From assembly GCF_900143015.1 (NCBI RefSeq), contig NZ_FSRT01000001.1:1116001-1180000 (forward strand): a stretch of DNA of 64,000 nt. Reading direction: 5' to 3'. The position numbers were made by a program, and so were the translations under genes. This document shows positions 1-64,000 of this stretch, piece after piece. The DNA comes from Fibrobacter sp. UWB11. GTDB lineage: Bacteria; Fibrobacterota; Fibrobacteria; Fibrobacterales; Fibrobacteraceae. Within the stretch, counting starts at the first letter, position 1, and the number at the start of each line of letters is the position of its first letter. The notes under the pieces are model-generated. The model was not told where the DNA came from. It made no database searches and was given only the letters and a program-made list of their open reading frames with translations.

Positions 1-675
1 TTTAGTGCGACTCATTATTATGGTTGCAATCGAGATGATGATTGCGGTAAGGTGGATGCTTACACGAATCGGAAATCCGGGATGTATGTTCGAGTTATTG
101 GTGGGTATTTAGAATGCAATTTAGATACGACTCGTCTTGATTCAGTTATTTTGCAATTGGAAAAATTCAAGAGCGATTATCCAGAATCTGAATTTATTCC
201 TTGGATTCAAAAGTTATTGGAATGGCGGACTTCTCAGCGCAAATCTTTTGTGCATCGTTCGAACTATTATAATGAGCGGTTATATACCGGTGGTATTGGC
301 ATTGAAGCATGGGGTTCTATTCGTTCGATGTTGGTTGGTGTGCCGATTCAATTTGGGCGCGTTGCCTTTGATTTTCTACTTGGCGGGATTGATCATTATG
401 GAGGAACTTTTTTAGCGACTGTTGGGGTGGATGTTTTTGAAACCAAACGGTTTAAGGTGGTTCCTTTTGTGGGTGGGAAAAATCCCTTTGTTGCCGGGGT
501 CCAGTTTGAATATCGTCCGTGGATATTCCCCTGTAGCGCAAATGGGATTGGAGAATACATCTCCTTTAAATTCAGGTACATGGCTATGTATGGAAAAGTA
601 AAAACGGAAGATGGAGCAAAGAAGAAAGAATTCCATAATGGCTTTTTTCTTGGCGTGGGCATGCATGTTTGGTAG
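1..675 (+). CDS. Exported barrel-like protein, C-terminal part (5' end outside window)
   Basis: The reading frame is open from base 1 to the TAG at 675, so the gene starts to the left of the window; the GTG at 52 is probably only an internal codon. About 224 residues are visible. The protein is a clear paralogue of the complete one at 6540-7742: both have a 'YPESEF.PWI' segment, a 'YTGGIG' segment, a 'GVDVFE..FK.V.FVGG.NP' block and a 'Q.EFRPW' block, and both end in 'LGVG.H.W'. Alternating hydrophobic residues, glycine-rich turns and a terminal aromatic residue suggest a beta-barrel or beta-sandwich ending in an outer-membrane signal strand. Function unknown. The family is probably lineage-specific. 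Confidence 0.7.
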   Translation, partial: FSATHYYGCNRDDDCGKVDAYTNRKSGMYVRVIGGYLECNLDTTRLDSVILQLEKFKSDYPESEFIPWIQKLLEWRTSQRKSFVHRSNYYNERLYTGGIGIEAWGSIRSMLVGVPIQFGRVAFDFLLGGIDHYGGTFLATVGVDVFETKRFKVVPFVGGKNPFVAGVQFEYRPWIFPCSANGIGEYISFKFRYMAMYGKVKTEDGAKKKEFHNGFFLGVGMHVW

Positions 676-734
676 CTCGTTGCAAATCAGTTTTTCTACA
701 TTTGGCGTTGTAAAACTTAAAAAAGGATAGAATC

Positions 735-2177
735 ATGCGTGATCAATTCGAAAGCCCGCTTATCAAGCGTTATGCTAGCAAGGAAATGAGTTTCATCTTC
801 AGCCCGCAGTACAAGTTCCAGACTTGGCGCAAGCTGTGGATTTACCTCGCCGAATCCGAAATGGAACTCGGCCTCCCGATTACGCAGGAGCAGGTGGACG
901 AACTGAAGGCCCACGAAAAGGACATCAACTTTGAAGTCGCCGAAGAAGAAGAAAAGCGCCGCCGCCACGACGTGATGAGCCACGTCTATGCTTACGGCGT
1001 GCAGTGCCCGAAGGCTAAGGGCATTATCCACCTCGGTGCAACGTCTGCATTCGTGGGGGACAACACCGACCTTATCCAGATGCAGCAGGCCATGATTCTC
1101 GTGCGCAAGCGTCTTTGCCGCGTGATGGACAAGCTTTCCAAGTTTGCTATGGAATACAAGGACATGGCTCAGCTCGGTGCAACACACTTCCAGGCTGCCC
1201 AGCTCACGACCGTCGGTAAGCGCGCTTGCCTCTGGCTCCAGGACATGCTCATCGACCTCGAAGAATTGAACTTCCTCATTGAAGTGCTTCCGTTCCGCGG
1301 CGTGAAGGGTACGACCGGTACGCAGGCTAGCTTCATGGACCTGTTCAACGGCGACGAAGAAAAGATTATGGAACTCGACCGCCGCGTGACCGCCAAGGCT
1401 GGCTTCAAGCGCGTGCTCACCATCACCGGTCAGACTTACACTCGTAAGTGGGACAACCGCGTGAACCAGGTGCTCAGCTCCATCGCTCAGAGTTTGCACA
1501 AGTTCGCTACCGACATGCGCCTTATGCAGGGCGTGAAGGAAGTCGAAGAACCGTTCGAAAAGACTCAGATTGGTTCCTCTGCCATGGCTTACAAGCGTAA
1601 CCCGATGCGCAGCGAACGCATTTGCTCCCTCGCTCGTTTTGTGATGGCTCAGGTCAACAGCACCGCCTTCACGCAGGCAACGCAGTGGTTCGAACGTACG
1701 CTCGATGACAGTGCAAACAAGCGCTTGGCAATTCCTGAAGCATTCCTTGCCATGGATGCCATGCTCATCATCGCCGAAAACGTCACGAACGGTCTCGTCG
1801 TTTATCCGAAGGTTATCGAAAAGCGCATCATGGCAGAACTTCCGTTCATGGCTACCGAAAACATCATCATGGAAGGCGTGAAGAATGGTGGCGACCGTCA
1901 GGAACTCCACGAAGAAATCCGTGTGATGTCCATGGAAGCAGGCAAGGTCGTGAAGGAACAGGGCAAGGATAATGATTTGCTCGAACGCGTTCTCAAGAAC
2001 GAAAAGTTCCAGAAGCTCGGCATCACCGAAGAAAAGCTCAAGGAAATTCTCGACCTCCGCAAGTTTGTGGGTCGCGCTCCTGGTCAGGTTGTGAAGTTCG
2101 TGACCGAAGAAGTCCGCCCGGCTATCGAAGCAATCCCAGCATGGGATTCCATTGATGCTGGCGAATTGAAAGTTTAA
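735..2177 (+). CDS. purB: Adenylosuccinate lyase (long, eukaryote-like form)
   Basis: Catalyses two purine steps: SAICAR to AICAR plus fumarate, and adenylosuccinate to AMP plus fumarate; cytosolic. It is 480 residues, longer than the usual 430-456 residue bacterial enzymes. The fumarase-superfamily signature '[12 protein letters not shown]' lies near residues 281-292 and supplies the flexible catalytic loop; the histidine of '[12 protein letters not shown]' lies near residue 150. The start has an AAAAGGAT ribosome-binding sequence about 7 bases upstream. The N-terminal block '[14 protein letters not shown]' and the '[12 protein letters not shown]' block resemble the animal-type enzyme from memory more than the Bacillus type. 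A terminator follows at 2356-2389. It is monocistronic as far as visible. Confidence 0.97.
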
Positions 2178-2336
2178 CTTGTCATGCCCTGCTCCGACAG
2201 GGCATCTCCTTCTCGGAATGAAATTGGTGATTCCCGCTCAAGGCGGGAATGACAACGGAGCCGAGCGATGCAGAAACATGCTTGCATGTTTCTATATCCG
2301 AGGCGAACAAATCACCCCCGTTAGGGGAATGACATT
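2178..2336. repeat. Composite of intergenic palindromic repeats
   Basis: Right after the purB stop are nested inverted repeats: TGCCCTG/CAGGGCA, then ATTCCCGC/GCGGGAAT ending in ATGAC, then CCCC-gtta-GGGG followed by ATGAC. The outer GTCAT/ATGAC pattern recurs at many other intergenic places in the window. A 75-residue open frame across this block is a by-product of the repeats and is not called. Confidence 0.7.
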
Positions 2337-2355
2337 AAATTGGCGCGAATATATT

Positions 2356-2389
2356 GCAAAAAACGAGTCCTTGCGGGCTCGTTTTTTTT
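2356..2389 (+). terminator. Rho-independent terminator of purB
   Basis: Stem ACGAGTCC / GGGCTCGT (one G-T pair) with a TTGC loop, preceded by an A tract and followed by eight T residues. Confidence 0.85.
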
Positions 2390-2411
2390 GCACTGTAGGT
2401 AGATAAGTAGT

Positions 2412-2471
2412 TTACGGTTTGAATGGCGGAATGTAATCATCGCCTTCGTTGCTGCGACTATTTGTCTCCAT
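2412..2471 (-). CDS. Candidate 19-residue short ORF with strong ribosome-binding site
   Basis: On the minus strand an ATG (2469-2471) is preceded by AAAAGGAGGGTAT, a near-perfect Shine-Dalgarno at good distance, and opens a 19-codon frame (METNSRSNEGDDYIPPFKP) ending in TAA at 2412-2414. A TATAAT hexamer lies upstream on the same strand (about 2534-2539), inside a tandem pair of CRP-like palindromes. No hydrophobic segment and no recognised family. It could be a real small protein, a regulatory leader or chance. Not supported by homology. Confidence 0.35.
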   Translation of the reverse strand: METNSRSNEGDDYIPPFKP

Positions 2472-2528
2472 ATACCCTCCTTTTTCCTTTTGTTGCTTCA
2501 AATATATTTAGTATGGCGATATTTTCTG

Positions 2529-2561
2529 TGTGAATTATATCACGGTGTGATTTTGTTCACG
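2529..2561. promoter_or_regulatory. Two tandem CRP-like operators (TGTGA-N6-TCACG)
   Basis: Two palindromes with identical half-sites lie end to end: TGTGA-ATTATA-TCACG at 2529-2544 and TGTGA-TTTTGT-TCACG at 2546-2561, centre-to-centre 17 bp. The spacing and half-sites match the CRP/FNR-superfamily consensus TGTGA-N6-TCACA. The left site overlaps a minus-strand TATAAT. The sites are about 80 bp upstream of the kinase start at 2643 and also upstream of the minus-strand short ORF, so either could be regulated. Confidence 0.6.
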
Positions 2562-2642
2562 TTAAAAGCCTTTTGAGAAATATGGGATAAATAGGCTAAG
2601 GTACGTTTTTTTTGTTCTTTTTTTTCCCTAAAAGGTTATTTT

Positions 2643-3503
2643 ATGCTTATGGAGAAAATTGACTTATCACAATGGACGATGTTCAGCAATCGTCACAATT
2701 CCGAGAACTACAACAGTCCGGATGGCAAATGGATGCTGAAATTGGGTTTTCCGGGTTTTTGCTCGACGAAGGAGGAATTGCTTCGCGAGCAGGATATTTG
2801 CCGGAAAGTGGTTTCACTTGGAATCCCGACGCCGCATGTGGGCGATATTGTCGAACAGGACGGTCGTTTGGGGCTGATTTACGAACGCATCGTGGGGAAG
2901 CGTTCGATTTCGAAATGCGTGGGCGAAAATCCAGAACATCTTGAGGAATACATCAAGGTTTTTGCAGAGCATTGCAAAAAGTTGCATTCTACGTCGTGCA
3001 TTCCTGGCACGTTCCAAGATGCGGAGGAAAAGTATTCGCGATTGCTCGAACAATCCAAGATGTTCCCTGAGAACGTCAAGGAATTTGCGCGTAAACTCAT
3101 CAAGGAAACGCCAAAGGTTTCTCGTTGCGTCCATGGCGATATGCAGACGGGCAACTTAATAGTCAATGACAATGGTGCGTACTTTATCGATTTGGGTGAA
3201 TTTGCTTGCGGCAACCCGCTTTATGATTTGGGGTGCTATTATTATTTCTGCCATTATTTGCCGGATGATTTTCTTTTGGCGACGCATTACATGAATGCTG
3301 AATCTATGCGCAAGTGCTGGGATGTATTTGCAAAGCATTACTTTGGTGCAGATACTCCGGAGAAATTGGCGGCGGTGGATACTCGCGTCAAGCCGTATGT
3401 ATTGTTCCCGATTCTCGATTTTGAGCATTTGATGGCCGAAGATGCAAATTTAAAATACCTGGAAATGAATTTCCAGGTAGCTAAAAAAGACTTGGGATTG
3501 TAA
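2643..3503 (+). CDS. Aminoglycoside-phosphotransferase-fold kinase, Fibrobacter paralogous family
   Basis: 286 residues, cytosolic, with a protein-kinase-like APH fold. The phosphate-transfer loop is visible as 'HGDMQTGNLIV' near residues 165-175 (catalytic Asp and metal-binding Asn), followed by 'FIDLGEFACGNPLYDLG' carrying the metal-binding Asp. It resembles the APH-like paralogous family described from F. succinogenes (TIGR02172). The substrate is unknown; APH-like kinases phosphorylate sugars, choline, amino acids or antibiotics, and nothing here says which. The ATG at 2643 has an AAAAGG sequence about 8 bases upstream. The gene ends 7 bases before the stop of the convergent GCS2-like gene. 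The tandem CRP-like sites at 2529-2561 may regulate it. Confidence 0.85.
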   Translation: MLMEKIDLSQWTMFSNRHNSENYNSPDGKWMLKLGFPGFCSTKEELLREQDICRKVVSLGIPTPHVGDIVEQDGRLGLIYERIVGKRSISKCVGENPEHLEEYIKVFAEHCKKLHSTSCIPGTFQDAEEKYSRLLEQSKMFPENVKEFARKLIKETPKVSRCVHGDMQTGNLIVNDNGAYFIDLGEFACGNPLYDLGCYYYFCHYLPDDFLLATHYMNAESMRKCWDVFAKHYFGADTPEKLAAVDTRVKPYVLFPILDFEHLMAEDANLKYLEMNFQVAKKDLGL

Positions 3504-3509
3504 GCGATT

Positions 3510-4814
3510 TTACTCGTTAATTCCATAGAGCCGGTTGTGTGCAAGGCAATCGGCTAATTTTTTGTATTCCGTGACAAATGCTTCGTGGGCGGGGGAGTCG
3601 CCGAGCGCTTTGTAGAGGGCGCTGGAGAGCGTTCCGCGTTCGAGCATTTTTTCCATGAAACTCTGCGAGACTTCGGTGAGATTGTTTTTCACGACGCTGT
3701 AGATGTGCTTCCAAATATCGCCGGCGGTAACCGGGGTGGATGCGGGGGTGGTCGCGAAATCCATGCCAAATACGGAGAGGTATTCTTGCCAATCGATTTG
3801 GGCGTTTTCTGCGTCCTTCGTGGTTTTGGTGAGGAGTTCTGCAAGGCGTGTCGTGTCGAAGTTGCGCAAGAAATCGCGGTATTCCTTGAGCGTGTGCGGC
3901 ACGGAATTTGCGGCGGATGCGTTTTCGCGAGATGCCGCGAATTTGCCGTTCACAATGGCCTTGAGTGTTGCGATTTCAAGTTCAACGATGGCGATGTCGG
4001 CATTCGGGCATTCTTGAATATCGACGAGGCGTATTTCAATGGCTCCACGATCAAAGCGGGCGATAGCACCACGGCTGTTCAAGAAGAAATGATTCAGCAA
4101 GTGTTCGGTATCGTACGGGGCGATAGCTTTCTTTACCTTGTCGAAAATCTGCTTATTGTATTCATCGTAGCTGTAAGCTTGTTCCGGGATGACTTGGCCC
4201 GTGATTTCAGGAACTTTGTCCTGATTGTGGCGATAAACTTCGATGCGGGCATCGCGATAGCCAGTGTATTTGCCGTCGAGATACGGGCTGCTGGCGGCAA
4301 TGGCGGGGATTAGCGGCAACAGCAAGCGAATCGCTGCGTGAAGCTCGCCAAATTCTTCGTCGCCATCAAAAGAAAGGTTCAGGTGTGTGCTTTGCAAGTT
4401 TGCCCAGCCGTGACCTTTGCAGTTGAAAATGCGGTCGTAAGTCTGGTAAATGTCGAGACAATCGTACGGCCAAAGCTGCATTTCAGCCGGGTCCATGAAC
4501 GGATGGCAGGCGCTTGGCAAAAGCATCGCGTTGATTTTTTCGAGCTTCTTGTTTGCACGGCGAATCTCATGAAAGAATCGCTTGCCAAGTCCGTCAAATG
4601 TGGACTTGGGATGAGCGCACTTGAATTCTAGCACATGGCTTACAAGTTCGTTGGAAAGTCCGATGTCATCGTATTCAATGTCCGAAAGCTGATTGCCGTC
4701 TTTATCTTTTCCGAGCGGGACATCGGCGCGAGGCAGCACATTGAGCGTGTCGCGATCGACAATCATGAATTCCATTTCGACGCCGAAGCGTTCCCAAAGT
4801 TTGTAATTGCTCAT
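3510..4814 (-). CDS. Glutamate-cysteine ligase-like (GCS2 family) amidoligase
   Basis: 434 residues with the glutamine-synthetase-like GCS2 fold: N-terminal 'FGVEMEFMIVD' (metal-binding Glu), 'STHLNLSF' and 'GAIEIRLVDIQECPNADIA'. Enzymes of this family join an amino group to the gamma-carboxylate of glutamate using ATP. The gene lies 9 bases downstream of a RimK-type ATP-grasp gene and is probably translated from the same mRNA. That pairing is typical of small-peptide or peptide-modification systems rather than classical glutathione synthesis, since no gshB-type gene is visible. True glutathione or gamma-glutamylcysteine formation remains possible. Related C39-like and N-formylglutamate-amidohydrolase-like genes sit at 37.3-38.7 kb. 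Confidence 0.8.
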   Translation of the reverse strand: MSNYKLWERFGVEMEFMIVDRDTLNVLPRADVPLGKDKDGNQLSDIEYDDIGLSNELVSHVLEFKCAHPKSTFDGLGKRFFHEIRRANKKLEKINAMLLPSACHPFMDPAEMQLWPYDCLDIYQTYDRIFNCKGHGWANLQSTHLNLSFDGDEEFGELHAAIRLLLPLIPAIAASSPYLDGKYTGYRDARIEVYRHNQDKVPEITGQVIPEQAYSYDEYNKQIFDKVKKAIAPYDTEHLLNHFFLNSRGAIARFDRGAIEIRLVDIQECPNADIAIVELEIATLKAIVNGKFAASRENASAANSVPHTLKEYRDFLRNFDTTRLAELLTKTTKDAENAQIDWQEYLSVFGMDFATTPASTPVTAGDIWKHIYSVVKNNLTEVSQSFMEKMLERGTLSSALYKALGDSPAHEAFVTEYKKLADCLAHNRLYGINE

Positions 4815-4823
4815 GATTGCCCC

Positions 4824-6326
4824 CTATAAAAACATATCCCTTTCGTGTTGGAGTACTTTCTGTTGTGCTGCATTTTGGCGGTCTTCGATGCGGTGGCGCA
4901 GGCTCCTCATGATGGCGAGATAAATTTTCTTTTTGCCAACTTGGTCTTCGATACCGTGGTCGATACTCGGGTTGTCATTCACTTCGATTACGACCGGGTG
5001 GCCGTTGATTTCCTTGAGGTCCACGCCGTAAAGCCCGTTACCGATAAGGCTTGCTACGCGGAGGGCCGTTTTCACGATGCCGTGCGGGACGCTTTCAATC
5101 GGGAGGCAATCCCATTTGCCACAAACAGCGTTTTTGTCCTTGCTATCCCAGTTATAAATCTGCCAGTGGTCCTTTGCCATGTAGTATTTACAGGCAAAGA
5201 GCGGCTTTCCGTCGAGAATGCCGATTCTCCAGTCAAATTCTGTGGGTGTAAATTCCTGTGCGATGAGCAAGTCGCTGTGCTCGAACATCGTGTCGAGAAT
5301 TTTTTCAAGTTCTTCCTTGTTGTTCGCCTTCTTGACGCCCATGCTGAAGCTGGAATCAGGCGTCTTGATGACCATCGGAAATCCGATTTCTTTGGCGAGC
5401 GTGTGGCGGTTTTCGCTGTGGGCAATAATCGTCTTCGGGGAGGGAATCTTGCCGACTGTCATCAGTTCTTGCAAATAAACTTTGTTGGAACAACGTAAAA
5501 TACTGTCGGGATCGTCGATGACGGCTATGCCTTCGCTTTGGGCGCGACGTGCAAATGCGTAAGTGTGGTGGTTGACGTTTGTCGTTTCGCGAATGAAGAT
5601 GGCATCAAATTCACCGACACGGTGGTAGTCCGTCTTGGTAATCATTTCCACGCGGAAACCCGTATCTTGCGCGGCTTCAATGAACAGCTGGATGGCTTCT
5701 TTGTTGCTCGGCGGTTCCACTTCTTCGGGATTCGTTAAAATGCCGAGATCATACACGTAGTCTTCCGTCTTGGGGGAGACATAGCGGTCTTTCTGGAAAT
5801 ATTCAATGGCAAACTGGTCCACCATTTCTTTGTGCGTTTCAGGAATTTCGTCAACGCTAATCGGGCGGATAGACTGGATGAACCATTTTTGCTTGAAGAC
5901 AAATTTTGCACGCAGGAGCGGAGCCTGGAAAACGCGGTAAAGTGCCTGCGAAAGTTCTAGGTATTGCGCACTGACGTTTTGCCCAAAGTAAATGGAAAGC
6001 ACGAATTCCGTGCCCGTCAGCTTGTGCAGGCTCTTCTGGATCAGTTCATCGATTTCATCGCTGATGATTTTCACGACTGCCGGGGCCTTGAAATCGCGGA
6101 TATTCTTGACGTTCGGGATGACCTTGTGACCGCGCGCTTCGGCAAGCAAGCTTACATAATAGCCCTTGCTCTGGTAGCTGTAGTCCTTGCACAAGTTGAA
6201 AACGCGAACGTTTTTTTGTGTTGTAAATTCTGGATTAGTAAGGTAGTCTTTTGCCGAGACAATTTCGGCTTCGGGAATGTGAAACTTCCAATTCTTTGGC
6301 GTGTTCACGACAATTATTTTTTTCAT
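4824..6326 (-). CDS. RimK-family ATP-grasp ligase with N-terminal RLAN-like domain
   Basis: About 500 residues. The N-terminal ~170 residues (starting KKIIVVNTPKNWKF) resemble the RimK-like ATP-grasp N-terminal domain; the ATP-grasp module follows from about residue 190, with 'GFPMVIKTPDSSFSMGV' (nucleotide-binding Lys and loop) and 'VIEVNDNPSIDHGIED' (metal-binding Glu/Asn). These enzymes make an amide bond between a carboxylate and an amine through an acyl-phosphate. I chose the ATG at 6326 because the homologous region begins there, but it lacks a clear Shine-Dalgarno; an in-frame TTG at 6377 has AGAGG just upstream and would add 17 residues. It is the first gene of a two-gene unit with the GCS2-like gene. 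Confidence 0.85.
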   Translation of the reverse strand: MKKIIVVNTPKNWKFHIPEAEIVSAKDYLTNPEFTTQKNVRVFNLCKDYSYQSKGYYVSLLAEARGHKVIPNVKNIRDFKAPAVVKIISDEIDELIQKSLHKLTGTEFVLSIYFGQNVSAQYLELSQALYRVFQAPLLRAKFVFKQKWFIQSIRPISVDEIPETHKEMVDQFAIEYFQKDRYVSPKTEDYVYDLGILTNPEEVEPPSNKEAIQLFIEAAQDTGFRVEMITKTDYHRVGEFDAIFIRETTNVNHHTYAFARRAQSEGIAVIDDPDSILRCSNKVYLQELMTVGKIPSPKTIIAHSENRHTLAKEIGFPMVIKTPDSSFSMGVKKANNKEELEKILDTMFEHSDLLIAQEFTPTEFDWRIGILDGKPLFACKYYMAKDHWQIYNWDSKDKNAVCGKWDCLPIESVPHGIVKTALRVASLIGNGLYGVDLKEINGHPVVIEVNDNPSIDHGIEDQVGKKKIYLAIMRSLRHRIEDRQNAAQQKVLQHERDMFL

Positions 6327-6539
6327 AATGTTTGCACGTGTGGCGTCTTCATGGTGAAGTTGCGTCGTGCGTGCCAAAAACCTCTTTGCTTTTTGACGAT
6401 ATAAAGATAGCTCAATATTTCAAGAATTGTAAAGTGAGGCGGGGAAAAGGTTAAAATAAAACATCTAAAAAGAGGGTGTTACGGCCGTTAAGTCCCTAAA
6501 AACGCTGTTTTTTACGAAAAAAAATGTATCTTATTTTAT

Positions 6540-7742
6540 ATGCGTATGCGAAATTGTCTTTTATTTGTTTTGCTGTTGAATGTTGTTGTTTTTGCAAATG
6601 ACTGTAACATTCGTCTGTTACCCGCTTTTACCGATTCTCCTGAAAAACAGACTTTGGCAAATGTTAGAGATTCTTTATTGTCGTCCTTGCAGGCTCAGGA
6701 TTCGAGTGAAGTTTTCCGATATGTTTCTGTACTGAAAAATTCTGGTTATGGCGAACGTGCTTTGGACAATTATGAACTGTTGCAGATTTATCTTATGATG
6801 AATCAGTATGATTCTGCTTTAGTCACGCTAGTAAGGGAACATTTCCGTTATATTAATGAAAGTTATGACAATGAATCCGGTGTCTGTAGTAATAGGGCCC
6901 CATATTCTGCTTTTGATGATGAATTGATTGCTTATGCTAATAGAACAATACATTTGACAACAGAAGCAGACTTTCAAAAACAGCTAGACCGAATATCAGA
7001 TGGAGCGACTACGCAAGAATATAAGGATTTTACCAATTTATTGAAGATCATCCTGAAAAATACAAGATTCAACCATATTTCTAAACGTAGTGATTATTAC
7101 GCAGGTCGTCCGCCTAATAGAGATTCTTTTCAACAAGCACGTTTTGATGGTGGGAGTTATACCAAAGAAGATTTTAATGATTCTCATGTTTTTGATTCAT
7201 TGATAGAGAAACTGATTGCATTTAAAAATAAATATCCTGAATCAGAATTTAATCCTTGGATTATGAAGCAAGTGGAGCTAAAAAAAGATGACCGTGAAAG
7301 TGATTTGAAAAAGCGGCATTATTATTATGAATTTTTCTATACAGGTGGCATTGGTGGAGAGTTTTTTATTAGTCCGTTAAATGGTAGTTATGAATGGAAT
7401 GTTGTTCTTCAAATTAAGCGTTTTATTTTAACGGCTAATTATGGGCGGGATGATGATTTTATATATGATGGTTGGAATTTCTTGCTAGGTGTCGATGTCT
7501 TTGAAAATAGGTTTTTCAAGATAGTTTCGTTTGTTGGGGGATCAAATCCTTTGATGGCTGGCATGCAATTTGAATTTAGACCGTGGATTTCTGAATTGGG
7601 GCGTGAAGTTCCAATTGGGAGCTATTTATCTATCAAAGCAAAGTATGTGTTTAAATATGGCGAAAAAGATAGAAAAGCTGACGATAATGAAAAACATTCT
7701 AAGCATAAGTTCTATCTCGGTGTAGGCTTCCACATTTGGTAG
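6540..7742 (+). CDS. Exported barrel-like protein, full-length paralogue of the gene at 1-675
   Basis: 400 residues starting with a signal peptide (MRMRNCLLFVLLLNVVVFA, cleavage likely before NDCN). The first half is a helical, Tyr/Asp-rich region with repeated 'Y..L..Y..MNQYDSAL' texture, possibly TPR-like; the second half from about residue 260 is beta-rich and matches the truncated gene at the left edge. It ends 'FYLGVGFHIW', a C-terminal aromatic strand as in outer-membrane barrels. The ATG at 6540 has no good Shine-Dalgarno; a second ATG two codons later is equally possible. Codon use is more AT-rich than the housekeeping neighbours. Function unknown. Confidence 0.75.
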   Translation: MRMRNCLLFVLLLNVVVFANDCNIRLLPAFTDSPEKQTLANVRDSLLSSLQAQDSSEVFRYVSVLKNSGYGERALDNYELLQIYLMMNQYDSALVTLVREHFRYINESYDNESGVCSNRAPYSAFDDELIAYANRTIHLTTEADFQKQLDRISDGATTQEYKDFTNLLKIILKNTRFNHISKRSDYYAGRPPNRDSFQQARFDGGSYTKEDFNDSHVFDSLIEKLIAFKNKYPESEFNPWIMKQVELKKDDRESDLKKRHYYYEFFYTGGIGGEFFISPLNGSYEWNVVLQIKRFILTANYGRDDDFIYDGWNFLLGVDVFENRFFKIVSFVGGSNPLMAGMQFEFRPWISELGREVPIGSYLSIKAKYVFKYGEKDRKADDNEKHSKHKFYLGVGFHIW

Positions 7743-7745
7743 CGT

Positions 7746-9179
7746 TTATTCGAATTTCGTTGTTATATCCAGCGTGTCGCCGCGACCATATTGGTCTTTA
7801 TAAACAAGTTTCCATGTAATGGTTGAGTCCTTGTAAGAATGAAGCGATTTATTGAAAAGCTGATAGTTGTAAACACGGGCTTTTTCGGGCAATTCTTCGA
7901 AAATGACGTTACGGTATTGTTTGTAGGGAACGGGACGATTAGACACACTCCGATATTCAAGGGCGCACATTTTTTTCTTTTTAGAAATATCTTTAACGAC
8001 TGCTTTCGGAAAGTCTCTTCGCCATTCGAAATCTTTAGGTAGCCCGATGGGTTCTATACTGTAATTGGATTTGAATGTCAGCAATGCAGAACAGGATGTG
8101 CTTGGCAAAATAGAAAAGAGTTTTACTACAGAGTCGCGATTGAATTCGGGAATGTTTGCTACAGGAATGTAATTTGTGATAGCATTTTTTCCAAAGTTCA
8201 GATCTTTATAAGTTGCTTTCGATGAATTCTCTTTGTGATAAGGATTATTGCATTGTTCGCCCTTGGGTGCTGATAATCTACGAACGCATGAAAAACGATC
8301 ACCGAAAATTTTACAATCAGAAGGATGCCAAATTGTAGTGTCTCCTCTAAAATCAAGAATGCGATAAAATAGGGAAGCTTTTGTTGAAAATCGTTCAATT
8401 GCGGAATCGTAACACTTTGTGGGAGTGTAGTTTTGGCTTACTTCGAATTTTGTCGTGATATTTAGCGTGTCGCCGCGACCGTACTGGTCTTTATAGACAA
8501 GTTTCCATAAAAAAGTTGTGTCTCTATATAGGATTGATGTATTAATTAGTTGGTATTCGTAATTTTTTTCTTGTTCGGGTAAAAAATGTCTGGATTTTAT
8601 GTATCGTAATAGTGGTGGGTGTATAGAGGGAGATCTTAATGAATGACTTTCACAAACATTTTGTCCCGTAGTGTCTTTGCTAATAGACATCCATTTTTTA
8701 CGATCGTCTTCATCCCATTTAAAATAATCAGGAAGTCCAATAGCCTCAATTTTATAATTTGAATGGAATGTTAAAAGCTTGGAACAGGGGCTTCCTGATA
8801 TATAAGAAAAAAAATGTGCGACATTGTTTCGGTCGAATGCAGGAATGTCGGCTATTGGAATGTAATTGACGATGGCGTTTTTACCGAAATTTAAATTTTT
8901 GTAAATGACTTTTTGTTTTTTTTGAAGCGCTGTATCTGATTTTTGCTTTTGGGTTCTATGCCTTTTTTCTATATCAGGAAAATTATATATGATCTCTTTA
9001 CTGCACGAAAACGAAGAATCGCGAATGGTGCAGTCGGCAGGATCCCAGACTGTTGTATCTCCGTTTAACTCCAAAATTTGGTACATGATCTGGGTTTTCT
9101 CGCACTCGTTTTTAAAAACGAAGAACAACAATATGGCTAAACAAATCAGTCCGAAAATGACAATAAACTTCTTTTTCAT
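7746..9179 (-). CDS. Membrane-anchored protein with two tandem ~210-residue repeats
   Basis: About 477 residues. An N-terminal hydrophobic helix (residues 4-22, after MKKKF) anchors or exports it. Residues ~33-245 and ~268-477 are two copies of one domain: both contain 'ILE/D..GDTT.W.P.DC.I', 'Y..LNFGKNAI.NYIP.A.IP.F.R', 'C..LLTF.SNY.IE.IGLP' and 'WKLVYKDQYGRGDTL.ITTKFE'. Each repeat has conserved Cys pairs that could form disulfides outside the cytoplasm. The DNA copies also remain similar, so the duplication may be fairly recent. I chose ATG 9179 over the TTG at 9191. The gene ends 3 bases after the stop of the convergent gene at 6540-7742. No known family recognised. Confidence 0.7.
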   Translation of the reverse strand: MKKKFIVIFGLICLAILLFFVFKNECEKTQIMYQILELNGDTTVWDPADCTIRDSSFSCSKEIIYNFPDIEKRHRTQKQKSDTALQKKQKVIYKNLNFGKNAIVNYIPIADIPAFDRNNVAHFFSYISGSPCSKLLTFHSNYKIEAIGLPDYFKWDEDDRKKWMSISKDTTGQNVCESHSLRSPSIHPPLLRYIKSRHFLPEQEKNYEYQLINTSILYRDTTFLWKLVYKDQYGRGDTLNITTKFEVSQNYTPTKCYDSAIERFSTKASLFYRILDFRGDTTIWHPSDCKIFGDRFSCVRRLSAPKGEQCNNPYHKENSSKATYKDLNFGKNAITNYIPVANIPEFNRDSVVKLFSILPSTSCSALLTFKSNYSIEPIGLPKDFEWRRDFPKAVVKDISKKKKMCALEYRSVSNRPVPYKQYRNVIFEELPEKARVYNYQLFNKSLHSYKDSTITWKLVYKDQYGRGDTLDITTKFE

Positions 9180-9266
9180 TCCAAAACCCAATCGTTAATA
9201 ATCACAACCGCAAAATACAAAAAATGGAGTAATGGGGCGGATAAATTTTTTTCTACATTTCCCTCT

Positions 9267-12200
9267 ATGCTTACCATTTCGGAATTCCTTCAAGAAAATT
9301 CGTTCCCTGCGATTTCGCTTTTTGAAAATGCTGATAACGAGGCCATTCACGTCAATGGCGCGTCGGTTCCGCTAGCTTCGATGATGGTCGCGAACCGCTT
9401 CTTGAAAAGTCCGCAGAACATTCTAGTGATTGCGAAAGATTACCGCAGTGCCGAAGTCTGGGTCGAGAATCTCGAAAGCATGGTGGGCGAGGAATTTGTT
9501 CGCTTTTTCCCATCACTCGGCTTGAAACCTTACGAAATCAAGGTGCCGTTTGAGGGCGTGCTTGAAGAACGCTTGAAGTTCTTCCGCGATGTTTCGCATA
9601 CAGAAAAGCCTTTCGTTGTCGTTTGCCCGCTTGATGCATTCTTGATGAAACTCCCGGAACCGGGCGAAATCATGCGTCAGGTGCGTACGCTCCGTGTCGG
9701 TGATCAGCTAGAGCCTTCGTCTTTGCGCCCGTGGTTTCTTGATCACGGTTTTACGGAACAGCCGATGGTGAGCGGCGTGGGCGAGTTTTCGATTCGCGGT
9801 TGCATTGTCGATGTGAACTGTCTTTTGTATCCGCATCCGATTCGTATTGAATTTTACGGCGACGAGATTGAGTCCATTCGCGCTTTTGATATTTTCTCGC
9901 AGCGCTCGCTGGAGCAGATGACGCATATCGAGTTCTTCCCGATGGGCGAATTTACAGTGCCGGAATCGGTGATGGCGGGTGAGGAATGTTCTGCAGAATC
10001 GCTTTGGTGGCATCGTCCGAATCACCAGCGTTTGGTGGCAAGTCTCTTGGATTACATGCCGCGTGCATCGCTTGTCTTTGAAGAACTTTCGTTGCTTTCG
10101 GAAACTGCTTCGAAGATGTATGGTGCGTTCCGAGGCGCTTATGATGAAGCTCGCGTGACTGATGCAGGAATTGCAGCCCCTGCGGATATTTGGTTCAAAA
10201 TAGGTGAACTTTCTCGTTTGTTCGTAGGTCGTGCGTCGCTCGATATGACGCGTGTCAAAGTCGATGATGGCAATTGGCACGAAATGCACATGCGTGCTCA
10301 GGACTTTACGTCGAATGGTACGGACGCGGTTGCCAAAGAAATTGAAGAATTTTATGATAAGGGTGGTCGCGTTTATGTGATGGCGCAGACGCTTGGCGGC
10401 GTGAACCGCTTGCGTGAAATTTTTGACGGTCTGCCGGTCGAAGATTATTTTATCGGCAATTTGAGTGAAGGCTTTTGGCTCGAAGACGATAATGTCGCAT
10501 TCCTCACGGAATCAAGAATTCTAAACCGTCATGCGAATAAGGCGCGCAAGCATAAGATTGCGGGATCGGTGACGAATGCGTTGATGGTGGAATCGCTCAA
10601 TCGCGGAGACCTTGTGGCGCATGAAGACCACGGCATTGGCCGCTACTTGGGCCTTGTCCGCGTGGAAGTCAACGGCGGTATGGTCGACTGCGCGTTGCTC
10701 GAATACGATGGCGGCGACCGCTTGAAGTTCCCTGTATCGGACTTGCAGAAGATTGAACGTCTCGACCGCTCGGACGATGTTGAAACGAAGCTCGACCGCC
10801 TTGGCAGCAAGACTTGGGAAAACATCAAGAAACGCGTCAAGGAAAAGGTCATCAAGATTGCGCGTGACCTTGTGGAACTTTATGCGAAACGCGAACTCGT
10901 CGAAGGTTTCGGTTTCCCGCCCGATGGTAACATGCAAAAGGAATTTGAGGATTCGTTCGAATACGATCCGACGCCAGACCAGCTCCGTGCCACGGCTGAC
11001 ATCAAACGCGATATGGAAAGCCGCCGCCCGATGGACCGCTTGATTTGCGGTGACGTGGGCTTTGGAAAGACCGAAGTTGCGATGCGTGCAGCGTTCAAGT
11101 GCGTTGCTTCGAACAAGCAGGTTGCAATTCTCGTGCCGACGACGATTCTTGCGGCACAGCATTACGAAAACTTTTGCGAACGCTTTGCCGCTTATCCGGT
11201 CAACATCGCCTTGATGAACCGCTACAAGAGCGCGAAGGAAAAGAAGGAAATTTTCAAGCAAATTGCAGACGGTTCCGTGAACATTGTGATTGGAACGCAT
11301 GCGCTTTTGTCGAATAAGGGTGAGTTCAAAGACCTCGGACTTTTGATTATTGATGAAGAGCAAAAGTTCGGCGTGAAGCAAAAAGAAAAATTGCGCCAGC
11401 TTCGCCTTGCCGTCGATACGCTCAGCATGAGTGCAACGCCGATTCCGCGCTCGCTGCATTTGAGCATGACGGGCGTTCGCGACATTTCGCTTATTAATAC
11501 GCCGCCCATTAACCGCTTGCCGGTCGAAACGAAGCTGATGCAGCGCGATGACGAAGTTTTGAAAAATGCGATTCTCGATGAACTCGCTCGTGGCGGTCAG
11601 GTGTTCGTGGTGAACGATCGTGTGCAGACGATTACAAAGCTTGCCGAAGATATCGAAGCAATGGCTCCCGAAGCGAAGGTCGCTGTGGCTCACGGCCAGA
11701 TGGAAGACCACGAACTTGAACGTGTGATGGATGCCTTCCTTTCGCGCAAGTTCGATATTCTTGTGAGTACAAGCATTATTGAATCTGGCTTGGATGTTCC
11801 GAACGCGAACACGATTATCATCATGAACGCGCACCACTTTGGCATTAGCCAGCTTTACCAGATGCGTGGCCGTGTGGGCCGCAGTAGCGTCTTGGCCAAG
11901 GCGTTCCTCGTCATTCCGCAACGTGGTGAAATCTCGCAGGAATCCATGCGACGCCTCAAGGCTTTGGAGCAGTTTACTGATCTCGGCAGTGGTTATCAGC
12001 TTGCTATGCGCGACCTTGAAATTCGTGGGGCGGGCAACTTGCTCGGTCAGGAACAACATGGCTTTATTGCCGAAGTCGGCTTTGAAACGTATGTGCGCTT
12101 GGTGCGCGAAGCGGTTGAAATGCTTCGCGGCGGCGCTCTCGAAAAGCCAATACAACCGCGTGTGGAAATCGGTGTGGATGCTTACCTTCCCGAAGATTAC

Positions 12201-12665
12201 GTGGAAGATGGCCTCACGAGAATTTCGTTGTACCAACGCATTGCTCGAATCACGTCGCAGGCGGATGTGCAGAACATCGAAAGCGAATTGCAGGACCGTT
12301 TTGGCCCTGTGCCGACACCGGCAAAGATGCTTTTGCTCGTCACCGAACTTGGACTTTTGGCAGGTCGTTTGCGTATTCAGGGACTTGCGCTCCGCAAGGG
12401 CGTTATTGTGGCGACATTTGCAGAAACGCCGTCGCCGGACCCGCGCGTGCTTGGCGAAATCAGCAGCCTTTGCACTTGCAATATGCGTTACTTGGGAATG
12501 TCTCCGTTACAGGCTGTGTTCGAAGTCGGGCGCGGGACTCCTGTGGAAATGGCGAAAAAAACGCTCGAAGTGTTCCGGGCGTTCGCAAATATTCAAGTGC
12601 AAGCGGCGACTATACGGTCCGCAGACCCGTTACTCACGGCACTTGGCGTAGGCGAGACGCACTGA
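9267..12665 (+). CDS. mfd: Transcription-repair coupling factor
   Basis: 1132 residues, the normal size of Mfd. It removes RNA polymerase stalled at lesions and recruits UvrA. Visible order: UvrB-homology region with 'GEFSIRGCIVDV' near residue 170; RNA-polymerase-interacting (RID) segment 'AHEDHGIGRYLGL' near 450; Walker A 'GDVGFGKTE' near 595; motif II 'IIDEEQKFGVKQKE' near 695; 'SATPIPRSL' (motif III); 'GRVGRS' (motif VI); TRG motif region 'RDLEIRGAGNLLGQEQHG' near 915; and the C-terminal D7 domain. The last 36 bases overlap the 3' end of the convergent TatD-like gene. Confidence 0.98.
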   Translation: MLTISEFLQENSFPAISLFENADNEAIHVNGASVPLASMMVANRFLKSPQNILVIAKDYRSAEVWVENLESMVGEEFVRFFPSLGLKPYEIKVPFEGVLEERLKFFRDVSHTEKPFVVVCPLDAFLMKLPEPGEIMRQVRTLRVGDQLEPSSLRPWFLDHGFTEQPMVSGVGEFSIRGCIVDVNCLLYPHPIRIEFYGDEIESIRAFDIFSQRSLEQMTHIEFFPMGEFTVPESVMAGEECSAESLWWHRPNHQRLVASLLDYMPRASLVFEELSLLSETASKMYGAFRGAYDEARVTDAGIAAPADIWFKIGELSRLFVGRASLDMTRVKVDDGNWHEMHMRAQDFTSNGTDAVAKEIEEFYDKGGRVYVMAQTLGGVNRLREIFDGLPVEDYFIGNLSEGFWLEDDNVAFLTESRILNRHANKARKHKIAGSVTNALMVESLNRGDLVAHEDHGIGRYLGLVRVEVNGGMVDCALLEYDGGDRLKFPVSDLQKIERLDRSDDVETKLDRLGSKTWENIKKRVKEKVIKIARDLVELYAKRELVEGFGFPPDGNMQKEFEDSFEYDPTPDQLRATADIKRDMESRRPMDRLICGDVGFGKTEVAMRAAFKCVASNKQVAILVPTTILAAQHYENFCERFAAYPVNIALMNRYKSAKEKKEIFKQIADGSVNIVIGTHALLSNKGEFKDLGLLIIDEEQKFGVKQKEKLRQLRLAVDTLSMSATPIPRSLHLSMTGVRDISLINTPPINRLPVETKLMQRDDEVLKNAILDELARGGQVFVVNDRVQTITKLAEDIEAMAPEAKVAVAHGQMEDHELERVMDAFLSRKFDILVSTSIIESGLDVPNANTIIIMNAHHFGISQLYQMRGRVGRSSVLAKAFLVIPQRGEISQESMRRLKALEQFTDLGSGYQLAMRDLEIRGAGNLLGQEQHGFIAEVGFETYVRLVREAVEMLRGGALEKPIQPRVEIGVDAYLPEDYVEDGLTRISLYQRIARITSQADVQNIESELQDRFGPVPTPAKMLLLVTELGLLAGRLRIQGLALRKGVIVATFAETPSPDPRVLGEISSLCTCNMRYLGMSPLQAVFEVGRGTPVEMAKKTLEVFRAFANIQVQAATIRSADPLLTALGVGETH

Positions 12666-13385
12666 TTCAAGTCGGTTTTCGAGACCTTCGACGAGTTCAT
12701 CGGGGTCCAAGAAAGATTCATCGGCATCGGTTTCAAAGAACACGCGTTCTTGCGGTATATGCGGAATGGCTGCCGCAGTTGTTTTTTTGCGGAAGCTGTC
12801 TTCGTGCAACGAAAAGAGCGAACCGTAGGGTAGGGCTTTTTTTACAAAATTAGCATCCCCGCCAAAACGGTGGAATATGGGGCGTGGTGCTTCTTGAATT
12901 CGCGGCAGCACGTGTAAATCACCCACTTCGTGACCTTGTGAAATGTCTTGCGGAAAGCCTGCATCTATCAAAAAATTTAGTACCCGCATATAGTCCCCGA
13001 CACAATGAATTTGCAAATCCCGTTTGAGTTCTAGGGCTAGTTTGGCTTGCTTTAAGAAAATCTTGTCTTGGGTACCATCGTCGTAGCCCGGATATCGCTT
13101 GTCGATACCCGCTTCGCCGACCATGGCATGTTCGTCTTCTTGTAGTTGTTTTTGCAATTTTGCAAACATTTCGTCGTTTGCTTGCGTCGCTATCATTGGG
13201 TGGATGCCGTAAGCCGCCTTAAAAGGTTTGATTTCTGTTGAAAATTCCTTTTTAAGCTGGGCGACTTCTTCCCATTCCCATGGTTCGCATGCAATCGCAA
13301 TAAAGTCATAATTCTTATTACAAAGCAGTTGCGTCAACTGTTTTGGATGGGGTAGTCGTGCTAAATGAATGTGAAAATCGAACAT
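12630..13385 (-). CDS. TatD-family metal-dependent hydrolase
   Basis: 251 residues, TIM-barrel amidohydrolase fold. Metal ligands are visible as 'DFHIHL' (HxH, residues 3-8), 'VGEAGID' (Glu), 'IHCVGD' (His), a His in 'IFHRFGGD', and 'FETDAD' near the end. TatD relatives are DNases or 3'-5' exonucleases, but the family is broad, so the substrate is not certain. The protein is slightly shorter than E. coli TatD (about 260). Its 3' end overlaps the mfd 3' end by 36 bases on the opposite strand, so the two transcripts must be complementary there. Confidence 0.85.
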   Translation of the reverse strand: MFDFHIHLARLPHPKQLTQLLCNKNYDFIAIACEPWEWEEVAQLKKEFSTEIKPFKAAYGIHPMIATQANDEMFAKLQKQLQEDEHAMVGEAGIDKRYPGYDDGTQDKIFLKQAKLALELKRDLQIHCVGDYMRVLNFLIDAGFPQDISQGHEVGDLHVLPRIQEAPRPIFHRFGGDANFVKKALPYGSLFSLHEDSFRKKTTAAAIPHIPQERVFFETDADESFLDPDELVEGLENRLESVRLAYAKCRE

Positions 13386-13526
13386 AAAATCCCCCTACAT
13401 TCATAAAATACAAAGAAATAAGCGAATTTCAAAATTATTTGCTTGTTTTTTGGTGCAAAAAAGCCTAGTTTAAGTTTGTTGGTGCGCCAACCCAAGTTTT
13501 TTGAACATCTCATTAAAGGAGTCGCT

Positions 13527-13724
13527 ATGCGCGATTTACTCGAAAAAGCTCTGAATAAAGGTTTGACTGTCTGCTTTACATCCGAAAATGGCTTTGATGT
13601 CATTCGAATTTCTTCCGGTAACGAAGTCGTTGCAAGTTGCAGCCTTGGATCGAATAGCTTCCGTGCTTCGGTCGAAGAATCTCTCCAGGCGCTTTTGCTC
13701 GACTTGGAACGCAAGGGCTTCTAG
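13527..13724 (+). CDS. Small conserved-looking protein, 65 residues, unknown
   Basis: The start is the ATG at 13527, which has AAAGGAG 7 bases upstream; a longer in-frame extension from 13443 has no such signal. The product starts MRDLLEKAL and ends in a helix (VEESLQALLLDLERKGF). It is cytosolic, with a predicted alpha-beta-beta-alpha pattern and no signal peptide. No family recognised. A strong terminator follows at 13776-13811, so it is a single-gene unit. Confidence 0.65.
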   Translation: MRDLLEKALNKGLTVCFTSENGFDVIRISSGNEVVASCSLGSNSFRASVEESLQALLLDLERKGF

Positions 13725-13775
13725 TGGCTTTGCCGCAGTTGTTTGTCGGCTGTAGACAGTAAACTGTAATTGCAA

Positions 13776-13811
13776 AAAAAATCCTGCGATGAACTCGCAG
13801 GATTTTTTTTA
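13776..13811 (+). terminator. Rho-independent terminator
   Basis: Stem AATCCTGCGA / TCGCAGGATT with a TGAAC-type loop and a run of eight T residues; ends the small gene at 13527-13724. The A tract upstream would also support termination from the other strand. Confidence 0.85.
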
Positions 13812-13847
13812 GTTAAAAATATTTAAGCTTTTTTTGTGAACAACAAA

Positions 13848-13870
13848 GCCCCAGTTATTAAACTGGGGCG
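13848..13870 (-). terminator. Terminator-like hairpin for the porin-like gene
   Basis: GCCCCAGT / ACTGGGGC stem with a short AT loop; on the minus strand it is followed by CTTTGTTGTT, a weak T-rich tail, 60 bases after the stop of the gene ending at 13928. Confidence 0.6.
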
Positions 13871-13927
13871 GTTGTGAGAGCGAGGCGAAGACGGAGTCTT
13901 GTATCGCTCAAGAGCCGAGTGGTCTCC

Positions 13928-15529
13928 TTAGTTTATTCTACCAATCAAGTTGCCAGAGAGCATATAGTCTTTAGATGCACCGTAGCTGTGGAAGCCAGCG
14001 GAGAGCGAGAAGCGGTCCGTGAGAGCCTTTTCAAGATAAAGTGCTCCGAGAACATCCTTGACATGCTTTGTCTTACTGCCGATAAAGTCGCTGTGGTTAT
14101 GACGGTTGTGAACGAATTCAGCTTCGAGAATAACGCGGTCGACCGTCTTGAAGTTCAATTCGACACCACCCGTGAGCGGGGCAACGAGGTCGTTAGACAT
14201 ATCCATGAGGGCGACTTCACCGAATACAGTGAGGAAGTCCGGGATAATCGGTGCGCGGACCTTCAAAGAAGCATTGTGGATAATGTCGATGTCGCTATCG
14301 TGAACCTTGTCGAAAATGTTGCTGCGGTAGCCGAGCTGGATATCGAACATTTCGAGGCTCGGGAGATCGTGGAAGTTGAACACGAGGCGGAGGTCACCCT
14401 TGTTCAGATAAGTTGCCTTGCTGATGAAGGAAAGGGCGATGTCAATGTTTTCGTTCGGAGCAAATCCGAATTCAAACTGGTTTTCCGGATCCTGTGTGGA
14501 GAGGAAGCCGTTCATGTAACCATCGATGTAGCCACCGAAGTAGTCACCATTCTTGTCCGTGTTGTCCCAACGACCGAGCTTGAAGCTGAAACGACCCTTG
14601 CTCTGGTAAGCCCAGGCTTCGTCGAGAGAGAAGTAGTCTTCTGCAGAGCCCAAGTTGTGATTGTCGCTATCGGTCTTCAAATCACCGGGGTAGAAGGCGA
14701 GAGCAAGCTTGCCCTTGAAGTCTTCTGTTTCGGCGAGGATTGCGAAGTTAGCTTGGCCGCTCCATTTTTCGAGGTTGTTGGAATTGTCATCGTCTTCAGA
14801 TGTCCAGAATACCTTGCCTGCTTCGAGTTCAAAGTCTGCGTTGATGTCGAAGTTGATTTCGTTAACGGTGAAGACCGCATTTTCGATCATCTTCTTTTTC
14901 TTACGGTTTTCTGTGGTTGCCGGTTCAGCGGCTGCAACTTCTGCTGCCGGAGCTTCAGCAACCGGAGCTGCTACAGGTGCCGGTTCTACAACGGGGGCTG
15001 GTGCGACCGGAGCCTTGACTTCGGCGACCGGAGCGGGTTCTGCCTTCGGAGCTTCAGTCGGTGCGATTGCCGGAATAACAGGTTCTGCTGCCTTAGCTTC
15101 GACTGCGGCGGTAGCTTCGGCCTTAGTGGCTTCTGCCTTAGCTTCTGTAGCCTTGACGGTTTCTTGAGCCTTGGTTGCGGCAGCCTTTGCATCGGCGGTT
15201 GCTGCGGCTTTGGCGTCTACAGCAGCTGCTTTTGCGTCAGTTGCAGTTGTCTTTGCGTCTGCAACAGCGGCCTTAGCGGCTTCCGGAGCCTTTGCTGCTT
15301 CCTTAGTCTTGGCTGCGGCGTCTGCCTTTGTTGCTTCGACAGCCTGAGTAGCATCGGCCTTGGCCTTTTCGACTTTAGCCTTCTTCTTGGCTGTGACGGC
15401 CTTAGCCTTAGTTACTGCAGCCTTAGCTTCTACAGCCGGCTTTTCGGTTGCTGCCTTTACATCTTCTGCCGATGGAGCGGCAAAAACGGATGCTGCAAGT
15501 AAGCAACTAGCAAGAAACATTTTCTTCAT
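13928..15529 (-). CDS. Outer-membrane porin-like protein with Ala/Lys-rich helical N-terminus
   Basis: 533 residues. The start ATG at 15529 has AAGGAGA 7 bases upstream; the signal peptide is KKMFLASCLLAASVFA. Residues ~18-145 are a highly repetitive Ala/Lys/Glu/Thr helix (AAKAPEAAKAAVADAK and similar), probably a long coiled coil reaching through the periplasm. Residues ~150-210 are Pro/Ala/Glu-rich (EAPKAEPAPVAEVK type), a likely extended or wall-binding linker. From about 225 to the end the sequence is an aromatic, acidic beta-barrel with 'FKLGRWDN' and 'FGFAPNENIDIAL' strands, like the phosphate-selective porin group. The last residues are GRIN rather than a terminal Phe. A hairpin at 13848-13870 probably ends the transcript. 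Confidence 0.7.
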   Translation of the reverse strand: MKKMFLASCLLAASVFAAPSAEDVKAATEKPAVEAKAAVTKAKAVTAKKKAKVEKAKADATQAVEATKADAAAKTKEAAKAPEAAKAAVADAKTTATDAKAAAVDAKAAATADAKAAATKAQETVKATEAKAEATKAEATAAVEAKAAEPVIPAIAPTEAPKAEPAPVAEVKAPVAPAPVVEPAPVAAPVAEAPAAEVAAAEPATTENRKKKKMIENAVFTVNEINFDINADFELEAGKVFWTSEDDDNSNNLEKWSGQANFAILAETEDFKGKLALAFYPGDLKTDSDNHNLGSAEDYFSLDEAWAYQSKGRFSFKLGRWDNTDKNGDYFGGYIDGYMNGFLSTQDPENQFEFGFAPNENIDIALSFISKATYLNKGDLRLVFNFHDLPSLEMFDIQLGYRSNIFDKVHDSDIDIIHNASLKVRAPIIPDFLTVFGEVALMDMSNDLVAPLTGGVELNFKTVDRVILEAEFVHNRHNHSDFIGSKTKHVKDVLGALYLEKALTDRFSLSAGFHSYGASKDYMLSGNLIGRIN

Positions 15530-15660
15530 TTGAGATCTCCTTGATGTTAAACTCATGTTTAAATACTCATTTAAATGTTAGTAAAATTAACATAATCTTT
15601 TTTTTACTACATATAATGTCCCCATTAATCTAATTTAAATATCCAAAAGAGGTGGTTGTT

Positions 15661-16731
15661 TTGAAAAAAATCTTGTTGGTGATGTTGGTTCTATTTACGG
15701 CGAGCGCGTTCGCCCAAATGAAATTGGATGTCTATAAGAAAATTAATGGTGAAATAGACGAAAGGCGGTCGCTCGGTTACCTTACGTCTTCGGATGCTAT
15801 CAAGGAACTCCCGATTCCGAAAGACCGTATTGAACACGAAAGTTTTGTGGACGTGCAAGAAAAAGTTCGTGGTGCAAACGGAAAAATGCAAACGGTCACC
15901 AAGAAACAACGTGTTGTAACGTACGAAGAAGTGGAACCGAAGGCTCCGCCTCGTTATGTTCCGGTGAACTGCAAGTTTGGTGACGTTTGGGTAAAGCGTT
16001 CGGAACTGGATCGCTTTATGCAGGAATATGCGGACTTGAGCGGCGAATACGTTTCTGAAACAGGACGTGTTGTGTTGAAGAGTTCTCCGAGCAATGCAAA
16101 TCGTTTTAACATCATCGTGCAGAATGGCAAGGATGACGATGTTGCCGAAATTGAGATGGGAAACCTCGAAAAGAAAAATATTAATGGTCATGCCCGCTTC
16201 GTTTATAAGGAAGAAGGCTGTGCTGTTGGTGTAGACGTGTTTAACCGAGTTGTCCGCGTGGCCCAGCGTGGTTGTGAAGATTACAATGTCGGTGGTTATA
16301 CACTTGCTGGCAATTATCCGACGTTCCGCGGAAACAATCGAATTGTCGAAACGTTTAATTTGGATTCATACAGCTTTTCTTTCCCCAAATACTTGTGGTG
16401 CTCGAGTGGCTATGATACCTGTGAACCGCAGACGGATGAACATGGCATCGTGAACATTACGTGGAGCAAGGATGGACATGGGACTGTAGAACGCCGTGCG
16501 GGGAATTCTGTGCATACTTATCGCGCTATGGAACGCGTGATTCCGCACAAACGCGATTTTTACAATGGTGAAAAACCGATTGCTCTCAAAACCAAGCGCA
16601 CTGACATGAGCGGTGAGTGGATGAATTGGTATTTTTATCCGAGAGCGGGGCGTTTCAAGATGATGCGTTCCGGTCAACGTCACGATGCCGCTTATATGGA
16701 AATTTACGAACCCGTCAAAGAAGATGATTAA
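15661..16731 (+). CDS. Exported protein of unknown function
   Basis: About 356 residues. The likely start is TTG at 15661, because AAGAGGTGG lies just upstream and would overlap the alternative GTG at 15652. A signal peptide (KKILLVMLVLFTASAFA) is followed by a mature, mostly beta protein. There is a duplicated-looking central region with several Cys (residues ~185-275: 'GCAVGVDVF', 'GCEDYNVGGY', 'WCSSGYDTCEP') that could form disulfides. A Pro-rich basic stretch 'EEVEPKAPPRYVPVNC' lies near residue 100. Divergent from the porin-like gene, with about 130 bases of shared AT-rich promoter region between the starts. No family recognised. Confidence 0.7.
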   Translation: MKKILLVMLVLFTASAFAQMKLDVYKKINGEIDERRSLGYLTSSDAIKELPIPKDRIEHESFVDVQEKVRGANGKMQTVTKKQRVVTYEEVEPKAPPRYVPVNCKFGDVWVKRSELDRFMQEYADLSGEYVSETGRVVLKSSPSNANRFNIIVQNGKDDDVAEIEMGNLEKKNINGHARFVYKEEGCAVGVDVFNRVVRVAQRGCEDYNVGGYTLAGNYPTFRGNNRIVETFNLDSYSFSFPKYLWCSSGYDTCEPQTDEHGIVNITWSKDGHGTVERRAGNSVHTYRAMERVIPHKRDFYNGEKPIALKTKRTDMSGEWMNWYFYPRAGRFKMMRSGQRHDAAYMEIYEPVKEDD

Positions 16732-16773
16732 GAGTGGGCTTCGCCCAAGCCCGCAGAATTGTTGCAGAAGATT

Positions 16774-17223
16774 ATGATTAAATCGATTGAGCAGAGTCGC
16801 ATTTTGTTTTTGGATTCGGGGCCACTGGTACGACTCCTCCAGATGCATCCGGATTATTATCCGATTGTTTCAGACGTACTGGACGGCGTTTACGAGAATA
16901 ACGTGCAGGTCTTGGTTTCTTCTGTGACTTTGTTTGAAATTTGCAAGAAGGCGTACGGTGCAAACGATGGCGTACTTGCTCGGCAGTACCGCGAATTTTT
17001 CGAGAAGTCTGCGAACGTGCGCCTTTGCGAAGTGAATGCTGACGTTTCACTTAAGGCGGCGGAACTTTTTGCGGCTGCGTCCCGCACAAATCATAAACTC
17101 ACGGAAGGGGAGGCTTTGCGCCTTGCAACTGCGTTTGTGAACGGTGCCGATTGTATCCTCACGGAATGTGTGAATTTCCGTGATGCAACGGACGCGCTCG
17201 TCGTTACGCTCGATGAAATTTAA
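16774..17223 (+). CDS. PIN-domain protein (VapC-like ribonuclease candidate)
   Basis: 149 residues from ATG 16774. PIN-fold acidic residues are visible: Asp in 'FLDSGPLVRLL' (N-terminal strand), Glu in 'SVTLFEICKKA', Glu/Ala in 'LTEGEALRLATA', Asp in 'GADCILTE'. The arrangement matches PIN RNases, the toxin half of many VapBC modules. No antitoxin-like small gene is seen upstream: the previous gene is a 356-residue exported protein ending 43 bases before. It may be a stand-alone PIN nuclease, or its antitoxin may be elsewhere. Confidence 0.7.
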   Translation: MIKSIEQSRILFLDSGPLVRLLQMHPDYYPIVSDVLDGVYENNVQVLVSSVTLFEICKKAYGANDGVLARQYREFFEKSANVRLCEVNADVSLKAAELFAAASRTNHKLTEGEALRLATAFVNGADCILTECVNFRDATDALVVTLDEI

Positions 17224-17233
17224 GTTAGAGCAA

Positions 17234-18010
17234 TTATTTTTGCTGAGCCCGTTCGTATTCTAGCTTTTTTTGTTCGTATTCTTTTTTCTTTTGCTCGTAA
17301 TCTTCGAGCCCCGCTTTGACTCTGTCTTGGTATTGTAGATAGTAGGGAATGTAGTCTATCATATCTATGTTGCCGTCCTCGTCAAATTCAATAAGATATT
17401 TGTCGTTGACAACAAACGTGGGTTCGACAATCTTAAATGGGTTAAACCAAAAAATTGTAGTCATTTCTTCTGGGTTTATGGAGCGGATGCTGATTTCGCT
17501 GAGTGCATTTGCTTCTGGGCTGCCTGCTTCGGCACTGTAAAAAGCCGGGTAGCGGATATCTCGCTTGATAATATTCCATGCGCCCATTCTCGATTTTGCC
17601 GTTTTGGGGACGGCGTAGCGTAACTTGAATTTCTCGCTTTGTATAGTCGCGTCATAGGTGCGAGTCCGTTTATTAAACGCGCCTGTCTGGTGAATTTCGT
17701 CAATTCTTGCCCAAGCGCCGGGCTTTATATATAAAGTTTTTTTGAATTGGAATATTGCGTCGTCCGTTGCAAGGTCTGCTTTAAGTTTGTTGTAAGCTTC
17801 GATGACTTTTTCATCACTTGCCAAAACGTATTGGACGTTGTCGGGGACTTTTTGGTACTTGATGTTTGCTGGACGATAGTTGTTTGCCTTTCCGATAATT
17901 TCACCACCGGGAATGAGCTTGTAGTCGGATTGTGGCTTAGGTGGAGCGGACGCACAACCGATAAGAAAACTTGCTACGCAAATAAATGTAAAAAATTTAG
18001 TGAATTTCAT
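17234..18010 (-). CDS. Lipoprotein of unknown function with C-terminal coiled coil
   Basis: 258 residues. The signal peptide ends in lipobox LIGC (Cys at residue 19), so it should be lipid-anchored to a membrane facing the periplasm or surface. The mature part is mixed alpha/beta with 'YKLIPGGEIIGKANNYRPANIKY' near the start; the last 35 residues (YEQKKKEYEQKKLEYER type) form a charged coiled coil with a 7-residue pattern. Convergent with the PIN gene, 10 bases apart. No family recognised. Confidence 0.75.
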   Translation of the reverse strand: MKFTKFFTFICVASFLIGCASAPPKPQSDYKLIPGGEIIGKANNYRPANIKYQKVPDNVQYVLASDEKVIEAYNKLKADLATDDAIFQFKKTLYIKPGAWARIDEIHQTGAFNKRTRTYDATIQSEKFKLRYAVPKTAKSRMGAWNIIKRDIRYPAFYSAEAGSPEANALSEISIRSINPEEMTTIFWFNPFKIVEPTFVVNDKYLIEFDEDGNIDMIDYIPYYLQYQDRVKAGLEDYEQKKKEYEQKKLEYERAQQK

Positions 18011-18193
18011 TTTTCTCGATCTTATAAGTGAGTTTGTCCTAATTTACAAATTTTTAGTGTGAAAAACCAATTTAAGTTGGATTTTTGCTACACTCTAATT
18101 TCAATAGCGTACAAGGCTATGAAGCGAAAAAAATGGATTTTCGGTGTAGCATATTTACTGTAGCGGTCGCCAAAAGCGTCTAATTACTTTCTA

Positions 18194-18222
18194 TTTCCTG
18201 CTTCCTACTTCCTACTTTTTCT
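18194..18222. repeat. Short heptamer repeat (CTTCCTA type) before gatB
   Basis: A pyrimidine tract with three to four imperfect heptamers (TTTCCTG, CTTCCTA, CTTCCTA, CTTTTTC) 35 bases upstream of the gatB start. Similar heptad-period blocks occur at 20.1-20.25 kb and 54.8 kb. The rest of the 18011-18255 gap is AT-rich, with no gene visible. Confidence 0.5.
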
Positions 18223-18255
18223 ATCTTTTCCGCGTAAAATTTATTGGAGTTTAAC

Positions 18256-19713
18256 ATGTCTAATTACTGTCCTGTTATTGGTCTCGAAATCCATTGCCAG
18301 CTCGCCACTAAGACAAAGATGTTCTGTGGCTGCGAAATTGAAGTGAACACAAGCCCGAACAAGCACGTTTGCCCTGTTTGCCTCGGTATGCCGGGTGCTA
18401 TGCCGGTGCCGAACAAGAAGGCTGTGGAATACGCCATTCGCTTGGGCCTCGCTCTCAACTGCGAAATCGATTTGAACGCCATGTGGACTCGTAAGAACTA
18501 CTTCTACCCGGACCTTCCGAAGGGTTACCAGATTACGCAGACGGGTGGACTTCCGGTGTATGACCATCCGATTTGCAAGAATGGCTGGCTCGAAATTGTG
18601 AAGGCCGACGGCACCAAGAAGCGCGTGGGCATTACCCGAATCCACATGGAAGAAGACGCCGGTAAGCTCATCCACGACATGAGCCCGTCCCAGAGCCATT
18701 TTGATGCAAACCGCTGCGGCACGCCGCTTTGCGAAATCGTGACCGAACCGGATATCCGTAGCCCCGAAGAAGCCGTGCTCGTGCTAAAGAAGATCAAGCA
18801 GACGCTCGAATACACGCGCGTTTCTAACGCCAACATGGAAAACGGCAACATGCGCTGCGACGGTAACATTTCTTTGCGTCCGTCCGAAGACGCTCCGTTC
18901 GGCATCCGCGCTGAAATCAAGAACTTGAACAGCTTCACGAACCTCGAAAAGGCTCTCTACTGCGAAATGAACCTCCAGGCCTCGACGCTCGATGCAGGCA
19001 AGGAAGTCGAACAGTGCACCAAGCGTTATGATCCCAACGCCGACAAGACGATTGTGATCCGCTCCAAGGAAGACGCTCACGACTACAAGTACTTCCCGGA
19101 ACCGGACATGGTCCGTCTCGTGACCGATCCGGCATTTGTTGATGAAATTCGCCGCACGCTTCCGGAACTGCCGGATGCCCGCCGCGAACGCTTCATGAAG
19201 GACTTCGGTGTTTCGGAATACGATGCCCAGGTGCTGACTGAAGACCGCGATGTGAGCGAATGGTACGACACCGCCGCCAAGAACTGCAAGAACGGCAAGG
19301 TGCTTGCTAACTGGGTCATCACGGAACTCCTCGCCAAGATGAAGGACCTTGAAGGCGGTCTCTCCGCTCTCAAGATCAAGCCGGAACAGCTTTGCGCTCT
19401 CGTGAACCTCATTGCCGACAACACCATCAACGGTAAGATTGCAAAGACCGTGTTTGCCGAGATGTTCGAAACGGGCAAGGATCCGGAAACGATTGTGAAG
19501 GAAAAGGGCCTTGTGCAGGTCACCGACACAGCCGCTATCGAAGCCGTTGTCCGCGAAGTCTGCGCTGCCAACGCAGCTCAGTTCGCTGAATTCAAGGCTG
19601 GTAAGGTTGCACTCAAGGGCTTCCTCGTGGGCATGACCATGCGCAAGTCCGGTGGCAAAGCTAACCCGGGTCTCGTAAACCAGATTCTCGACAAACTCGC
19701 TAAGGAAGGCTAG
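18256..19713 (+). CDS. gatB: Aspartyl/glutamyl-tRNA amidotransferase subunit B
   Basis: 485 residues from ATG 18256 (TTGGAGT upstream; an in-frame TTG at 18244 is less likely). GatB binds misacylated Glu-tRNAGln or Asp-tRNAAsn, phosphorylates the acyl group and amidates it with ammonia from GatA. The N-terminal signature 'GLEIHCQL' and zinc-site cysteines CGC (24-26) and CPVC (39-42) are present, as are 'ENGNMRCDGNIS' and the C-terminal YqeY-like domain ending in 'KSGGKANPGLVNQIL'. gatA and gatC are not in the window, so the complex is encoded at separate loci. Codon use is strongly biased, as expected for an abundant translation protein. Confidence 0.97.
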   Translation: MSNYCPVIGLEIHCQLATKTKMFCGCEIEVNTSPNKHVCPVCLGMPGAMPVPNKKAVEYAIRLGLALNCEIDLNAMWTRKNYFYPDLPKGYQITQTGGLPVYDHPICKNGWLEIVKADGTKKRVGITRIHMEEDAGKLIHDMSPSQSHFDANRCGTPLCEIVTEPDIRSPEEAVLVLKKIKQTLEYTRVSNANMENGNMRCDGNISLRPSEDAPFGIRAEIKNLNSFTNLEKALYCEMNLQASTLDAGKEVEQCTKRYDPNADKTIVIRSKEDAHDYKYFPEPDMVRLVTDPAFVDEIRRTLPELPDARRERFMKDFGVSEYDAQVLTEDRDVSEWYDTAAKNCKNGKVLANWVITELLAKMKDLEGGLSALKIKPEQLCALVNLIADNTINGKIAKTVFAEMFETGKDPETIVKEKGLVQVTDTAAIEAVVREVCAANAAQFAEFKAGKVALKGFLVGMTMRKSGGKANPGLVNQILDKLAKEG

Positions 19714-19733
19714 TTTAGACGAGAGACGAAAGA

Positions 19734-20126
19734 GTGTTTTTTTCGAATTCGAGAAAGCGTCATTGCGAGCCCAAGGTCACTGAGCGTAGTCGAAGTGGGG
19801 GCGTGGCAATCCACGGCAGTTTGTTGCTCGTGGTTTTGTTCGCGCTCTTTCTCGCGTTCCCGACCTCAGCCTCTGCAAAGATGGACCGCTCGGATAGTTC
19901 TTACGTCAGCACGTTGAACATGACCGAAGAGCAAAAGGAAAAGGTCTATGGCGTAGATTCCTCGACTCTTGCTAAAGGCCCGACTTTGCAGGAACTCAAC
20001 GAAGAAAATCCGACTTACGTCAAGCGCGAATACGACCACAAACAGCAGGTGGTTGTGGGTAGCGTAATCATGTTCTGCGTTGCCCTCGCGATGGTCCTGA
20101 TGAACAATTACAATCCCAAAAGGTAG
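19734..20126 (+). CDS. Small membrane protein, start inside or before a palindromic repeat
   Basis: The open frame begins at GTG 19734 (130 residues), but its first ~28 codons are a palindromic repeat (CGTCATTGC...GGCAATCCAC). A GTG at 19803 would give 107 residues with a normal signal peptide (short n-region, LLLVVLFALFLAF core, PTSASA before the cut); I think that start is more likely. A second hydrophobic helix near the C-terminus (VVVGSVIMFCVALAMVLM) is followed by NNYNPKR, so the mature protein is anchored C-terminally, with an acidic soluble middle. It lies 20 bases after gatB. No family recognised. Confidence 0.55.
   Translation: MFFSNSRKRHCEPKVTERSRSGGVAIHGSLLLVVLFALFLAFPTSASAKMDRSDSSYVSTLNMTEEQKEKVYGVDSSTLAKGPTLQELNEENPTYVKREYDHKQQVVVGSVIMFCVALAMVLMNNYNPKR
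19758..19816. repeat. Palindromic repeat, CGTCATTGCGAGC...GTGGCAATCCAC type
   Basis: Its two ends match the ends of the in-frame element at 45355-45415 and the intergenic one at 49132-49166. It overlaps the 5' part of the open frame at 19734. Confidence 0.7.
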
Positions 20127-20253
20127 ATAGGTATTAGGTGTTAGGTATTAGGCAAAGAATCGCAGTTTCGCTGCACAAAACAAACGCACAATGAGCGTAA
20201 TTCTTTTTCGAAACCAGTAACTTAAAACCTATAACCTAAAACCTACAACCTAA
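20121..20253. repeat. Pair of inverted heptad-period repeats flanking ~70 bp
   Basis: 20121-20152 reads as repeats of TAGGTAT/TAGGTGT; 20224-20253 reads as AACCTAT/AACCTAA/AACCTAC, the complement of the first block. The two arms could fold together. The block separates the small membrane protein from the PurO-type gene, starting about 10 bases before its ATG. Confidence 0.55.
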
Positions 20254-20263
20254 AAAACTAATT

Positions 20264-20998
20264 ATGAACTACACAGAAGAAGCAAAACAGAATTTCAACG
20301 ACCTCTCCAAGAACCCGTATCCGGGTCGTGGCATTGTGCTTGGCACAAGCGCCGATGGCAAGTCCTACGTGCAGGTTTACTGGATCATGGGTCGCAGCGT
20401 GAACAGCCGCAACCGTGTGTTTGAAATCGAAGCCGATACTGGTTTTATGAAAACCAAGGCTTTCGACGAATCCAAGCTCACGGACCCGCACCTCATCATT
20501 TACTATCCGGCTCGCCATACGAAGGACGTGCAGATCATCACGAACGGCGACCAGACGGACACGATTTACAACGCCATTAAACTCGGTGGCACGTTCGAAA
20601 GCGCTCTCCGCACTCGCCAGTACGAAGACGATGCTCCGAACTTCACGCCGCGTATTTCCGGCATCCACTACAAGAATGCTGAACCGGCAATCTATAAGCT
20701 CTCCATCCTCAAGAGCCGCAACAATAGCGAAGACGCTGGCTGCGAACGTATGACGTTTGAATTCGAAAAGGCTCTCCCGGGTCTAGGCCACTTCATCAGC
20801 ACGTACGAAACGGATGGCAAGCCGATTCCGTCTTTCAACGGTTTCCCGAAGCTCATGCCGATTTTCAACACTGCTGAAGAAACGCTCAAGGCTTACTGGG
20901 ACGCACTCAACGCTGATAACAAGGTTTCCTTGATGGTCAAGTGGATTGACCGCGAAACATTCGAAGCGAAGACGATTATCGTTAACAAGAACGTGTAA
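20264..20998 (+). CDS. purO: IMP cyclohydrolase, PurO-type
   Basis: 244 residues. Matches the archaeal-type IMP cyclohydrolase family (PF07826) by 'YPGRGIVLGTSADGKSYVQVYWIMGRS' near residues 18-44 (quoted in two parts: YPGRGIVLG and SYVQVYWIMGRS) and 'NRVFEIE'. It closes the ring of FAICAR to give IMP, the last step of de novo purine synthesis. In most bacteria this activity is the N-terminal half of PurH; here PurH is present only as its transformylase half at 24904-25956, so this enzyme very likely fills the gap. A terminator follows at 21042-21069. The gene is not in an operon with other purine genes. Confidence 0.85.
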   Translation: MNYTEEAKQNFNDLSKNPYPGRGIVLGTSADGKSYVQVYWIMGRSVNSRNRVFEIEADTGFMKTKAFDESKLTDPHLIIYYPARHTKDVQIITNGDQTDTIYNAIKLGGTFESALRTRQYEDDAPNFTPRISGIHYKNAEPAIYKLSILKSRNNSEDAGCERMTFEFEKALPGLGHFISTYETDGKPIPSFNGFPKLMPIFNTAEETLKAYWDALNADNKVSLMVKWIDRETFEAKTIIVNKNV

Positions 20999-21041
20999 TC
21001 GACCCCTGGACTCTGTTCCGAGGCGTGAAACTTTTAAGCGG

Positions 21042-21069
21042 AAAAAGCGGGCTTATGGCTCGCTTTTTT
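21042..21069 (+). terminator. Rho-independent terminator after purO
   Basis: AAAAAGCGgG / CtCGCTTTTTT with a TTATGG loop, 45 bases after the stop codon. Confidence 0.8.
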
Positions 21070-21134
21070 GCATACTAAACGATTAAAAAGATTATTTTAT
21101 AATAAGAACTTTAAAATCGATCTAGCAGGTATTT

Positions 21135-21680
21135 ATGCAAAAGATTCTTTTGTTGTTCGTATTCCTTGTGATTGCCGGTTGCACCTCCAATCAAATAAAA
21201 TCATTGGAACGCGCGTCCGGCTCGTTCAAGGTGCTTGGCAATTTTGAACTTGATGTGACAAGCTCAGAACCGCAATCGTTCGTCGTCGAAAAGCCTGAAA
21301 AGCCTTCATTCTGGAGCGCCCGATCCGACGGCCAAACATGGTGGGGGACATCTTTGTGTTTTGATAACGTAGACTCGCTAGATGAATTTCCCATCATTCT
21401 GGAGGCCTCTATTGCGTTTAAATTGACGATGGGTGGCAAGGAATATATTGCCGATGAACATGAGGGTTATAATCGGGTAAATTATTGCTCGTGGTATGAC
21501 GAACGTAAAGGTGTTCATCGAAAAGGATGGGCCATTCGAAGCAAGCTCCTTCCTCCTGAAGCCGATTTTGATTCCCCGATGAATATTGAAATTCAAATCT
21601 TGAACGATAAGGATTCCGTCTTGACGAATCTTTCGAAAAAGTACCCCAAGCCAATCTTGATTGTCTATACAGATGGGTAG
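21135..21680 (+). CDS. Lipoprotein, unknown function
   Basis: 181 residues, lipobox VIAGC with Cys near residue 16, so probably membrane-anchored outside the cytoplasm. The mature part is beta-rich with 'FVVEKPEKPSFWSARSDGQ' and a later 'NYCSWYDERKGVH' segment; three Cys are present in all. There is no clear Shine-Dalgarno besides AGCAGGT. Convergent with the regulator gene ending at 21704. No family recognised. Confidence 0.7.
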   Translation: MQKILLLFVFLVIAGCTSNQIKSLERASGSFKVLGNFELDVTSSEPQSFVVEKPEKPSFWSARSDGQTWWGTSLCFDNVDSLDEFPIILEASIAFKLTMGGKEYIADEHEGYNRVNYCSWYDERKGVHRKGWAIRSKLLPPEADFDSPMNIEIQILNDKDSVLTNLSKKYPKPILIVYTDG

Positions 21681-21703
21681 GGGTTAAACTACTCTCTACC
21701 GAC

Positions 21704-23095
21704 TTACTTTTCAATGACCTGCCCCAGAATCTGGTGCAGGCGTTTTTTATTCCCGAATCCATCGGGATTTTCGATGTAGTAGAAAATCTGCTTGATGAGT
21801 GCGCTGGTGTTGAAATCATACGATGCAATGCGCAATAAATAGCTCTCGGCGGAGTTGTCGAATCCGAGTACGTTCGGGTCGGTCTTGTCGCCTGGCAATG
21901 TGCAATCGCCATCATCGCTAATTTCGTAAAAGAGTCCTGCGACTTCATCGTTCACGCAAACCCAGCAATCGCAATCGATAGGAACGTTCTTGGCGAATTG
22001 CAAAAGCTTTTTCTTCACGAGATTACGTGCGTATGATTCGACGGAAAATCTCGAGACTTCGTGTCTTGCAATTTCCTTGTAATCCCACGGGCTTGCGTAT
22101 TCGTCATCAGTAAATGCAATGACTTCTAGCCCTGAATTCATGAGGCCTGTCAAGCGATCCTTGGACCAAGAACTGTTGTGGTAGGGCGAAAAATAGCAGA
22201 CCTTTTTGAAGCCTTTTTGCAAAAGGTATTTGCCCACCTGCAATCCCGGAATTTCTCCGAATGTCGAGTTGAAAAATGCCCAGTTGCTTTTCGTCAAAAA
22301 ACGGCTCGGAATATTCTGCAACGGGTGTTCCCACCAAACGGATACGGGGTATTTCACACCGTAAAAGAGCTGCAAAAGCGCGTGCGGATTCTGCACCAAG
22401 AGTGTCGATAGCACTGCACCGATTGCATTCGGATAATCTGTCAGACGGCAGACTTTTCCACTGCGGTCAATGAGCTTGCCGCTTTCTTCGTTGATGCCCA
22501 GCAGAATGAGCTTGAAATGTTGTTCACCGGCGGTCTGGTAAACGAGACGCAAAAAGTCGAGTTCACGTTCGCTTTCGGCCGTAAAACCGCCCCACGAATT
22601 GCATCGAGTGACGAACAGAATCTCGCTAAAGTTCTTTGTCGTCTTGGTCTTGAGCGGGGAGGCGAATGCGTACAAGCGACCTCTGCGAACGAGAATCCCC
22701 TGATTGACTTTATGAATCAAAAATTTGCGGAGAATCGTTTGCGAGACGTTGTATCGGTCGGAGAGTTCCTTCGCAAGCGGTAAATTCTTGTTCGGGTCAA
22801 GGAATCCTTTTTCCCAGTCCGTCGAAAATTCGCGTTCAAGGCGTTCGAGCACGGTTTCGCGATGGACCGTTTTCGAAAGCATTTGCGCAAGATCATTGGC
22901 GTCCGGAGCCTTGCCCCAGAAAAATCCCTTGCCACGGATACTGTAAATGAGACCTTCTTCGGAAAGTTGCTTGAGTACGCCCTGGATAGTTCCCGACGAG
23001 ACTCCAAACGTTTTCATCAGCTTGCGTACAGACGGGAGCATTTCCCCGTCTTTCAGCTCTTGCTGCAAAATCGCTTGTTTGATCTCGTCACGCAT
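21704..23095 (-). CDS. GntR-type regulator with two winged-helix domains and a LacI-like sensor domain
   Basis: 463 residues. Residues ~1-62 are a GntR winged helix (PSVRKLMKTFGVSSGTIQG, then GLIYSIRGKGFF). Residues ~85-145 look like a second one (LPLAKELSDRYNVSQTILRKF, then GILVRRGRLYAFASP), but with a shortened first helix. From ~155 to the end is a periplasmic-binding-protein-like domain as in LacI/GalR repressors (KTTKNFSEILFVTRCNSW, ending in 'VLGFDNSAESYLLRIAS'). The AraR type has one GntR domain with such a sensor; two are unusual. The ligand is probably a sugar by family analogy, but unproven. The start is 3 bases after the stop of trmFO upstream, so it is co-transcribed with tRNA-modification and purine genes. 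Confidence 0.8.
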   Translation of the reverse strand: MRDEIKQAILQQELKDGEMLPSVRKLMKTFGVSSGTIQGVLKQLSEEGLIYSIRGKGFFWGKAPDANDLAQMLSKTVHRETVLERLEREFSTDWEKGFLDPNKNLPLAKELSDRYNVSQTILRKFLIHKVNQGILVRRGRLYAFASPLKTKTTKNFSEILFVTRCNSWGGFTAESERELDFLRLVYQTAGEQHFKLILLGINEESGKLIDRSGKVCRLTDYPNAIGAVLSTLLVQNPHALLQLFYGVKYPVSVWWEHPLQNIPSRFLTKSNWAFFNSTFGEIPGLQVGKYLLQKGFKKVCYFSPYHNSSWSKDRLTGLMNSGLEVIAFTDDEYASPWDYKEIARHEVSRFSVESYARNLVKKKLLQFAKNVPIDCDCWVCVNDEVAGLFYEISDDGDCTLPGDKTDPNVLGFDNSAESYLLRIASYDFNTSALIKQIFYYIENPDGFGNKKRLHQILGQVIEK

Positions 23096-23098
23096 ATT

Positions 23099-24430
23099 TT
23101 ATGCCATGTTACGGGCTGCAATCCATTCTCGAACGGCGCGTTCTGCGTTCCCGGCGAGGATTTCTTTTTTGTTCTTTTTCTTGAGACCGTCTTGATGGGG
23201 AAGGAGACCGAAGTTGAAATTCATCGGCTGGAAGTCCTCGTTTTCTTCGACAAGGCGGTTCATGAGTGCGCCAATGCAGCTCTCTTCTGGGAGCGGATCA
23301 GCGTGTCCATGCAAAATCGTTTGGGCCATGTTCCAAGCGGCGTACCAACCTGTGGCAACAGCTTCAGTATAGCCTTCGGAACCGGTAATTTGCCCTGCAA
23401 ACCATGTGGGCGGAATGCCCTTCGCGCATTCGAGTTCTGGGCGCAGGCGGAGCGTTTTATCGAGGAACTTGGGCGATTCGATAAACGTGTTACGGTGCAT
23501 GCAGCCGAGACGTGCAAATTTTGCATTGCGCAGTGCCGGCACCATGGTAAAGATTTCCTTTTGCGTGCCCCACTTGAGGCGCGTTTGGAAACCGACCATG
23601 TTGAACAACGTCTTTTGCTTGTTTTCGGCACGGAGCTGGATCACGGCATACCACAAATGGCCGTTGTTTCCAAGCCCAAGCCCTATCGGGCGCATGGGCC
23701 CGTGGCGTAACGTTTCGTAGCCACGACGCGCCATCTCTTCGACCGGGAGGCAACCTTCAAAAAGTTCCTTCTTTTCGAACGGACGTGGTTCTGTAGCTTC
23801 GGCTTCGCAGAGCTTGCGCACAAATTCTGTATAAGTTTCCTTGTCGAGCGGGCAGTTGATAAAGTCGGCTGTTTCGCCTTTTTCCCAACGATTGCGGTAG
23901 AAGGCGTGGTCAAAGTCGATGCTGTCTGTTTCGACAACGGGTGCAATGGCATCGAAAAAGTGCAGACGGTTGCTGCCGAGACGCTTGAAAATATCATCGG
24001 CGAGAGCGTCGCTTGCCAAAGGGCCTGCTGCAACAAGCGTCGGGCAATCGCCTTCGAGACTTGTCACTTCTTCACGATGGAGCGTGATATTCGGGAATTC
24101 GGCAATCTTTTTTTCGACAAGTTCGCTAAAAATATCGCGGTTCACGGTGAGGGAATCACCTGCAGGGACTGCCGCTTCTCGCGCACATTCCAAGAGGAAA
24201 CTTCCGAGCATCGTGAGTTCCGCTTTTAAAAGGCCGTGGGCGCTTGTAATGCCTAAGGCCTTGAAACTGTTAGAACAGACGAGTTGAGCGAGGTGTCCGT
24301 CCCTGTGAGCGGGCGTCTGCCTGTTGGGGCGCATTTCGTACAAATCTACTTGAAAACCGCGGCTCGCCAATTGTAAAGCCGCTTCGCAGCCAGCAAGACC
24401 GCCACCAATAACACGTACTCGTTCGTTCAT
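23099..24430 (-). CDS. trmFO: tRNA m5U54 methyltransferase, folate/FAD-dependent
   Basis: 443 residues, typical for TrmFO (formerly Gid). It makes ribothymidine at position 54 of tRNA using methylenetetrahydrofolate and FADH2. Visible: FAD-binding 'GGGLAGCEAALQLA' at residues 9-22, 'LVCSNSFKAL' with the first active Cys, and 'EGCLPVEEMARRG' with the second. 'GLGNNGHLWYAVIQLR' and the C-terminal 'QITGSEGYTEAVATG' are family blocks. The stop of the upstream 151-residue gene directly abuts its ATG (24430/24431), so translation is probably coupled. Confidence 0.96.
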   Translation of the reverse strand: MNERVRVIGGGLAGCEAALQLASRGFQVDLYEMRPNRQTPAHRDGHLAQLVCSNSFKALGITSAHGLLKAELTMLGSFLLECAREAAVPAGDSLTVNRDIFSELVEKKIAEFPNITLHREEVTSLEGDCPTLVAAGPLASDALADDIFKRLGSNRLHFFDAIAPVVETDSIDFDHAFYRNRWEKGETADFINCPLDKETYTEFVRKLCEAEATEPRPFEKKELFEGCLPVEEMARRGYETLRHGPMRPIGLGLGNNGHLWYAVIQLRAENKQKTLFNMVGFQTRLKWGTQKEIFTMVPALRNAKFARLGCMHRNTFIESPKFLDKTLRLRPELECAKGIPPTWFAGQITGSEGYTEAVATGWYAAWNMAQTILHGHADPLPEESCIGALMNRLVEENEDFQPMNFNFGLLPHQDGLKKKNKKEILAGNAERAVREWIAARNMA

Positions 24431-24886
24431 TTAATTTACAACAATTTTTCTATAGCTCTTCGCGTTTCCGATCCAGAGCTTGACCAACAATTCTTCAAGG
24501 GATGCCGTACTTACACATTCCGGATCCGCGTCTTGAATTTCATCTGAAATCAGGTTCGCCTGAGTCAAGTTCAGCATGCCGTAGTACAAAGCCTCCAACA
24601 ACTGTGACAAAAACTCGGGCGATACTCTTGCAACGGATTCCATGTCATTCAACGGAGGGAGTTGCGTCTTGTCCGGCTGGAATTGATCCAAGTTGTCCAT
24701 TGTCCACATGTCGGTTGCCTTGCTCATTTCGGGCGAGGGGGCAATACCCGTCAACTTGGAGCGGTATTCGTTCCATTCCTTGGCGGTTGTCTTACCGGCT
24801 TTGCGTACAGACTTCAAGAAAGAGAGGACCGCGTAGTAGAGGTCCTTCTCTCTTTGGTTTGTTTCTTTTTGAGAAACTGGAATCAT
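24431..24886 (-). CDS. Unknown cytosolic protein, 151 residues
   Basis: Mostly helical, no signal peptide or membrane segment. The first half has basic helices (REKDLYYAVLSFLKSVRKAGK); the second half is acidic and leucine-rich (FLSQLLEALYYGMLNLTQANL). Located between purH-like and trmFO genes on the same strand, with 17 bases upstream and zero bases downstream, so it belongs to that transcript. No family recognised. Confidence 0.65.
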   Translation of the reverse strand: MIPVSQKETNQREKDLYYAVLSFLKSVRKAGKTTAKEWNEYRSKLTGIAPSPEMSKATDMWTMDNLDQFQPDKTQLPPLNDMESVARVSPEFLSQLLEALYYGMLNLTQANLISDEIQDADPECVSTASLEELLVKLWIGNAKSYRKIVVN

Positions 24887-24903
24887 TCTTACCTTATAGT
24901 AAA

Positions 24904-25956
24904 TTAGTGGCGGAAGTGGCGCATTCCGGTGAACACCATCGCAATGCCGAACTTGTCTGCAGATTCGATGGAGAGGTCGTCCTTCTTGGAACCACCCGGC
25001 TGAACAATGTAGCGAACGCCAGCATCATGTGCGGCTTCGACGTTGTCCGGGAACGGGAAGAATGCGTCAGAACCCATAACGACTTCGCCGAAGACCTTCT
25101 TTTCGAGAGCCTTGAGGCCAGTTTCGTTCACGAGCTTGCCGTTTTCGTCGAAGAATTCCTTTGCTTCCGGGAGGCGGGCAACGTTGTCGCGGACGCGCGG
25201 CTGGCAGAGACGGAGGTTCGAGTCGATGCGGTTCGGCTGACCCGGGCCAAGACCCATCACCTGGAAATAACCCGGCTTGTATTCGTAGCACATCACGATA
25301 GCGTTAGACTTTGTATGCTTGGTGACGAGCCAAGTGAAGCGGGCGAGGTCTTCCTTGTTCTTCGGGAACTGAGCCTTCGTGACACATTCGAACTTTTCCC
25401 AAGTGCCGATGTCGCGGTCTTGGACGAGCATACCGCCGATTACGTGCTTGTAAACCTTGCAGGCGGTTGCCTTCTTGATTTCGCCAACTTCGAGGAGACG
25501 GATGTCCTTAGACTTGTTCTTGAGGAATTCGAGAGCGTCGTCATCGAAAGCCGGAGCGAGCAAAATTTCAACGAACTTGCCCTTGAGGAATTCGGCTGTC
25601 TTAAGGTCGACCTTGCGAGTCACGGCAATCACAGAACCGAAAGCGGACACCGGGTCACCAGCCCAAGCGGCTTCCAAAGCTTCGCGGAGCGTTTCACCCG
25701 TAGCAAGTCCGCACGGGTTCATGTGCTTCACGATCACAACAGCGTTGCCATCGCTGAATTCGCGAGCCATTTCGAGGGCTGCGTCAGCATCGACGATGTT
25801 GTTGTAAGAAAGTTCCTTACCCCAGAGCTGCTTTGCAGAAGCGAGGTTTGCTTCGGTGCAGGTCGGGTCGCGGTAGAACACTGCAGACTGGTGGGAGTTT
25901 TCACCGTAGCGCATCGGCACGGGATCAACAAACTTAAGATTCAATTCTTCGGACAT
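24904..25956 (-). CDS. purH: AICAR transformylase, stand-alone (C-terminal half of PurH)
   Basis: 350 residues, compared with about 510-530 for bifunctional PurH. It begins directly with the transformylase domain: '[16 protein letters not shown]' near residue 10 and catalytic '[13 protein letters not shown]' near residue 80. The N-terminal IMP cyclohydrolase (MGS-like) domain is absent, with no frameshifted remnant upstream. It transfers a formyl group from 10-formyl-THF to AICAR, giving FAICAR, which the PurO-type enzyme at 20264-20998 can cyclise. First gene of a likely transcript with the unknown 151-residue protein, trmFO and the GntR-type regulator. Confidence 0.93.
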
Positions 25957-26031
25957 ATCGTTTCCTTTGTGAATTTTTCCGAAAAAAATATAGAAAAATA
26001 GCCGAAGGAGATTGTTCTTGTGCCTTTGATT

Positions 26032-26946
26032 TTAGAAAAACACCCTATACGGAATCTGTTTTGAATAGGTACGGCCTTTTAAATCGTAATAGTGATTTTT
26101 ACGTGCTGTGGGGAACTGTGAAAAGTTCTTCTTTTTTATTGCTATGGTTCCGCCTTTCTCCAGAACCTTTTCTATGGGTAGAAAAACGTATTCAGTTTTT
26201 GAATTAAAATCGGAGGGATATTCTTTGGCGAATATGATTGAATCACCATGCTGGGTAAAGGTTTTGATATGTAGGATTTCTGGATCGTTATTTAGGACAA
26301 ATTTAATAGAATCCTTGTTGTATTTAAATTCGATACAACGTCCCTCGTTTTCTGAATCGTTTGTGTAAATAAAATCCGAAGTCTCTTGTTCGACAACTGT
26401 ATCTTGTGAAGCTCCGTAAAAGCTGGTTGTTAAATAGAAAAGAGAGTCATTTTTTAGGAACAGCTTATTAATAAAGGTTTTGTCATCAGTCAATCTATGC
26501 CGAGCTAGAATGAGGGTGTCTCCTGTAAAGGCTATATCAGAAGAAAAGTAAGGAGAGGGCTTTTTTGCAATTTTATCTTCTAGAGTATTAAATCTGTTGT
26601 ATACCAAGTGCCCTGCAGAATTATTCTCGGTATAATTAATGGATTCGCCTTCGTCCAAAGCATTTGTTTTTAGTGAGTAGGGAGGATCTTCTTTTTGGGA
26701 TCTAAGAATGAAGCGTGTGTTTTCATACCAATCAAATTTGTGATTGGAGATAGTGCCGTCCCAATGAATATAGACTTCCCTATATGAAGTGTCTTCTCTA
26801 AATATGTCAAGATAATTTTCTTGAACTATTATGTAGTTATGGTTCAAGTAATATATTGCAGGCGCTATTTTTAGCAAAGCATCCGTGCATTTAATCGCGA
26901 AGGAGAATGTAATAGTCAACAAAATAATGGATAGAATTTTCTTCAT
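26032..26946 (-). CDS. Secreted protein with short C-terminal sorting-like motif
   Basis: 304 residues. Signal peptide KKILSIILLTITFSFA, mature protein beginning IKCTDALL. Beta-rich and AT-rich in codon use like other surface genes here. The last 19 residues start 'YYDLKGRTY' and end 'PYRVFF', similar to the tail of the 835-residue protein at 41099 (YDVKGR, ending GVYF). Both resemble a shortened version of the type A C-terminal domain of type IX secretion substrates (D-x-x-GR ... G-V-Y). No catalytic family recognised. Confidence 0.7.
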   Translation of the reverse strand: MKKILSIILLTITFSFAIKCTDALLKIAPAIYYLNHNYIIVQENYLDIFREDTSYREVYIHWDGTISNHKFDWYENTRFILRSQKEDPPYSLKTNALDEGESINYTENNSAGHLVYNRFNTLEDKIAKKPSPYFSSDIAFTGDTLILARHRLTDDKTFINKLFLKNDSLFYLTTSFYGASQDTVVEQETSDFIYTNDSENEGRCIEFKYNKDSIKFVLNNDPEILHIKTFTQHGDSIIFAKEYPSDFNSKTEYVFLPIEKVLEKGGTIAIKKKNFSQFPTARKNHYYDLKGRTYSKQIPYRVFF

Positions 26947-27012
26947 GTCAATTTCTCCTTAAATATTTGTATGGAAAATACAAATTTTGTTGATGAAAAA
27001 TTTGCTTAATAG

Positions 27013-27040
27013 TAAAAAGAGTCCGCTTTTACGGACTCTT
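27013..27040 (-). terminator. Terminator of the NifU-like gene
   Basis: AGAGTCCG / CGGACTCT stem with a TAAAAG loop; read on the minus strand it is followed by five T residues, 45 bases after the stop at 27085. Confidence 0.75.
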
Positions 27041-27084
27041 GTATCTAATTTATCAAAGTTCTTTAAAATCGTAAATACGGTAAT

Positions 27085-27906
27085 TTAGTACATGCTTGCG
27101 GGCGGATTATTGTCATCTAATCCCGGCAAGTCTGGATTTTGCGGGAGGTTTGCAAGCGGATCTTCCGGTTCGACGATTATGTTGTAGTAAACGTTGTTCT
27201 TGAGTTCGTCTTCGATGTAGAAGAGTGTTCCGCCCATAGCGCTACCGCAACCGGCACATGCGCCCTGGTAGCGGATTTGCAGGCGATTGTCATCGGTAAG
27301 GTCGAGAATTTGGATGTCACCGCCGTCGCCCTGGAGTGTTCCGCGGACGGTCTGGTGGAGCCATGCTTCAATCTTTTCGATCTTTTGAGCCTTGGTGAGC
27401 GCGTTCCATTCGGCATCGGCTTCGGCACGGCCTTCTGCGGTCTGCGTGCGGTACTTGATGCGTTCCATTTTTTCGCGAACGATAATGGCGGTGGCCTTCT
27501 TTTCGGGGTAGACCTCTAAAACCTTCGCGATGAGGTGGTTCATCTGCTTGATTTCTACAGCATCTTCCGGGATGGCTCGTACGTCCGGCGTATCGCGCAA
27601 TTCTTCTTCGAGGCTTTCGGCGGTAATTTTGCAAGCGTCATCGACTGTTGCCATTTGAATCTTGCGGCAGAACGAATCGGCGAGGGCCGTAAAGAGCGGA
27701 CCGCCGTATGTGAAAAATCTCGTTTCCAAAATTTTGTCACATTCTGGGTCAATCATCAAGTAGACCTTAAGGCTCGCTTCTTTCACATCGACGAGGGCGA
27801 GACCTTTTTCATCGGCTTCAATCTGGAAAATGGCTCCACGATATTTGGGAGCTTTAGCAATGTCTTGTAACTTCTGAGAAAATTTTGCGCTTTGTTCTTC
27901 GTTCAT
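27085..27906 (-). CDS. NifU-like protein: degenerate IscU-like domain plus intact Nfu domain
   Basis: 273 residues. Residues ~10-145 align by pattern with the IscU/NifU scaffold domain, but the place of the first cluster Cys is 'LALVDVKEASLKV', the usual TYGCGSA motif is 'TYGGPLF', and the last HC position reads 'QMNHLI'; so all three cluster ligands appear lost. Residues ~185-240 are an Nfu domain with the intact pair 'GACAGCGSAMGGTL' (CxxC) that carries a 4Fe-4S cluster. It therefore probably acts as an Fe-S carrier rather than an assembly scaffold. A Pro/Asp-rich tail follows. No iscS/nifS neighbour is present; it is a single-gene unit with a terminator at 27013-27040. Confidence 0.8.
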   Translation of the reverse strand: MNEEQSAKFSQKLQDIAKAPKYRGAIFQIEADEKGLALVDVKEASLKVYLMIDPECDKILETRFFTYGGPLFTALADSFCRKIQMATVDDACKITAESLEEELRDTPDVRAIPEDAVEIKQMNHLIAKVLEVYPEKKATAIIVREKMERIKYRTQTAEGRAEADAEWNALTKAQKIEKIEAWLHQTVRGTLQGDGGDIQILDLTDDNRLQIRYQGACAGCGSAMGGTLFYIEDELKNNVYYNIIVEPEDPLANLPQNPDLPGLDDNNPPASMY

Positions 27907-27982
27907 GCGAGCAAATTTAGAAATTTATAGCGCTTTTGGGGAGGGTTTTATAAAGCCTAGTCGAAGTATAGGATTTTCGACG

Positions 27983-28012
27983 TAAAAAGGAAATGCCCGC
28001 GCTATGGCGGGC
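27983..28012 (-). terminator. Weak terminator of glgC
   Basis: GCCCGC-GCTATG-GCGGGC hairpin; on the minus strand it is followed by ATTTCCTTTTT, 87 bases after the glgC stop. The stretch 28013-28098 between them is GC-rich with no gene. Confidence 0.55.
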
Positions 28013-28098
28013 ACTCGAGACTTAACTGGATCCTTCACCCTTGCTGGGTTCAGGATGTCGCTGAGGTGCGACTCTTGGCTAGGCGCTGCGCTTGCCTC

Positions 28099-29349
28099 TT
28101 ACGCCTTGATTATAGTATCCTTGGCGAGGACGACAATGCCGGATTCGGTCACGTGGAAAAGCTGCTTGTCGCGTTCCAGGTCATAACCAATCTGGAAGCC
28201 GGCTGGAATATGCAAGCCCTTTTCAACGATAGCGCGGCGCACCTTTGCACCCGGACCAATCGTCACGTTCGGGAAGAGGATGGATTCTTCGACCAAAGCA
28301 TCCTTCTGGATGGTCACGCCCGGCGAAAGAATGCTCTTTACGACCGTACCGCCACCGATAATGCAACCTGCCGAAACGATGGAATCTACGGCAGCACCCT
28401 GATGGGCGTTGTTGTCGCCAGCGAAGAAACGTGCAGGCGGCTGGTTCCAGTTGAACGTACGGATCGGCCAGTAGTTGTTGTACAGGTCGAACGGAGGATT
28501 CTCGGAGCAAAGGTCCATGTTTGCTTCGAAGAAGGCATCGAGAGTACCCACATCGCGCCAGTAGCCCTTGGTAGAAGCCTGTTCTCCGCGAACAATGTTC
28601 GTGTTGAAGTCGTAAACGTAAACCGGATATTCCTTGTACAAGCGCGGAATGATGTGCTTGCCAAAGTCCGTTGCGCCAGAACTTGCGCCCTTCAAAAGTT
28701 CACGAACGAGGAACTTGCTCGTGAAAAGGTAGTTACCCATGCTGGCGAGGCACCAACCCGGACGGCTCGGCATCTGCTTCGGTTCCTTCGGCTTTTCTTC
28801 GAAACCGACCATGCGGTTGTCGGCATCTACTTCGATAATACCGAATTCGCGGGCTTCTTCGACCGGAACCGGAATGGCGGCAATCGTGAGGAGTGCTGCG
28901 CGGGAAAGGTGGAAATCAATCATTTGGTTGATGTCCATCTTGTAAATGTGGTCGCCACCGAAAATTGCAACGAGGTCCGGGCGTTCATCGGTAATCAAGT
29001 TGATGTTCTGGAAAATAGCGTCGGCAGTGCCGCGGTACCATTCATCGCCGGTACGCATCTGTGCCGGAACAAGGTCCACATATTGGTCAAGGCTTGCGTT
29101 CAAGTTCCAAGCTGCAGAAATATGCTTGTTCAAGGAATCACTCTTGAACTGCGTCAAAACTTTGATCTTGAAAATGCCGGAGTTAATGAAATTGTTGAGA
29201 ACGAAGTCGATGATGCGGTAGGTTCCACCGAAGTGGACTGCAGGCTTTGCACGGTCGCGGGTGAGGGGCTGCAGGCGGCTCCCTTGCCCTCCAGCCATGA
29301 TCATGCAAAGGATATTCTTTTGGTGCTCTCTAGAGTATGACCAGCTCAT
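28099..29349 (-). CDS. glgC: Glucose-1-phosphate adenylyltransferase
   Basis: 416 residues. Makes ADP-glucose from ATP and glucose-1-phosphate, the committed step of glycogen synthesis, which fits glycogen storage in Fibrobacter. The nucleotide-binding signature 'MAGGQGSRLQPLT' is at residues 18-30; 'AKPAVHFGGTYRIIDF' (residues ~34-49) carries residues tied to activator binding; 'GTADAIFQN' and 'FGGDHIYKMD' (catalytic Asp) follow; the C-terminal part is a left-handed beta-helix (hexapeptide-like repeats IVSAGCIIGGGTVV). Length and domain order are typical. No other glg gene lies next to it. Confidence 0.95.
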   Translation of the reverse strand: MSWSYSREHQKNILCMIMAGGQGSRLQPLTRDRAKPAVHFGGTYRIIDFVLNNFINSGIFKIKVLTQFKSDSLNKHISAAWNLNASLDQYVDLVPAQMRTGDEWYRGTADAIFQNINLITDERPDLVAIFGGDHIYKMDINQMIDFHLSRAALLTIAAIPVPVEEAREFGIIEVDADNRMVGFEEKPKEPKQMPSRPGWCLASMGNYLFTSKFLVRELLKGASSGATDFGKHIIPRLYKEYPVYVYDFNTNIVRGEQASTKGYWRDVGTLDAFFEANMDLCSENPPFDLYNNYWPIRTFNWNQPPARFFAGDNNAHQGAAVDSIVSAGCIIGGGTVVKSILSPGVTIQKDALVEESILFPNVTIGPGAKVRRAIVEKGLHIPAGFQIGYDLERDKQLFHVTESGIVVLAKDTIIKA

Positions 29350-29470
29350 GAAATTCCTCTGTAAATTCGATTTAATAATAACCGCCTATAAAATACCATT
29401 TTTTTTGCAAAAAAAATTCTGAAAAATGATTTTTTGTTAAAAAAAGCAAACTTAAATGGGTAGAAAATAC

Positions 29471-29498
29471 AAAAAAGGCGATTTATGTAAAATCGCCT
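29471..29498 (-). terminator. Terminator of the cystatin-like operon
   Basis: AGGCGATTT / AAATCGCCT stem with a TACAT loop; minus-strand reading ends in TTTTTT. Located 28 bases after the stop at 29526. Confidence 0.85.
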
Positions 29499-29525
29499 CG
29501 CTTAGAGTTGTTCTAATTTTGGAAA

Positions 29526-29852
29526 TTAGACTAGACCGTCAAAATACAAATGGTCGAAAAGCGTAGTGCCTGTGCATCTGTATTTTGCAGTCTTGTTTGC
29601 GTTTGCGCTGAATTCGAATACTTCATCGGCTTCCAAGTCTCTTCCTGCGACGACATCGACATGCAGATAAACGTGAGCACCCTCAGGAATGTTTGTCTGG
29701 GTCAAGACAACGGTACGTTCTTCCGTTACGCAAATATCGTGTCCATCTGCGTACGTACCTTTTTGTCCTGTAACAGGATGCTGCCATTTGACTTCAATTC
29801 GAGCAACGTAGGCTCCTTTGTTAAGAAGTGCGATTGATTTGATCTGATCCAT
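29526..29852 (-). CDS. Small all-beta cytosolic protein, unknown
   Basis: 108 residues with no signal peptide. The start has AAGGAGAT upstream. The sequence is a series of beta strands: 'SIALLNKGAYVARIEVKW', 'ERTVVLTQTNIPEGA', 'VYLHVDVVAGRD', 'KTAKYRCTGTT'. This recalls small eukaryotic-like beta-sandwich stress or pore-former-like proteins, but I cannot name a family with confidence. It follows the tandem cystatin-like gene by 46 bases on the same strand and shares its terminator, so the two are probably made together. Confidence 0.7.
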   Translation of the reverse strand: MDQIKSIALLNKGAYVARIEVKWQHPVTGQKGTYADGHDICVTEERTVVLTQTNIPEGAHVYLHVDVVAGRDLEADEVFEFSANANKTAKYRCTGTTLFDHLYFDGLV

Positions 29853-29898
29853 TATTTATCTCCTTGAATTAATTGTTTTTGACTATTCGGTTATTACA

Positions 29899-30441
29899 TT
29901 AAAGAATGTTTGCAAAATTGATGGATCTGCATTTGGCGTTAACAGTAACCAAAGAAATCTTTGCGCTTGCATACGGAGTAACCGGTTTTACTTCTGCGGC
30001 AAGGAAATGGTTAATGCCAGAAACGACTTGACCTCCGAGGTAGGCGAAAGGCTTGACATCGGAACCTACAAATCCGCTGATGACCTTGTTGAAATCTACC
30101 ATAACTTCTTCCGGAATATCGGTAGTTGGGTCTACAACGATGCCGCCAGGAATCTCACGACCTTCGAGTATACGCTCGATTGTTGTAATCGTGACTTTGT
30201 CTTCCCAAACGTTGAAAATGACGAGAACGACATTCTTGTCTCCGGCTGCACTTGCAATGATTTGTTCTGCGAGAACGGCATGATTCATGCCTTTAACAAC
30301 CTGCTGACCAAGATAAGCGAATACTTTATAAGATGCGCCAATGAGTTTGTTTAACTGTTCTTCTGCTGCACTAACTTCTTCTGGCCAATCTTTAACGAGA
30401 ACATTGATATTCCATCCGCCTGCAATTACTCGTTCCATCAT
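29899..30441 (-). CDS. Tandem cystatin/stefin-like protein (cysteine-protease inhibitor candidate)
   Basis: 180 residues, no signal peptide. Two homologous halves: each starts with a Gly-Gly (residues 8-9 and 99-100), has a helix (WPEEVSAAEEQLNKLIG; IPEEVMVDFNKVISG), then 'FAYLGQQVVKGMNH' or 'FAYLGGQVVSGINH', then strands. QVVxG at 47-51 and 138-142 is the first hairpin loop of cystatins (MEROPS I25), which together with the N-terminal Gly wedges into papain-like active sites. The second hairpin Trp appears as 'FNVWED' in half 1 and is missing in half 2. Possible role: blocking host, predator or own papain-like proteases. The start has AAGGAG upstream. A 32-bp element shared with neighbouring genes lies at 30504-30535. 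Confidence 0.75.
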   Translation of the reverse strand: MMERVIAGGWNINVLVKDWPEEVSAAEEQLNKLIGASYKVFAYLGQQVVKGMNHAVLAEQIIASAAGDKNVVLVIFNVWEDKVTITTIERILEGREIPGGIVVDPTTDIPEEVMVDFNKVISGFVGSDVKPFAYLGGQVVSGINHFLAAEVKPVTPYASAKISLVTVNAKCRSINFANIL

Positions 30442-30503
30442 TTTGTTTTCTCCTTGTGTTTTTGTTTAATTTATGAGTTTATTGGGATCTTTATCCCTTC
30501 GAT

Positions 30504-30535
30504 TTATTAAATGCAAGAATGTGTATTTTTACTCA
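30504..30535 (-). promoter_or_regulatory. Shared 32-bp element, copy A (upstream of cystatin-like operon)
   Basis: Ungapped alignment with copies at 31026-31057 and 31185-31216; matches copy C at 27 of 32 positions and copy B at 23. On the minus strand it begins TGAGTAAAA and ends TTAATAA. The start codon of the cystatin-like gene is about 63 bases downstream, so it may be a promoter or activator site. Confidence 0.6.
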
Positions 30536-30604
30536 TTATTTTATCAATAAAAATTTATTTACATTATGAAACTTTTATAAAATCTCCAATGAAAATTTTT
30601 CTGT

Positions 30605-30637
30605 AAAAAAACACCGTTTGATATTTTATCAAACGGT
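30605..30637 (-). terminator. Strong terminator of the two-helix membrane protein gene
   Basis: Perfect stem ACCGTTTGATA / TATCAAACGGT with a three-base loop; on the minus strand a run of seven T residues follows. Confidence 0.9.
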
Positions 30638-30672
30638 TCCGTTGCATAATTGAAAAAATGAACTTTTGTAAA

Positions 30673-30993
30673 TTACAAATCAGATTGTTTTTTATTTGAG
30701 TTTTTCTTTTTTGAATGCTTGACTAAAAGCGTTATCACAACTCCCAATACAAATCCTAGAACTGCGGCAAGTATGAATCCGCCGGTTTCTGTAGAAAGAA
30801 TAAATGCTCCGTACACGGATGGCGTTGCATAAACCTTCGAACCAGAAAATACGCTTATTACAGCAAAAAGAGCGACTAAAGTAAGGCATGCTGTTGTCGT
30901 CAGGATCTTTGTAGTTCTTCTTTCTCGTTTTTGTCGGATTATTCCAGCTCGTCGCCTTATTTCTTTAAGAGCGTCTTCTTTTGTGTATTTCAA
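30673..30993 (-). CDS. Small membrane protein with basic cytosolic N-terminus and two TM helices
   Basis: 106 residues from a TTG start with AAGGAGGAAAC directly upstream. Residues 1-26 are highly charged (KEIRRRAGIIRQKRERRTTK); TM1 ~28-48 (LTTTACLTLVALFAVISVF); an extracytoplasmic loop of ~20 residues (GSKVYATPSVYGAFILSTETG); TM2 ~72-92 (GFILAAVLGFVLGVVITLLV); then a basic Lys/Asn tail. Size and topology would suit a small anti-sigma or accessory factor for the divergent ECF sigma factor, but there is no recognised anti-sigma motif (no HxxxCxxC). Preceded by copy B of the 32-bp element. Confidence 0.65.
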   Translation of the reverse strand: MKYTKEDALKEIRRRAGIIRQKRERRTTKILTTTACLTLVALFAVISVFSGSKVYATPSVYGAFILSTETGGFILAAVLGFVLGVVITLLVKHSKKKNSNKKQSDL

Positions 30994-31025
30994 GTTTCCT
31001 CCTTAATGGCTTATATTTTATATGC

Positions 31026-31057
31026 TACTTAATTGCATAATTTAGTTTTTTTACTCA
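31026..31057 (-). promoter_or_regulatory. Shared 32-bp element, copy B (upstream of two-TM gene)
   Basis: Same element as copies A and C, in the same orientation, 33 bases upstream of the TTG start at 30993. The TTTTACTCA end (plus strand) is identical in all three copies. Confidence 0.6.
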
Positions 31058-31096
31058 ATATTTTATTGTAAATAAAAATAAGCAAGTAACGTAAAA

Positions 31097-31131
31097 CGCC
31101 CAGGACGATAGGATCCTGAGCGCTTTTTTTT
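31097..31131. terminator. Hairpin with flanking T runs between divergent units
   Basis: CGCcCAGGA / TCCTGaGCG stem followed by eight T residues on the plus strand, and by GTTTTACG on the minus. No plus-strand gene ends here; it would instead stop a short minus-strand transcript started at copy C, or shield the two-TM gene. Confidence 0.6.
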
Positions 31132-31184
31132 GAGGTGTAGTTTAAACTCTAAAACACCACGAGAGAAACTCCTGGTTTTACTAC
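31132..31184 (-). ncRNA. Possible short untranslated transcript between copy C and the hairpin
   Basis: Minus-strand transcription from copy C (31185-31216) would give an RNA of roughly 70-90 bases ending at the 31097-31131 hairpin. The stretch holds an inverted repeat (GTGT ... AGTTTAAACT ... ACAC) but no open frame longer than a few codons. Purely inferred from element position; it could simply be a leader of the two-TM gene. Confidence 0.25.
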
Positions 31185-31216
31185 TTATTAATTGTAGGAA
31201 TGTTTAATTTTACTCA
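31185..31216 (-). promoter_or_regulatory. Shared 32-bp element, copy C (upstream region of ECF sigma operon)
   Basis: Third copy, same minus-strand orientation, 97 bases before the sigma-factor start on the other strand. It may drive a short minus transcript, or serve as operator for the plus-strand operon. Confidence 0.55.
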
Positions 31217-31312
31217 CTACTTTGTTTTAAAATTTTGTTTACAATATTGATGAGTTTATTTAAATAATTACATTTTGTTACAAAAATGTTGTCATAATGG
31301 GAAAGGTGTGTG

Positions 31313-31894
31313 ATGCCCGATGTTGATGGACAATTGTTTATCCGTTTTTTAAACGACGATGCTCAAGATGCTCTTGAAGTCCTTTTTGAAAAGTATAGGG
31401 ATGGTTTAATCTTGTTTTTGTATGGATATGTTCAAAATGCAGATGTTGCCGAAGAATTGATGATGGACACTTTTGCAATTTTGGCTTCTGGTACGGCTCG
31501 CTATAAAGAAAATAAGGATGCGTCGTTTAAAACTTGGCTCTTTGCGGTTGCTAAAAATCAAGCGTTGCTTTATTTACGGAAACGTAAGGTCAAATTTGTT
31601 TCTTCTGCGAACGATTTTTTGAACAATGTAGAGGCAGATGCTAGTTTTCATCCAGTGGGGATGCTATTGAAAAATGAGACGGATTCACAAGTGTATCGAG
31701 CGATGAAGTCCATTGATGCTGATTATAGGAATGCGTTATTCCTCTTGTATTTCGAGAATATGAAGCCGGAACAGATTAGCCGAATAATAAAGAAAAGCAT
31801 AAAGCAGACGTACAATATTCTAGCGCGAGGAAAAGAGGCTTTGCGTATTGCGTACGAACGGATGAATAATTCGCATTTGGCGGGAGAAGGGTGA
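31313..31894 (+). CDS. ECF-family RNA polymerase sigma factor
   Basis: 193 residues from ATG 31313 with AAAGGTG upstream. Region 2: 'VLFEKYRDGLILFLYGYV', 'ADVAEELMMDTFAILA', 'FKTWLFAVAKNQALLYLRKRK' (residues ~22-100). Region 4: 'SIDADYRNALFLLYFENMK', 'ISRIIKKSIKQTYNILARGKE' (residues ~127-182). There is no region 3 or 1.1, as expected for ECF sigmas. Followed with almost no gap by a multi-TM protein and a PrsW-like protease, so an envelope signal is the likely input. The target promoter is unknown; the local 32-bp elements are candidates. Confidence 0.88.
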   Translation: MPDVDGQLFIRFLNDDAQDALEVLFEKYRDGLILFLYGYVQNADVAEELMMDTFAILASGTARYKENKDASFKTWLFAVAKNQALLYLRKRKVKFVSSANDFLNNVEADASFHPVGMLLKNETDSQVYRAMKSIDADYRNALFLLYFENMKPEQISRIIKKSIKQTYNILARGKEALRIAYERMNNSHLAGEG

Positions 31895-31896
31895 AA

Positions 31897-32670
31897 ATGA
31901 GCGGATTGACTCTGCTTGATGTCATCATGACCATTTTTCAATCTGTTATTTTAGTTGTTGTTATTGTTAGAACTGTCCAATTGATGAAGAGCGGGAAAAA
32001 TGAATTTCTTCCGTTCTTTTTTCTGTTGGCGATGGTTAGTTTTCTTTTGAGTAATTTGTACTGGATCGCGTATGATGTTTTAAAACCAGATACGCGCATG
32101 CCGATTGCGTCTAATGAAATAGGGGAGTGCGCCATGATTCTACTTTTGTCGGCGGGGCTCGAATCTTTGCTGAAAGACAAGAAAAGGATTCTTGGTGAAA
32201 TCGTTTTCGCATTTCTGTTTATTGGTGCAAATATTGCGTTATGGATTGCGTGGTCTGGGGAATGGCTTCAGGATATTTTATTCGGAATTCCCTATATCTA
32301 TTTCTTATGGGTTTTGATTCGTGGAATGCGGAGTAGGGGCGTATTGGCTCGAAAGGAACTGCTGCTCGCTGCTGTGATGAGTATTTCTGTTTTGATTTTG
32401 CAAATCCCGTTGCTATGTGAGAAAGGGTTTTTGTACGAATTTGTAAATGTGGTGTGTTTTGTGGTGATGTTTACTTTGATGGTTTGGCTTGGGGTTAAGA
32501 GCTTTCGATGCAAGGATTTTTTTGTTACTTCGACATTTTTTTTGTGGACGGAACTTGCAATGTTTTTGAGCCCCTTGCCTTATTACAATTTGGCTTTTGG
32601 AGTGAATATAATTGTATTGCCAATAATGTTTACGTCGATGAAAAGGGAACTAATGGATGATTTATGCTGA
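31897..32670 (+). CDS. Multi-pass membrane protein, putative sensor or anti-sigma partner
   Basis: About 257 residues from ATG 31897 (GGAGAAGGG upstream; a GTG at 31891 overlapping the sigma stop is the alternative). Seven to eight TM helices are visible (for example IFQSVILVVVIVRTVQL, FLPFFFLLAMVSFLLSNLYW, VFAFLFIGANIALWIAW, LLLAAVMSISVLILQIPLL, VVCFVVMFTLMVWLG). Loops are short and charged. No recognised family. Its position between the ECF sigma gene and a PrsW-like protease, with overlaps or near-overlaps on both sides, suggests that it senses or passes on the signal, or holds the sigma factor at the membrane. Confidence 0.7.
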   Translation: MSGLTLLDVIMTIFQSVILVVVIVRTVQLMKSGKNEFLPFFFLLAMVSFLLSNLYWIAYDVLKPDTRMPIASNEIGECAMILLLSAGLESLLKDKKRILGEIVFAFLFIGANIALWIAWSGEWLQDILFGIPYIYFLWVLIRGMRSRGVLARKELLLAAVMSISVLILQIPLLCEKGFLYEFVNVVCFVVMFTLMVWLGVKSFRCKDFFVTSTFFLWTELAMFLSPLPYYNLAFGVNIIVLPIMFTSMKRELMDDLC

Positions 32671-33280
32671 AAATGTTCTGATTTGCATTGCTGTGCCGCT
32701 TGCGATTACTTTGCTTTTCACTAAGGGGAGTGCACGACGTTTGACGGCCTCGTTCCTTGTGGGGATGATCGTTTGCATTGTTTCGGCGTATATTTCTGGG
32801 TATGTTCAAGTGTTATCAGATTTCTCGGCTGAAGATACCTCTATTTTTCTTTCTCCGATGATAGAGGAATGCATGAAGCTTTTATCGATGCTGTTTTGCG
32901 TTTATGTGTCTAATCCGTCAGATGATGAAATCCAGTTGTGTGCTGTTGGTATCGGTGCAGGTTTTGCAACGTTTGAGAATTGCTGCTTTATTTTGTCATC
33001 GGGTGCTCCGCAACTGGCGAATGTGCTCGTGCGCGGTGCTGCTGTCGGTGTGATGCATATCGTGACTTTGGTGGCGCTAGCTAAGGGAATGCAACTGCTG
33101 AAAACTTACAAGGCTTTTTCGCTTGCAGGGATTGCTGGTGTGTTGTCGCTTTCCGTGACGGTCCATGGGCTCTATAATTTGCTGGTTTCTAAGCCTGGAG
33201 TGTCATCGTACATCGGGTACGTGATGCCGATGATCTGCGCGATAATGCTTTATATGATTAACGGAAAGACGAATCAATAA
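32657..33280 (+). CDS. PrsW-like intramembrane protease
   Basis: 207 residues, about six to seven TM helices. PrsW-family motifs are all visible: 'IEECMKLL' (EExxK, Glu70, Glu71, Lys74), 'GFATFENCCF' (Glu107, Asn108), 'VMHIVT' (His134) and 'VHGLYNLL' (His170, Asn174). In Bacillus subtilis PrsW starts cleavage of the anti-sigma factor RsiW and so releases ECF SigW; members are also related to CAAX proteases (PF13367). The gene overlaps the preceding membrane protein by 14 bases and shares an operon with the ECF sigma factor, which supports the same kind of role here. A terminator follows at 33281-33314. Confidence 0.82.
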   Translation: MIYAENVLICIAVPLAITLLFTKGSARRLTASFLVGMIVCIVSAYISGYVQVLSDFSAEDTSIFLSPMIEECMKLLSMLFCVYVSNPSDDEIQLCAVGIGAGFATFENCCFILSSGAPQLANVLVRGAAVGVMHIVTLVALAKGMQLLKTYKAFSLAGIAGVLSLSVTVHGLYNLLVSKPGVSSYIGYVMPMICAIMLYMINGKTNQ

Positions 33281-33314
33281 AAAAAAACGCTACTCATCGT
33301 GACGGGGCGTTTTA
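33281..33314 (+). terminator. Terminator of the sigma/PrsW operon
   Basis: AAAACGC ... GCGTTTT stem with a long 16-base loop right after the stop codon; the A run before and T run after suggest use in both directions. Confidence 0.6.
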
Positions 33315-33330
33315 ATTAATCGTCAACCGA

Positions 33331-33396
33331 TTACAGGCTGATCGGGCCTTCAGTGTCCTTGGACATCACGTCATAGAATGCGAAGCGTGCGTCGGT
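33331..33396 (-). pseudogene. Fragment of the nifJ 3' end
   Basis: Minus-strand translation gives TDARFAFYDVMSKDTEGPIS plus Leu and stop, nearly identical to the last 21 residues of the intact nifJ (33590 onward). It lies about 190 bases downstream of the nifJ stop in the same orientation. Upstream of it (33397 onward) the similarity stops, so only a 66-base remnant of a duplicated or deleted second copy remains. Confidence 0.75.
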
Positions 33397-33406
33397 ATGA
33401 GACTCC

Positions 33407-33582
33407 GCATTCAACTATCGCATATAGGAACTTTTGATGGAGTTGAATGCTCCGCGCTACGAAGGCTACTTAAGAGTAGCCTCCTCTGCTTGGCGGTGGA
33501 CGCCCGCTTCTAAAGCAAAAGGCCCCGTTCTTTCGAACGGGAGCCTTTTTTGTAAAGGGAGTTTCCCGGTCAAGCCGGGAAT
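33407..33582. repeat. Cluster of inverted repeats and terminator-like hairpins
   Basis: Arms GCATTCAACT (33407-33416) and AGTTGAATGC (33441-33450); hairpin GGCTACT-TAAG-AGTAGCC (about 33463-33480); terminator hairpin AAGGCcCCGTTC/GAACGGGaGCCTT with T6 (33517-33551); and TTCCCGG-TCAAG-CCGGGAA (about 33564-33582). No gene is seen in 33397-33589. Confidence 0.65.
33517..33551. terminator. Terminator downstream of nifJ
   Basis: Strong GC hairpin with TTTC loop between nifJ and the nifJ fragment; T6 on the plus strand and CCTTTTGCTTT on the minus strand, so probably active for nifJ as well. Confidence 0.7.
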
Positions 33583-33589
33583 GGCATCC

Positions 33590-36500
33590 TTACAGGCTGA
33601 TCAACCCTTCGGTATCCTTGCTCATGGCATCATAGAAGGCATAGCGGGCGTCCACTTCCTTCTGGAGGTCGTCGGCGAGCTTCTTGGCCACTTCCGGATT
33701 GTTACGGGTGAGCTGCTTGTAGCGGTTTTCGGTGTAGATGTATTCTGCAACCGGAATCGTCGGCTTCTTGGAGTCGAGGATAAGCGGAGCCTTTCCTTCG
33801 GCGGCGAGAGCCGGGTTGTAGCGGAGCAGAGTCCAGTAACCGGAATCCACGGCCATCTTCTGGTGCTGAAGCTGGCTGTTGAGATCGAAACCGTGGTTGA
33901 TGCAGGGGCAGTAGCAGATGATCAGAGACGGACCATTGTGTGCTTCTGCTTCCTGAAGAACCTTGAGTGCCTGAGCGTCGTTTGCACCGAGGGCGATACG
34001 GCCCACGTAAACGTTCTTGTAGCTCATGGCGATAAGGCCGAGGTCCTTCTTGCCAGCGCGCTTACCAGCGGCAGCGAAGAGGGCGACAGCGCCACGGTTC
34101 GTGGCCTTGGAAGCCTGTCCACCGGTGTTGGAGTACACTTCGGTATCGAGGACGCAGATGTTCACGTTTTCGCCCGTGGCCATCACGTGGTCGAGACCAC
34201 CGTAACCGATGTCGTATGCCCAACCGTCACCACCGAAGATCCACACGGACTTCTTCACGAGGTAGTCGGCGAATTCGTCGCGGAGGCTGACGGATGCATC
34301 GTCGGTAGCACCGGCGAGGGCGGCCTTCAGGGCGGCAACGTTTTCACGCTGGGCCTTGATGCCGGCTTCGTCGTCCTGCTTCTGGGTCGTGAGCTTTTCC
34401 TTGAGTTCAGCAGGAACGTTCACGGCTTCGAGGAGGCTCAAAGCCTGCTTGGCATGCTTCGTGATAGCGAGGCGCATACCGAGACCGAATTCAGCGTTGT
34501 CCTCGAACAAGCTGTTGGCCCATGCCGGACCGCGGCCTTCCTTGTTCTTTGCCCACGGAGTGGTCGGGAGGTTACCACCGTAAATGGAGGAGCAACCCGT
34601 AGCGTTGGCGACAACCATGCGGTCACCGAACAACTGGGAAACGAGACGCACATAAGCGGTTTCGCCGCAGCCTGCGCAGGAGCCGGAGAATTCGAACAAC
34701 GGTTCGAGGAGCATGGCCTGCTTGACGAGGTTCTTGTTGACCTTGGTGCGGTCGAATTCCGGGAGGTCGACGAAGAAGTCCCAGCACTTGCCTTCCTGGA
34801 CCTTGATGGGTTCCTGCGGCACCATGTTGATGGCCTTCTTGGTCTCGTCGGTCTTGTCCTTACCGATACAGGCCTGCGTACAAACGCCGCAACCCGTACA
34901 GTCGTAGCTGGACACGGAAATAGCGAACACCGGCTTTTCGGAACCTTCGAGCTTGAAGCCCTTGGCCGGAGTGTACTTGAAGCCTTCCGGAGCGTTCTTC
35001 ACGGCGGATTCGTCAACGACCTTCACGCGGATGGCTGCATGCGGGCAGACCATAGCGCACTTGCCGCACTGCACGCAAGCGTCCGGATTCCAGGACGGGA
35101 TGTTGAGGGCGAGGTCGCGCTTTTCGTACTTGGTGGTACCGGTCGGGAACACGCCGTCGCAAGGCATCTTGGAGACGGGGAGGAGTTCGCCGTTGCCCTT
35201 GATGATTTCTGCGGTGACTTCGTTCACGAACTTCGGAGCGTTGCCGTGGATCGGAGCGCGGAATTCCTTTGTGCTGGTGACAGCAGACGGAACCTTGACT
35301 TCGAAGAGGTTGGCAAGAGAGGCGTCGATAGCGTCCCAGTTCTTCTGGACGACTTCCATACCCTTCTTGGCGTAGGTCTTTTCGGCGTACTTCTTGATGT
35401 ACTTGATAGCAGTTTCTGCATCGAGAACGTTACCGAGCTTGGAGAAGAAGCAGGTCTGCATCACAGTGTTGATGCGGCGGCCCATGCCGGTCTTTGCGGC
35501 AACGGCGTAAGCGTCAATGACGAACACCTTGAGGTGCTTCTTGATGATGGCTTCCTGCACCGGACGCGGGAAGGTATCCCAAACGGTGTCGGCGGAGTGC
35601 GGGGTGTTCACGAGGAACGTTGCACCGACCTTGGCATACTTGAGCATGTCGATGGATTCGAGATGCGGAGTATGGTGGCAAGCAACAAAGTCAGCTTCGT
35701 TTTCGCCAATGAGGTACGGGGCGTCGATGATGCTCTTACCAAAGCGGAGGTGAGAGGTGGTCATGGAGCCGGACTTCTTGGAGTCGTAAACGAAGTAGCC
35801 CTGAGCGTAGTTGTCGGTTTCGTTACCGATAATCTTGATGGAGTTCTTGTTGGCTCCGACAGTACCGTCAGAGCCGAGACCGAAGAACATGGCCTGGAAG
35901 AAGTCGCTTTCGAGCTTGAAGTTCGGATCGATGGTGAGGCTCGTGTGGCAAACGTCGTCGTTGATACCGACTGTGAAGCGAGCCTTCGGTTCTGCCTTGG
36001 AGAGTTCGTCGAAGATGGCCTTGACCATAGCCGGGGTGAATTCCTTGGAGGAAAGACCGTAGCGGCCACCGATCATCTTCGGCATAGCCATCTTGCCAGC
36101 CATCACAGCTTCGGAAATAGCGGTAAGGGCATCCTGGAAGAGCGGTTCGCCTGCGGAACCCGGTTCCTTGCAGCGGTCGAGGACGGCAATCTTCTTGACA
36201 GTCTTCGGGAGAGCGGCAACGACAGCTTCCATCGGGAACGGACGATAGAGGCGGATGTTCACGAGACCGACCTTTTCGCCCTTGGAATTGAGGTACTTGA
36301 CGGTGTCACCGATGGTGCAGGTCGAAGAACCCATAGAAATAATGACGCGTTCTGCATCAGCAGCACCGACGTAGTCCACGATGTGGTACTGACGGCCAGT
36401 GTAGCTTGCAACCTTGTCCATATACTTCTGGACAATTTCCGGAACCTTGGCGTAGAACGGGTTCACCGTTTCACGGCCCTGGAAGTAAACGTCCGGGTTT

Positions 36501-37159
36501 TGGGCGGTACCGCGCATAGTCGGGCGGTCCGGTGTGAGGCAGCGTTCGCGGCAAGCCTTCACATACTTTTCGTCGATGACGTTACGGATAACGCCGTCTT
36601 CGAGAGCTTCGATCTTCATCACTTCGTGAGAGGTACGGAAACCGTCGAAGAAGTGCATGAACGGAACGCGGCTTTCGAGAGTAGAAGCGTGGGCCACGAG
36701 AGCGAGGTCCTGGCATTCCTGTACGCAGCTGGAGGCGAGCATCGCAAAACCCGTCTGGCGGCAAGCCATCACGTCGGAGTGGTCACCGAAAATGGAAAGG
36801 CCCTGCATAGCAAGAGCACGTGCAGTGACGTGGAAGACCGTGGGGGTCAGTTCGCCTGCAATCTTGTACATGTTCGGGATCATCAAGAGAAGACCCTGAG
36901 ATGCGGTGAAGGTCGTGGTCAAAGCACCGGCCTGCAGAGCACCGTGAACGGTACCGGCAGCGCCACCTTCGGACTGCATTTCAAACACGCGGGGAACCTG
37001 TCCCCAAATATTCTTCTTGCCTGCAGCACTCCAGTTGTCGGCGTGCTCAGCCATAGGACTAGACGGTGTAATCGGGTAAATAGCCGCAACTTCGCTAACA
37101 GCAAACGCTACGCTAGCGGTGGCTTCGTTACCGTCACACGCAATCATCTTTTTTGCCAT
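33590..37159 (-). CDS. nifJ: Pyruvate:ferredoxin (flavodoxin) oxidoreductase, single-chain
   Basis: 1189 residues, the usual size of the homodimeric fused enzyme. It oxidises pyruvate with CoA to acetyl-CoA and CO2 and reduces ferredoxin, central to fermentation in an anaerobe. Order: pyruvate-binding domains (residues ~1-400, 'YPITPSSPMAEHADNW' and 'MQSEGGAAGTVHGALQ'); gamma/linker domain; two 4Fe-4S ferredoxin motifs 'CVQCGKCAMVCPHAA' (~691) and 'CTGCGVCTQACIGK' (~755); proximal cluster and TPP domain 'SCAGCGETAYVRL' and 'GGDGWAYDIGYGGLDHV' (~978). The start ATG has ACGGAGATAT upstream. Codon bias is very strong, indicating high expression. A short 3' remnant of a second copy lies downstream. 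Confidence 0.97.
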   Translation of the reverse strand: MAKKMIACDGNEATASVAFAVSEVAAIYPITPSSPMAEHADNWSAAGKKNIWGQVPRVFEMQSEGGAAGTVHGALQAGALTTTFTASQGLLLMIPNMYKIAGELTPTVFHVTARALAMQGLSIFGDHSDVMACRQTGFAMLASSCVQECQDLALVAHASTLESRVPFMHFFDGFRTSHEVMKIEALEDGVIRNVIDEKYVKACRERCLTPDRPTMRGTAQNPDVYFQGRETVNPFYAKVPEIVQKYMDKVASYTGRQYHIVDYVGAADAERVIISMGSSTCTIGDTVKYLNSKGEKVGLVNIRLYRPFPMEAVVAALPKTVKKIAVLDRCKEPGSAGEPLFQDALTAISEAVMAGKMAMPKMIGGRYGLSSKEFTPAMVKAIFDELSKAEPKARFTVGINDDVCHTSLTIDPNFKLESDFFQAMFFGLGSDGTVGANKNSIKIIGNETDNYAQGYFVYDSKKSGSMTTSHLRFGKSIIDAPYLIGENEADFVACHHTPHLESIDMLKYAKVGATFLVNTPHSADTVWDTFPRPVQEAIIKKHLKVFVIDAYAVAAKTGMGRRINTVMQTCFFSKLGNVLDAETAIKYIKKYAEKTYAKKGMEVVQKNWDAIDASLANLFEVKVPSAVTSTKEFRAPIHGNAPKFVNEVTAEIIKGNGELLPVSKMPCDGVFPTGTTKYEKRDLALNIPSWNPDACVQCGKCAMVCPHAAIRVKVVDESAVKNAPEGFKYTPAKGFKLEGSEKPVFAISVSSYDCTGCGVCTQACIGKDKTDETKKAINMVPQEPIKVQEGKCWDFFVDLPEFDRTKVNKNLVKQAMLLEPLFEFSGSCAGCGETAYVRLVSQLFGDRMVVANATGCSSIYGGNLPTTPWAKNKEGRGPAWANSLFEDNAEFGLGMRLAITKHAKQALSLLEAVNVPAELKEKLTTQKQDDEAGIKAQRENVAALKAALAGATDDASVSLRDEFADYLVKKSVWIFGGDGWAYDIGYGGLDHVMATGENVNICVLDTEVYSNTGGQASKATNRGAVALFAAAGKRAGKKDLGLIAMSYKNVYVGRIALGANDAQALKVLQEAEAHNGPSLIICYCPCINHGFDLNSQLQHQKMAVDSGYWTLLRYNPALAAEGKAPLILDSKKPTIPVAEYIYTENRYKQLTRNNPEVAKKLADDLQKEVDARYAFYDAMSKDTEGLISL

Positions 37160-37315
37160 GGATATCTCCGTTTTTAGGTTTTTTCGTAAAAAATCTGATC
37201 ATATACACCTTCGGCGTGCGATACACGCAAGAAGGGCAAAAATCCACGCATAAAATTAAATAAGATTACCCAAAACGGACAACCAATTTTTGAAAAAATG
37301 CGGAAATATTAGCAT

Positions 37316-37346
37316 AGTCACCCCGGACACAGCTCGGGGATGCGCT
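37316..37346. repeat. Intergenic palindromic repeat
   Basis: GTCACCCCGG ... CTCGGGGATG: CCCCG/CGGGG arms with the GTCA edge of the dispersed family, between the NFGA-like gene end and the nifJ start. Confidence 0.55.
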
Positions 37347-37351
37347 ATTTA

Positions 37352-38023
37352 TTATTTGCTCAGCAATTTCTGGTTAATTTCAATTTCCAGTCCGGCGTAG
37401 CTTGGGCCAAACTTTTGCCTTAGCGTTGTGGTGAGACCGTCGGATTTACCCAAATAGGGGTAGTTCTTGCGGATTTTGAGCCACGGTGCACGTTCGTGAA
37501 TGCTCTTGATGAGTGCCGTTGCAATTTTTGCTTCGGTGGGGCGTGCGGGGTCATAAAGAATTCCCACGTCGGCATCTCGCTCTACGTCGTTCAAGACCGG
37601 GGTGAAACTGTGAATCCCCAAGTGGATGACTTTGAGAGGGGCTTCTTTTTCGATTTTTCGCTCTCTTGCGGAAATTATTCCGGAAACAAAGTTTTCGATT
37701 TTCTCACGGTATTTTTTCCAAAGAGTAAACATGTACTCTTTGACTGCGCTTGGTAAACTTGCTGTATATTCCGAATAGAACGACTTGCTTGTCGAACTGC
37801 GGTTCATGTCGACCACCAGGCGCGAAAAACGGCTTGAACAGTGAAAGTCCGGTTTTAGCCGTTTTACAAGATTTGAAAATATGTTGTACGCACCGATGTC
37901 GTAACCGCGGTGAGAGGCGAGAACTTCATCGGGAATCTTTGAATCGCGGAGAGCGCGCAGGACGAAATCCGGCACAGCGTTGCTCGCATGTTCGCAGGTA
38001 ATCATCAGTGCCGGTGCTTTCAT
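37352..38023 (-). CDS. N-formylglutamate amidohydrolase family protein
   Basis: 223 residues. Family pattern (PF05013): 'ITCEHASNAVPDF' near the N-terminus (metal ligands Glu, His), 'SHRGYDIGA', 'SRLVVDMNRS' and 'IHLGIHSFTPVL' (His ligand). True HutG enzymes release glutamate from N-formylglutamate, but many members sit beside ATP-grasp and GCS2 ligases and probably hydrolyse other amides. Here it overlaps by one base the stop of the upstream C39-peptidase-like gene. There are no hut genes nearby, so histidine breakdown is unlikely to be its role. Confidence 0.82.
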   Translation of the reverse strand: MKAPALMITCEHASNAVPDFVLRALRDSKIPDEVLASHRGYDIGAYNIFSNLVKRLKPDFHCSSRFSRLVVDMNRSSTSKSFYSEYTASLPSAVKEYMFTLWKKYREKIENFVSGIISARERKIEKEAPLKVIHLGIHSFTPVLNDVERDADVGILYDPARPTEAKIATALIKSIHERAPWLKIRKNYPYLGKSDGLTTTLRQKFGPSYAGLEIEINQKLLSK

Positions 38024-38718
38024 TATTTTTTCTCCACAACAAGAATATTTCCGTCATAAGTCATGACACCCAACAGAATGCTGTGAATCAGACGGAATTT
38101 GTCCACTTTATAGTAAGGACCGTTTGCCATCGGGTTTGTACAATCAGGGTCTGCGACCATGAATTGCTTTTTTTCGTCAAGCCCGTAAAGCACCACAAAA
38201 TGGCCCATCGGTTCGCCATGAATGTCGTCAAAAACTGATTGGTCGTTATCGTTGGTGTATTCGCGAGGGGAACGATAAAGGTAGGTGGCGCTTAAGCCGC
38301 AAAGAACAGGGATGCCGCGCTTGAAATAGCCTTCGAACATGCTAGCGCGAAGGTCTGCCGTAGCGACTGTTCCGCCCAAGTCGATAAATCTAATATAGGC
38401 GTCAATTGCTTTTTTAAGCTTAGGTGCATGTTTTGCCTTGTGCAAGGCGACCAGTTTTTCGCGGAGTTCGGGCATCTTGAGCTTGCTCCACGTCGGGTCA
38501 AAAATCTTTAAATTGTAAGAATAAATTGTAGCCTTGAATCCGCGTTTGAGGGCGTCTATACCCAGGAATACACCTAGCGTGCCGCCTTCTTCCAAAAATT
38601 CAATTTCGGAAATGAGTTTTTTAAGGGGAATATTATAGCCAAGATAAGAATAAACAGCGTGTAGGCTAGTGGGTCCGCACGTAACATCGTCTGGCTGAGG
38701 GAGTATTTTCAAATCCAT
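38023..38718 (-). CDS. C39-like cysteine peptidase family protein
   Basis: 231 residues from ATG 38718 (GAGG six bases upstream); the open frame extends 13 codons further without a signal. Papain-fold C39 motifs: 'QPDDVTCGPTSLHAVY' (catalytic Cys near residue 12), 'GHFVVLYGLD' (catalytic His) and 'VADPD' (Asp). No transporter or ATPase domain, so it is not a bacteriocin exporter. No signal peptide, so cytosolic. Translationally coupled to the N-formylglutamate-amidohydrolase-like gene. The pair would complement the GCS2/RimK pair at 3.5-6.3 kb. Confidence 0.8.
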   Translation of the reverse strand: MDLKILPQPDDVTCGPTSLHAVYSYLGYNIPLKKLISEIEFLEEGGTLGVFLGIDALKRGFKATIYSYNLKIFDPTWSKLKMPELREKLVALHKAKHAPKLKKAIDAYIRFIDLGGTVATADLRASMFEGYFKRGIPVLCGLSATYLYRSPREYTNDNDQSVFDDIHGEPMGHFVVLYGLDEKKQFMVADPDCTNPMANGPYYKVDKFRLIHSILLGVMTYDGNILVVEKK

Positions 38719-38882
38719 CGAGTGCCTCGTTATTAACCGTGGCGGTTTGATTACCAAATCGTCAATCCACGCTAAAATATAGAAAATTGTTATTAGTTAT
38801 GTGTTTTTGGCTACTAGAAAAATAAAGCATAGTTTTTATTGCGGGAATGAAATAATTCTATTAAAATACTTATTTTAAATTT

Positions 38883-39491
38883 ATGATTGATAAAATATGG
38901 ATTTGCTGTTTCGCTTTGCTTGCCGTTGGCTTTTTAGCCTGTTCTGATTCGACTCCGTCCAGTGCGGAATTTCGAGCAAATTTTTTTACCGATTCTCGTG
39001 ACCAGCAAACATACAAGCTTTTGGATATTGGTGGGCGAGTGTGGATGGCTGAAAATCTCAATTATCAAGAAAATTTGGAGATAGTTGTTGATACTGTTCG
39101 CGGTTGGTCCGGTTGTTTTAATAATAGTGAAGATTTCTGTGAAAAACAGGGGCGGCTCTACGAATGGGATGTGGCGATGAATGCTTGCCCAGATGGCTGG
39201 GAACTTCCGTCCAAGGCAGATTTCGATAGCTTGTTTGCGGCGGTGGGCGGCCCTGAATATGCAGCGGATTCTCTAAAATCGCGTGGCTTTATCTCGGAAA
39301 TCCAGGGCGGATATCATTTTATGGAGTATTTTAGCTTTTTTGAAAATTATGCTTATTTTTGGACCCGAGACGAGGTCCGGGGGAGCAACGCTCGTAGTGT
39401 GATGTTCGAAAATGGACGTTCTAGCGCATCTTTTGATGAAACATACGAGAAATTTGCCTTATCTGTGAGGTGTGTCCAAGGAAAAAATTGA
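38883..39491 (+). CDS. Lipoprotein with Fibrobacter major paralogous domain
   Basis: 202 residues. Lipobox GFLAC (Cys near residue 20) followed by a Ser-rich spacer. The domain (TIGR02145-type) is clear: 'TYKLLDIGGRVWMAENLNY', 'GRLYEWDVAMNACPDGWELPSKADF' split around the central Cys, and 'ALSVRCVQ' at the end. It contains conserved Cys that likely pair. This domain was first described as a large paralogous family in F. succinogenes; the function is unknown, often on surface lipoproteins. Single-gene unit. Confidence 0.9.
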   Translation: MIDKIWICCFALLAVGFLACSDSTPSSAEFRANFFTDSRDQQTYKLLDIGGRVWMAENLNYQENLEIVVDTVRGWSGCFNNSEDFCEKQGRLYEWDVAMNACPDGWELPSKADFDSLFAAVGGPEYAADSLKSRGFISEIQGGYHFMEYFSFFENYAYFWTRDEVRGSNARSVMFENGRSSASFDETYEKFALSVRCVQGKN

Positions 39492-39539
39492 AAATATATT
39501 ATATTAGTTATATCACCATCAAAAACATTAGGAGCTCCT

Positions 39540-39707
39540 ATGGCTATCGACCACAATCTCTTAACGGGACAGTTCCGTCCTCTTGGCGAAAACAAAATTG
39601 AGCAAACCCTTTCTGCAAGCCAGAAGGTTTTGCCCACGCATACGGGAAAAAGCGCAATGCGCCATTTGACCCCGCGAAACCGAAAGCCTAAACTCGAAAA
39701 ATCGTAA
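39540..39707 (+). CDS. Small basic protein, 55 residues
   Basis: ATG 39540 is preceded by AGGAGCTCCT. The product begins MAIDHNLLTGQFRPLG, has a Thr/Ser-rich middle and ends in a basic tail (RNRKPKLEKS). No membrane segment. An AT-rich promoter-like stretch (TATATTATATTAG) precedes it. The ribosome-binding site and clean start support a real gene, but no family is recognised. It lies 86 bases before tgt, with a palindromic repeat in between. Confidence 0.55.
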   Translation: MAIDHNLLTGQFRPLGENKIEQTLSASQKVLPTHTGKSAMRHLTPRNRKPKLEKS

Positions 39708-39714
39708 CGGTTGC

Positions 39715-39760
39715 CGTCATCCTGAGCGGAGAACCATTAGGTTCGAAGACGAAGGATCCA
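39715..39760. repeat. Intergenic palindromic repeat (CGTCATCCTGAG... type)
   Basis: Starts CGTCATCCTGAGCGGAG and ends GACGAAGGATCCA, like the repeat at 56665-56696 and the in-frame element at 51268-51340. Confidence 0.7.
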
Positions 39761-39763
39761 TAG

Positions 39764-40936
<1,173 letters not shown>

Positions 40937-40943
40937 AATCATA

Positions 40944-40979
40944 TTGTAGCATATAATACCTTTGTTGTAGCATATTAAT
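40944..40979 (+). promoter_or_regulatory. Direct repeat TTGTAGCATAT(t)AAT x2, possible operator or promoter
   Basis: Two near-identical 14-15-base copies spaced 21 bp apart (two helical turns), just after tgt and 120 bases before the large InlB-repeat gene. Each contains a TATAAT/TATTAAT-like core. Confidence 0.4.
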
Positions 40980-41022
40980 CGCGCTATCTTTAATTTTGAA
41001 AAACGTGTCTAAAAAAGCATGG

Positions 41023-41049
41023 ATAAATCCTGCTCTAGGTTGGATTTAT
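41023..41049. repeat. Inverted repeat ATAAATCC / GGATTTAT
   Basis: 8-base arms with an 11-base loop, 50 bases upstream of the 41099 start; could be an operator or a 5' UTR hairpin. Confidence 0.4.
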
Positions 41050-41098
41050 ATGTATATTGATGAGCGAGTGGATGATTGCTATATATTAGGGAGAAAAT

Positions 41099-43606
41099 AT
41101 GTTGAAGTCATTTTATGCTTTTATTTGCTTGCTTATCGCGGGAAATGCTTTTGCCGTAGTTGCAGTTAGGGATACGATTTATATTGATTACGATTTGCAG
41201 GGAGGAACGAATAATCCTGAAAACTTATCTTCCTATTTGTATAAATATAGCGATCGCTCGGACGCCCCTTCAATTAATTTTTTCCCGCCCACCAAGGATG
41301 GTGCCGAGTTTCTGGGCTGGTATTTTAATTCATCTCCTTACGATAATAACGCTGTTACTCGTGCTGATGCAGCTATTTCTGTCAGCCGCACCCAAAATGG
41401 ACGGTTGTCGCTTTATGCTCGCTGGGGAGTGAAGGCGAAAATCCCGCAACTGAATGAATCGGGATGTATGCTGGTTCACGATGCCGCAGAACTTTACGGT
41501 GCTGTGAAGATTGCCGATAGTCTATTAAATAAAAATCATCAAATCTGCGTTTCCATTGAGAATGATATTGTCGTCAACAAGAATCTCTTGGCAGCAGACG
41601 GTTCCCCGAACGAGGGAACTCATTATTGGTGGAAACCTTTTAAAAATTTTGTGGGCACGATCGAAGGGAACGGCCACACTATCTCGGGCTTGTATGGCAA
41701 TATTGGCCTTGTTGGTCAAGCCGGGCGAGGTTATAACAATGTAATTCAAAATTTGGGAATCGTTGATTCTTATTTTGCTGGCAATGGTTATGTCGGTTCT
41801 TTTATTGCTAATACGCTAGGCTTTGGAACTTCACTGAAGAATGTTTATAGTACGGCTACTTTGGATAGCAGGGGGAGCTATGTCGGTGGTCTTGTCGGTT
41901 ATGCCCGTGTTCAACAAGACTATTGTATAGATGTTACTCTTGAAACTCCGATAAGCAAAGCCCCTCGTGCAGCCAACACTTATGATAATAATCATAATGC
42001 GGTAACTGTAGAAAATGCTTATTTTGCTGGACGTTTGGTGGGGTATCGCGGAGGTGGCCTTGTGGGCGGGACTGATTTCTCCGTTTTCAAAAATACCTTC
42101 TTTGTAGGAACCGCTGAGGCAAAGGAGATTTTTTCGGCAATTAGCCAAAAAGGTCTGACTCAGTGTCAAGATTTTCCAGACTGGAAAGTTGTGGCTGAAA
42201 ATACCTTTTACCTTGATTCCTATACTAATGACGAATTTGAAGCGAGTGCGGCTTCTGCCTCAGCTTTTTCCGATGGAACCGTTCTTGAAAAACTCGTGAA
42301 TGGTTCCAGTTACCCCATCTGGACGCAAGATGTCGGGAAGGACGCTTGTCCAAAGCTGAACGGTGTGTATTACGACATTGCGTATGATTTGGCCGGTGGC
42401 GTCAATGACTCTGCAAATCCAAGCTACTACAAGCCAAAACAAGAAGTATTGCTGAAGCCTGCGTCAAAAAATGGCGATGTTTTTGAAGGCTGGTTTGCTG
42501 ATTCAAACTTTGTAACTCCATTAGAAAAAATTGAATCTACAGATAAAGGAAATAATAAAATTTTTGCCAAGTGGAAAAGCGGGTATTCTATCACTTACGT
42601 GAACGATGGTTCTTATTATAATGCTTATCATTCTGCACAGAAAGGCAATCCGACTTACCGTTATGCGGATTCTGCAACGTTCGTGCTGAAAGAACCCACT
42701 AAAAACGGGAAAACTTTCGTTGGCTGGTACTCGGATTCTTCCTTTACAACTAAGGTAACGGAATTGCCCACGGGTAACACCGAAGATATTGTTCTTTATG
42801 CCAAATGGAGTGCCCGAGAAATCAAGATTATTTACAACTTGGACGGCGGCACAATGGGTGATGCGAAAAATCCGGAAACAGCAATGAGCGGAGAAAGTAT
42901 TTTGCTTAAAAGTCCGACTCGTGAAGGATTCCTTTTTCGTGGCTGGATAGGCCCCAATGGTGGTAATTTGGATAAATTAGGTGACTTTGATCGTTCCATT
43001 TATGTCAATTCGAAAGACGATGAATTTAATTTGAAAGCTGTATGGATTTATGCACCTCAAAAACCAGCAACAGATGCTGACGGCTGTTATCTTGTAACGA
43101 ATGTTCATGAACTGTTCTATTTTGACGAAATTGCAAACAATGAATTAAGCGAAAAACCGCCTATAAAATCCTGTATCAAAATCATGAACGATATCGTTGT
43201 GAACGAAAACATGAATAAAGATTATGTTGATTGGCATCCGATGAACTATGAAAATATTTTTGCAGGAATCATCTATGGAAACGGACATTCCATCAGTGGC
43301 TTGTATATGAGCTGTAATTTCTTCTATAACGATAACTATAAAGCTTTTTATGGGTTGATTGAAAATAAGCCTTACCAACAAATTTATCCAGAAGTGCAGA
43401 ATTTATATCTCGCTAATTTCTATTTCGCCAATGAATATTATGATAAGGTTTTGCTCAATGTAAATGGTAGGGATGGTGTTGGTGGTCCGAGAAGCGGAAT
43501 TCGCAAGACGATTGACCCGACACCGTTGAAGAAAAAATATGCCCCGAAGTATGATGTCAAAGGCCGCAATATGAAAACGCGACCGAACTATGGAGTGTAC
43601 TTCTGA
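41099..43606 (+). CDS. Large surface protein with InlB-type repeats and C-terminal sorting-like tail
   Basis: 835 residues, signal peptide LKSFYAFICLLIAGNAFA. Four InlB B-type (Listeria-Bacteroides) repeats are visible: 'IDYDLQGGT...FLGWYF...LYARW' (~30-110), 'IAYDLAGGV...FEGWF...IFAKW' (~425-495), 'ITYVNDG...FVGWYS...LYAKW' (~500-575), 'IIYNLDGGT...FRGWI...LKAVW' (~580-650). Between and after them are two parallel-beta-like regions with 'GNGHTISGLYGN' or 'GNGHSISGLYMS' and GLUG-like 'GGLVGY'. The tail starts 'YDVKGRNM' and ends 'GVYF', as in the protein at 26032. Likely a cell-surface adhesin. TTAGGGAG precedes the ATG. Confidence 0.85.
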   Translation: MLKSFYAFICLLIAGNAFAVVAVRDTIYIDYDLQGGTNNPENLSSYLYKYSDRSDAPSINFFPPTKDGAEFLGWYFNSSPYDNNAVTRADAAISVSRTQNGRLSLYARWGVKAKIPQLNESGCMLVHDAAELYGAVKIADSLLNKNHQICVSIENDIVVNKNLLAADGSPNEGTHYWWKPFKNFVGTIEGNGHTISGLYGNIGLVGQAGRGYNNVIQNLGIVDSYFAGNGYVGSFIANTLGFGTSLKNVYSTATLDSRGSYVGGLVGYARVQQDYCIDVTLETPISKAPRAANTYDNNHNAVTVENAYFAGRLVGYRGGGLVGGTDFSVFKNTFFVGTAEAKEIFSAISQKGLTQCQDFPDWKVVAENTFYLDSYTNDEFEASAASASAFSDGTVLEKLVNGSSYPIWTQDVGKDACPKLNGVYYDIAYDLAGGVNDSANPSYYKPKQEVLLKPASKNGDVFEGWFADSNFVTPLEKIESTDKGNNKIFAKWKSGYSITYVNDGSYYNAYHSAQKGNPTYRYADSATFVLKEPTKNGKTFVGWYSDSSFTTKVTELPTGNTEDIVLYAKWSAREIKIIYNLDGGTMGDAKNPETAMSGESILLKSPTREGFLFRGWIGPNGGNLDKLGDFDRSIYVNSKDDEFNLKAVWIYAPQKPATDADGCYLVTNVHELFYFDEIANNELSEKPPIKSCIKIMNDIVVNENMNKDYVDWHPMNYENIFAGIIYGNGHSISGLYMSCNFFYNDNYKAFYGLIENKPYQQIYPEVQNLYLANFYFANEYYDKVLLNVNGRDGVGGPRSGIRKTIDPTPLKKKYAPKYDVKGRNMKTRPNYGVYF

Positions 43607-43635
43607 TATAGAGAAAATTTTCTAGATTTGGGCCC

Positions 43636-44808
43636 ATGATCAGTATCACTAAGCTTTTGATGGACACCCCGAATTTTGGGGATTCTCTTCGTTACGAACC
43701 TCATGCGCATGCTGCGAAGAATGGCGTGGGGGCGGGGCGCGGTCCCGTGGTAGTTTGGAATTGCACGAAGACTTGTAATTTGAAGTGCGTTCACTGTTAT
43801 GCGCGTTCTGAGGCGATTAAGTACCAGAACGAGCTTTCGCACGAAGAGGGAATCAAGCTTATTGATCAGCTCGCCGAATTTAATGTGCCGGTGCTGTTGT
43901 TCAGTGGTGGCGAACCGCTTTTGCGTCCGGACTTTTTTGAACTTGCAAACTACGCAGCAAGCAAGGGTATTCGTCCGACGATTTCGACGAACGGCACTTG
44001 CATCACGCCGGATGTGGCGCAGAAACTTAAGGCAATGGGTGTGGGCTATGTGGGCATCAGCTTGGATGGCTGCGAAGAAACTCATGACAAGTTCCGCGGT
44101 AAGCCGGGCGCATACCAGCTCGCATTGCGCGGTATTCGCAACTGTGTGGCAACGGGTCAGAAGGTGGGCCTCCGCTTTACGATTACGAAGTACAATTTTC
44201 AAGACTTGAACGCCATTTTTGATTTGCTGGAAGCAGAGAACATAGACAGAGTTTGTTTCTATCACCTTGTCTATAGCGGTCGTGGAAGTGCGATGGTTGC
44301 AAACGACTTAACTCATGAAGAGAGCCGCAAGGTGATGGACTTGATTATTGATCGTACGCTTGACTTTAAGAAACGCGGGATCAACAAGGAAATCTTGACG
44401 GTCGATAACCATGCCGATGCCGTTTATCTGTACCAGCGCATGAAGCGTGAAAATCCAGAACGTGCTGAAAAGATTTTGGATTTGATTAAGCGCAATGGCG
44501 GTAACCGCAGTGGCATGGCGTTTGGCAATATCGATAGCATTGGTAACGTGCATCCGGACCAGTTTACGCAATACATTACGCTCGGGAATGTGCGCGAACG
44601 TAGCTTTGGCGATATTTGGACGGACTTGTCGAACCCGATTATGGCGGGGCTCAAGGACCGTAAGCCTCTTTTAAAGGGACGTTGTCCGAAGTGCGCTTTC
44701 TTGAATTTGTGCAATGGCAATTTCCGTACGCGTGCTGAGGCTGTGACAGGCGACTTCTGGGCAGAAGACCCTGCTTGCTATTTGACGGATGAAGAAATTG
44801 GACTGTAA
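43636..44808 (+). CDS. ahbC: Radical SAM heme-biosynthesis protein, AhbC/NirJ1 type
   Basis: 390 residues. Radical SAM cluster motif Cys47-x3-Cys51-x2-Cys54 ('CNLKCVHCYA'), 'LFSGGEPLLRPDF' and a C-terminal Cys-rich region (CPKCAFLNLCNGNF ... DPAC) for a second Fe-S cluster. The start 'MISITKLLMD' with 'GDSLRY' matches NirJ1/AhbC proteins. AhbC removes two acetate side chains from 12,18-didecarboxysiroheme, giving iron-coproporphyrin III. It is directly followed by the AhbA/AhbB fusion that makes its substrate, which supports this call over heme d1 synthesis (no cytochrome cd1 gene is visible). Confidence 0.85.
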   Translation: MISITKLLMDTPNFGDSLRYEPHAHAAKNGVGAGRGPVVVWNCTKTCNLKCVHCYARSEAIKYQNELSHEEGIKLIDQLAEFNVPVLLFSGGEPLLRPDFFELANYAASKGIRPTISTNGTCITPDVAQKLKAMGVGYVGISLDGCEETHDKFRGKPGAYQLALRGIRNCVATGQKVGLRFTITKYNFQDLNAIFDLLEAENIDRVCFYHLVYSGRGSAMVANDLTHEESRKVMDLIIDRTLDFKKRGINKEILTVDNHADAVYLYQRMKRENPERAEKILDLIKRNGGNRSGMAFGNIDSIGNVHPDQFTQYITLGNVRERSFGDIWTDLSNPIMAGLKDRKPLLKGRCPKCAFLNLCNGNFRTRAEAVTGDFWAEDPACYLTDEEIGL

Positions 44809-44821
44809 CGTTCTTCGTTAA

Positions 44822-45928
44822 GTGTCGCAAATGTTGTGCCAAAAACTTCTCGCGATTATTCAAGACGGCTTTCCGTTGGTGGAACGCCCGTATAAAGCGC
44901 TTGCGGAAATGTTGAACGTTTCAGAACAAGAAGTTTTTGATGAAGTTGAGAAAATGCGTGCTTCAGGCGTGATTCGCCGTATCGGTGGCGTTTACGATTC
45001 CAAGAAACTTGGCTTTATATCTCGTTTGTGCGCAGGGATGGTGCCTGCATCGGAAAAAGATTTTTCGGTGGAACCACATGAGCAGACTGCAATGGAAAAA
45101 TTCGCGGCGGCTGTAAATGATGAGCACGCGATTACGCATAATTACATCCGCAGTCACAAATACAATGTATGGTTTACTGTCATTGCTGAAAATGAATCTG
45201 AAATTTTGACGATTGTGGATAAAATTTGTGCCGTAACAGAACTGCGCGATGTTCATGTTCTCACCGCTACAAAGAAGTACAAAATCAATACGGTGATGGG
45301 GGCTAAAGCTCCAGTAGACTGTGATTGCAAAAAAAATGATGATGCTACAAAGAACGTCATTGCAAGCCACACCTGCTCCGAGCGACAGCGTGGGAGGCTG
45401 GCGCGGCAATCCACTGCGGGTGTGTTAACTGAAGTTGACAAGTCCCGTATTCGCACGGCTTGTGACGACATTCCGCATACGCTCACTCCGTTCAAGGATT
45501 GGGGCGTTTCATGCGATGAACTTCGCAAAGATATTGAGGCCAAACGTATGCGTCGTTTTGGTGCTATTCTACGGCATCAAGATGCAGGATTCCCCTGCAA
45601 TGCGATGGTATGTTTTAGATTAAATGAGGAACCGTTTGCGGACTCTCGTCATTCAGACAATCCAGCCTTACGTCATTCTGACAACCGAAGGTTGGAAGAA
45701 TCCAGTAAAATTCTTGATCTTGCAAAAAAGCATTTTATTTCACATTGTTACGAACGTCCGACTTTTGAAGGATTTCCGTATAACGTATATGCTATGATGC
45801 ACGCTCAGACTCCAGAAGAATTGGATGGCTACATTAAGGAATCTGCGGCTCTGCTAGGCAATCCCGAATATGTTGTCCTCCATTCCCTCAAGGAACTCAA
45901 GAAGACGAGCTTCAAGTTTTTTGCTTAG
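44822..45928 (+). CDS. ahbAB: Siroheme decarboxylase, AhbA-AhbB fusion, with two in-frame repeat insertions
   Basis: 368 residues. AhbA and AhbB are usually separate ~150-170 residue Lrp/AsnC-like proteins. Here half 1 (~1-165) has the HTH 'MLNVSEQEVFDEVEKMRA' and 'GVIRRIGGVYDSKKLGF'; half 2 (~205-368) has 'WGVSCDELRKDIEAKRM', 'RRFGAILRHQDAGF' and 'SHCYERPTFEGFPYNVYAM'. Each pair decarboxylates siroheme twice to 12,18-didecarboxysiroheme. Residues ~178-199 between the halves are encoded by a palindromic repeat (45355-45415), and ~275-296 inside half 2 by another (45647-45706). The start is GTG 44822 or ATG 44831, without a good ribosome-binding site. It may be translationally coupled to ahbC. 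Confidence 0.82.
   Translation: MSQMLCQKLLAIIQDGFPLVERPYKALAEMLNVSEQEVFDEVEKMRASGVIRRIGGVYDSKKLGFISRLCAGMVPASEKDFSVEPHEQTAMEKFAAAVNDEHAITHNYIRSHKYNVWFTVIAENESEILTIVDKICAVTELRDVHVLTATKKYKINTVMGAKAPVDCDCKKNDDATKNVIASHTCSERQRGRLARQSTAGVLTEVDKSRIRTACDDIPHTLTPFKDWGVSCDELRKDIEAKRMRRFGAILRHQDAGFPCNAMVCFRLNEEPFADSRHSDNPALRHSDNRRLEESSKILDLAKKHFISHCYERPTFEGFPYNVYAMMHAQTPEELDGYIKESAALLGNPEYVVLHSLKELKKTSFKFFA
45355..45415. repeat. In-frame palindromic repeat at the AhbA/AhbB junction
   Basis: CGTCATTGC ... GCGGCAATCCACTGCGGG; ends match the repeats at 19758-19816 and 49132-49166. Encodes about 20 residues (IASHTCSERQRGRLARQSTA). Confidence 0.75.
45647..45706. repeat. In-frame double repeat inside AhbB half
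   Basis: Two CGTCATTC units in tandem (45647 and 45671), the second continuing GACAACCGAAGGTTGGAAGAATCCAG. Encodes 'SRHSDNPALRHSDNRRLEES', a segment foreign to the family. Confidence 0.7.
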
Positions 45929-45935
45929 TTTGCTG

Positions 45936-46628
45936 TTAAAAGTGAAAACCGAGCCCGACGTAAAATAATCCTCGCTGGCCCAAAGAAAGCAATCCGAGAG
46001 TGATTGGGACGTAACGTCCGATTTCAAGTCCGGCAAATGTTACATTGAACATAAATGATGAACGAGTTTCTGCTTCGTCACTATTGTTGAGAAAGTCATC
46101 TTTAATAATCATGAATCCAGCATCAATTTCAAAAAAGGGCCGGACAAATCCTTGACCATTGAGATTCACTCTAAATTTGGGCATGAAAGAGTATGTATAA
46201 ATGCTTTTTGTGGGGTGCGCAAAGTTGAATACAAGACCTGTTTCGAAATATTCATCGAATTTATAACCATAATCTAGTGAGAATGCACCCAATAGTGCGG
46301 TGTCGTCAATGTGTTTGCCCAATGAAAAAATCGAAGAAGTAACGGCTCTATTAGCACCGAATAAATCAGTCAGCGCATAAATGCCGTAAGAAAATGTGAT
46401 TGCATGATGCTTGATTTTAATTTCATTTTGTTTTGCATTCGCTTTTGTCAAAGCCATGCTGCTGTCGGCTTCGTTTGCTTTACTCTGGTTGTTTTTCCAG
46501 ACAGAATTTGTGTCGGTTATCCCTTCTCCGGCTTGAGCGTTTTCGACATATGTACCCATATCCCAAGCGTTGGCCTGCGATGCGAAAACTAACGAAATAA
46601 TAGCGCTGAAGAAAAATCTTTTTATCAT
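45936..46628 (-). CDS. Outer-membrane beta-barrel protein
   Basis: 230 residues with signal peptide IKRFFFSAIISLVFASQANA. A short Asn/Ser/Ala-rich linker is followed from ~65 by amphipathic beta strands ('HHAITFSYGIYAL', 'GAFSLDYGYKFDEYFETGLVF', 'FFEIDAGFMII'). It ends 'LFYVGLGFHF', a classic C-terminal Phe outer-membrane signal and similar to the ends of the proteins at 1-675 and 6540-7742. It interrupts the tetrapyrrole cluster in antisense orientation, 8 bases from the stop of the convergent ahbAB gene. Role unknown; no evidence for heme transport. Confidence 0.75.
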   Translation of the reverse strand: MIKRFFFSAIISLVFASQANAWDMGTYVENAQAGEGITDTNSVWKNNQSKANEADSSMALTKANAKQNEIKIKHHAITFSYGIYALTDLFGANRAVTSSIFSLGKHIDDTALLGAFSLDYGYKFDEYFETGLVFNFAHPTKSIYTYSFMPKFRVNLNGQGFVRPFFEIDAGFMIIKDDFLNNSDEAETRSSFMFNVTFAGLEIGRYVPITLGLLSLGQRGLFYVGLGFHF

Positions 46629-46786
46629 GCTCTTGAATATCCTAGCTAAATAATTCAGTTTCTATAAATTTATATATAATATTTTTTTTGAAAGAAAAAG
46701 CATTTTTCAATTAAGAAAGAGCATGAGTCGAGGCGAAATACCCTATATTGCGATTGGTGGAGTGTAATTTTTCTATCTTTGGGAAC

Positions 46787-48052
46787 ATGCGCAAGATTTA
46801 CATGGCCGGAATGAGCCACAAGGTGGCTGAAATCGCGATTCGCGAAAAGTTTTATATCCCGATGGACGTCAAGACCGAGGCGTTGAGTCACTCTCCGTTT
46901 GACGAACTTTTGATTCTTGCCACTTGTAACCGCACTGAAGTTTACGTCGCAAGCGACCGCGATATGGATACCGCCGAATTGGTTCGCTATGTTTGCAGTC
47001 TAGCACACCAGAGCTATGATGATTTTGCAAAGTTCTTCTATACGAAGGCGGGCGAGGATGTTGTTCATCATGTAATGAACGTGTGTGCGGGGCTTGATTC
47101 CGTGGCCATGGGCGAAGACCAAATTTTGCACCAGATTGACCGTGCTTATGAAACCGCGCTCCAGCTCAAGGCGACGGGCAACAGTTTGAACAAGCTTTTC
47201 CAAAGCGCTATTCACACGACAAAGCGTATCAAGACTGAGACGAACTTGAGCAAGCTCAGCTGCAACATTCCTTTTTTGGCGATGAAGCAGGTGCAAAAGA
47301 CTTTTGATGATTTGGAAAATCGTACGGTTTATATTGTCGGGCTTGGCGAAATGGGTTCGCTTATGCTCAAGTACGTGCAAGAGAATACGACGAAGATTTT
47401 TGCAAGTAGCAAGACTTTTGCCAATGCGGAAAAGTTCGGTGATGTATTGACTCCCGTCCGCTTTGAAGACCGCTACAGCGTTGTGGGTAAGAGTGATGTG
47501 TTGATTCTTTGCAGCGCAAGCCAAGAACCAATTATCACGATGGATGAATTTGAAAAAGCTATTGCATTGTGTCATCCTGAGAGAGAAGTTTCGGCTGCCG
47601 TGACAGCCCCTTCAAAGCGACTTGTTGTAGACCTCGCGAACCCGCGCAATGCGGAAGCCTCGATTGGTGATTTGCCCGGTGTGCAATATGTTTGCGTTGA
47701 TGACTTGGAACAAATTGTATCTGAAAACCGCAGACTGCGAATGATTGAACTCGAAGCGGCGCAAAAAATTTTGCAACAAGGTATCGAAGAATTCATGCAG
47801 TGGTATCGCATGGACGATATTGCAAAGGATATTCACGTCTTTGCAGAAAAGATGGTGTCTACCGCGAATGAAGAATCCGAAAAGTTGCTGCGTTCGCTTC
47901 CGGAAGTGTCTGATGCGGACAAAAAACGCATCCAGATGATGTACGAGCGCTTTGCTAAAAAGATGGCAAATGATTATTTGTACAAGGTAAAAGATTCGAA
48001 TTCGGCCGAAGATGTGCTGACGTATTTGAAATGTCTTCGCGAATGTAATTAG
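46787..48052 (+). CDS. hemA: Glutamyl-tRNA reductase, with an in-frame repeat insertion
   Basis: 421 residues from ATG 46787 (the frame is open to a TTG at 46748, but homology starts at 'MRKIYMAGMSHK'). NADPH-dependent reduction of Glu-tRNA to glutamate-1-semialdehyde, the first step of C5 tetrapyrrole synthesis. Catalytic Cys in 'LATCNRTEVYV' (~45), 'AGLDSVAMGEDQI', Rossmann 'VYIVGLGEMGSLM' (~184) and C-terminal dimerisation helices. Between 'EFEKAI' and 'RLVVDLANPRN' about 15 residues (CHPEREVSAAVTAPS) come from a palindromic repeat at 47571-47611 that normal GluTRs lack. hemC follows after 8 bases. Confidence 0.96.
   Translation: MRKIYMAGMSHKVAEIAIREKFYIPMDVKTEALSHSPFDELLILATCNRTEVYVASDRDMDTAELVRYVCSLAHQSYDDFAKFFYTKAGEDVVHHVMNVCAGLDSVAMGEDQILHQIDRAYETALQLKATGNSLNKLFQSAIHTTKRIKTETNLSKLSCNIPFLAMKQVQKTFDDLENRTVYIVGLGEMGSLMLKYVQENTTKIFASSKTFANAEKFGDVLTPVRFEDRYSVVGKSDVLILCSASQEPIITMDEFEKAIALCHPEREVSAAVTAPSKRLVVDLANPRNAEASIGDLPGVQYVCVDDLEQIVSENRRLRMIELEAAQKILQQGIEEFMQWYRMDDIAKDIHVFAEKMVSTANEESEKLLRSLPEVSDADKKRIQMMYERFAKKMANDYLYKVKDSNSAEDVLTYLKCLRECN
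47571..47611. repeat. In-frame palindromic repeat in hemA
   Basis: TGTCATCCTGAG start and TGACA near the end; sits between the NADPH domain's penultimate strand and the 'VVDLANPR' strand. Confidence 0.6.
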
Positions 48053-48060
48053 GGGGCGTG

Positions 48061-49026
48061 ATGAAACTTCGTGTAGCGACTCGCAAAAGTGCTTTGGCTT
48101 TGGCCCAGACAACGATGGCTGCTGATGCTATCGGTGTGCCTTACGAACTTGTTTCCATGACAACCGAAGGCGACCGCCGTTTGGACAAGTCTCTTGCTAG
48201 TTTTGGCGGCAAGGGCGTGTTCATCAAGGAATTGGAAGTTGCGCTTCTTGAAGGTCGTGCGGATATTGCGATTCACAGTTTGAAGGATATGCCTGCCGAG
48301 GTATTGCCGCAGTTCAAGCTTGCTGCTGTTTTGAAGCGTGAAGACCCACGTGATGCTTTCCTTTCGCGCGGTGGCGCTGAAGGTACTCGTTTTATGGATT
48401 TGCCTGCTGGCACTCGCGTTGGAACGGGTAGTATTCGCCGTATTGTTCAGCTGAAAGCGCTTCGTCCGGATATTGAATATGTGTCGATTCGTGGAAACAT
48501 CCAGACGCGTATTGGTAAACTTGCAGAACTCGATGGCGTTGTACTTGCGGCCGCTGGGCTCAAGCGTATGGGGCTTGCAGACCAAGTGACGGAATATTTT
48601 AGCACCGAACAAGTGCTCCCCGCTAGTGGTCAGGGGATTTTAGCGATTGAAACTTTGAATGATGAAAACCCTCAAGAGTCGCGCGGCCCCGGTCATGCGG
48701 ACCTTTCGCAAATTCTCGCTCGTGCGAACGATGTTGCTACATTCTGCATTGCCTCTGCGGAAATGGCTTATTTGAAGGCGCTCAATGCTGGTTGCCAATT
48801 CCCGGTCGCAAGTTTTGCGGAATTTGTTAACGATGGTTCTTGCGAAAAGAATGCTGATAGAATTGCGCAGTCTTTGAAAATTCGCGGTATATACTGGGAC
48901 GAAAAGTCGGAAAAACTCCTCCGTGCTGAAGTCTCCGGATGTATCGATTTGAACTCTGCGGATTGCGTTCTGCAAGCTAAGAATTTGGGCATTGAACTTG
49001 CTCAAAAAATCCAAAAGCAATTGTGA
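48061..49026 (+). CDS. hemC: Porphobilinogen deaminase (hydroxymethylbilane synthase)
   Basis: 321 residues from ATG 48061, preceded by AGGGGGCG. Joins four porphobilinogen units. Blocks: 'LRVATRKSALALAQ', 'GGKGVFIKELEVALLEG', 'IAIHSLKDMPAEV' (catalytic Asp), 'VGTGSIRRIVQLKALRP', 'SIRGNIQTRIGKL', 'ASGQGILAIE' and 'LNAGCQFPVASF', whose Cys carries the dipyrromethane cofactor. The stretch after 'AIETLN' (NPQESRGPGHADLSQ) looks slightly longer than usual, but no clear repeat ends are seen. Eight bases after hemA. Confidence 0.96.
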   Translation: MKLRVATRKSALALAQTTMAADAIGVPYELVSMTTEGDRRLDKSLASFGGKGVFIKELEVALLEGRADIAIHSLKDMPAEVLPQFKLAAVLKREDPRDAFLSRGGAEGTRFMDLPAGTRVGTGSIRRIVQLKALRPDIEYVSIRGNIQTRIGKLAELDGVVLAAAGLKRMGLADQVTEYFSTEQVLPASGQGILAIETLNDENPQESRGPGHADLSQILARANDVATFCIASAEMAYLKALNAGCQFPVASFAEFVNDGSCEKNADRIAQSLKIRGIYWDEKSEKLLRAEVSGCIDLNSADCVLQAKNLGIELAQKIQKQL

Positions 49027-49034
49027 TTTGCATT

Positions 49035-49066
49035 GTCATTCCCGACTCCGTTCGGGAATCGCCATC
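49035..49066. repeat. Intergenic palindromic repeat
   Basis: GTCATTCCCGA-CTCCGT-TCGGGAATCGCC; perfect TTCCCGA/TCGGGAA arms. Confidence 0.7.
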
Positions 49067-49076
49067 TTGTATCGCT

Positions 49077-49110
49077 AAAAAAATCCCGTACATTTGGAAT
49101 GTGCGGGATT
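49077..49110 (-). terminator. Terminator of the dCMP-deaminase-like gene (bidirectional)
   Basis: AATCCCGTACA / TGTGCGGGATT stem; seven T residues follow on the minus strand. It may also slow transcription out of hemC. Confidence 0.75.
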
Positions 49111-49131
49111 AACTTTGTTTAGTCAAATTTT

Positions 49132-49166
49132 CGTCATTGCGAGTCGCGGAGCGATGTGGCAATCTC
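49132..49166. repeat. Intergenic palindromic repeat (CGTCATTGCGAG...GGCAATCTC)
   Basis: Short copy of the family whose long copies are in frame at 45355 and 51861. Confidence 0.65.
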
Positions 49167-49170
49167 TAAA

Positions 49171-49728
49171 TTATTTCTTTTCAGGCTTCGAAACAATTGG
49201 GCGAATGCGTTTGCCGCAAAGCGTCACGACGATTCCTGCTTGAGCGAACATGTAGTAGGCTGTATCGCGGCTGTTGTTCAGCGTGGACTTGGGGTCGTAA
49301 TCATCCTTGGTCACGAACACTTCGGCAACACCGGAAAGGCTGATGTCTAGAGAACAGCGTTCGCAAGGGAAGCCAATCACGTAGAGCTTTGATCCCGGTG
49401 GAACCTTGCCGCGTGCGTAATGGAGAGCGTTGATTTCGGCGTGGACCATGAACGGATACTTGTTCGCTTCGAATTCGTGATGGCTGATGAGGTCACCCGT
49501 GTCGGCGTCCAAAAGGTCGTAGGCGAGGAGTTGTTTTTCGCGGGTGTACGGAACGGTCTCGTCGTCAAATCCTGCAGGAGCACCATTGTAACCTGTGCTG
49601 ATGACGCGTCCATCTGCGCTGACGAGAACTGCGCCCATTTGGGTATTCTGATCTTTGGAAAGACGAGCCTGTGCACACATCATCTGTGTATAGACTTCGT
49701 CGCGAAGCTTTGCTCTAGAACTATTCAT
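49171..49728 (-). CDS. dCMP/cytidine deaminase family protein (ComEB-like)
   Basis: 185 residues from ATG 49728 (six extra codons to a TTG at 49746 are possible). Zinc-deaminase motifs: 'MVHAEINALHYA' (HAE, proton-shuttling Glu) and 'GFPCERCSLDISLSG' (PCxxC). The N-terminal half 'MGAVLVSADGRVISTGYNGAP' is typical of dCMP deaminases, which supply dUMP for dTMP synthesis. It sits in antisense orientation inside the tetrapyrrole cluster, and its start lies only 54 bases from the cobA-hemD start, so the two share a divergent promoter region. Confidence 0.85.
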   Translation of the reverse strand: MNSSRAKLRDEVYTQMMCAQARLSKDQNTQMGAVLVSADGRVISTGYNGAPAGFDDETVPYTREKQLLAYDLLDADTGDLISHHEFEANKYPFMVHAEINALHYARGKVPPGSKLYVIGFPCERCSLDISLSGVAEVFVTKDDYDPKSTLNNSRDTAYYMFAQAGIVVTLCGKRIRPIVSKPEKK

Positions 49729-49782
49729 GCTCAAAAATATAGGCAAAATTTTAGTGCCGAACTTTTTCTAAATTTGGTTTCG

Positions 49783-51498
49783 ATGGAAAAATTGAATGAT
49801 TTTGGCAAAGTTTATTTGATTGGTGCTGGCCCTGGCGATCCGGGACTCTTGACTCTACGTGCCCATGCAATTTTGGAAAAGGCTGATGTCGTCGTTTACG
49901 ACCGTCTTGTTTCACCTGCAATTCTTGGAATGTGTAATAGCAAGGCTAAGATGGTTGATGTGGGCAAAATGCCGACGCACCATAAAGTAAAACAGTCCGA
50001 AATTAACAAACTATTGGTGAAGTTTGCTTGTGAAATGCCGCGGGCTACCATAGCTCGACTCAAGGGCGGTGACCCGTTCGTGTTTGGTCGTGGTGGCGAA
50101 GAAGCTTTGGAGCTCGTGGCTGCAGGCGTTGAATTTGAAGTTGTGCCGGGCGTGACTTCTGCAATTGCTGTTCCGGCGTATGCGGGTATCCCCGTGAGCC
50201 ATCGCGGAATTGCAACAAGTTTCCATATTATCACAGGACATGAAAAAGAAAAATCCGACGTGCCCCCTATCGCTGCACTCCAGGGTGACTATCATTCTGG
50301 AGCCGAAGGCGATAGAATCCAATGCAATCTCTCGTTGGATTTTGAAAATCTCGCAAAGTGCCAGGGAACACTTATTTTTTTGATGGGTATTGCCAATATG
50401 GATTATATTGCCCGTCGTTTAATTGAGTGCGGTAAAGACCCGAAGACTCCGCTTGCATTTATTGAAAAAGGAACTACTCCGTTCCAGCGTACTGTGATGG
50501 CGACGCTTGAAACTGCGGGAGAGACCATTGTACGTGAACAAGTGACGGCACCCGCAATTACGATTATGGGTGGAGTTGTTGAACTTGGCAAGACTCTGGC
50601 TTGGAAAAAGAATTGGCCACTTTCGGGTAAGCGCTTGGTTGTAACGCGTGCCGCAAAACAATCTAGCGGAATTACTTCACGCCTTACTGCTCTCGGTGCT
50701 GAAGTCATCGAAACTCCGATGATTGAAACACGGGATGTTTTCCCTTGTTGTCATGCCGGACTCCGTTCCGGCATCTCCAATTCTTCTGAAAATAAGGTTG
50801 TTGAGCCTGTCGAATTCGAAGACCTCAAAAATTTTGACATTCTCGCGTTCACAAGTACGAATGGCGTAGAAAGTTTCTTTAAGCAGTTGTTCGCGGCGGG
50901 TTACGATGTGCGCGTGCTTGCCGGCAAAAAAATTGCAAGTGTTGGGAAAATCACCGAAAAGAAGTTGCTTGAATACGGCATCCGTTGCGATTACGTTCCT
51001 GAAGACCACACCGGTGAAGGTTTGGGCCTGTTGTTGCAAAATGTGGTTCACGACGAATTCCGCATCCTTCTTTTGCAAGGCAATCTCGCAGACGATACTT
51101 TGCTCAAACTCTTGCCGAAAGCAACTCGTTGGGTCGTTTACGAAACGCTCCCGGTTGCAGAACTTCCGGAATGGAAACGCGAAGCCGTTGAATCCGCCGA
51201 TGCAGTTGTCTTTGCCAGCACCAGTGCTGTCGAGAATTTCGTTAAGATGATTTCAAATGAAAAAACGCGTCATTCTGAACGAAGTGAAGAATTCAGTGAT
51301 TCTCTGGATCCTTCGTTCGAAAAGCTCTCTCAGGATGACGTTGTTAAAAAAGCATCTTGCATCTCCTTTTGCATTGGTCGCATGACAGAAGCTTCTGCCC
51401 GCAAGCATGGCTTTGAAACTATCACATCCGACGAAACGACGATGGATTCACTCGTCAAAAAAATCGTGGAGTATTACACGATGGGGAAGAACGCATAA
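49783..51498 (+). CDS. cobA-hemD: Uroporphyrinogen-III methyltransferase/synthase fusion (CobA-HemD) with three in-frame repeat insertions
   Basis: 571 residues from ATG 49783. Residues ~8-270 are SAM-dependent uroporphyrinogen-III methyltransferase: 'VYLIGAGPGDPGLLTLRA', 'VVYDRLVS', 'RLKGGDPFVFGRGGEE', 'VVPGVTSAIAVPAYAGIP', 'GTLIFLMGI'. Residues ~285-571 are uroporphyrinogen-III synthase: 'GKRLVVTRAAKQS', 'LAFTSTNGVESFF', 'VFASTSAVENF', 'CIGRMTEASARKHGF'. Thus hydroxymethylbilane goes to precorrin-2 in one protein. Family-foreign segments at ~160-184, ~322-347 and ~495-520 coincide with palindromic repeats at 50267, 50749 and 51268. The stop overlaps the next ATG by one base. Confidence 0.93.
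   Translation: MEKLNDFGKVYLIGAGPGDPGLLTLRAHAILEKADVVVYDRLVSPAILGMCNSKAKMVDVGKMPTHHKVKQSEINKLLVKFACEMPRATIARLKGGDPFVFGRGGEEALELVAAGVEFEVVPGVTSAIAVPAYAGIPVSHRGIATSFHIITGHEKEKSDVPPIAALQGDYHSGAEGDRIQCNLSLDFENLAKCQGTLIFLMGIANMDYIARRLIECGKDPKTPLAFIEKGTTPFQRTVMATLETAGETIVREQVTAPAITIMGGVVELGKTLAWKKNWPLSGKRLVVTRAAKQSSGITSRLTALGAEVIETPMIETRDVFPCCHAGLRSGISNSSENKVVEPVEFEDLKNFDILAFTSTNGVESFFKQLFAAGYDVRVLAGKKIASVGKITEKKLLEYGIRCDYVPEDHTGEGLGLLLQNVVHDEFRILLLQGNLADDTLLKLLPKATRWVVYETLPVAELPEWKREAVESADAVVFASTSAVENFVKMISNEKTRHSERSEEFSDSLDPSFEKLSQDDVVKKASCISFCIGRMTEASARKHGFETITSDETTMDSLVKKIVEYYTMGKNA
50267..50330. repeat. In-frame palindromic repeat in the CobA part
   Basis: Arms CTATCGC-tgca-CTCCAG and CTGGAG-ccgaag-GCGATAG form a long hairpin (50267-50315), followed by AATCCAATGC. 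Inserted between 'GHEKEKSD' and 'LDFENLAKCQGT'. Confidence 0.75.
50749..50822. repeat. In-frame palindromic repeats in the HemD part (first site)
   Basis: TGTCATGCCGGA-CTCCGT-TCCGGCATCTC (50749-50777), then GGTTGTTGAGCCTGTCGAA (about 50800-50820), which looks like a second repeat type. Encodes 'CCHAGLRSGISNSSE' and 'VVEPVEF'. Confidence 0.7.
51268..51340. repeat. In-frame palindromic repeat in the HemD part (second site)
   Basis: Terminal inverted repeats CGTCATtCTGA / TCAGgATGACG (11 bases, one mismatch) around GGATCCTTCG. Encodes 'RHSERSEEFSDSLDPSFEKL' plus 'SQDDV'. Confidence 0.8.
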
Positions 51499-52394
51499 TG
51501 AAAGCCATTCTTATCATCGCTCATCATTGCATTTTGCCGGGTGCGTACAAAGGATTTGAAGAAATCCTCGACCGATTGCATCATGATTTGCCGGGTACGC
51601 GTGTCGCTAGCACAAGTCTTTTAGATTTAGAAAACGACTTGCGTACCATTTTGCGCGAAGATGTGGAATCAGTGACCCTTTTGCCGTATCTTTTGCTGAA
51701 CGGTCAACATACAAAGAATGATGTGCCGCGAGTGGTGGCAAAACTTCAGGCGGAATTTCCGCAGATCCCAATAACGCTTTTGCCTTGCCTTGGTGATTGG
51801 AAAGAATTCTCGAGTATGGTGGTTTCAGGCCTTCGCACTGCGCAGAACGAAAGCGAACAAGTCATCGCGAACGAAGCAAAACAATCTACCTTCTCGCAAA
51901 ATCATTCACTTTTCTCCATCGAACTTAATCTTGAAGGACGTAACGTTCTCGTTGTGGGTGGTGGATCTATTGCGCTTCGTAAAGTCAAAACGCTTATGCC
52001 AACAGGTGCTCGCATTACTGTAGTTGCACCGCAGTTCTTGTCTGAATTTAAGACTCTTGCAGAAGATAAACCGCAGCTTTCGCTTAAAGAACGCGAATAT
52101 GAATCGTTGGATTTATGCGGTGTCTTTATGGTGTTTATTTGCACAGATAAGCCGGCTGTAAATGCGATTGTCAACAACGATGCCCATGCACGCCGCATCT
52201 TGGTGAACAATGCTTGCGATTACCGCAGTGGTGATTTTATAGTGCCTGCACGAATGAATTTTGGCGAAAATATCGTAGTGACTGTATCTACGCAGGGATA
52301 CGCTCCTTCGCTTGCTAAACAACTCAAGCATAAAATCCAAACGGAATGGCGCGAAGGTCTGGAAAAGATGGAACAAAATTTTAAAAGTAAATAA
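51498..52394 (+). CDS. Sirohydrochlorin ferrochelatase (CbiX)-precorrin-2 dehydrogenase (Met8) fusion
   Basis: 298 residues. Residues ~1-118 resemble a short CbiX/SirB chelatase: 'LIIAHHCILPGAYKGFE' (metal-binding His), 'VTLLPYLLLNGQHTKNDVP' (second His). Residues ~140-298 are the Met8/CysG-N dehydrogenase: 'NVLVVGGGSIALRKVKTL' (NAD-binding), 'NNACDYRSGDFIVPA' (catalytic Asp) and 'VSTQGYAPSLAKQLK'. Together they oxidise precorrin-2 and insert iron, giving siroheme. The linker (~121-131) is encoded by a palindromic repeat at 51861-51890. One-base overlap with cobA-hemD makes the two a coupled siroheme unit. Confidence 0.88.
   Translation: MKAILIIAHHCILPGAYKGFEEILDRLHHDLPGTRVASTSLLDLENDLRTILREDVESVTLLPYLLLNGQHTKNDVPRVVAKLQAEFPQIPITLLPCLGDWKEFSSMVVSGLRTAQNESEQVIANEAKQSTFSQNHSLFSIELNLEGRNVLVVGGGSIALRKVKTLMPTGARITVVAPQFLSEFKTLAEDKPQLSLKEREYESLDLCGVFMVFICTDKPAVNAIVNNDAHARRILVNNACDYRSGDFIVPARMNFGENIVVTVSTQGYAPSLAKQLKHKIQTEWREGLEKMEQNFKSK
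51861..51890. repeat. In-frame palindromic repeat in the CbiX-Met8 linker
   Basis: GTCATCGCGAACGAAGCAAAACAATCTACC, close to the CGTCATTGCGAGC...GGCAATCTC intergenic form. Encodes 'VIANEAKQST'. Confidence 0.7.
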
Positions 52395-52472
52395 AAATTT
52401 ATTTGAAATCTGTTCTTTTTTATTTGTGATATTTTGTACTTATATATACAACTTTATAAATAAGGAGTATAT

Positions 52473-52853
52473 ATGAATAAACTTATGGTTGTTGCCGCTT
52501 TCGGCGCCGTTCTTTCACTTACTGCTTGTGGTGATGATTCTTCTTCTAATGCGGGAGGCTCGGGAAATACCACACAGCTTGATAATAAGAGTGTTGTTTC
52601 TTGTGACAAAGTCATGACTATTGCAGGCATGCAACAGCATTATTGCTATGCTATTGCCGCCGATGATGCTGCCGTGGAATCGTTCATGGCGAAGTGCGGC
52701 CCGATAAGCGATTTGGATAAAACCGCTTATACAATTGGTACTGGTTGTGCTCCGGCAAAGCTTGCTTGCAATGTGCAGAATCAGGTTGAATATTTCTATG
52801 ATGATGCGGCCGCTCATTTCTCTTGCGCAGAAATGAATCCTGACGCTCTTTAA
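52473..52853 (+). CDS. Small lipoprotein with conserved cysteines
   Basis: 126 residues. Lipobox SLTAC with Cys near residue 19, then a Ser/Gly/Asn-rich spacer (GDDSSSNAGGSGN) and a compact domain with six further Cys ('VSCDK', 'HYCYAI', 'AKCGP', 'TGCAPAKLACN', 'FSCAEM'), probably three disulfides. AAGGAG precedes the ATG. It sits between siroheme genes and hemB on the same strand, but has its own promoter-like region (TTGTGATATTTTG...TATATATA) and terminator, so a heme role is not implied. Confidence 0.75.
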   Translation: MNKLMVVAAFGAVLSLTACGDDSSSNAGGSGNTTQLDNKSVVSCDKVMTIAGMQQHYCYAIAADDAAVESFMAKCGPISDLDKTAYTIGTGCAPAKLACNVQNQVEYFYDDAAAHFSCAEMNPDAL

Positions 52854-52881
52854 TGCAAACAGCTTTTTTGTGTTAGATTCG

Positions 52882-52913
52882 AAAAATCTGGTCTCTGTGA
52901 CCGGATTTTTTTT
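52882..52913 (+). terminator. Rho-independent terminator
   Basis: AAAAATCtGGTC / GACCgGATTTTT stem with TCTGT loop and T8 tail, 28 bases after the small lipoprotein gene. Confidence 0.85.
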
Positions 52914-53000
52914 ATGCATGGATGAATACCCCCGTTATTTACTATAATTAGGATTGTTCAAATTATTGACTACATTTAACTTCCTACCGACTACTAAATT

Positions 53001-53966
53001 ATGATTATTCGTCCTCGTCGCTTACGTAAAAATGAAGTTATCCGCAACATGGTTGCTGAAACTGCTGTGAATCCCGATGCCCTCGTTTACCCGATGTTCG
53101 TGGTTGAAGGGGAGGGGGTGAAAGAAGAAATCCCGTCCATGCCCGACCAGTTCCGCTTTTCGATTGACGAAATCCTGAAGGAACTTGAAAGCTGCGTGGC
53201 GCTTGGCATCAAGTCCATTTTGCTGTTTGGAATTCCGAATCACAAGGACGAGATGGCGACTTCTGCTTACGATAAGAATGGTATTGTGCAGCGTGCTGTG
53301 CGCTCCATCAAGGCGAAATTTCCGAGTTTGTATGTTATTACGGATGTGTGCCTTTGCGAATACATGAGCCATGGTCATTGCGGCATCATCAAGGATGGCG
53401 ATGTGGATAACGATCCGTCGCTTGAACTTTTGGCAAAGACGGCTCTTTCCCATGCTGAAGCGGGTGCCGATATGGTCGCTCCGAGCGATATGATGGATGG
53501 CCGAGTGGCTGCCATTCGTGAAATGTTGGATGCAAACGGATTCTCGAACACTCCGATTATGGCGTACAGCGCAAAGTTTGCAAGTGCTTTCTACGGACCG
53601 TTCCGCGATGCTGCTGATTCTGCTCCGCACTTTGGCAACCGCAAATCTTACCAGATGGATGTACGCAATGGCCGCGAAGCCTTGCATGAAGTGGAGCTTG
53701 ATTTGGAAGAAGGTGCCGATATCGTGATGGTAAAACCGGGCCTTGCGTTCCTTGATGTGCTCCGCCAGACCGCAGAAATCAGCAATGTACCGGTCGCTGT
53801 GTATAACGTAAGCGGTGAATATTCCATGGTTAAGGCGGCTGCAAAGATGGGCTGGATTGACGAAAATGCGATTATCCGCGAAAACATGATTGCATTCAAG
53901 CGCGCCGGTGCTGACATTATTATCACGTACCACGCCAAGGAAATTATGGAAAAGAACATTCTTTAA
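53001..53966 (+). CDS. hemB: Delta-aminolevulinic acid dehydratase (porphobilinogen synthase)
   Basis: 321 residues. Condenses two ALA into porphobilinogen. Visible: 'RPRRLRKNEVIRNMV' N-terminal arm; zinc/metal site 'DVCLCEYMSHGHCGI' (Cys119-, 121-, 129-type ligands, so zinc-dependent rather than Mg-only); Schiff-base lysines in 'MAYSAKFASAFYGPF' and 'IVMVKPGLAFLD'; 'YNVSGEYSMVKAAA'. The ATG at 53001 follows an AT-rich leader without a clear Shine-Dalgarno. An MscS-like gene follows after 15 bases. Confidence 0.97.
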   Translation: MIIRPRRLRKNEVIRNMVAETAVNPDALVYPMFVVEGEGVKEEIPSMPDQFRFSIDEILKELESCVALGIKSILLFGIPNHKDEMATSAYDKNGIVQRAVRSIKAKFPSLYVITDVCLCEYMSHGHCGIIKDGDVDNDPSLELLAKTALSHAEAGADMVAPSDMMDGRVAAIREMLDANGFSNTPIMAYSAKFASAFYGPFRDAADSAPHFGNRKSYQMDVRNGREALHEVELDLEEGADIVMVKPGLAFLDVLRQTAEISNVPVAVYNVSGEYSMVKAAAKMGWIDENAIIRENMIAFKRAGADIIITYHAKEIMEKNIL

Positions 53967-53981
53967 AAAAGGAACTTTATC

Positions 53982-54791
53982 ATGAAAGAATTCGAATCGT
54001 TCTTGAAAAATGTCGGTGTCACGAATGCTATTGCTCAGAACATCATTGAAATTGCGACCGTGCTTGTCGTTATCGCCATTATCTTGGCGATTATCAAACT
54101 TATTCTTAATTTCGCTATTAAGAAAGGTGCAGATGAATCGGTAAAACCGCTACTTTATTCGCTTTTTTCTTATGCGCTGTACATTGTCGGTTTGCTCATG
54201 ATTCTGCATATTCTCGGTGTGAATACCGCTGGAATCGTGACTGTGATTGGTGCTGCTTCTCTTGCCATTGGCCTTGCTTTGAAGGATACGCTTGGCAACA
54301 TCGCTTCGGGGATTCTATTGCTTTTCCTCCATCCGTTCCGCGCTTCGGATTATATCGAATGTGGTTCTTTGAAGGGCAAAATCGTTGGCGTGGGACTTTT
54401 CAATACGATTCTCATTTCGTTGGATGGTCTTTACGTTTCTGCTCCGAATAGTATGCTGTGGGGCGCTCCCATTATCAATTTTAGCCGTAATCCGGTTCGC
54501 CGTTTGGATTTGGCATTTGGTATTGATTACGCGGACTCGGCAGAAAAGGCTATGGCCGAAATGAAGCAACTTGTAGAATCTGATTCTGAAGTGCTAAAAA
54601 TGCCGGAACCATCTTTTTATGTTTCGTCGCTTGATGATAGCGCGGTTTGTGTCAATATGAGAGTTTGGGTCAAGACTGCAAACTACTGGGACATGCGCTG
54701 CAAGTACATGAAGGCTGTGAAGGAACGCTTTGACGAGGTCGGCATTTCTATCCCGTTCCCGCAGCGTGTGGTGCATATTGTGAAAGAATAA
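53982..54791 (+). CDS. mscS: Small-conductance mechanosensitive channel (MscS type)
   Basis: 269 residues, three TM helices at ~20-45, ~58-82 and ~85-115. TM3 is the typical pore helix, Gly/Ala-rich 'GAASLAIGLALKDTLGNIA'. The cytosolic beta and alpha/beta domains follow ('FRASDYIECGSLKGKIVGVG', 'VSAPNSMLWGAPIINFSRNP'), ending '.FPQRVVHIVKE'. The channel opens under membrane tension to release solutes during osmotic downshock. It lies 15 bases downstream of hemB with AAAGGAAC as ribosome-binding site, so is probably co-transcribed; no functional link to heme is obvious. Confidence 0.92.
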   Translation: MKEFESFLKNVGVTNAIAQNIIEIATVLVVIAIILAIIKLILNFAIKKGADESVKPLLYSLFSYALYIVGLLMILHILGVNTAGIVTVIGAASLAIGLALKDTLGNIASGILLLFLHPFRASDYIECGSLKGKIVGVGLFNTILISLDGLYVSAPNSMLWGAPIINFSRNPVRRLDLAFGIDYADSAEKAMAEMKQLVESDSEVLKMPEPSFYVSSLDDSAVCVNMRVWVKTANYWDMRCKYMKAVKERFDEVGISIPFPQRVVHIVKE

Positions 54792-54795
54792 TTTT

Positions 54796-54857
54796 TGAGT
54801 TACTGGTTACTAGCTGTGCTTTTTACTAGTAACTATTAACTAGTAACTAGTAACTCA
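54796..54857. repeat. 18-bp inverted repeat with heptad period (ACTAGTA units) before hemL
   Basis: Left arm 54796-54813 and right arm 54840-54857 are complementary at 17 of 18 positions; each arm is built of (A)GTTACTA units. It could form a large hairpin in the leader just 13 bases before the hemL ATG, or be a remnant of a mobile palindrome. Confidence 0.6.
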
Positions 54858-54870
54858 TTAAGGAATTTTT

Positions 54871-56157
54871 ATGAATCATTCTTTAAGCGAAAAGTTGTTT
54901 GCTGAAGCGAAAACGCTTATGCCGGGTGGCGTGAACAGCCCTGTACGTGCTTATGGTAACGTGGGGGCTACGCCTCCGTTTATTGCCCGTGCGAAGGGGA
55001 GTCACATCTACGATGTCGATGGAAACGATTATATCGATTACGTGGGTAGCTGGGGCCCGATGCTTTTGGGGCATGCGCACGATGCTGTGATTAATGCGGT
55101 TGCGGAAACGGCAAAAAACGGATTAAGTTTTGGTGCTCCGTGCGGCTTGGAATCGGAACTTGCAAAGCTTGTGATGTCGCTTGTTCCGAGCGTCGAGATG
55201 ATTCGTATGGTGAACAGCGGGACCGAAGCAACGATGAGTGCTATCCGTGCGGCTCGCGGTTTTACCGGTCGCGATAAGATTGTCAAGTTTGAAGGCTGTT
55301 ATCACGGCCATAGCGATAGCTTGCTTATCAAGGCTGGCTCGGGCATGCTCACGACGGGCAAGCCGAGCAGCAAGGGTGTGCCTGCGGATTTGGCAAAGTA
55401 CACGCTCACGCTCCAGTACAACGATGTGGCTGGCGTTAAGGACCTTTTCGACAAGATTGGCGACGAAATTGCAGGCGTGATTGTTGAACCGGTAGCGGGC
55501 AACATGGGCGTTGTCCCTGCGAAGCCGGAGTTCTTGCAGACGCTTTCTGAAGAGACTAAAAAACATGGCGCTTTGCTCATTGTCGATGAAGTCATGACCG
55601 GTTTCCGTGTCGGCATCCATTGCGCACAAGGTCTCTATGGCATTAAGCCGGATTTGACGACGTTCGGAAAAATCATCGGCGGTGGCATGCCGGTGGGCGC
55701 TTATGGCGGCCGCTTGGATGTGATGCAACAGATTGCCCCGCTCGGAGGAATTTACCAGGCAGGCACGCTCTCGGGCAATCCGGTGGCGATGGCGGCAGGG
55801 CTAACGACGATGCGTGAACTCAATGCACACCCTGAATACTATGTGCATGCCGAAGCAATGACGAAACGCTTGATTGCCGGTCTCCAAGATGCCGCAAAGT
55901 CTGCAGAAATTCCGCTTGCGACAAACCAGGTCGGTTCTATGGGCTGCATCTTCTTTACCGAAGGTCCGGTCACATGCTTTGCCGACGTGCAAAAATCAGA
56001 CTTGGAACTTTTCCGTCGCTATTTCCTTGGAATGCTTGACGAAGGCATTTACTTGGCACCAAGTCAGTTCGAGGCCATTTTCGTGAGTGCAGCACACAGC
56101 GAATCTGACATCGACCGTACGATTGAAGCCGCACGCAAAGTGCTCAAGGCGTTGTAG
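54871..56157 (+). CDS. hemL: Glutamate-1-semialdehyde 2,1-aminomutase
   Basis: 428 residues, PLP fold type I. Converts glutamate-1-semialdehyde (product of HemA) to 5-aminolevulinate. '[17 protein letters not shown]' near the N-terminus, '[19 protein letters not shown]', '[13 protein letters not shown]', '[11 protein letters not shown]', PLP lysine in '[17 protein letters not shown]' (~266) and '[15 protein letters not shown]' are all typical. Start ATG with AAGGAATT upstream. Closes the + strand tetrapyrrole cluster. Confidence 0.97.
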
Positions 56158-56244
56158 TTCTGGATTGTTAAATTTTTATTATTTATCTTGATTGAATTAT
56201 GTTATATATTATTGGTATCATAATCAACAAGATGGAGAATAAAA

Positions 56245-56544
56245 ATGAAAAAAATCATGATTCTTGCTGCTATTGGAAGTGCGGTCCTTCTCTCTGCTTG
56301 CGCCGCCGCTTCTAAAGCCTCGTCGGTTGTTACTGATGCCAGCGATTGTACGGTTTCTAGTACCGAAAACTCGGCTACAGCCACAACGAAAGGTGGCTCC
56401 GTTACTTTCACGCAGACTGAAAACGGTTATTCCATGACTTATGGCGGTGCATTAAGCTCCCTTGAACCCAAGGAATTTGATGTAAAGGTGGGCAAGGAAC
56501 AGCTGCTTGACATGGCCAACAAATACTGCGCTGATAACAAGTAA
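56245..56544 (+). CDS. Small lipoprotein, 99 residues
   Basis: Lipobox LLSAC (Cys near residue 18) followed by an Ala/Ser-rich spacer; the mature part is beta-rich and Thr-rich ('DCTVSSTENSATATTKGGS', 'YSMTYGGALS') with two Cys (near 34 and 95) that may pair. GATGGAG lies upstream. Own terminator at 56551-56585. No family recognised. Confidence 0.7.
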   Translation: MKKIMILAAIGSAVLLSACAAASKASSVVTDASDCTVSSTENSATATTKGGSVTFTQTENGYSMTYGGALSSLEPKEFDVKVGKEQLLDMANKYCADNK

Positions 56545-56550
56545 ATTTGA

Positions 56551-56585
56551 AAAAAAATCCGACTTCTTAAGAAGCCGGATTTTTT
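56551..56585 (+). terminator. Rho-independent terminator
   Basis: AAAAAATCCG-a-CTTCTT / AAGAAG-c-CGGATTTTTT, an almost perfect stem with T tail. Confidence 0.88.
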
Positions 56586-56664
56586 ATTGCTCGCCCGTCA
56601 GTGACGGGGTGGTTTTCAATTATTTTTCTACAGTGCCGTTTTTTTGCGGCATTATCCGCTATAC

Positions 56665-56696
56665 CGTCATCCTGAGGCATTGCCGAAGGATCCAGT
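56665..56696. repeat. Intergenic palindromic repeat (CGTCATCCTGAGG...GAAGGATCCAG)
   Basis: Ends at the 3' edge of the acyl-CoA synthetase gene; same family as 39715-39760. Confidence 0.65.
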
Positions 56697-58423
56697 TATT
56701 TTTCTTCAGACGTTCCGTTCACTGCGTTTTCCGCATTCGCTTCATCTGGAGCAGTCTCATTCTCGGCTGCGTCCTTGTCGCGGATGGTCGCACGGCGAAT
56801 CTTTCCGCTAATCGTTTTTGGCAGTTCCGTCACAAAGTCAATAATGCGCGGGCTCTTGTAGCTTGCGGCAATGTTCTTTGCAAAGAGCTGGATTTCCTTG
56901 GCCAGTTCCTTGGAGGCTTCGTAGCCCTTCTGCAAAACGACTGTAGCTTTTACCGCTTGGCCGCGAGACTTGTCCTCGACACCTGTTACAGCCACTTCCA
57001 AAACGGCCGGGTGCTTATGCAGCACTTCTTCCACTTCGAATGGGCTAATGCGGTAGCCAGAACTCTTGATAAGGTCATCGGTACGGCCTACGAACCAGAA
57101 GAAACCATCTTTATCGCGGGTAGCTGTATCGCCAGTGTGGTACACTCCACCTTCGAATACTTTTTCAGTACGTTCAGGATCGTTGTAGTAACCACCAAAC
57201 ATGCCAAATGGTTTACCCTGGTCAATTTTGATGATTAGTTCGCCGACTTCATCGACTTCGCAAGGTTTCCCTTCGGCGTTAACAATTTCCATGCGGTAGC
57301 CCGGAGATGGCTTACCCATTGAACCCGGATGCGGTTCGCTAAAGCCAAAGTTACCTGTGGTGAGCGTAAGCTCGGTCTGTCCGTAGCCTTCTTGCAAGCG
57401 GATGCCTGTCTGTTCGTAGAACTTGTTGTAAATATCCAAGTTCAAAGCTTCGCCTGCGGTCGTGCAGTATTGCAAACTCGAAAGATCGTACTTGCTTATC
57501 CCGTGCTGCAAAATGTAGCGGTAAACGGTTGGTGGAGCGCAGAACGTTGTCACCTTGTATTCTGCCATTTTTTCGAGCAATTTTCCTGGAATGAATACGG
57601 TCATGTCGTAAGTGAATACGGCACTACCGGCAAGCCATTGTCCGTAAATCTTGCCCCAGAGAGCCTTTGCCCAACCAGTTTCTGCAACGGTCAGGTGGCG
57701 GCCTCCGTCAACTACATGCTGCCAATACTTGGCGGTTACAATATGACCGAGTGGGTAGGTGTACGTGTGTGCGACCATCTTCGGGTTCGAACTGGTGCCA
57801 CTCGTGAAGTACACAATCATGATATCATCATTGTGTGTTGCGTCTTCGCCAGTCGGGCGTTCGAAAGAGGCGGGATAAATTTCGTAGTCGTCATAAAAGC
57901 TAATCCAGTTTTGGCGGGCGGTTTGGCCGACTGTCACGAGCTTTTCAACAGACTCGCATTTGGACTTTGCCTTGTCGACTTCTTTCTGTAAAGCAGAATC
58001 GTCATACGTCACCACCATCTTGACTTTTGCCGCGTTAAAGCGGTATTCCAAGTCTTCGGCAGCGAGCATGTTTGTTGCCGGGATCGCAATAGCGCCAATG
58101 CGGTGCAGTGCGAGCAAAAAGAACCAGAATTCATAGCGGCGGCGCAAAATAAGCATCACGCGGTCGCCTTTCTTGATTCCCTGTTCTACAAGAAAATTCG
58201 CAGTGCGCTGGGAGGCTAGCGATAAGTCCTTGAACGTAAAAATATGGCTTTCGTCATTGTCATCGCACCACACAAGAGCTTCGCGCTTGGGCTCGGTCTT
58301 GGCGTATTCGTCGACAACATCGTAAGCGAAGTTGAAATTGTTCGGAATAGTTATCTTAAAATTCTTGTACAAGTCTTCGTAAGACTTGTAATCGATCTTA
58401 GATAAAAACTTATTTAAAATCAT
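56696..58423 (-). CDS. AMP-forming acyl-CoA synthetase
   Basis: 575 residues, ANL superfamily, resembling medium-chain acyl-CoA synthetases. Activates a carboxylic acid to acyl-AMP and then acyl-CoA. Motifs: A3 'MIVYFTSGTSSNPKMVAHT' (~200), A5 'LQEGYGQTELTL' (~345), A7 'YHTGDTATRDKDGFFWFVGR' and hinge 'DDLIKSSGYRISPFEVEEVL' (~450), A10 Lys in 'TISGKIRRA' (~540). The last 25 residues are an acidic Glu/Asn tail beyond the usual end. Eighteen bases downstream of the DUF2334-like gene, same transcript. The substrate could be a fatty or branched acid; not determined. Confidence 0.9.
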   Translation of the reverse strand: MILNKFLSKIDYKSYEDLYKNFKITIPNNFNFAYDVVDEYAKTEPKREALVWCDDNDESHIFTFKDLSLASQRTANFLVEQGIKKGDRVMLILRRRYEFWFFLLALHRIGAIAIPATNMLAAEDLEYRFNAAKVKMVVTYDDSALQKEVDKAKSKCESVEKLVTVGQTARQNWISFYDDYEIYPASFERPTGEDATHNDDIMIVYFTSGTSSNPKMVAHTYTYPLGHIVTAKYWQHVVDGGRHLTVAETGWAKALWGKIYGQWLAGSAVFTYDMTVFIPGKLLEKMAEYKVTTFCAPPTVYRYILQHGISKYDLSSLQYCTTAGEALNLDIYNKFYEQTGIRLQEGYGQTELTLTTGNFGFSEPHPGSMGKPSPGYRMEIVNAEGKPCEVDEVGELIIKIDQGKPFGMFGGYYNDPERTEKVFEGGVYHTGDTATRDKDGFFWFVGRTDDLIKSSGYRISPFEVEEVLHKHPAVLEVAVTGVEDKSRGQAVKATVVLQKGYEASKELAKEIQLFAKNIAASYKSPRIIDFVTELPKTISGKIRRATIRDKDAAENETAPDEANAENAVNGTSEEK

Positions 58424-58440
58424 AATTGCGCTTTAAGTGA

Positions 58441-59211
58441 TTACAGGTCCTTGTACATGATTTTTTCACGCATGGTGGATATGTAACGAACCATATTCAA
58501 AATGCGTTTTTCACCAATCGTCCTAAAGTCCTTGTCGTGGAAAACAAGGCGGTGGACTCCACCTGGTAAGAGCATCTTGAGGCAGGCGTAAGTCTGCGCA
58601 ATTTTGAGGAGCGGAGTGGGCAAAATCGAGAAACTGAGCGTACTTGAGTTAGTTTTCTTGATGTTTCCCTTTACCTTTTGGTAAATGCCGTGGAAATCTT
58701 CGTAGTAGTCGAAAATTGCAAGAGCCTGTTCCTTGAGGTACTTGTTCCCGAACCAGATAGGCGGGATAAAGCCGGACGGTTTGCCCATGCCATGAGCCTT
58801 CCACAAGGCGAGACTGCGCTTGAGGAGTGCCTGCGTAAAACGTTCATCGATACCAGCGAATTCCGCTTCGTTGTTCGAAACCAAAAGGGCCAGTTTGCCC
58901 GAAATGCTACGCTTTAACGAAAGATCGGCTCGATGACGAGCGCCATGGAGCATAATCTCGTAGCCTTCTTTCACGAACTTTTCGAGTTCTTCACGGAATT
59001 GCTCGGCTTCGGATTCCGGAGCTGCACCAAATGCGGGAATCACCGCGATACTGATGGGCGCGCCTGCCGCTTCGGCAAGCTTTCGAATTTGGACGGAAGC
59101 CTTTTTGAAATTATTTACACTAAAACTGTGATAGCAAAGGATGTACTTCTTTTTCTTTTGAGAAGTTGCTTCGGCTGCCTGGATATCGGCAATATCTTTA
59201 TTCTGTTCCAT
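58441..59211 (-). CDS. DUF2334-type polysaccharide-deacetylase-like protein
   Basis: 256 residues, no signal peptide; the first 20 residues are acidic/Ala-rich. A NodB-like (deformed TIM) barrel is suggested by 'KKYILCYHSFSVNNF', 'PISIAVIPAFG', 'GYEIMLHGARHRADL' (HxxxH-like metal pair) and 'PSGFIPPIWFGN', as in DUF2334 proteins. Members are thought to deacetylate glycans or lipid-linked sugars. It follows a 43-residue membrane protein by 3 bases and precedes an acyl-CoA synthetase by 17, so a role in lipid or cell-surface metabolism is plausible. Confidence 0.75.
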   Translation of the reverse strand: MEQNKDIADIQAAEATSQKKKKYILCYHSFSVNNFKKASVQIRKLAEAAGAPISIAVIPAFGAAPESEAEQFREELEKFVKEGYEIMLHGARHRADLSLKRSISGKLALLVSNNEAEFAGIDERFTQALLKRSLALWKAHGMGKPSGFIPPIWFGNKYLKEQALAIFDYYEDFHGIYQKVKGNIKKTNSSTLSFSILPTPLLKIAQTYACLKMLLPGGVHRLVFHDKDFRTIGEKRILNMVRYISTMREKIMYKDL

Positions 59212-59214
59212 AAA

Positions 59215-59346
59215 TTACTCCTGTTCCTTGGAGTTGGTGGAGGCTTCTTCTTCTAGCTTTTGCGTAATGAAAAGGTGGTAAAGGAAAAACAAAACTGCAC
59301 TGCAGATAGAAAACTTCACCCATGATTTAACAAGCTTTTCGAACAT
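59215..59346 (-). CDS. 43-residue single-TM protein, first gene of the operon
   Basis: ATG 59346 has AAGGAG seven bases upstream. The product starts MFEKLVKSWVKF, has one TM helix (FSICSAVLFFLYHLFIT) and an acidic tail (KLEEEASTNSKEQE). The TAA lies 3 bases before the ATG of the DUF2334-like gene, whose ribosome-binding site (AGGAG) overlaps the end of this frame. Function unknown; perhaps a membrane anchor for the next enzyme. Confidence 0.6.
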   Translation of the reverse strand: MFEKLVKSWVKFSICSAVLFFLYHLFITQKLEEEASTNSKEQE

Positions 59347-59483
59347 ACATCGCTCCTTTGCGGTATAGCCCCGGTCTGGCACAACTGCCGACAAACGGGA
59401 ACATGCTCAATGGAAAGATATAAATTTTTATCCACAAATGCGTCCGTTCCGCGCTTTTTCCTATAAATATGGAGGGAATGGAG

Positions 59484-60416
59484 CTATGTCTGGCTCATTA
59501 TATATCTCAAAACCAATTGCGTTTCTTCGGCGCTGCGGTTGACGATTTCTGCAATAGTTCTGCGGGCTTGTTCGCCTTCTGGCGCCGGGTAGAGCGGGTA
59601 TACGTGCCCTAGTTCTTCACCGACATGGAGGGTGACGTTTACGCCTTCAGCCTTGAGTTTTTCGTTGCATTTTACGATGTCGGGATAGAATACTTCCCAG
59701 GTTCCTACGAAAATATCGGTGGGCGGGAGCCCTTGCATGTTGCCGTAAAGCGGCGAAACCATCGGATTGTGCGCATCCATGCCGTCTGCCCAAGATAGAC
59801 CAAATTGATGAAGTTCGTCGATATGAAGCCAGTTATCATATTCTTCAATAGATTTATCACCGCCTGTGATATCGACCCAGGGAGAAATCAAGACGATATG
59901 CAGGGGCAAGGGGAGCGATTGTTCGTTGATTTCTTCAGAAAGCGCGAGTGAAAATCCGCCGCCGGCGCTGTCGCCCATGATAATGATGCGGCTTGCAGGA
60001 ATGCGCTTTGTCAATTCGCGGTAGAGTTCCAGCACAAGCGTGTGAGCTTCTAACGCGGTATGGTTCGGCAAAAGAGGGTAGTCGGGCATCACCAAGCCGC
60101 AACCAGTTGCTTTTGATAGTTCGGCTAGCATTTTCCAATGGAATAGTTGAAAGCCTTGCCTGTAACCGCCGCCGTGGAGGTATAGGATTACGGGCTTGGT
60201 GTCATCGGATGCCGCCATTTCGAGAACGCGCATGCTCTTGATTTGGTATTCCTTTACCGGACGCTTGAATTTTACTTGTTTCGGAATACCGAAAGAAATC
60301 TCACCCTGAGTCTCTGGCATTGCGCAATTATCGATATTGCTATAGGCATAGGCCAAAGTGGCGATAGCAACGAGCGTAAATAATATGCAGGGCAGGAGTT
60401 TCTTTACTTTTTTCAT
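59484..60416 (-). CDS. Alpha/beta hydrolase, hormone-sensitive-lipase-like esterase
   Basis: 310 residues. An N-terminal hydrophobic helix (LLPCILFTLVAIATLAYAY) exports or anchors it. Family IV esterase motifs: oxyanion 'YLHGGGYRQGF' (~80), nucleophile 'MGDSAGGGFSLAL' (Ser ~150), acid near 'IFVGTWEVFYPD', and His in 'EELGHVYPL' (~275). Such enzymes hydrolyse short acyl esters, and exported ones in plant-fibre degraders often act as acetyl-xylan or feruloyl esterases, though this is not shown here. Single gene; 90 bases of AT-rich sequence separate it from the GGDEF gene upstream. Confidence 0.88.
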   Translation of the reverse strand: MKKVKKLLPCILFTLVAIATLAYAYSNIDNCAMPETQGEISFGIPKQVKFKRPVKEYQIKSMRVLEMAASDDTKPVILYLHGGGYRQGFQLFHWKMLAELSKATGCGLVMPDYPLLPNHTALEAHTLVLELYRELTKRIPASRIIIMGDSAGGGFSLALSEEINEQSLPLPLHIVLISPWVDITGGDKSIEEYDNWLHIDELHQFGLSWADGMDAHNPMVSPLYGNMQGLPPTDIFVGTWEVFYPDIVKCNEKLKAEGVNVTLHVGEELGHVYPLYPAPEGEQARRTIAEIVNRSAEETQLVLRYIMSQT

Positions 60417-60507
60417 ACGGGAATGGCAACTTGCTGTTGCTTTTGCACAACAGTCGGCATGCCAATATACCTATTCCCACAAGCGTATGTCAAGTAAAAT
60501 TTTTTCA

Positions 60508-62226
60508 TTATCTTACGAGTGTCGATTTCATCACAGACTTCATGGCGTACATGCGCTCATCTGCGAGTTGATATACTTTTTCTGAATCGGCAAGTTCCGT
60601 ATTTTCGGAATTGGTATTTGTGCTGTTCGAAAATTCATGCCTGTAGGCTACACCATAGGCGGCTTCTAGAGGCGTAAGCAATTTTTTGCTATTCCGTTCT
60701 TGGAATACCTTCATCTTTGCTAAAGCGACTTCGACTTCATCAATATGTTCTACGCGTATGATGGCTAAAAATTCATCGCCACCCATGCGGATGCTTGTTC
60801 CGATTTCAGCAAAAGCATCGTGGAATGACATCGCGAAAGCCTTAATCAGTTGGTCGCCTTCGTGGTGACCGTAACGGTCATTGACTAGTTTAAGGCCGTT
60901 CATGTCGATACTCACTATTGCAAAATCCGCTGTAGACGAATCTAAAATATCAAAGATTTGCTGGCATTTGGTGCGGTTGTAAATCCCTGTCAGCGAATCT
61001 CTATAAGCAATTTCCTTCAAGACGTCTTTCTCTGTTTTGGCTGACATCAAACGGTACGTATACACGATATAACTCATGACAAGTAGAATTATAAATGAGA
61101 GCGTGCCGAGCGGGAGCCATGTTATTCCGAGCATGGTATGTTCCAAACGGAAGAGTGTCATCACATTAAAACGGATGAGTTCGAGAATTGAAAATGCTCC
61201 GAAAGTGAATATACCTGCTGCTAAAAATTTAGTCGGAGTATCCAAAAGGTTCTTCTTTGAAATTACTGCGGCAAATAAGTAAACAACGCATAAAATGACG
61301 TATGCGTGGAAAACCCATAATGATTGCGGGAAATGTACGATATCGGTGTAGTTCAGAATGGATGTCGTTACAAATATCAGTACGTCGATACTTGCAACGA
61401 TAATTAAGCCTCGCCAAAGGATCTTGCCAATCTGCTTGTAACGCATGTGGAGCAAAAGCAAATAGAGGGGCAACGGAGAAATGTAAAGGCACGAGTATTC
61501 AAGGCTGGTGTTGAATGCTAAATTATACGAGAACAGTTGGAATACTTTTGTGAAGCATAGAGTCCATATTCCTAGACATATAGACAAAAATCCAATCATC
61601 ATGATTTGGAAAAATTTCATTCTGTAGAATATCATTCCTGCGCTGAGGAACAGAGCCAATATGCCGAATAGCACGAGGAACAGGCCTATTACCAATGCTA
61701 TAGAATGTCGTGCATAAAAGTCCCCAAAGGCATAGTTTGACGGAAGAATTTCAAATGAGGGGAGTACATTCCATATGTCATCTTCTGAAAAGTAAAACTT
61801 TAACTCTAATGTTTTGCCTTTGACTAAAGATATGCCTAGATAGACAAAATGAACTCCGTTTCCGACAAGCTTGTGTTCTTTGTAATTCTTTTCACTGTTT
61901 GAATAGATTTTATGTCCATCGCGATACGCTTCAACAAAAGACTGGTATGTCTTAAAACGAAGTACCGGATTGTAGGGGATTTCGTTAGTAAGAGTTCTTC
62001 TTAAAATGAGCGAGTCCCCTCGGACGACTTTATCGTTTATTACGTATGTTTCGGTGGATTGTATTTGAGTTGTGTCTCCATGGTAAATGAGAGTCCAACC
62101 ATGGTTTAGCTTGATTACGGAATCGTAGACGCCCAGTTGACGTATCGTAAAAACAGCAAGGCTAATAAGAACTATCAGCAGTACTGTTACTAAACTTGCA
62201 AAAAACTTTGGGCGTCTATCTAGCAT
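60508..62226 (-). CDS. Membrane diguanylate cyclase (7TM + GGDEF)
   Basis: 572 residues. TM1 at ~8-28, an extracytoplasmic sensor domain ~30-170 (jelly-roll type as in 7TMR-DISM extracellular domains), then seven TM helices ~175-390, a short coiled linker, and a C-terminal GGDEF domain from ~405 ('YRDSLTGIYNRTKCQQIF', 'AIVSIDMNGLKLVNDRYGHHEGD', active site 'IRMGGDEFLAII'). It makes cyclic di-GMP from two GTP. The inhibitory I-site (RxxD five residues before GGDEF) is replaced by 'FAEI', so product inhibition is probably absent. Signal unknown. Confidence 0.9.
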   Translation of the reverse strand: MLDRRPKFFASLVTVLLIVLISLAVFTIRQLGVYDSVIKLNHGWTLIYHGDTTQIQSTETYVINDKVVRGDSLILRRTLTNEIPYNPVLRFKTYQSFVEAYRDGHKIYSNSEKNYKEHKLVGNGVHFVYLGISLVKGKTLELKFYFSEDDIWNVLPSFEILPSNYAFGDFYARHSIALVIGLFLVLFGILALFLSAGMIFYRMKFFQIMMIGFLSICLGIWTLCFTKVFQLFSYNLAFNTSLEYSCLYISPLPLYLLLLHMRYKQIGKILWRGLIIVASIDVLIFVTTSILNYTDIVHFPQSLWVFHAYVILCVVYLFAAVISKKNLLDTPTKFLAAGIFTFGAFSILELIRFNVMTLFRLEHTMLGITWLPLGTLSFIILLVMSYIVYTYRLMSAKTEKDVLKEIAYRDSLTGIYNRTKCQQIFDILDSSTADFAIVSIDMNGLKLVNDRYGHHEGDQLIKAFAMSFHDAFAEIGTSIRMGGDEFLAIIRVEHIDEVEVALAKMKVFQERNSKKLLTPLEAAYGVAYRHEFSNSTNTNSENTELADSEKVYQLADERMYAMKSVMKSTLVR

Positions 62227-62263
62227 AATCTATATAAATATAGTTCACTTTTCGCTCAAAATC

Positions 62264-62291
62264 AAAAAAATGGCGGCTCAAGTCCGCCATT
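62264..62291 (-). terminator. Terminator of fabF
   Basis: AATGGCGG / CCGCCATT stem with ACTTGAG loop; minus-strand reading ends in seven T residues, 30 bases after the stop at 62321. Confidence 0.85.
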
Positions 62292-62320
62292 CTCGGTTGC
62301 AAATCCTTTTGTAAAAGAAT

Positions 62321-63574
62321 TTATACGTTGTACTTCTTTATCACCACAATGCCGTTGTGGCCGCCAAAGCCAAGCGAGGCCGATACGGCAACATCGATGT
62401 TCCCTTCAACGCCCTTGTGCGGCACGTAGTCGAGGTCGCATTCTGCGTCCGGGTTGTCGAGGTTGATGGTGGCGGGGTAGAACGAATCGCGAATAGCAAG
62501 CGTACTGATCATTGCTTCGATAACGCCTGCCGCACCGACGCAGTGGCCGGTCATGCTCTTGGTGCTAGAGACCTTGATCTTGTAGGCATGTTCGCCGAGC
62601 GCAATTTTCAGCATCTGCGTTTCGGTGAGGTCGTTCAAGTGCGTCGAAGTGCCGTGGGCATTGTAGTAGTCCACGTCGGTCGGGGCGATGCCGGCGTCTT
62701 TCAAAGCCTTGATCATTGCCTTGGCGCAGGTTTCTCCACCCGGGCGCGGACTTGTGATGTGGTAGGCGTCGGCAGAAGAACCGTAACCGGCGACTTCGGC
62801 GTAAATCTTTGCACCGCGGGCCTTGGCGTGTTCGAGTTCTTCGAGCACGAGGATGGCACCTGCTTCACCCATCACGAATCCACTGCGGTCTTTGTCGAAG
62901 GGGCGGGATGCTTTTTCGGGTGCGTCGTTGAACTTGTCGGTAAGGGCGTGCATGCCCGCAAAGCTCTTGATGGAGTAGTCCGTGATGGCACTTTCGGAAC
63001 CGCCGGCGAGGCAGACGTCCAGTCGACCCGAGCGGACGGCGTCAAGGGCAACGCCGATGGCGTCCGTGCCGGAGGCACAGGCGGTACAAACGGTGTGTGC
63101 TGAACCCGTGATGCCAAGGGCGATGGAAACGTTTGCGCAAGCTTCGTTTGCAATGAGTTCGGGCATGGCGAGCGGCGAAACACGACGGCGGCCACCTTCG
63201 AGATACTTGCAATAAGTTTCTTCGACAACGTCCATGCCGGCAAGGCCGTTACCGGCGACAATGCCTGTGGTGTCCTCGGCGAGCATTTCTCGGCTGAGGC
63301 TTGCGTCCTTGACTGCTTCGTTTGCGGCGGCGACGAGGAATTGCGTGAAGCGGGCCATGCGGCGGGCTTCCTTCGGGTCGATGCCGTGTTCTTCGGGCTT
63401 AAAATCCTTGACTTCTGCAGCGATTTTCACCGGGCAGTTCGTTGCATCGAACAATGTGATGGGGCCGATGCCGCACTTGCCTTGCTTGATGGATGCCCAA
63501 AGTTCGGGGGCGGACTTGCCTACGGGGGTCACCGCGCCCATACCAGTAATAACAACTCTTCTTCTATTCGTCAT
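62321..63574 (-). CDS. fabF: 3-oxoacyl-[acyl-carrier-protein] synthase II
   Basis: 417 residues. Elongates fatty acids by condensing malonyl-ACP with acyl-ACP. Catalytic triad: Cys in 'VCTACASGTDAIG' (~167), His in 'YNAHGTSTHLNDL' (~306), His in 'STKSMTGHCVGAAG' (~343). N-terminal 'VVITGMGAVTPVGKS' and C-terminal 'ASLGFGGHNGIVVIKKY' are standard. No acpP or other fab genes are next to it; single-gene unit with its own terminator. Confidence 0.97.
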   Translation of the reverse strand: MTNRRRVVITGMGAVTPVGKSAPELWASIKQGKCGIGPITLFDATNCPVKIAAEVKDFKPEEHGIDPKEARRMARFTQFLVAAANEAVKDASLSREMLAEDTTGIVAGNGLAGMDVVEETYCKYLEGGRRRVSPLAMPELIANEACANVSIALGITGSAHTVCTACASGTDAIGVALDAVRSGRLDVCLAGGSESAITDYSIKSFAGMHALTDKFNDAPEKASRPFDKDRSGFVMGEAGAILVLEELEHAKARGAKIYAEVAGYGSSADAYHITSPRPGGETCAKAMIKALKDAGIAPTDVDYYNAHGTSTHLNDLTETQMLKIALGEHAYKIKVSSTKSMTGHCVGAAGVIEAMISTLAIRDSFYPATINLDNPDAECDLDYVPHKGVEGNIDVAVSASLGFGGHNGIVVIKKYNV

Positions 63575-63660
63575 ATAGGACTAAGATAGCTTTTTTGGAA
63601 TGGTAATTGTAATTATATAGGGGTATAATAGGATATATTTGCTTTTTCTATATTTACAAT

Positions 63661-63690
63661 GTCATCCCCGACTTGTTCGGGGATCGCCAT
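63661..63690. repeat. Intergenic palindromic repeat
   Basis: GTCATCCCCGA-CTTGT-TCGGGGATCGCC in the divergent region between fabF and the radical SAM gene. Confidence 0.7.
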
Positions 63691-63752
63691 ACACAGTATT
63701 TATTATTGATACTTTTTTGGTGGCATAAAACATTTTGAATGAGGTCTATGGC

Positions 63753-64000
63753 ATGATCGTCTCTTGGATGACAACGAATAAGTGTAACTTGACGTGCAAA
63801 CACTGCTATCAGGATGCTGGCGAAAATAAATCAGCCGAACTCACGACTTCAGAAGCGATCAAGCTCATTGACGAAATAGCCAAGGCCGGATTCAAGATTA
63901 TGATTTTCAGCGGTGGCGAACCTATGACACGCCCGGATATCGTGGAACTTGTGGCCCATGCCCGCGAACGCGGACTCCGCCCGGTTTTTGGCACGAACGG
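63753..64000 (+). CDS. Radical SAM protein, NirJ2/AhbD-like (N-terminal part, cut by window end)
   Basis: 82 residues are visible from ATG 63753 (GAGG about 8 bases upstream). Cluster motif Cys11-x3-Cys15-x2-Cys18 ('CNLTCKHCYQDAGE'), then 'IMIFSGGEPMTRPDI' (SAM-binding GGEP) and 'GLRPVFGTNG'. The opening 'MIVSWMTTNKCNL' resembles NirJ2 proteins that accompany NirJ1/AhbC in anaerobes with the siroheme-dependent heme route; such a protein may do the last oxidative decarboxylations to heme b (AhbD role). Other radical SAM families share this core, so the name needs the missing C-terminus. Confidence 0.7.
   Translation, partial: MIVSWMTTNKCNLTCKHCYQDAGENKSAELTTSEAIKLIDEIAKAGFKIMIFSGGEPMTRPDIVELVAHARERGLRPVFGTN

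What the first reader, a model, noticed from the sequence alone, without database searches (positions are those of the whole stretch)
30673..33280. ECF sigma factor, multi-TM protein and PrsW-like protease operon with a divergent two-TM protein
The three + strand genes are overlapping or nearly so, which implies coupled production. PrsW is known to trigger anti-sigma cleavage for an ECF sigma in Bacillus, but a PrsW gene co-operonic with its own ECF sigma plus an unclassified 7-8 TM protein, and no recognisable zinc-binding anti-sigma, is unusual. The small divergent protein with a basic cytosolic tail and one short external loop could be the cleaved anti-sigma or a target.
Basis: partly seen in the sequence, partly recalled or inferred. 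Interest (0 to 1): 0.8.

Follow-up and report, generated by a model that had tools for sequence, protein, structure and literature searches.

The report
Transferred sigma-factor and membrane-protease signalling cassette
This is a compact bacterial signalling unit, apparently acquired from gut Clostridia, in which a gene-switching sigma factor travels with its own membrane protease, a sensor-like membrane protein, a small membrane protein and its own promoter sequence; the same unit with the same promoter recurs in two bacterial phyla and looks undescribed.

Summary
The four genes are real and form a conserved unit. In Fibrobacter the sigma factor and the divergent 2-TM protein occur in exactly the same 12 of 61 genomes; across 168 Fibrobacterota the module is confined to 16 genomes of one genus. 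The same set (ECF sigma, multi-TM protein, PrsW, 2-TM proteins) occurs in 27 Clostridia loci. A tree nests Fibrobacter inside them, implying one horizontal transfer.

I found the probable promoter: TGAGTAAAAA-N~9-GCAATTAA, with ECF-like spacing. It occurs three times in the whole 3.76-Mb genome, all at this locus: before the 2-TM gene, a tandem-cystatin gene, and a short terminator-ended unit. A matrix trained only on Fibrobacter sites finds the equivalent site before 2-TM genes in Clostridia (top 12 hits in 292 kb).

Ten Clostridia loci encode a second 2-TM paralogue directly behind sigma, the usual anti-sigma position. Best reading: the 2-TM proteins are zinc-finger-less anti-sigma factors, removed by the dedicated PrsW under control of the multi-TM protein; the divergent copy is both sigma target and feedback inhibitor. 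Shown: conservation, promoter, catalytic residues. Inferred: sigma binding, cleavage, signal.

The parts
30673..30993 (-). Divergent 106-aa 2-TM protein ('small B'); candidate feedback anti-sigma and predicted sigma target
   Evidence: ORF; conserved with sigma in the same 12 of 61 genomes; alignment
31310..31894 (+). ECF sigma factor (likely start ATG 31313)
   Evidence: Sigma70_r2 and Sigma70_r4_2 above cut-offs; NCBIfam sigma70-ECF superfamily 64.8 bits against cut-off 42.9
31891..32670 (+). Unclassified multi-TM protein, about nine predicted helices; candidate sensor or gatekeeper
   Evidence: No family (weak only); model pLDDT 74; conserved LWIxWxGEWxQDIxxG segment
32657..33280 (+). PrsW-family intramembrane protease
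   Evidence: PF13367 52.1 bits; E70, E71, K74, E107, N108, H134, H170 in 39/39 homologues
31029..31057 (-). Predicted sigma promoter of the 2-TM gene: TGAGTAAAAAAACTAAATTATGCAATTAA
   Evidence: One of three genome-wide pattern matches; conserved in relatives
31188..31216 (-). Predicted sigma promoter of a short terminator-ended unit: TGAGTAAAATTAAACATTCCTACAATTAA
31090..31123 (-). Terminator hairpin ending the short unit (candidate RNA of about 90 nt), preceded by conserved ACACCTC
   Evidence: Covarying hairpin in six Fibrobacter genomes
30613..30637 (-). Terminator-like hairpin behind the 2-TM gene
30507..30535 (-). Predicted sigma promoter of the cystatin-fold gene: TGAGTAAAAATACACATTCTTGCATTTAA
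29899..30441 (-). 180-aa tandem cystatin-fold protein, likely output gene
   Evidence: Model pLDDT 87 with two beta-alpha-beta4 units; Foldseek fetuin-B prob 0.99, cystatin C prob 0.99 but E above 0.001
29526..29852 (-). 108-aa protein downstream of the cystatin-fold gene, possibly co-transcribed
   Evidence: ORF; no family at threshold

Best explanation
A self-contained ECF sigma signalling cassette, acquired once by Fibrobacter, most likely from Clostridia. The sigma factor is held at the membrane by 2-TM proteins that lack a zinc finger. PrsW, encoded in the same operon and regulated by the multi-TM protein acting as sensor or gatekeeper, makes the first cut in the 2-TM protein; a housekeeping site-2 protease finishes the job and sigma is released. 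Sigma then reads TGAGTAAAAA-N~9-GCAATTAA promoters and transcribes the 2-TM gene (negative feedback) and adjacent output genes: here a tandem cystatin, elsewhere large secreted proteins, lipases or proteases. Shown by sequence: the gene set and its conservation, the promoter motif and its placement, the PrsW catalytic residues, the presence of a site-2 protease gene. Inferred: that sigma reads the motif, that the 2-TM protein binds sigma, that PrsW cuts it, that the multi-TM protein senses, and the direction of transfer.
For: Strict co-occurrence in the same 12 of 61 genomes. Same gene set in 27 Clostridia loci. Full 2-TM paralogue between sigma and multi-TM genes in 10 Clostridia loci. Promoter motif three times genome-wide, all at this locus, and found before the 2-TM gene in Clostridia with a matrix trained on Fibrobacter only (regex scan 12 sites against 1 in control). 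PrsW residues E70, E71, K74, E107, N108, H134, H170 invariant in 39 homologues. Site-2 protease in the genome. PrsW and RasP degrade anti-sigma RsiW in B. subtilis (PMC3498285). Tree and one-genus distribution for the transfer.
Against: The cytosolic part of the 2-TM protein is only about 28 residues plus a short tail, short for a known anti-sigma domain. An orphan 2-TM gene without a neighbouring sigma exists (L057). No interaction or cleavage evidence. In Fibrobacter small A is lost or reduced to a 1-TM mini-ORF, so the system must work without it. The multi-TM protein could be the sigma partner. The tree is midpoint-rooted.
Confidence: 0.55

Rival explanations
1. The multi-TM protein is the anti-sigma (or membrane tether) and the PrsW substrate or partner; the 2-TM proteins are only sigma-dependent envelope outputs.
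For: The multi-TM gene is the one always translationally close to sigma and PrsW, whereas small A is lost or reduced in Fibrobacter. Some members give faint matches to 7TM-DISM signalling and SpoIIGA models.
Against: It offers no sizeable soluble domain in the model; 2-TM paralogues share their N-terminal basic stretch and outer loop whether behind sigma or separate, which suggests a shared sigma- or PrsW-related role rather than an output role.
Confidence: 0.25
2. PrsW here does not act on an anti-sigma; it processes the 2-TM protein or the secreted output proteins (maturation or export), and sigma merely controls expression of the substrates.
For: In Clostridia the sigma-driven 2-TM gene is followed by large secreted proteins and a trypsin-like lipoprotein. 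PrsW domains have been proposed to process toxins (PMC3482391).
Against: Output proteins differ completely between species while PrsW and the 2-TM protein stay constant; several outputs in Fibrobacter have no membrane segment or obvious signal.
Confidence: 0.15
3. The repeated motif is a binding site for another regulator and not the promoter of this sigma factor.
For: A further TTTACAA element often lies 7-9 nt upstream in Fibrobacter, which could be part of a larger operator. No transcription data.
Against: Two blocks with fixed ECF-like spacing, fixed orientation and a conserved distance to the start codon, tracking with this sigma family across two phyla. In module-less genomes the looser pattern occurs only at about the rate of the reversed control.
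Confidence: 0.1

Closest known systems
Bacillus subtilis SigW-RsiW-PrsW-RasP pathway
   Same: ECF sigma factor, PrsW-family site-1 protease with its conserved residues, a site-2 protease available in the genome (PMC3498285).
   Different: Here PrsW is in the sigma operon; no RsiW-type zinc-finger single-TM anti-sigma; an extra multi-TM protein; promoter TGAGTAAAAA/GCAATTAA instead of the SigW consensus (the latter from general knowledge).
Bacillus subtilis SigY-YxlC/YxlD and SigM-YhdL/YhdK (small non-zinc membrane anti-sigma factors)
   Same: Small membrane proteins encoded beside the ECF sigma gene act as negative regulators (own knowledge, not tested here).
   Different: No PrsW or multi-TM partner in those operons to my knowledge; no sequence relation was tested.
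E. coli SigE-RseA-DegS-RseP with SigE-dependent small RNAs
   Same: Regulated proteolysis logic; a candidate sigma-driven small RNA with a terminator in six Fibrobacter genomes; trypsin-like protease gene near the Clostridia modules.
   Different: Different site-1 protease family and anti-sigma; sigma-driven RNA is only a candidate.
PrsW-linked polymorphic toxin systems (PMC3482391)
   Same: PrsW-family domain in a locus with variable cargo genes.
   Different: There PrsW is fused N-terminally to toxin domains; here it is a stand-alone 207-aa protein in a sigma operon.

Membership tests
ECF sigma factor | sigma region 2 and region 4 domains, no region 3 | tested here: met
   Sigma70_r2 and Sigma70_r4_2 above cut-off, nothing between; NCBIfam sigma70-ECF superfamily above cut-off
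ECF sigma factor | promoter with two short blocks at 16-17 nt spacing, tracking with the sigma gene | tested here: met
   that this sigma reads it is inferred
ECF sigma factor | assignment to a published ECF group | not testable with these tools
   classification paper not held
PrsW family (PF13367) | family score above the curated cut-off | tested here: met
   52.1 bits against 23.5
PrsW family (PF13367) | conserved EExxK, FEN, H and H..YN residues | tested here: met
   E70, E71, K74, E107, N108, H134, H170, Y173, N174 in 39/39 and F106 in 38/39
PrsW equivalog of Bacillus (NF033739) | score above the equivalog cut-off | tested here: not met
   34.2 bits against 225: a family member, not the Bacillus orthologue
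Zinc-binding anti-sigma (ZAS, RsiW type) | HxxxCxxC motif | tested here: not met
   absent from the 2-TM and multi-TM proteins
Zinc-binding anti-sigma (ZAS, RsiW type) | single TM segment with an extracytoplasmic domain | tested here: not met
   two hydrophobic segments with a loop of about 25 residues
Regulated intramembrane proteolysis pathway | site-2 (M50) protease available | tested here: met
   PF02163 219.6 bits, G000:C2:309624-310898; its involvement is untested
Regulated intramembrane proteolysis pathway | anti-sigma binds sigma and is cut by the site-1 protease | not testable with these tools
   needs bench work; no complex prediction available here
Cystatin fold (180-aa neighbour) | beta-alpha-beta4 topology and QxVxG loop | tested here: met
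   two such units in the model; QVVxG in both halves of the window protein; best recognisable fold matches are cystatins, E 0.003-0.13

The most novel reading that the evidence does not exclude
A horizontally mobile sigma-protease-promoter cassette with exchangeable output genes, which in Fibrobacter controls proteins likely to act on eukaryotes (cystatin-fold inhibitors, patatin and PI-PLC lipases, a papain-like protease), for example in a response to rumen protozoa, and which defines an undescribed kind of anti-sigma: a roughly 100-aa 2-TM protein that is its sigma factor's own first target and is cut by a dedicated PrsW.
Probability: 0.15. Interest if true: 0.82.

Novelty: new variant of a known kind. 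Interest (0 to 1): 0.62.

Why it matters
ECF sigma factors are a main route by which bacteria sense their surface, and PrsW is known in detail in essentially one pathway. A cassette that carries sigma, its protease, candidate inhibitor and sensor, and whose promoter can be read from sequence in two phyla, makes the whole pathway testable in a heterologous host. It suggests that promoter specificity can travel with a sigma factor between phyla, and it gives a testable function to two unnamed protein families in little-studied gut bacteria.

Tried and rejected
Naming the multi-TM protein by family or fold: no Pfam, NCBIfam or PDB-sequence match; Foldseek gave only weak 7-TM receptor-like hits with E of 0.1 or more. 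Naming the 2-TM protein: only sub-threshold matches. Rfam: nothing at threshold. Consensus sigma-70 promoter scan of the region: no more hits than shuffles; by eye a TTTACA-N17-TAAATA lies before sigma but it is weak and I do not rely on it. Motif hits beyond the locus are at about the control rate and those inspected are mostly inside coding sequence, except one in G004 just before a cystatin-family gene pair. Literature: no paper in the library holds PrsW together with Lachnospiraceae or with rumen; the main ECF classification paper is not held, so an ECF group could not be assigned and novelty is only relative to this library.

Full report
WHAT IS THERE. The window lies in a 3.76-Mb genome (G000, contig C1:1116001-1180000). 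Public records of the same loci in its genus neighbours are named Fibrobacter. The + strand genes overlap or abut: sigma/multi-TM by 4 nt if GTG 31891 is used (2 nt apart if ATG 31897 is used), multi-TM/PrsW by 14 nt. Pfam confirms sigma regions 2 and 4 and PrsW above cut-offs; the multi-TM and 2-TM proteins match no family. PrsW is unique in the genome.

CONSERVATION IN FIBROBACTER. In 61 genomes of the genus, close homologues of sigma and of the 2-TM protein occur in exactly the same 12 genomes. PrsW was found in 9 of 61 relatives in a first search, all of them among these 12, and tblastn of the retrieved loci finds all four genes together in all 12. A profile of the multi-TM protein over 168 Fibrobacterota genomes finds 16 positives, all in this one genus. 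In the window clade the module sits beside nifJ (L055, L060, L064, L148, L149). Module-less genomes G071 and G014 have nifJ and glgC flanking a gap without it; in G071 the gap holds a patatin gene. A decayed copy (sigma intact, multi-TM and PrsW absent, 2-TM truncated) exists in L058.

THE SAME UNIT IN CLOSTRIDIA. A scan of 84,980 species genomes with the multi-TM alignment found 39 loci: 12 Fibrobacter and 27 Clostridia (Lachnospiraceae, Eubacterium, Oscillospiraceae, unplaced), mostly gut metagenome bins of ruminants. The scan relies on two exact peptide patterns, so the true range is probably wider. Profiles built from the Fibrobacter proteins find sigma in 27/27, PrsW in 26/27 and a separate 2-TM gene ('small B') in 25/27 Clostridia loci, nearly always in the order sigma, multi-TM, PrsW, small B. 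In 10 loci a full second 2-TM paralogue ('small A') lies between sigma and the multi-TM gene; in others only a 1-TM piece is seen there, and four Fibrobacter loci (L073, L074, L079, L082) keep such a mini-ORF. A tree of concatenated sigma, multi-TM and PrsW places Fibrobacter as one clade (support 1.0) beside L084/L085 (0.987) and then L086/L087, inside Clostridia under midpoint rooting. With the one-genus distribution this argues for one transfer into Fibrobacter. The direction is inference.

THE PROMOTER. Aligned intergenic regions showed a conserved element reading toward the 2-TM gene: TGAGTAA-N13/14-(A/G)(C/T)N(A/T)TTAA, which can be read as a 7-mer, 16-17 nt and ATTAA, the usual ECF spacing. 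In the whole window genome the pattern occurs three times, all at this locus (30507-30535, 31029-31057, 31188-31216, all minus strand). The reversed control gives 5 hits genome-wide, so about 0.001 hits are expected in 711 bp. Relatives carry it before the 2-TM gene, before the next gene, and in several before sigma itself. Across 24 genomes the hits of a looser pattern elsewhere resemble the control rate and scatter. Independent test: a matrix trained only on 30 Fibrobacter sites, scanned over 292 kb of Clostridia loci, gives as its top 12 hits sites upstream of a 2-TM gene, and 17 of the 20 hits scoring above the best control (15.2) are so placed. A regex scan gives 12 sites, all before the 2-TM gene, control 1. 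I regard the promoter assignment as the firmest functional inference here. That this sigma reads it is not shown directly.

OUTPUT GENES. In the window a terminator-like hairpin (30613-30637) separates the 2-TM gene from a 180-aa gene with its own motif. That protein is predicted with confidence (pLDDT 87) to be two cystatin domains, with fetuin-B and cystatin C as the best recognisable fold matches (none below E 0.001) and QVVxG in both halves. Homologues also lie at the locus in L058, L064 and L149 and, in G004, about 950 kb away behind a motif-like site. Homologues in module-less G012, G015, G077 and G079 show no motif; one in module-bearing G076 also has none at this stringency. Elsewhere the motif or the 2-TM gene precedes a patatin (L056), a PI-PLC (L149), a DUF6603 giant (L072), TSP3-repeat and papain-type proteins (L075). 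In Clostridia the 2-TM gene is often followed by a trypsin-like lipoprotein and/or giant secreted proteins with collagen, Calx-beta, InlB or LRR domains. The cassette is constant; the output varies.

A POSSIBLE SMALL RNA. In six Fibrobacter genomes a motif copy is followed by ACACCTC and a terminator, before the motif of the 2-TM gene. The hairpin has double-sided compensatory changes at four pairs. In the window it would be a transcript of about 90 nt (31090-31187, minus strand).

MECHANISM. PrsW retains its conserved motif residues in 38-39 of 39 homologues, and an M50 site-2 protease exists in the genome. In B. subtilis PrsW and RasP destroy RsiW (PMC3498285). The simplest reading is therefore a regulated-proteolysis pathway in which the 2-TM proteins replace RsiW. 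For this: position of small A behind sigma, a shared basic N-terminal stretch and a shared YGxxxL-TM2 segment in both paralogues, predicted sigma-driven expression of small B (feedback), strict co-occurrence. Against: a very short cytosolic part; the multi-TM protein could be the partner. The multi-TM family has an invariant LWIxWxGEWxQDIxxG segment, and some members give faint hits to 7TM-DISM and SpoIIGA models, so sensor or gatekeeper is a guess only.

VERDICT. It is a new variant of the known ECF-PrsW theme, not a new category. The ECF classification paper was not available, so prior grouping of this sigma factor cannot be excluded.

Noticed in passing
window 29899-30441 (-) and 29526-29852 (-): A 180-aa protein with tandem cystatin fold (rare in bacteria as far as I know), followed by a 108-aa unclassified protein; related cystatin-family genes occur in 9 of 61 Fibrobacter genomes.
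   Followed up: yes
window 31090-31216 (-): Candidate sigma-driven short RNA: motif, conserved ACACCTC (Shine-Dalgarno-complementary) and a covarying terminator in six Fibrobacter genomes.
   Followed up: partly
L057 5663-8675 (G006 contig 78): Orphan 2-TM gene with the motif, followed by a 331-aa protein with KYGYPCG repeats and a radical SAM/SPASM gene: looks like a modified-peptide locus.
   Followed up: partly
L056, L064, L073, L079 between the sigma and multi-TM genes: A 1-TM mini-ORF similar to the second TM segment of the 2-TM protein, apparently a remnant of small A.
   Followed up: partly
L058 (G019 contig 41): Decayed module: sigma intact, multi-TM and PrsW missing, 2-TM gene truncated; a second complete module is on contig 48 of the same genome.
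   Followed up: partly
L144 4812-5837 (G071): A patatin-like gene occupies the nifJ-glgC gap in a genome without the module, resembling the patatin behind the module in G006.
   Followed up: partly
L149 6166-7415 (G149): Motif copy followed by a PI-PLC-like gene, next to a cystatin-family gene at the module.
   Followed up: partly
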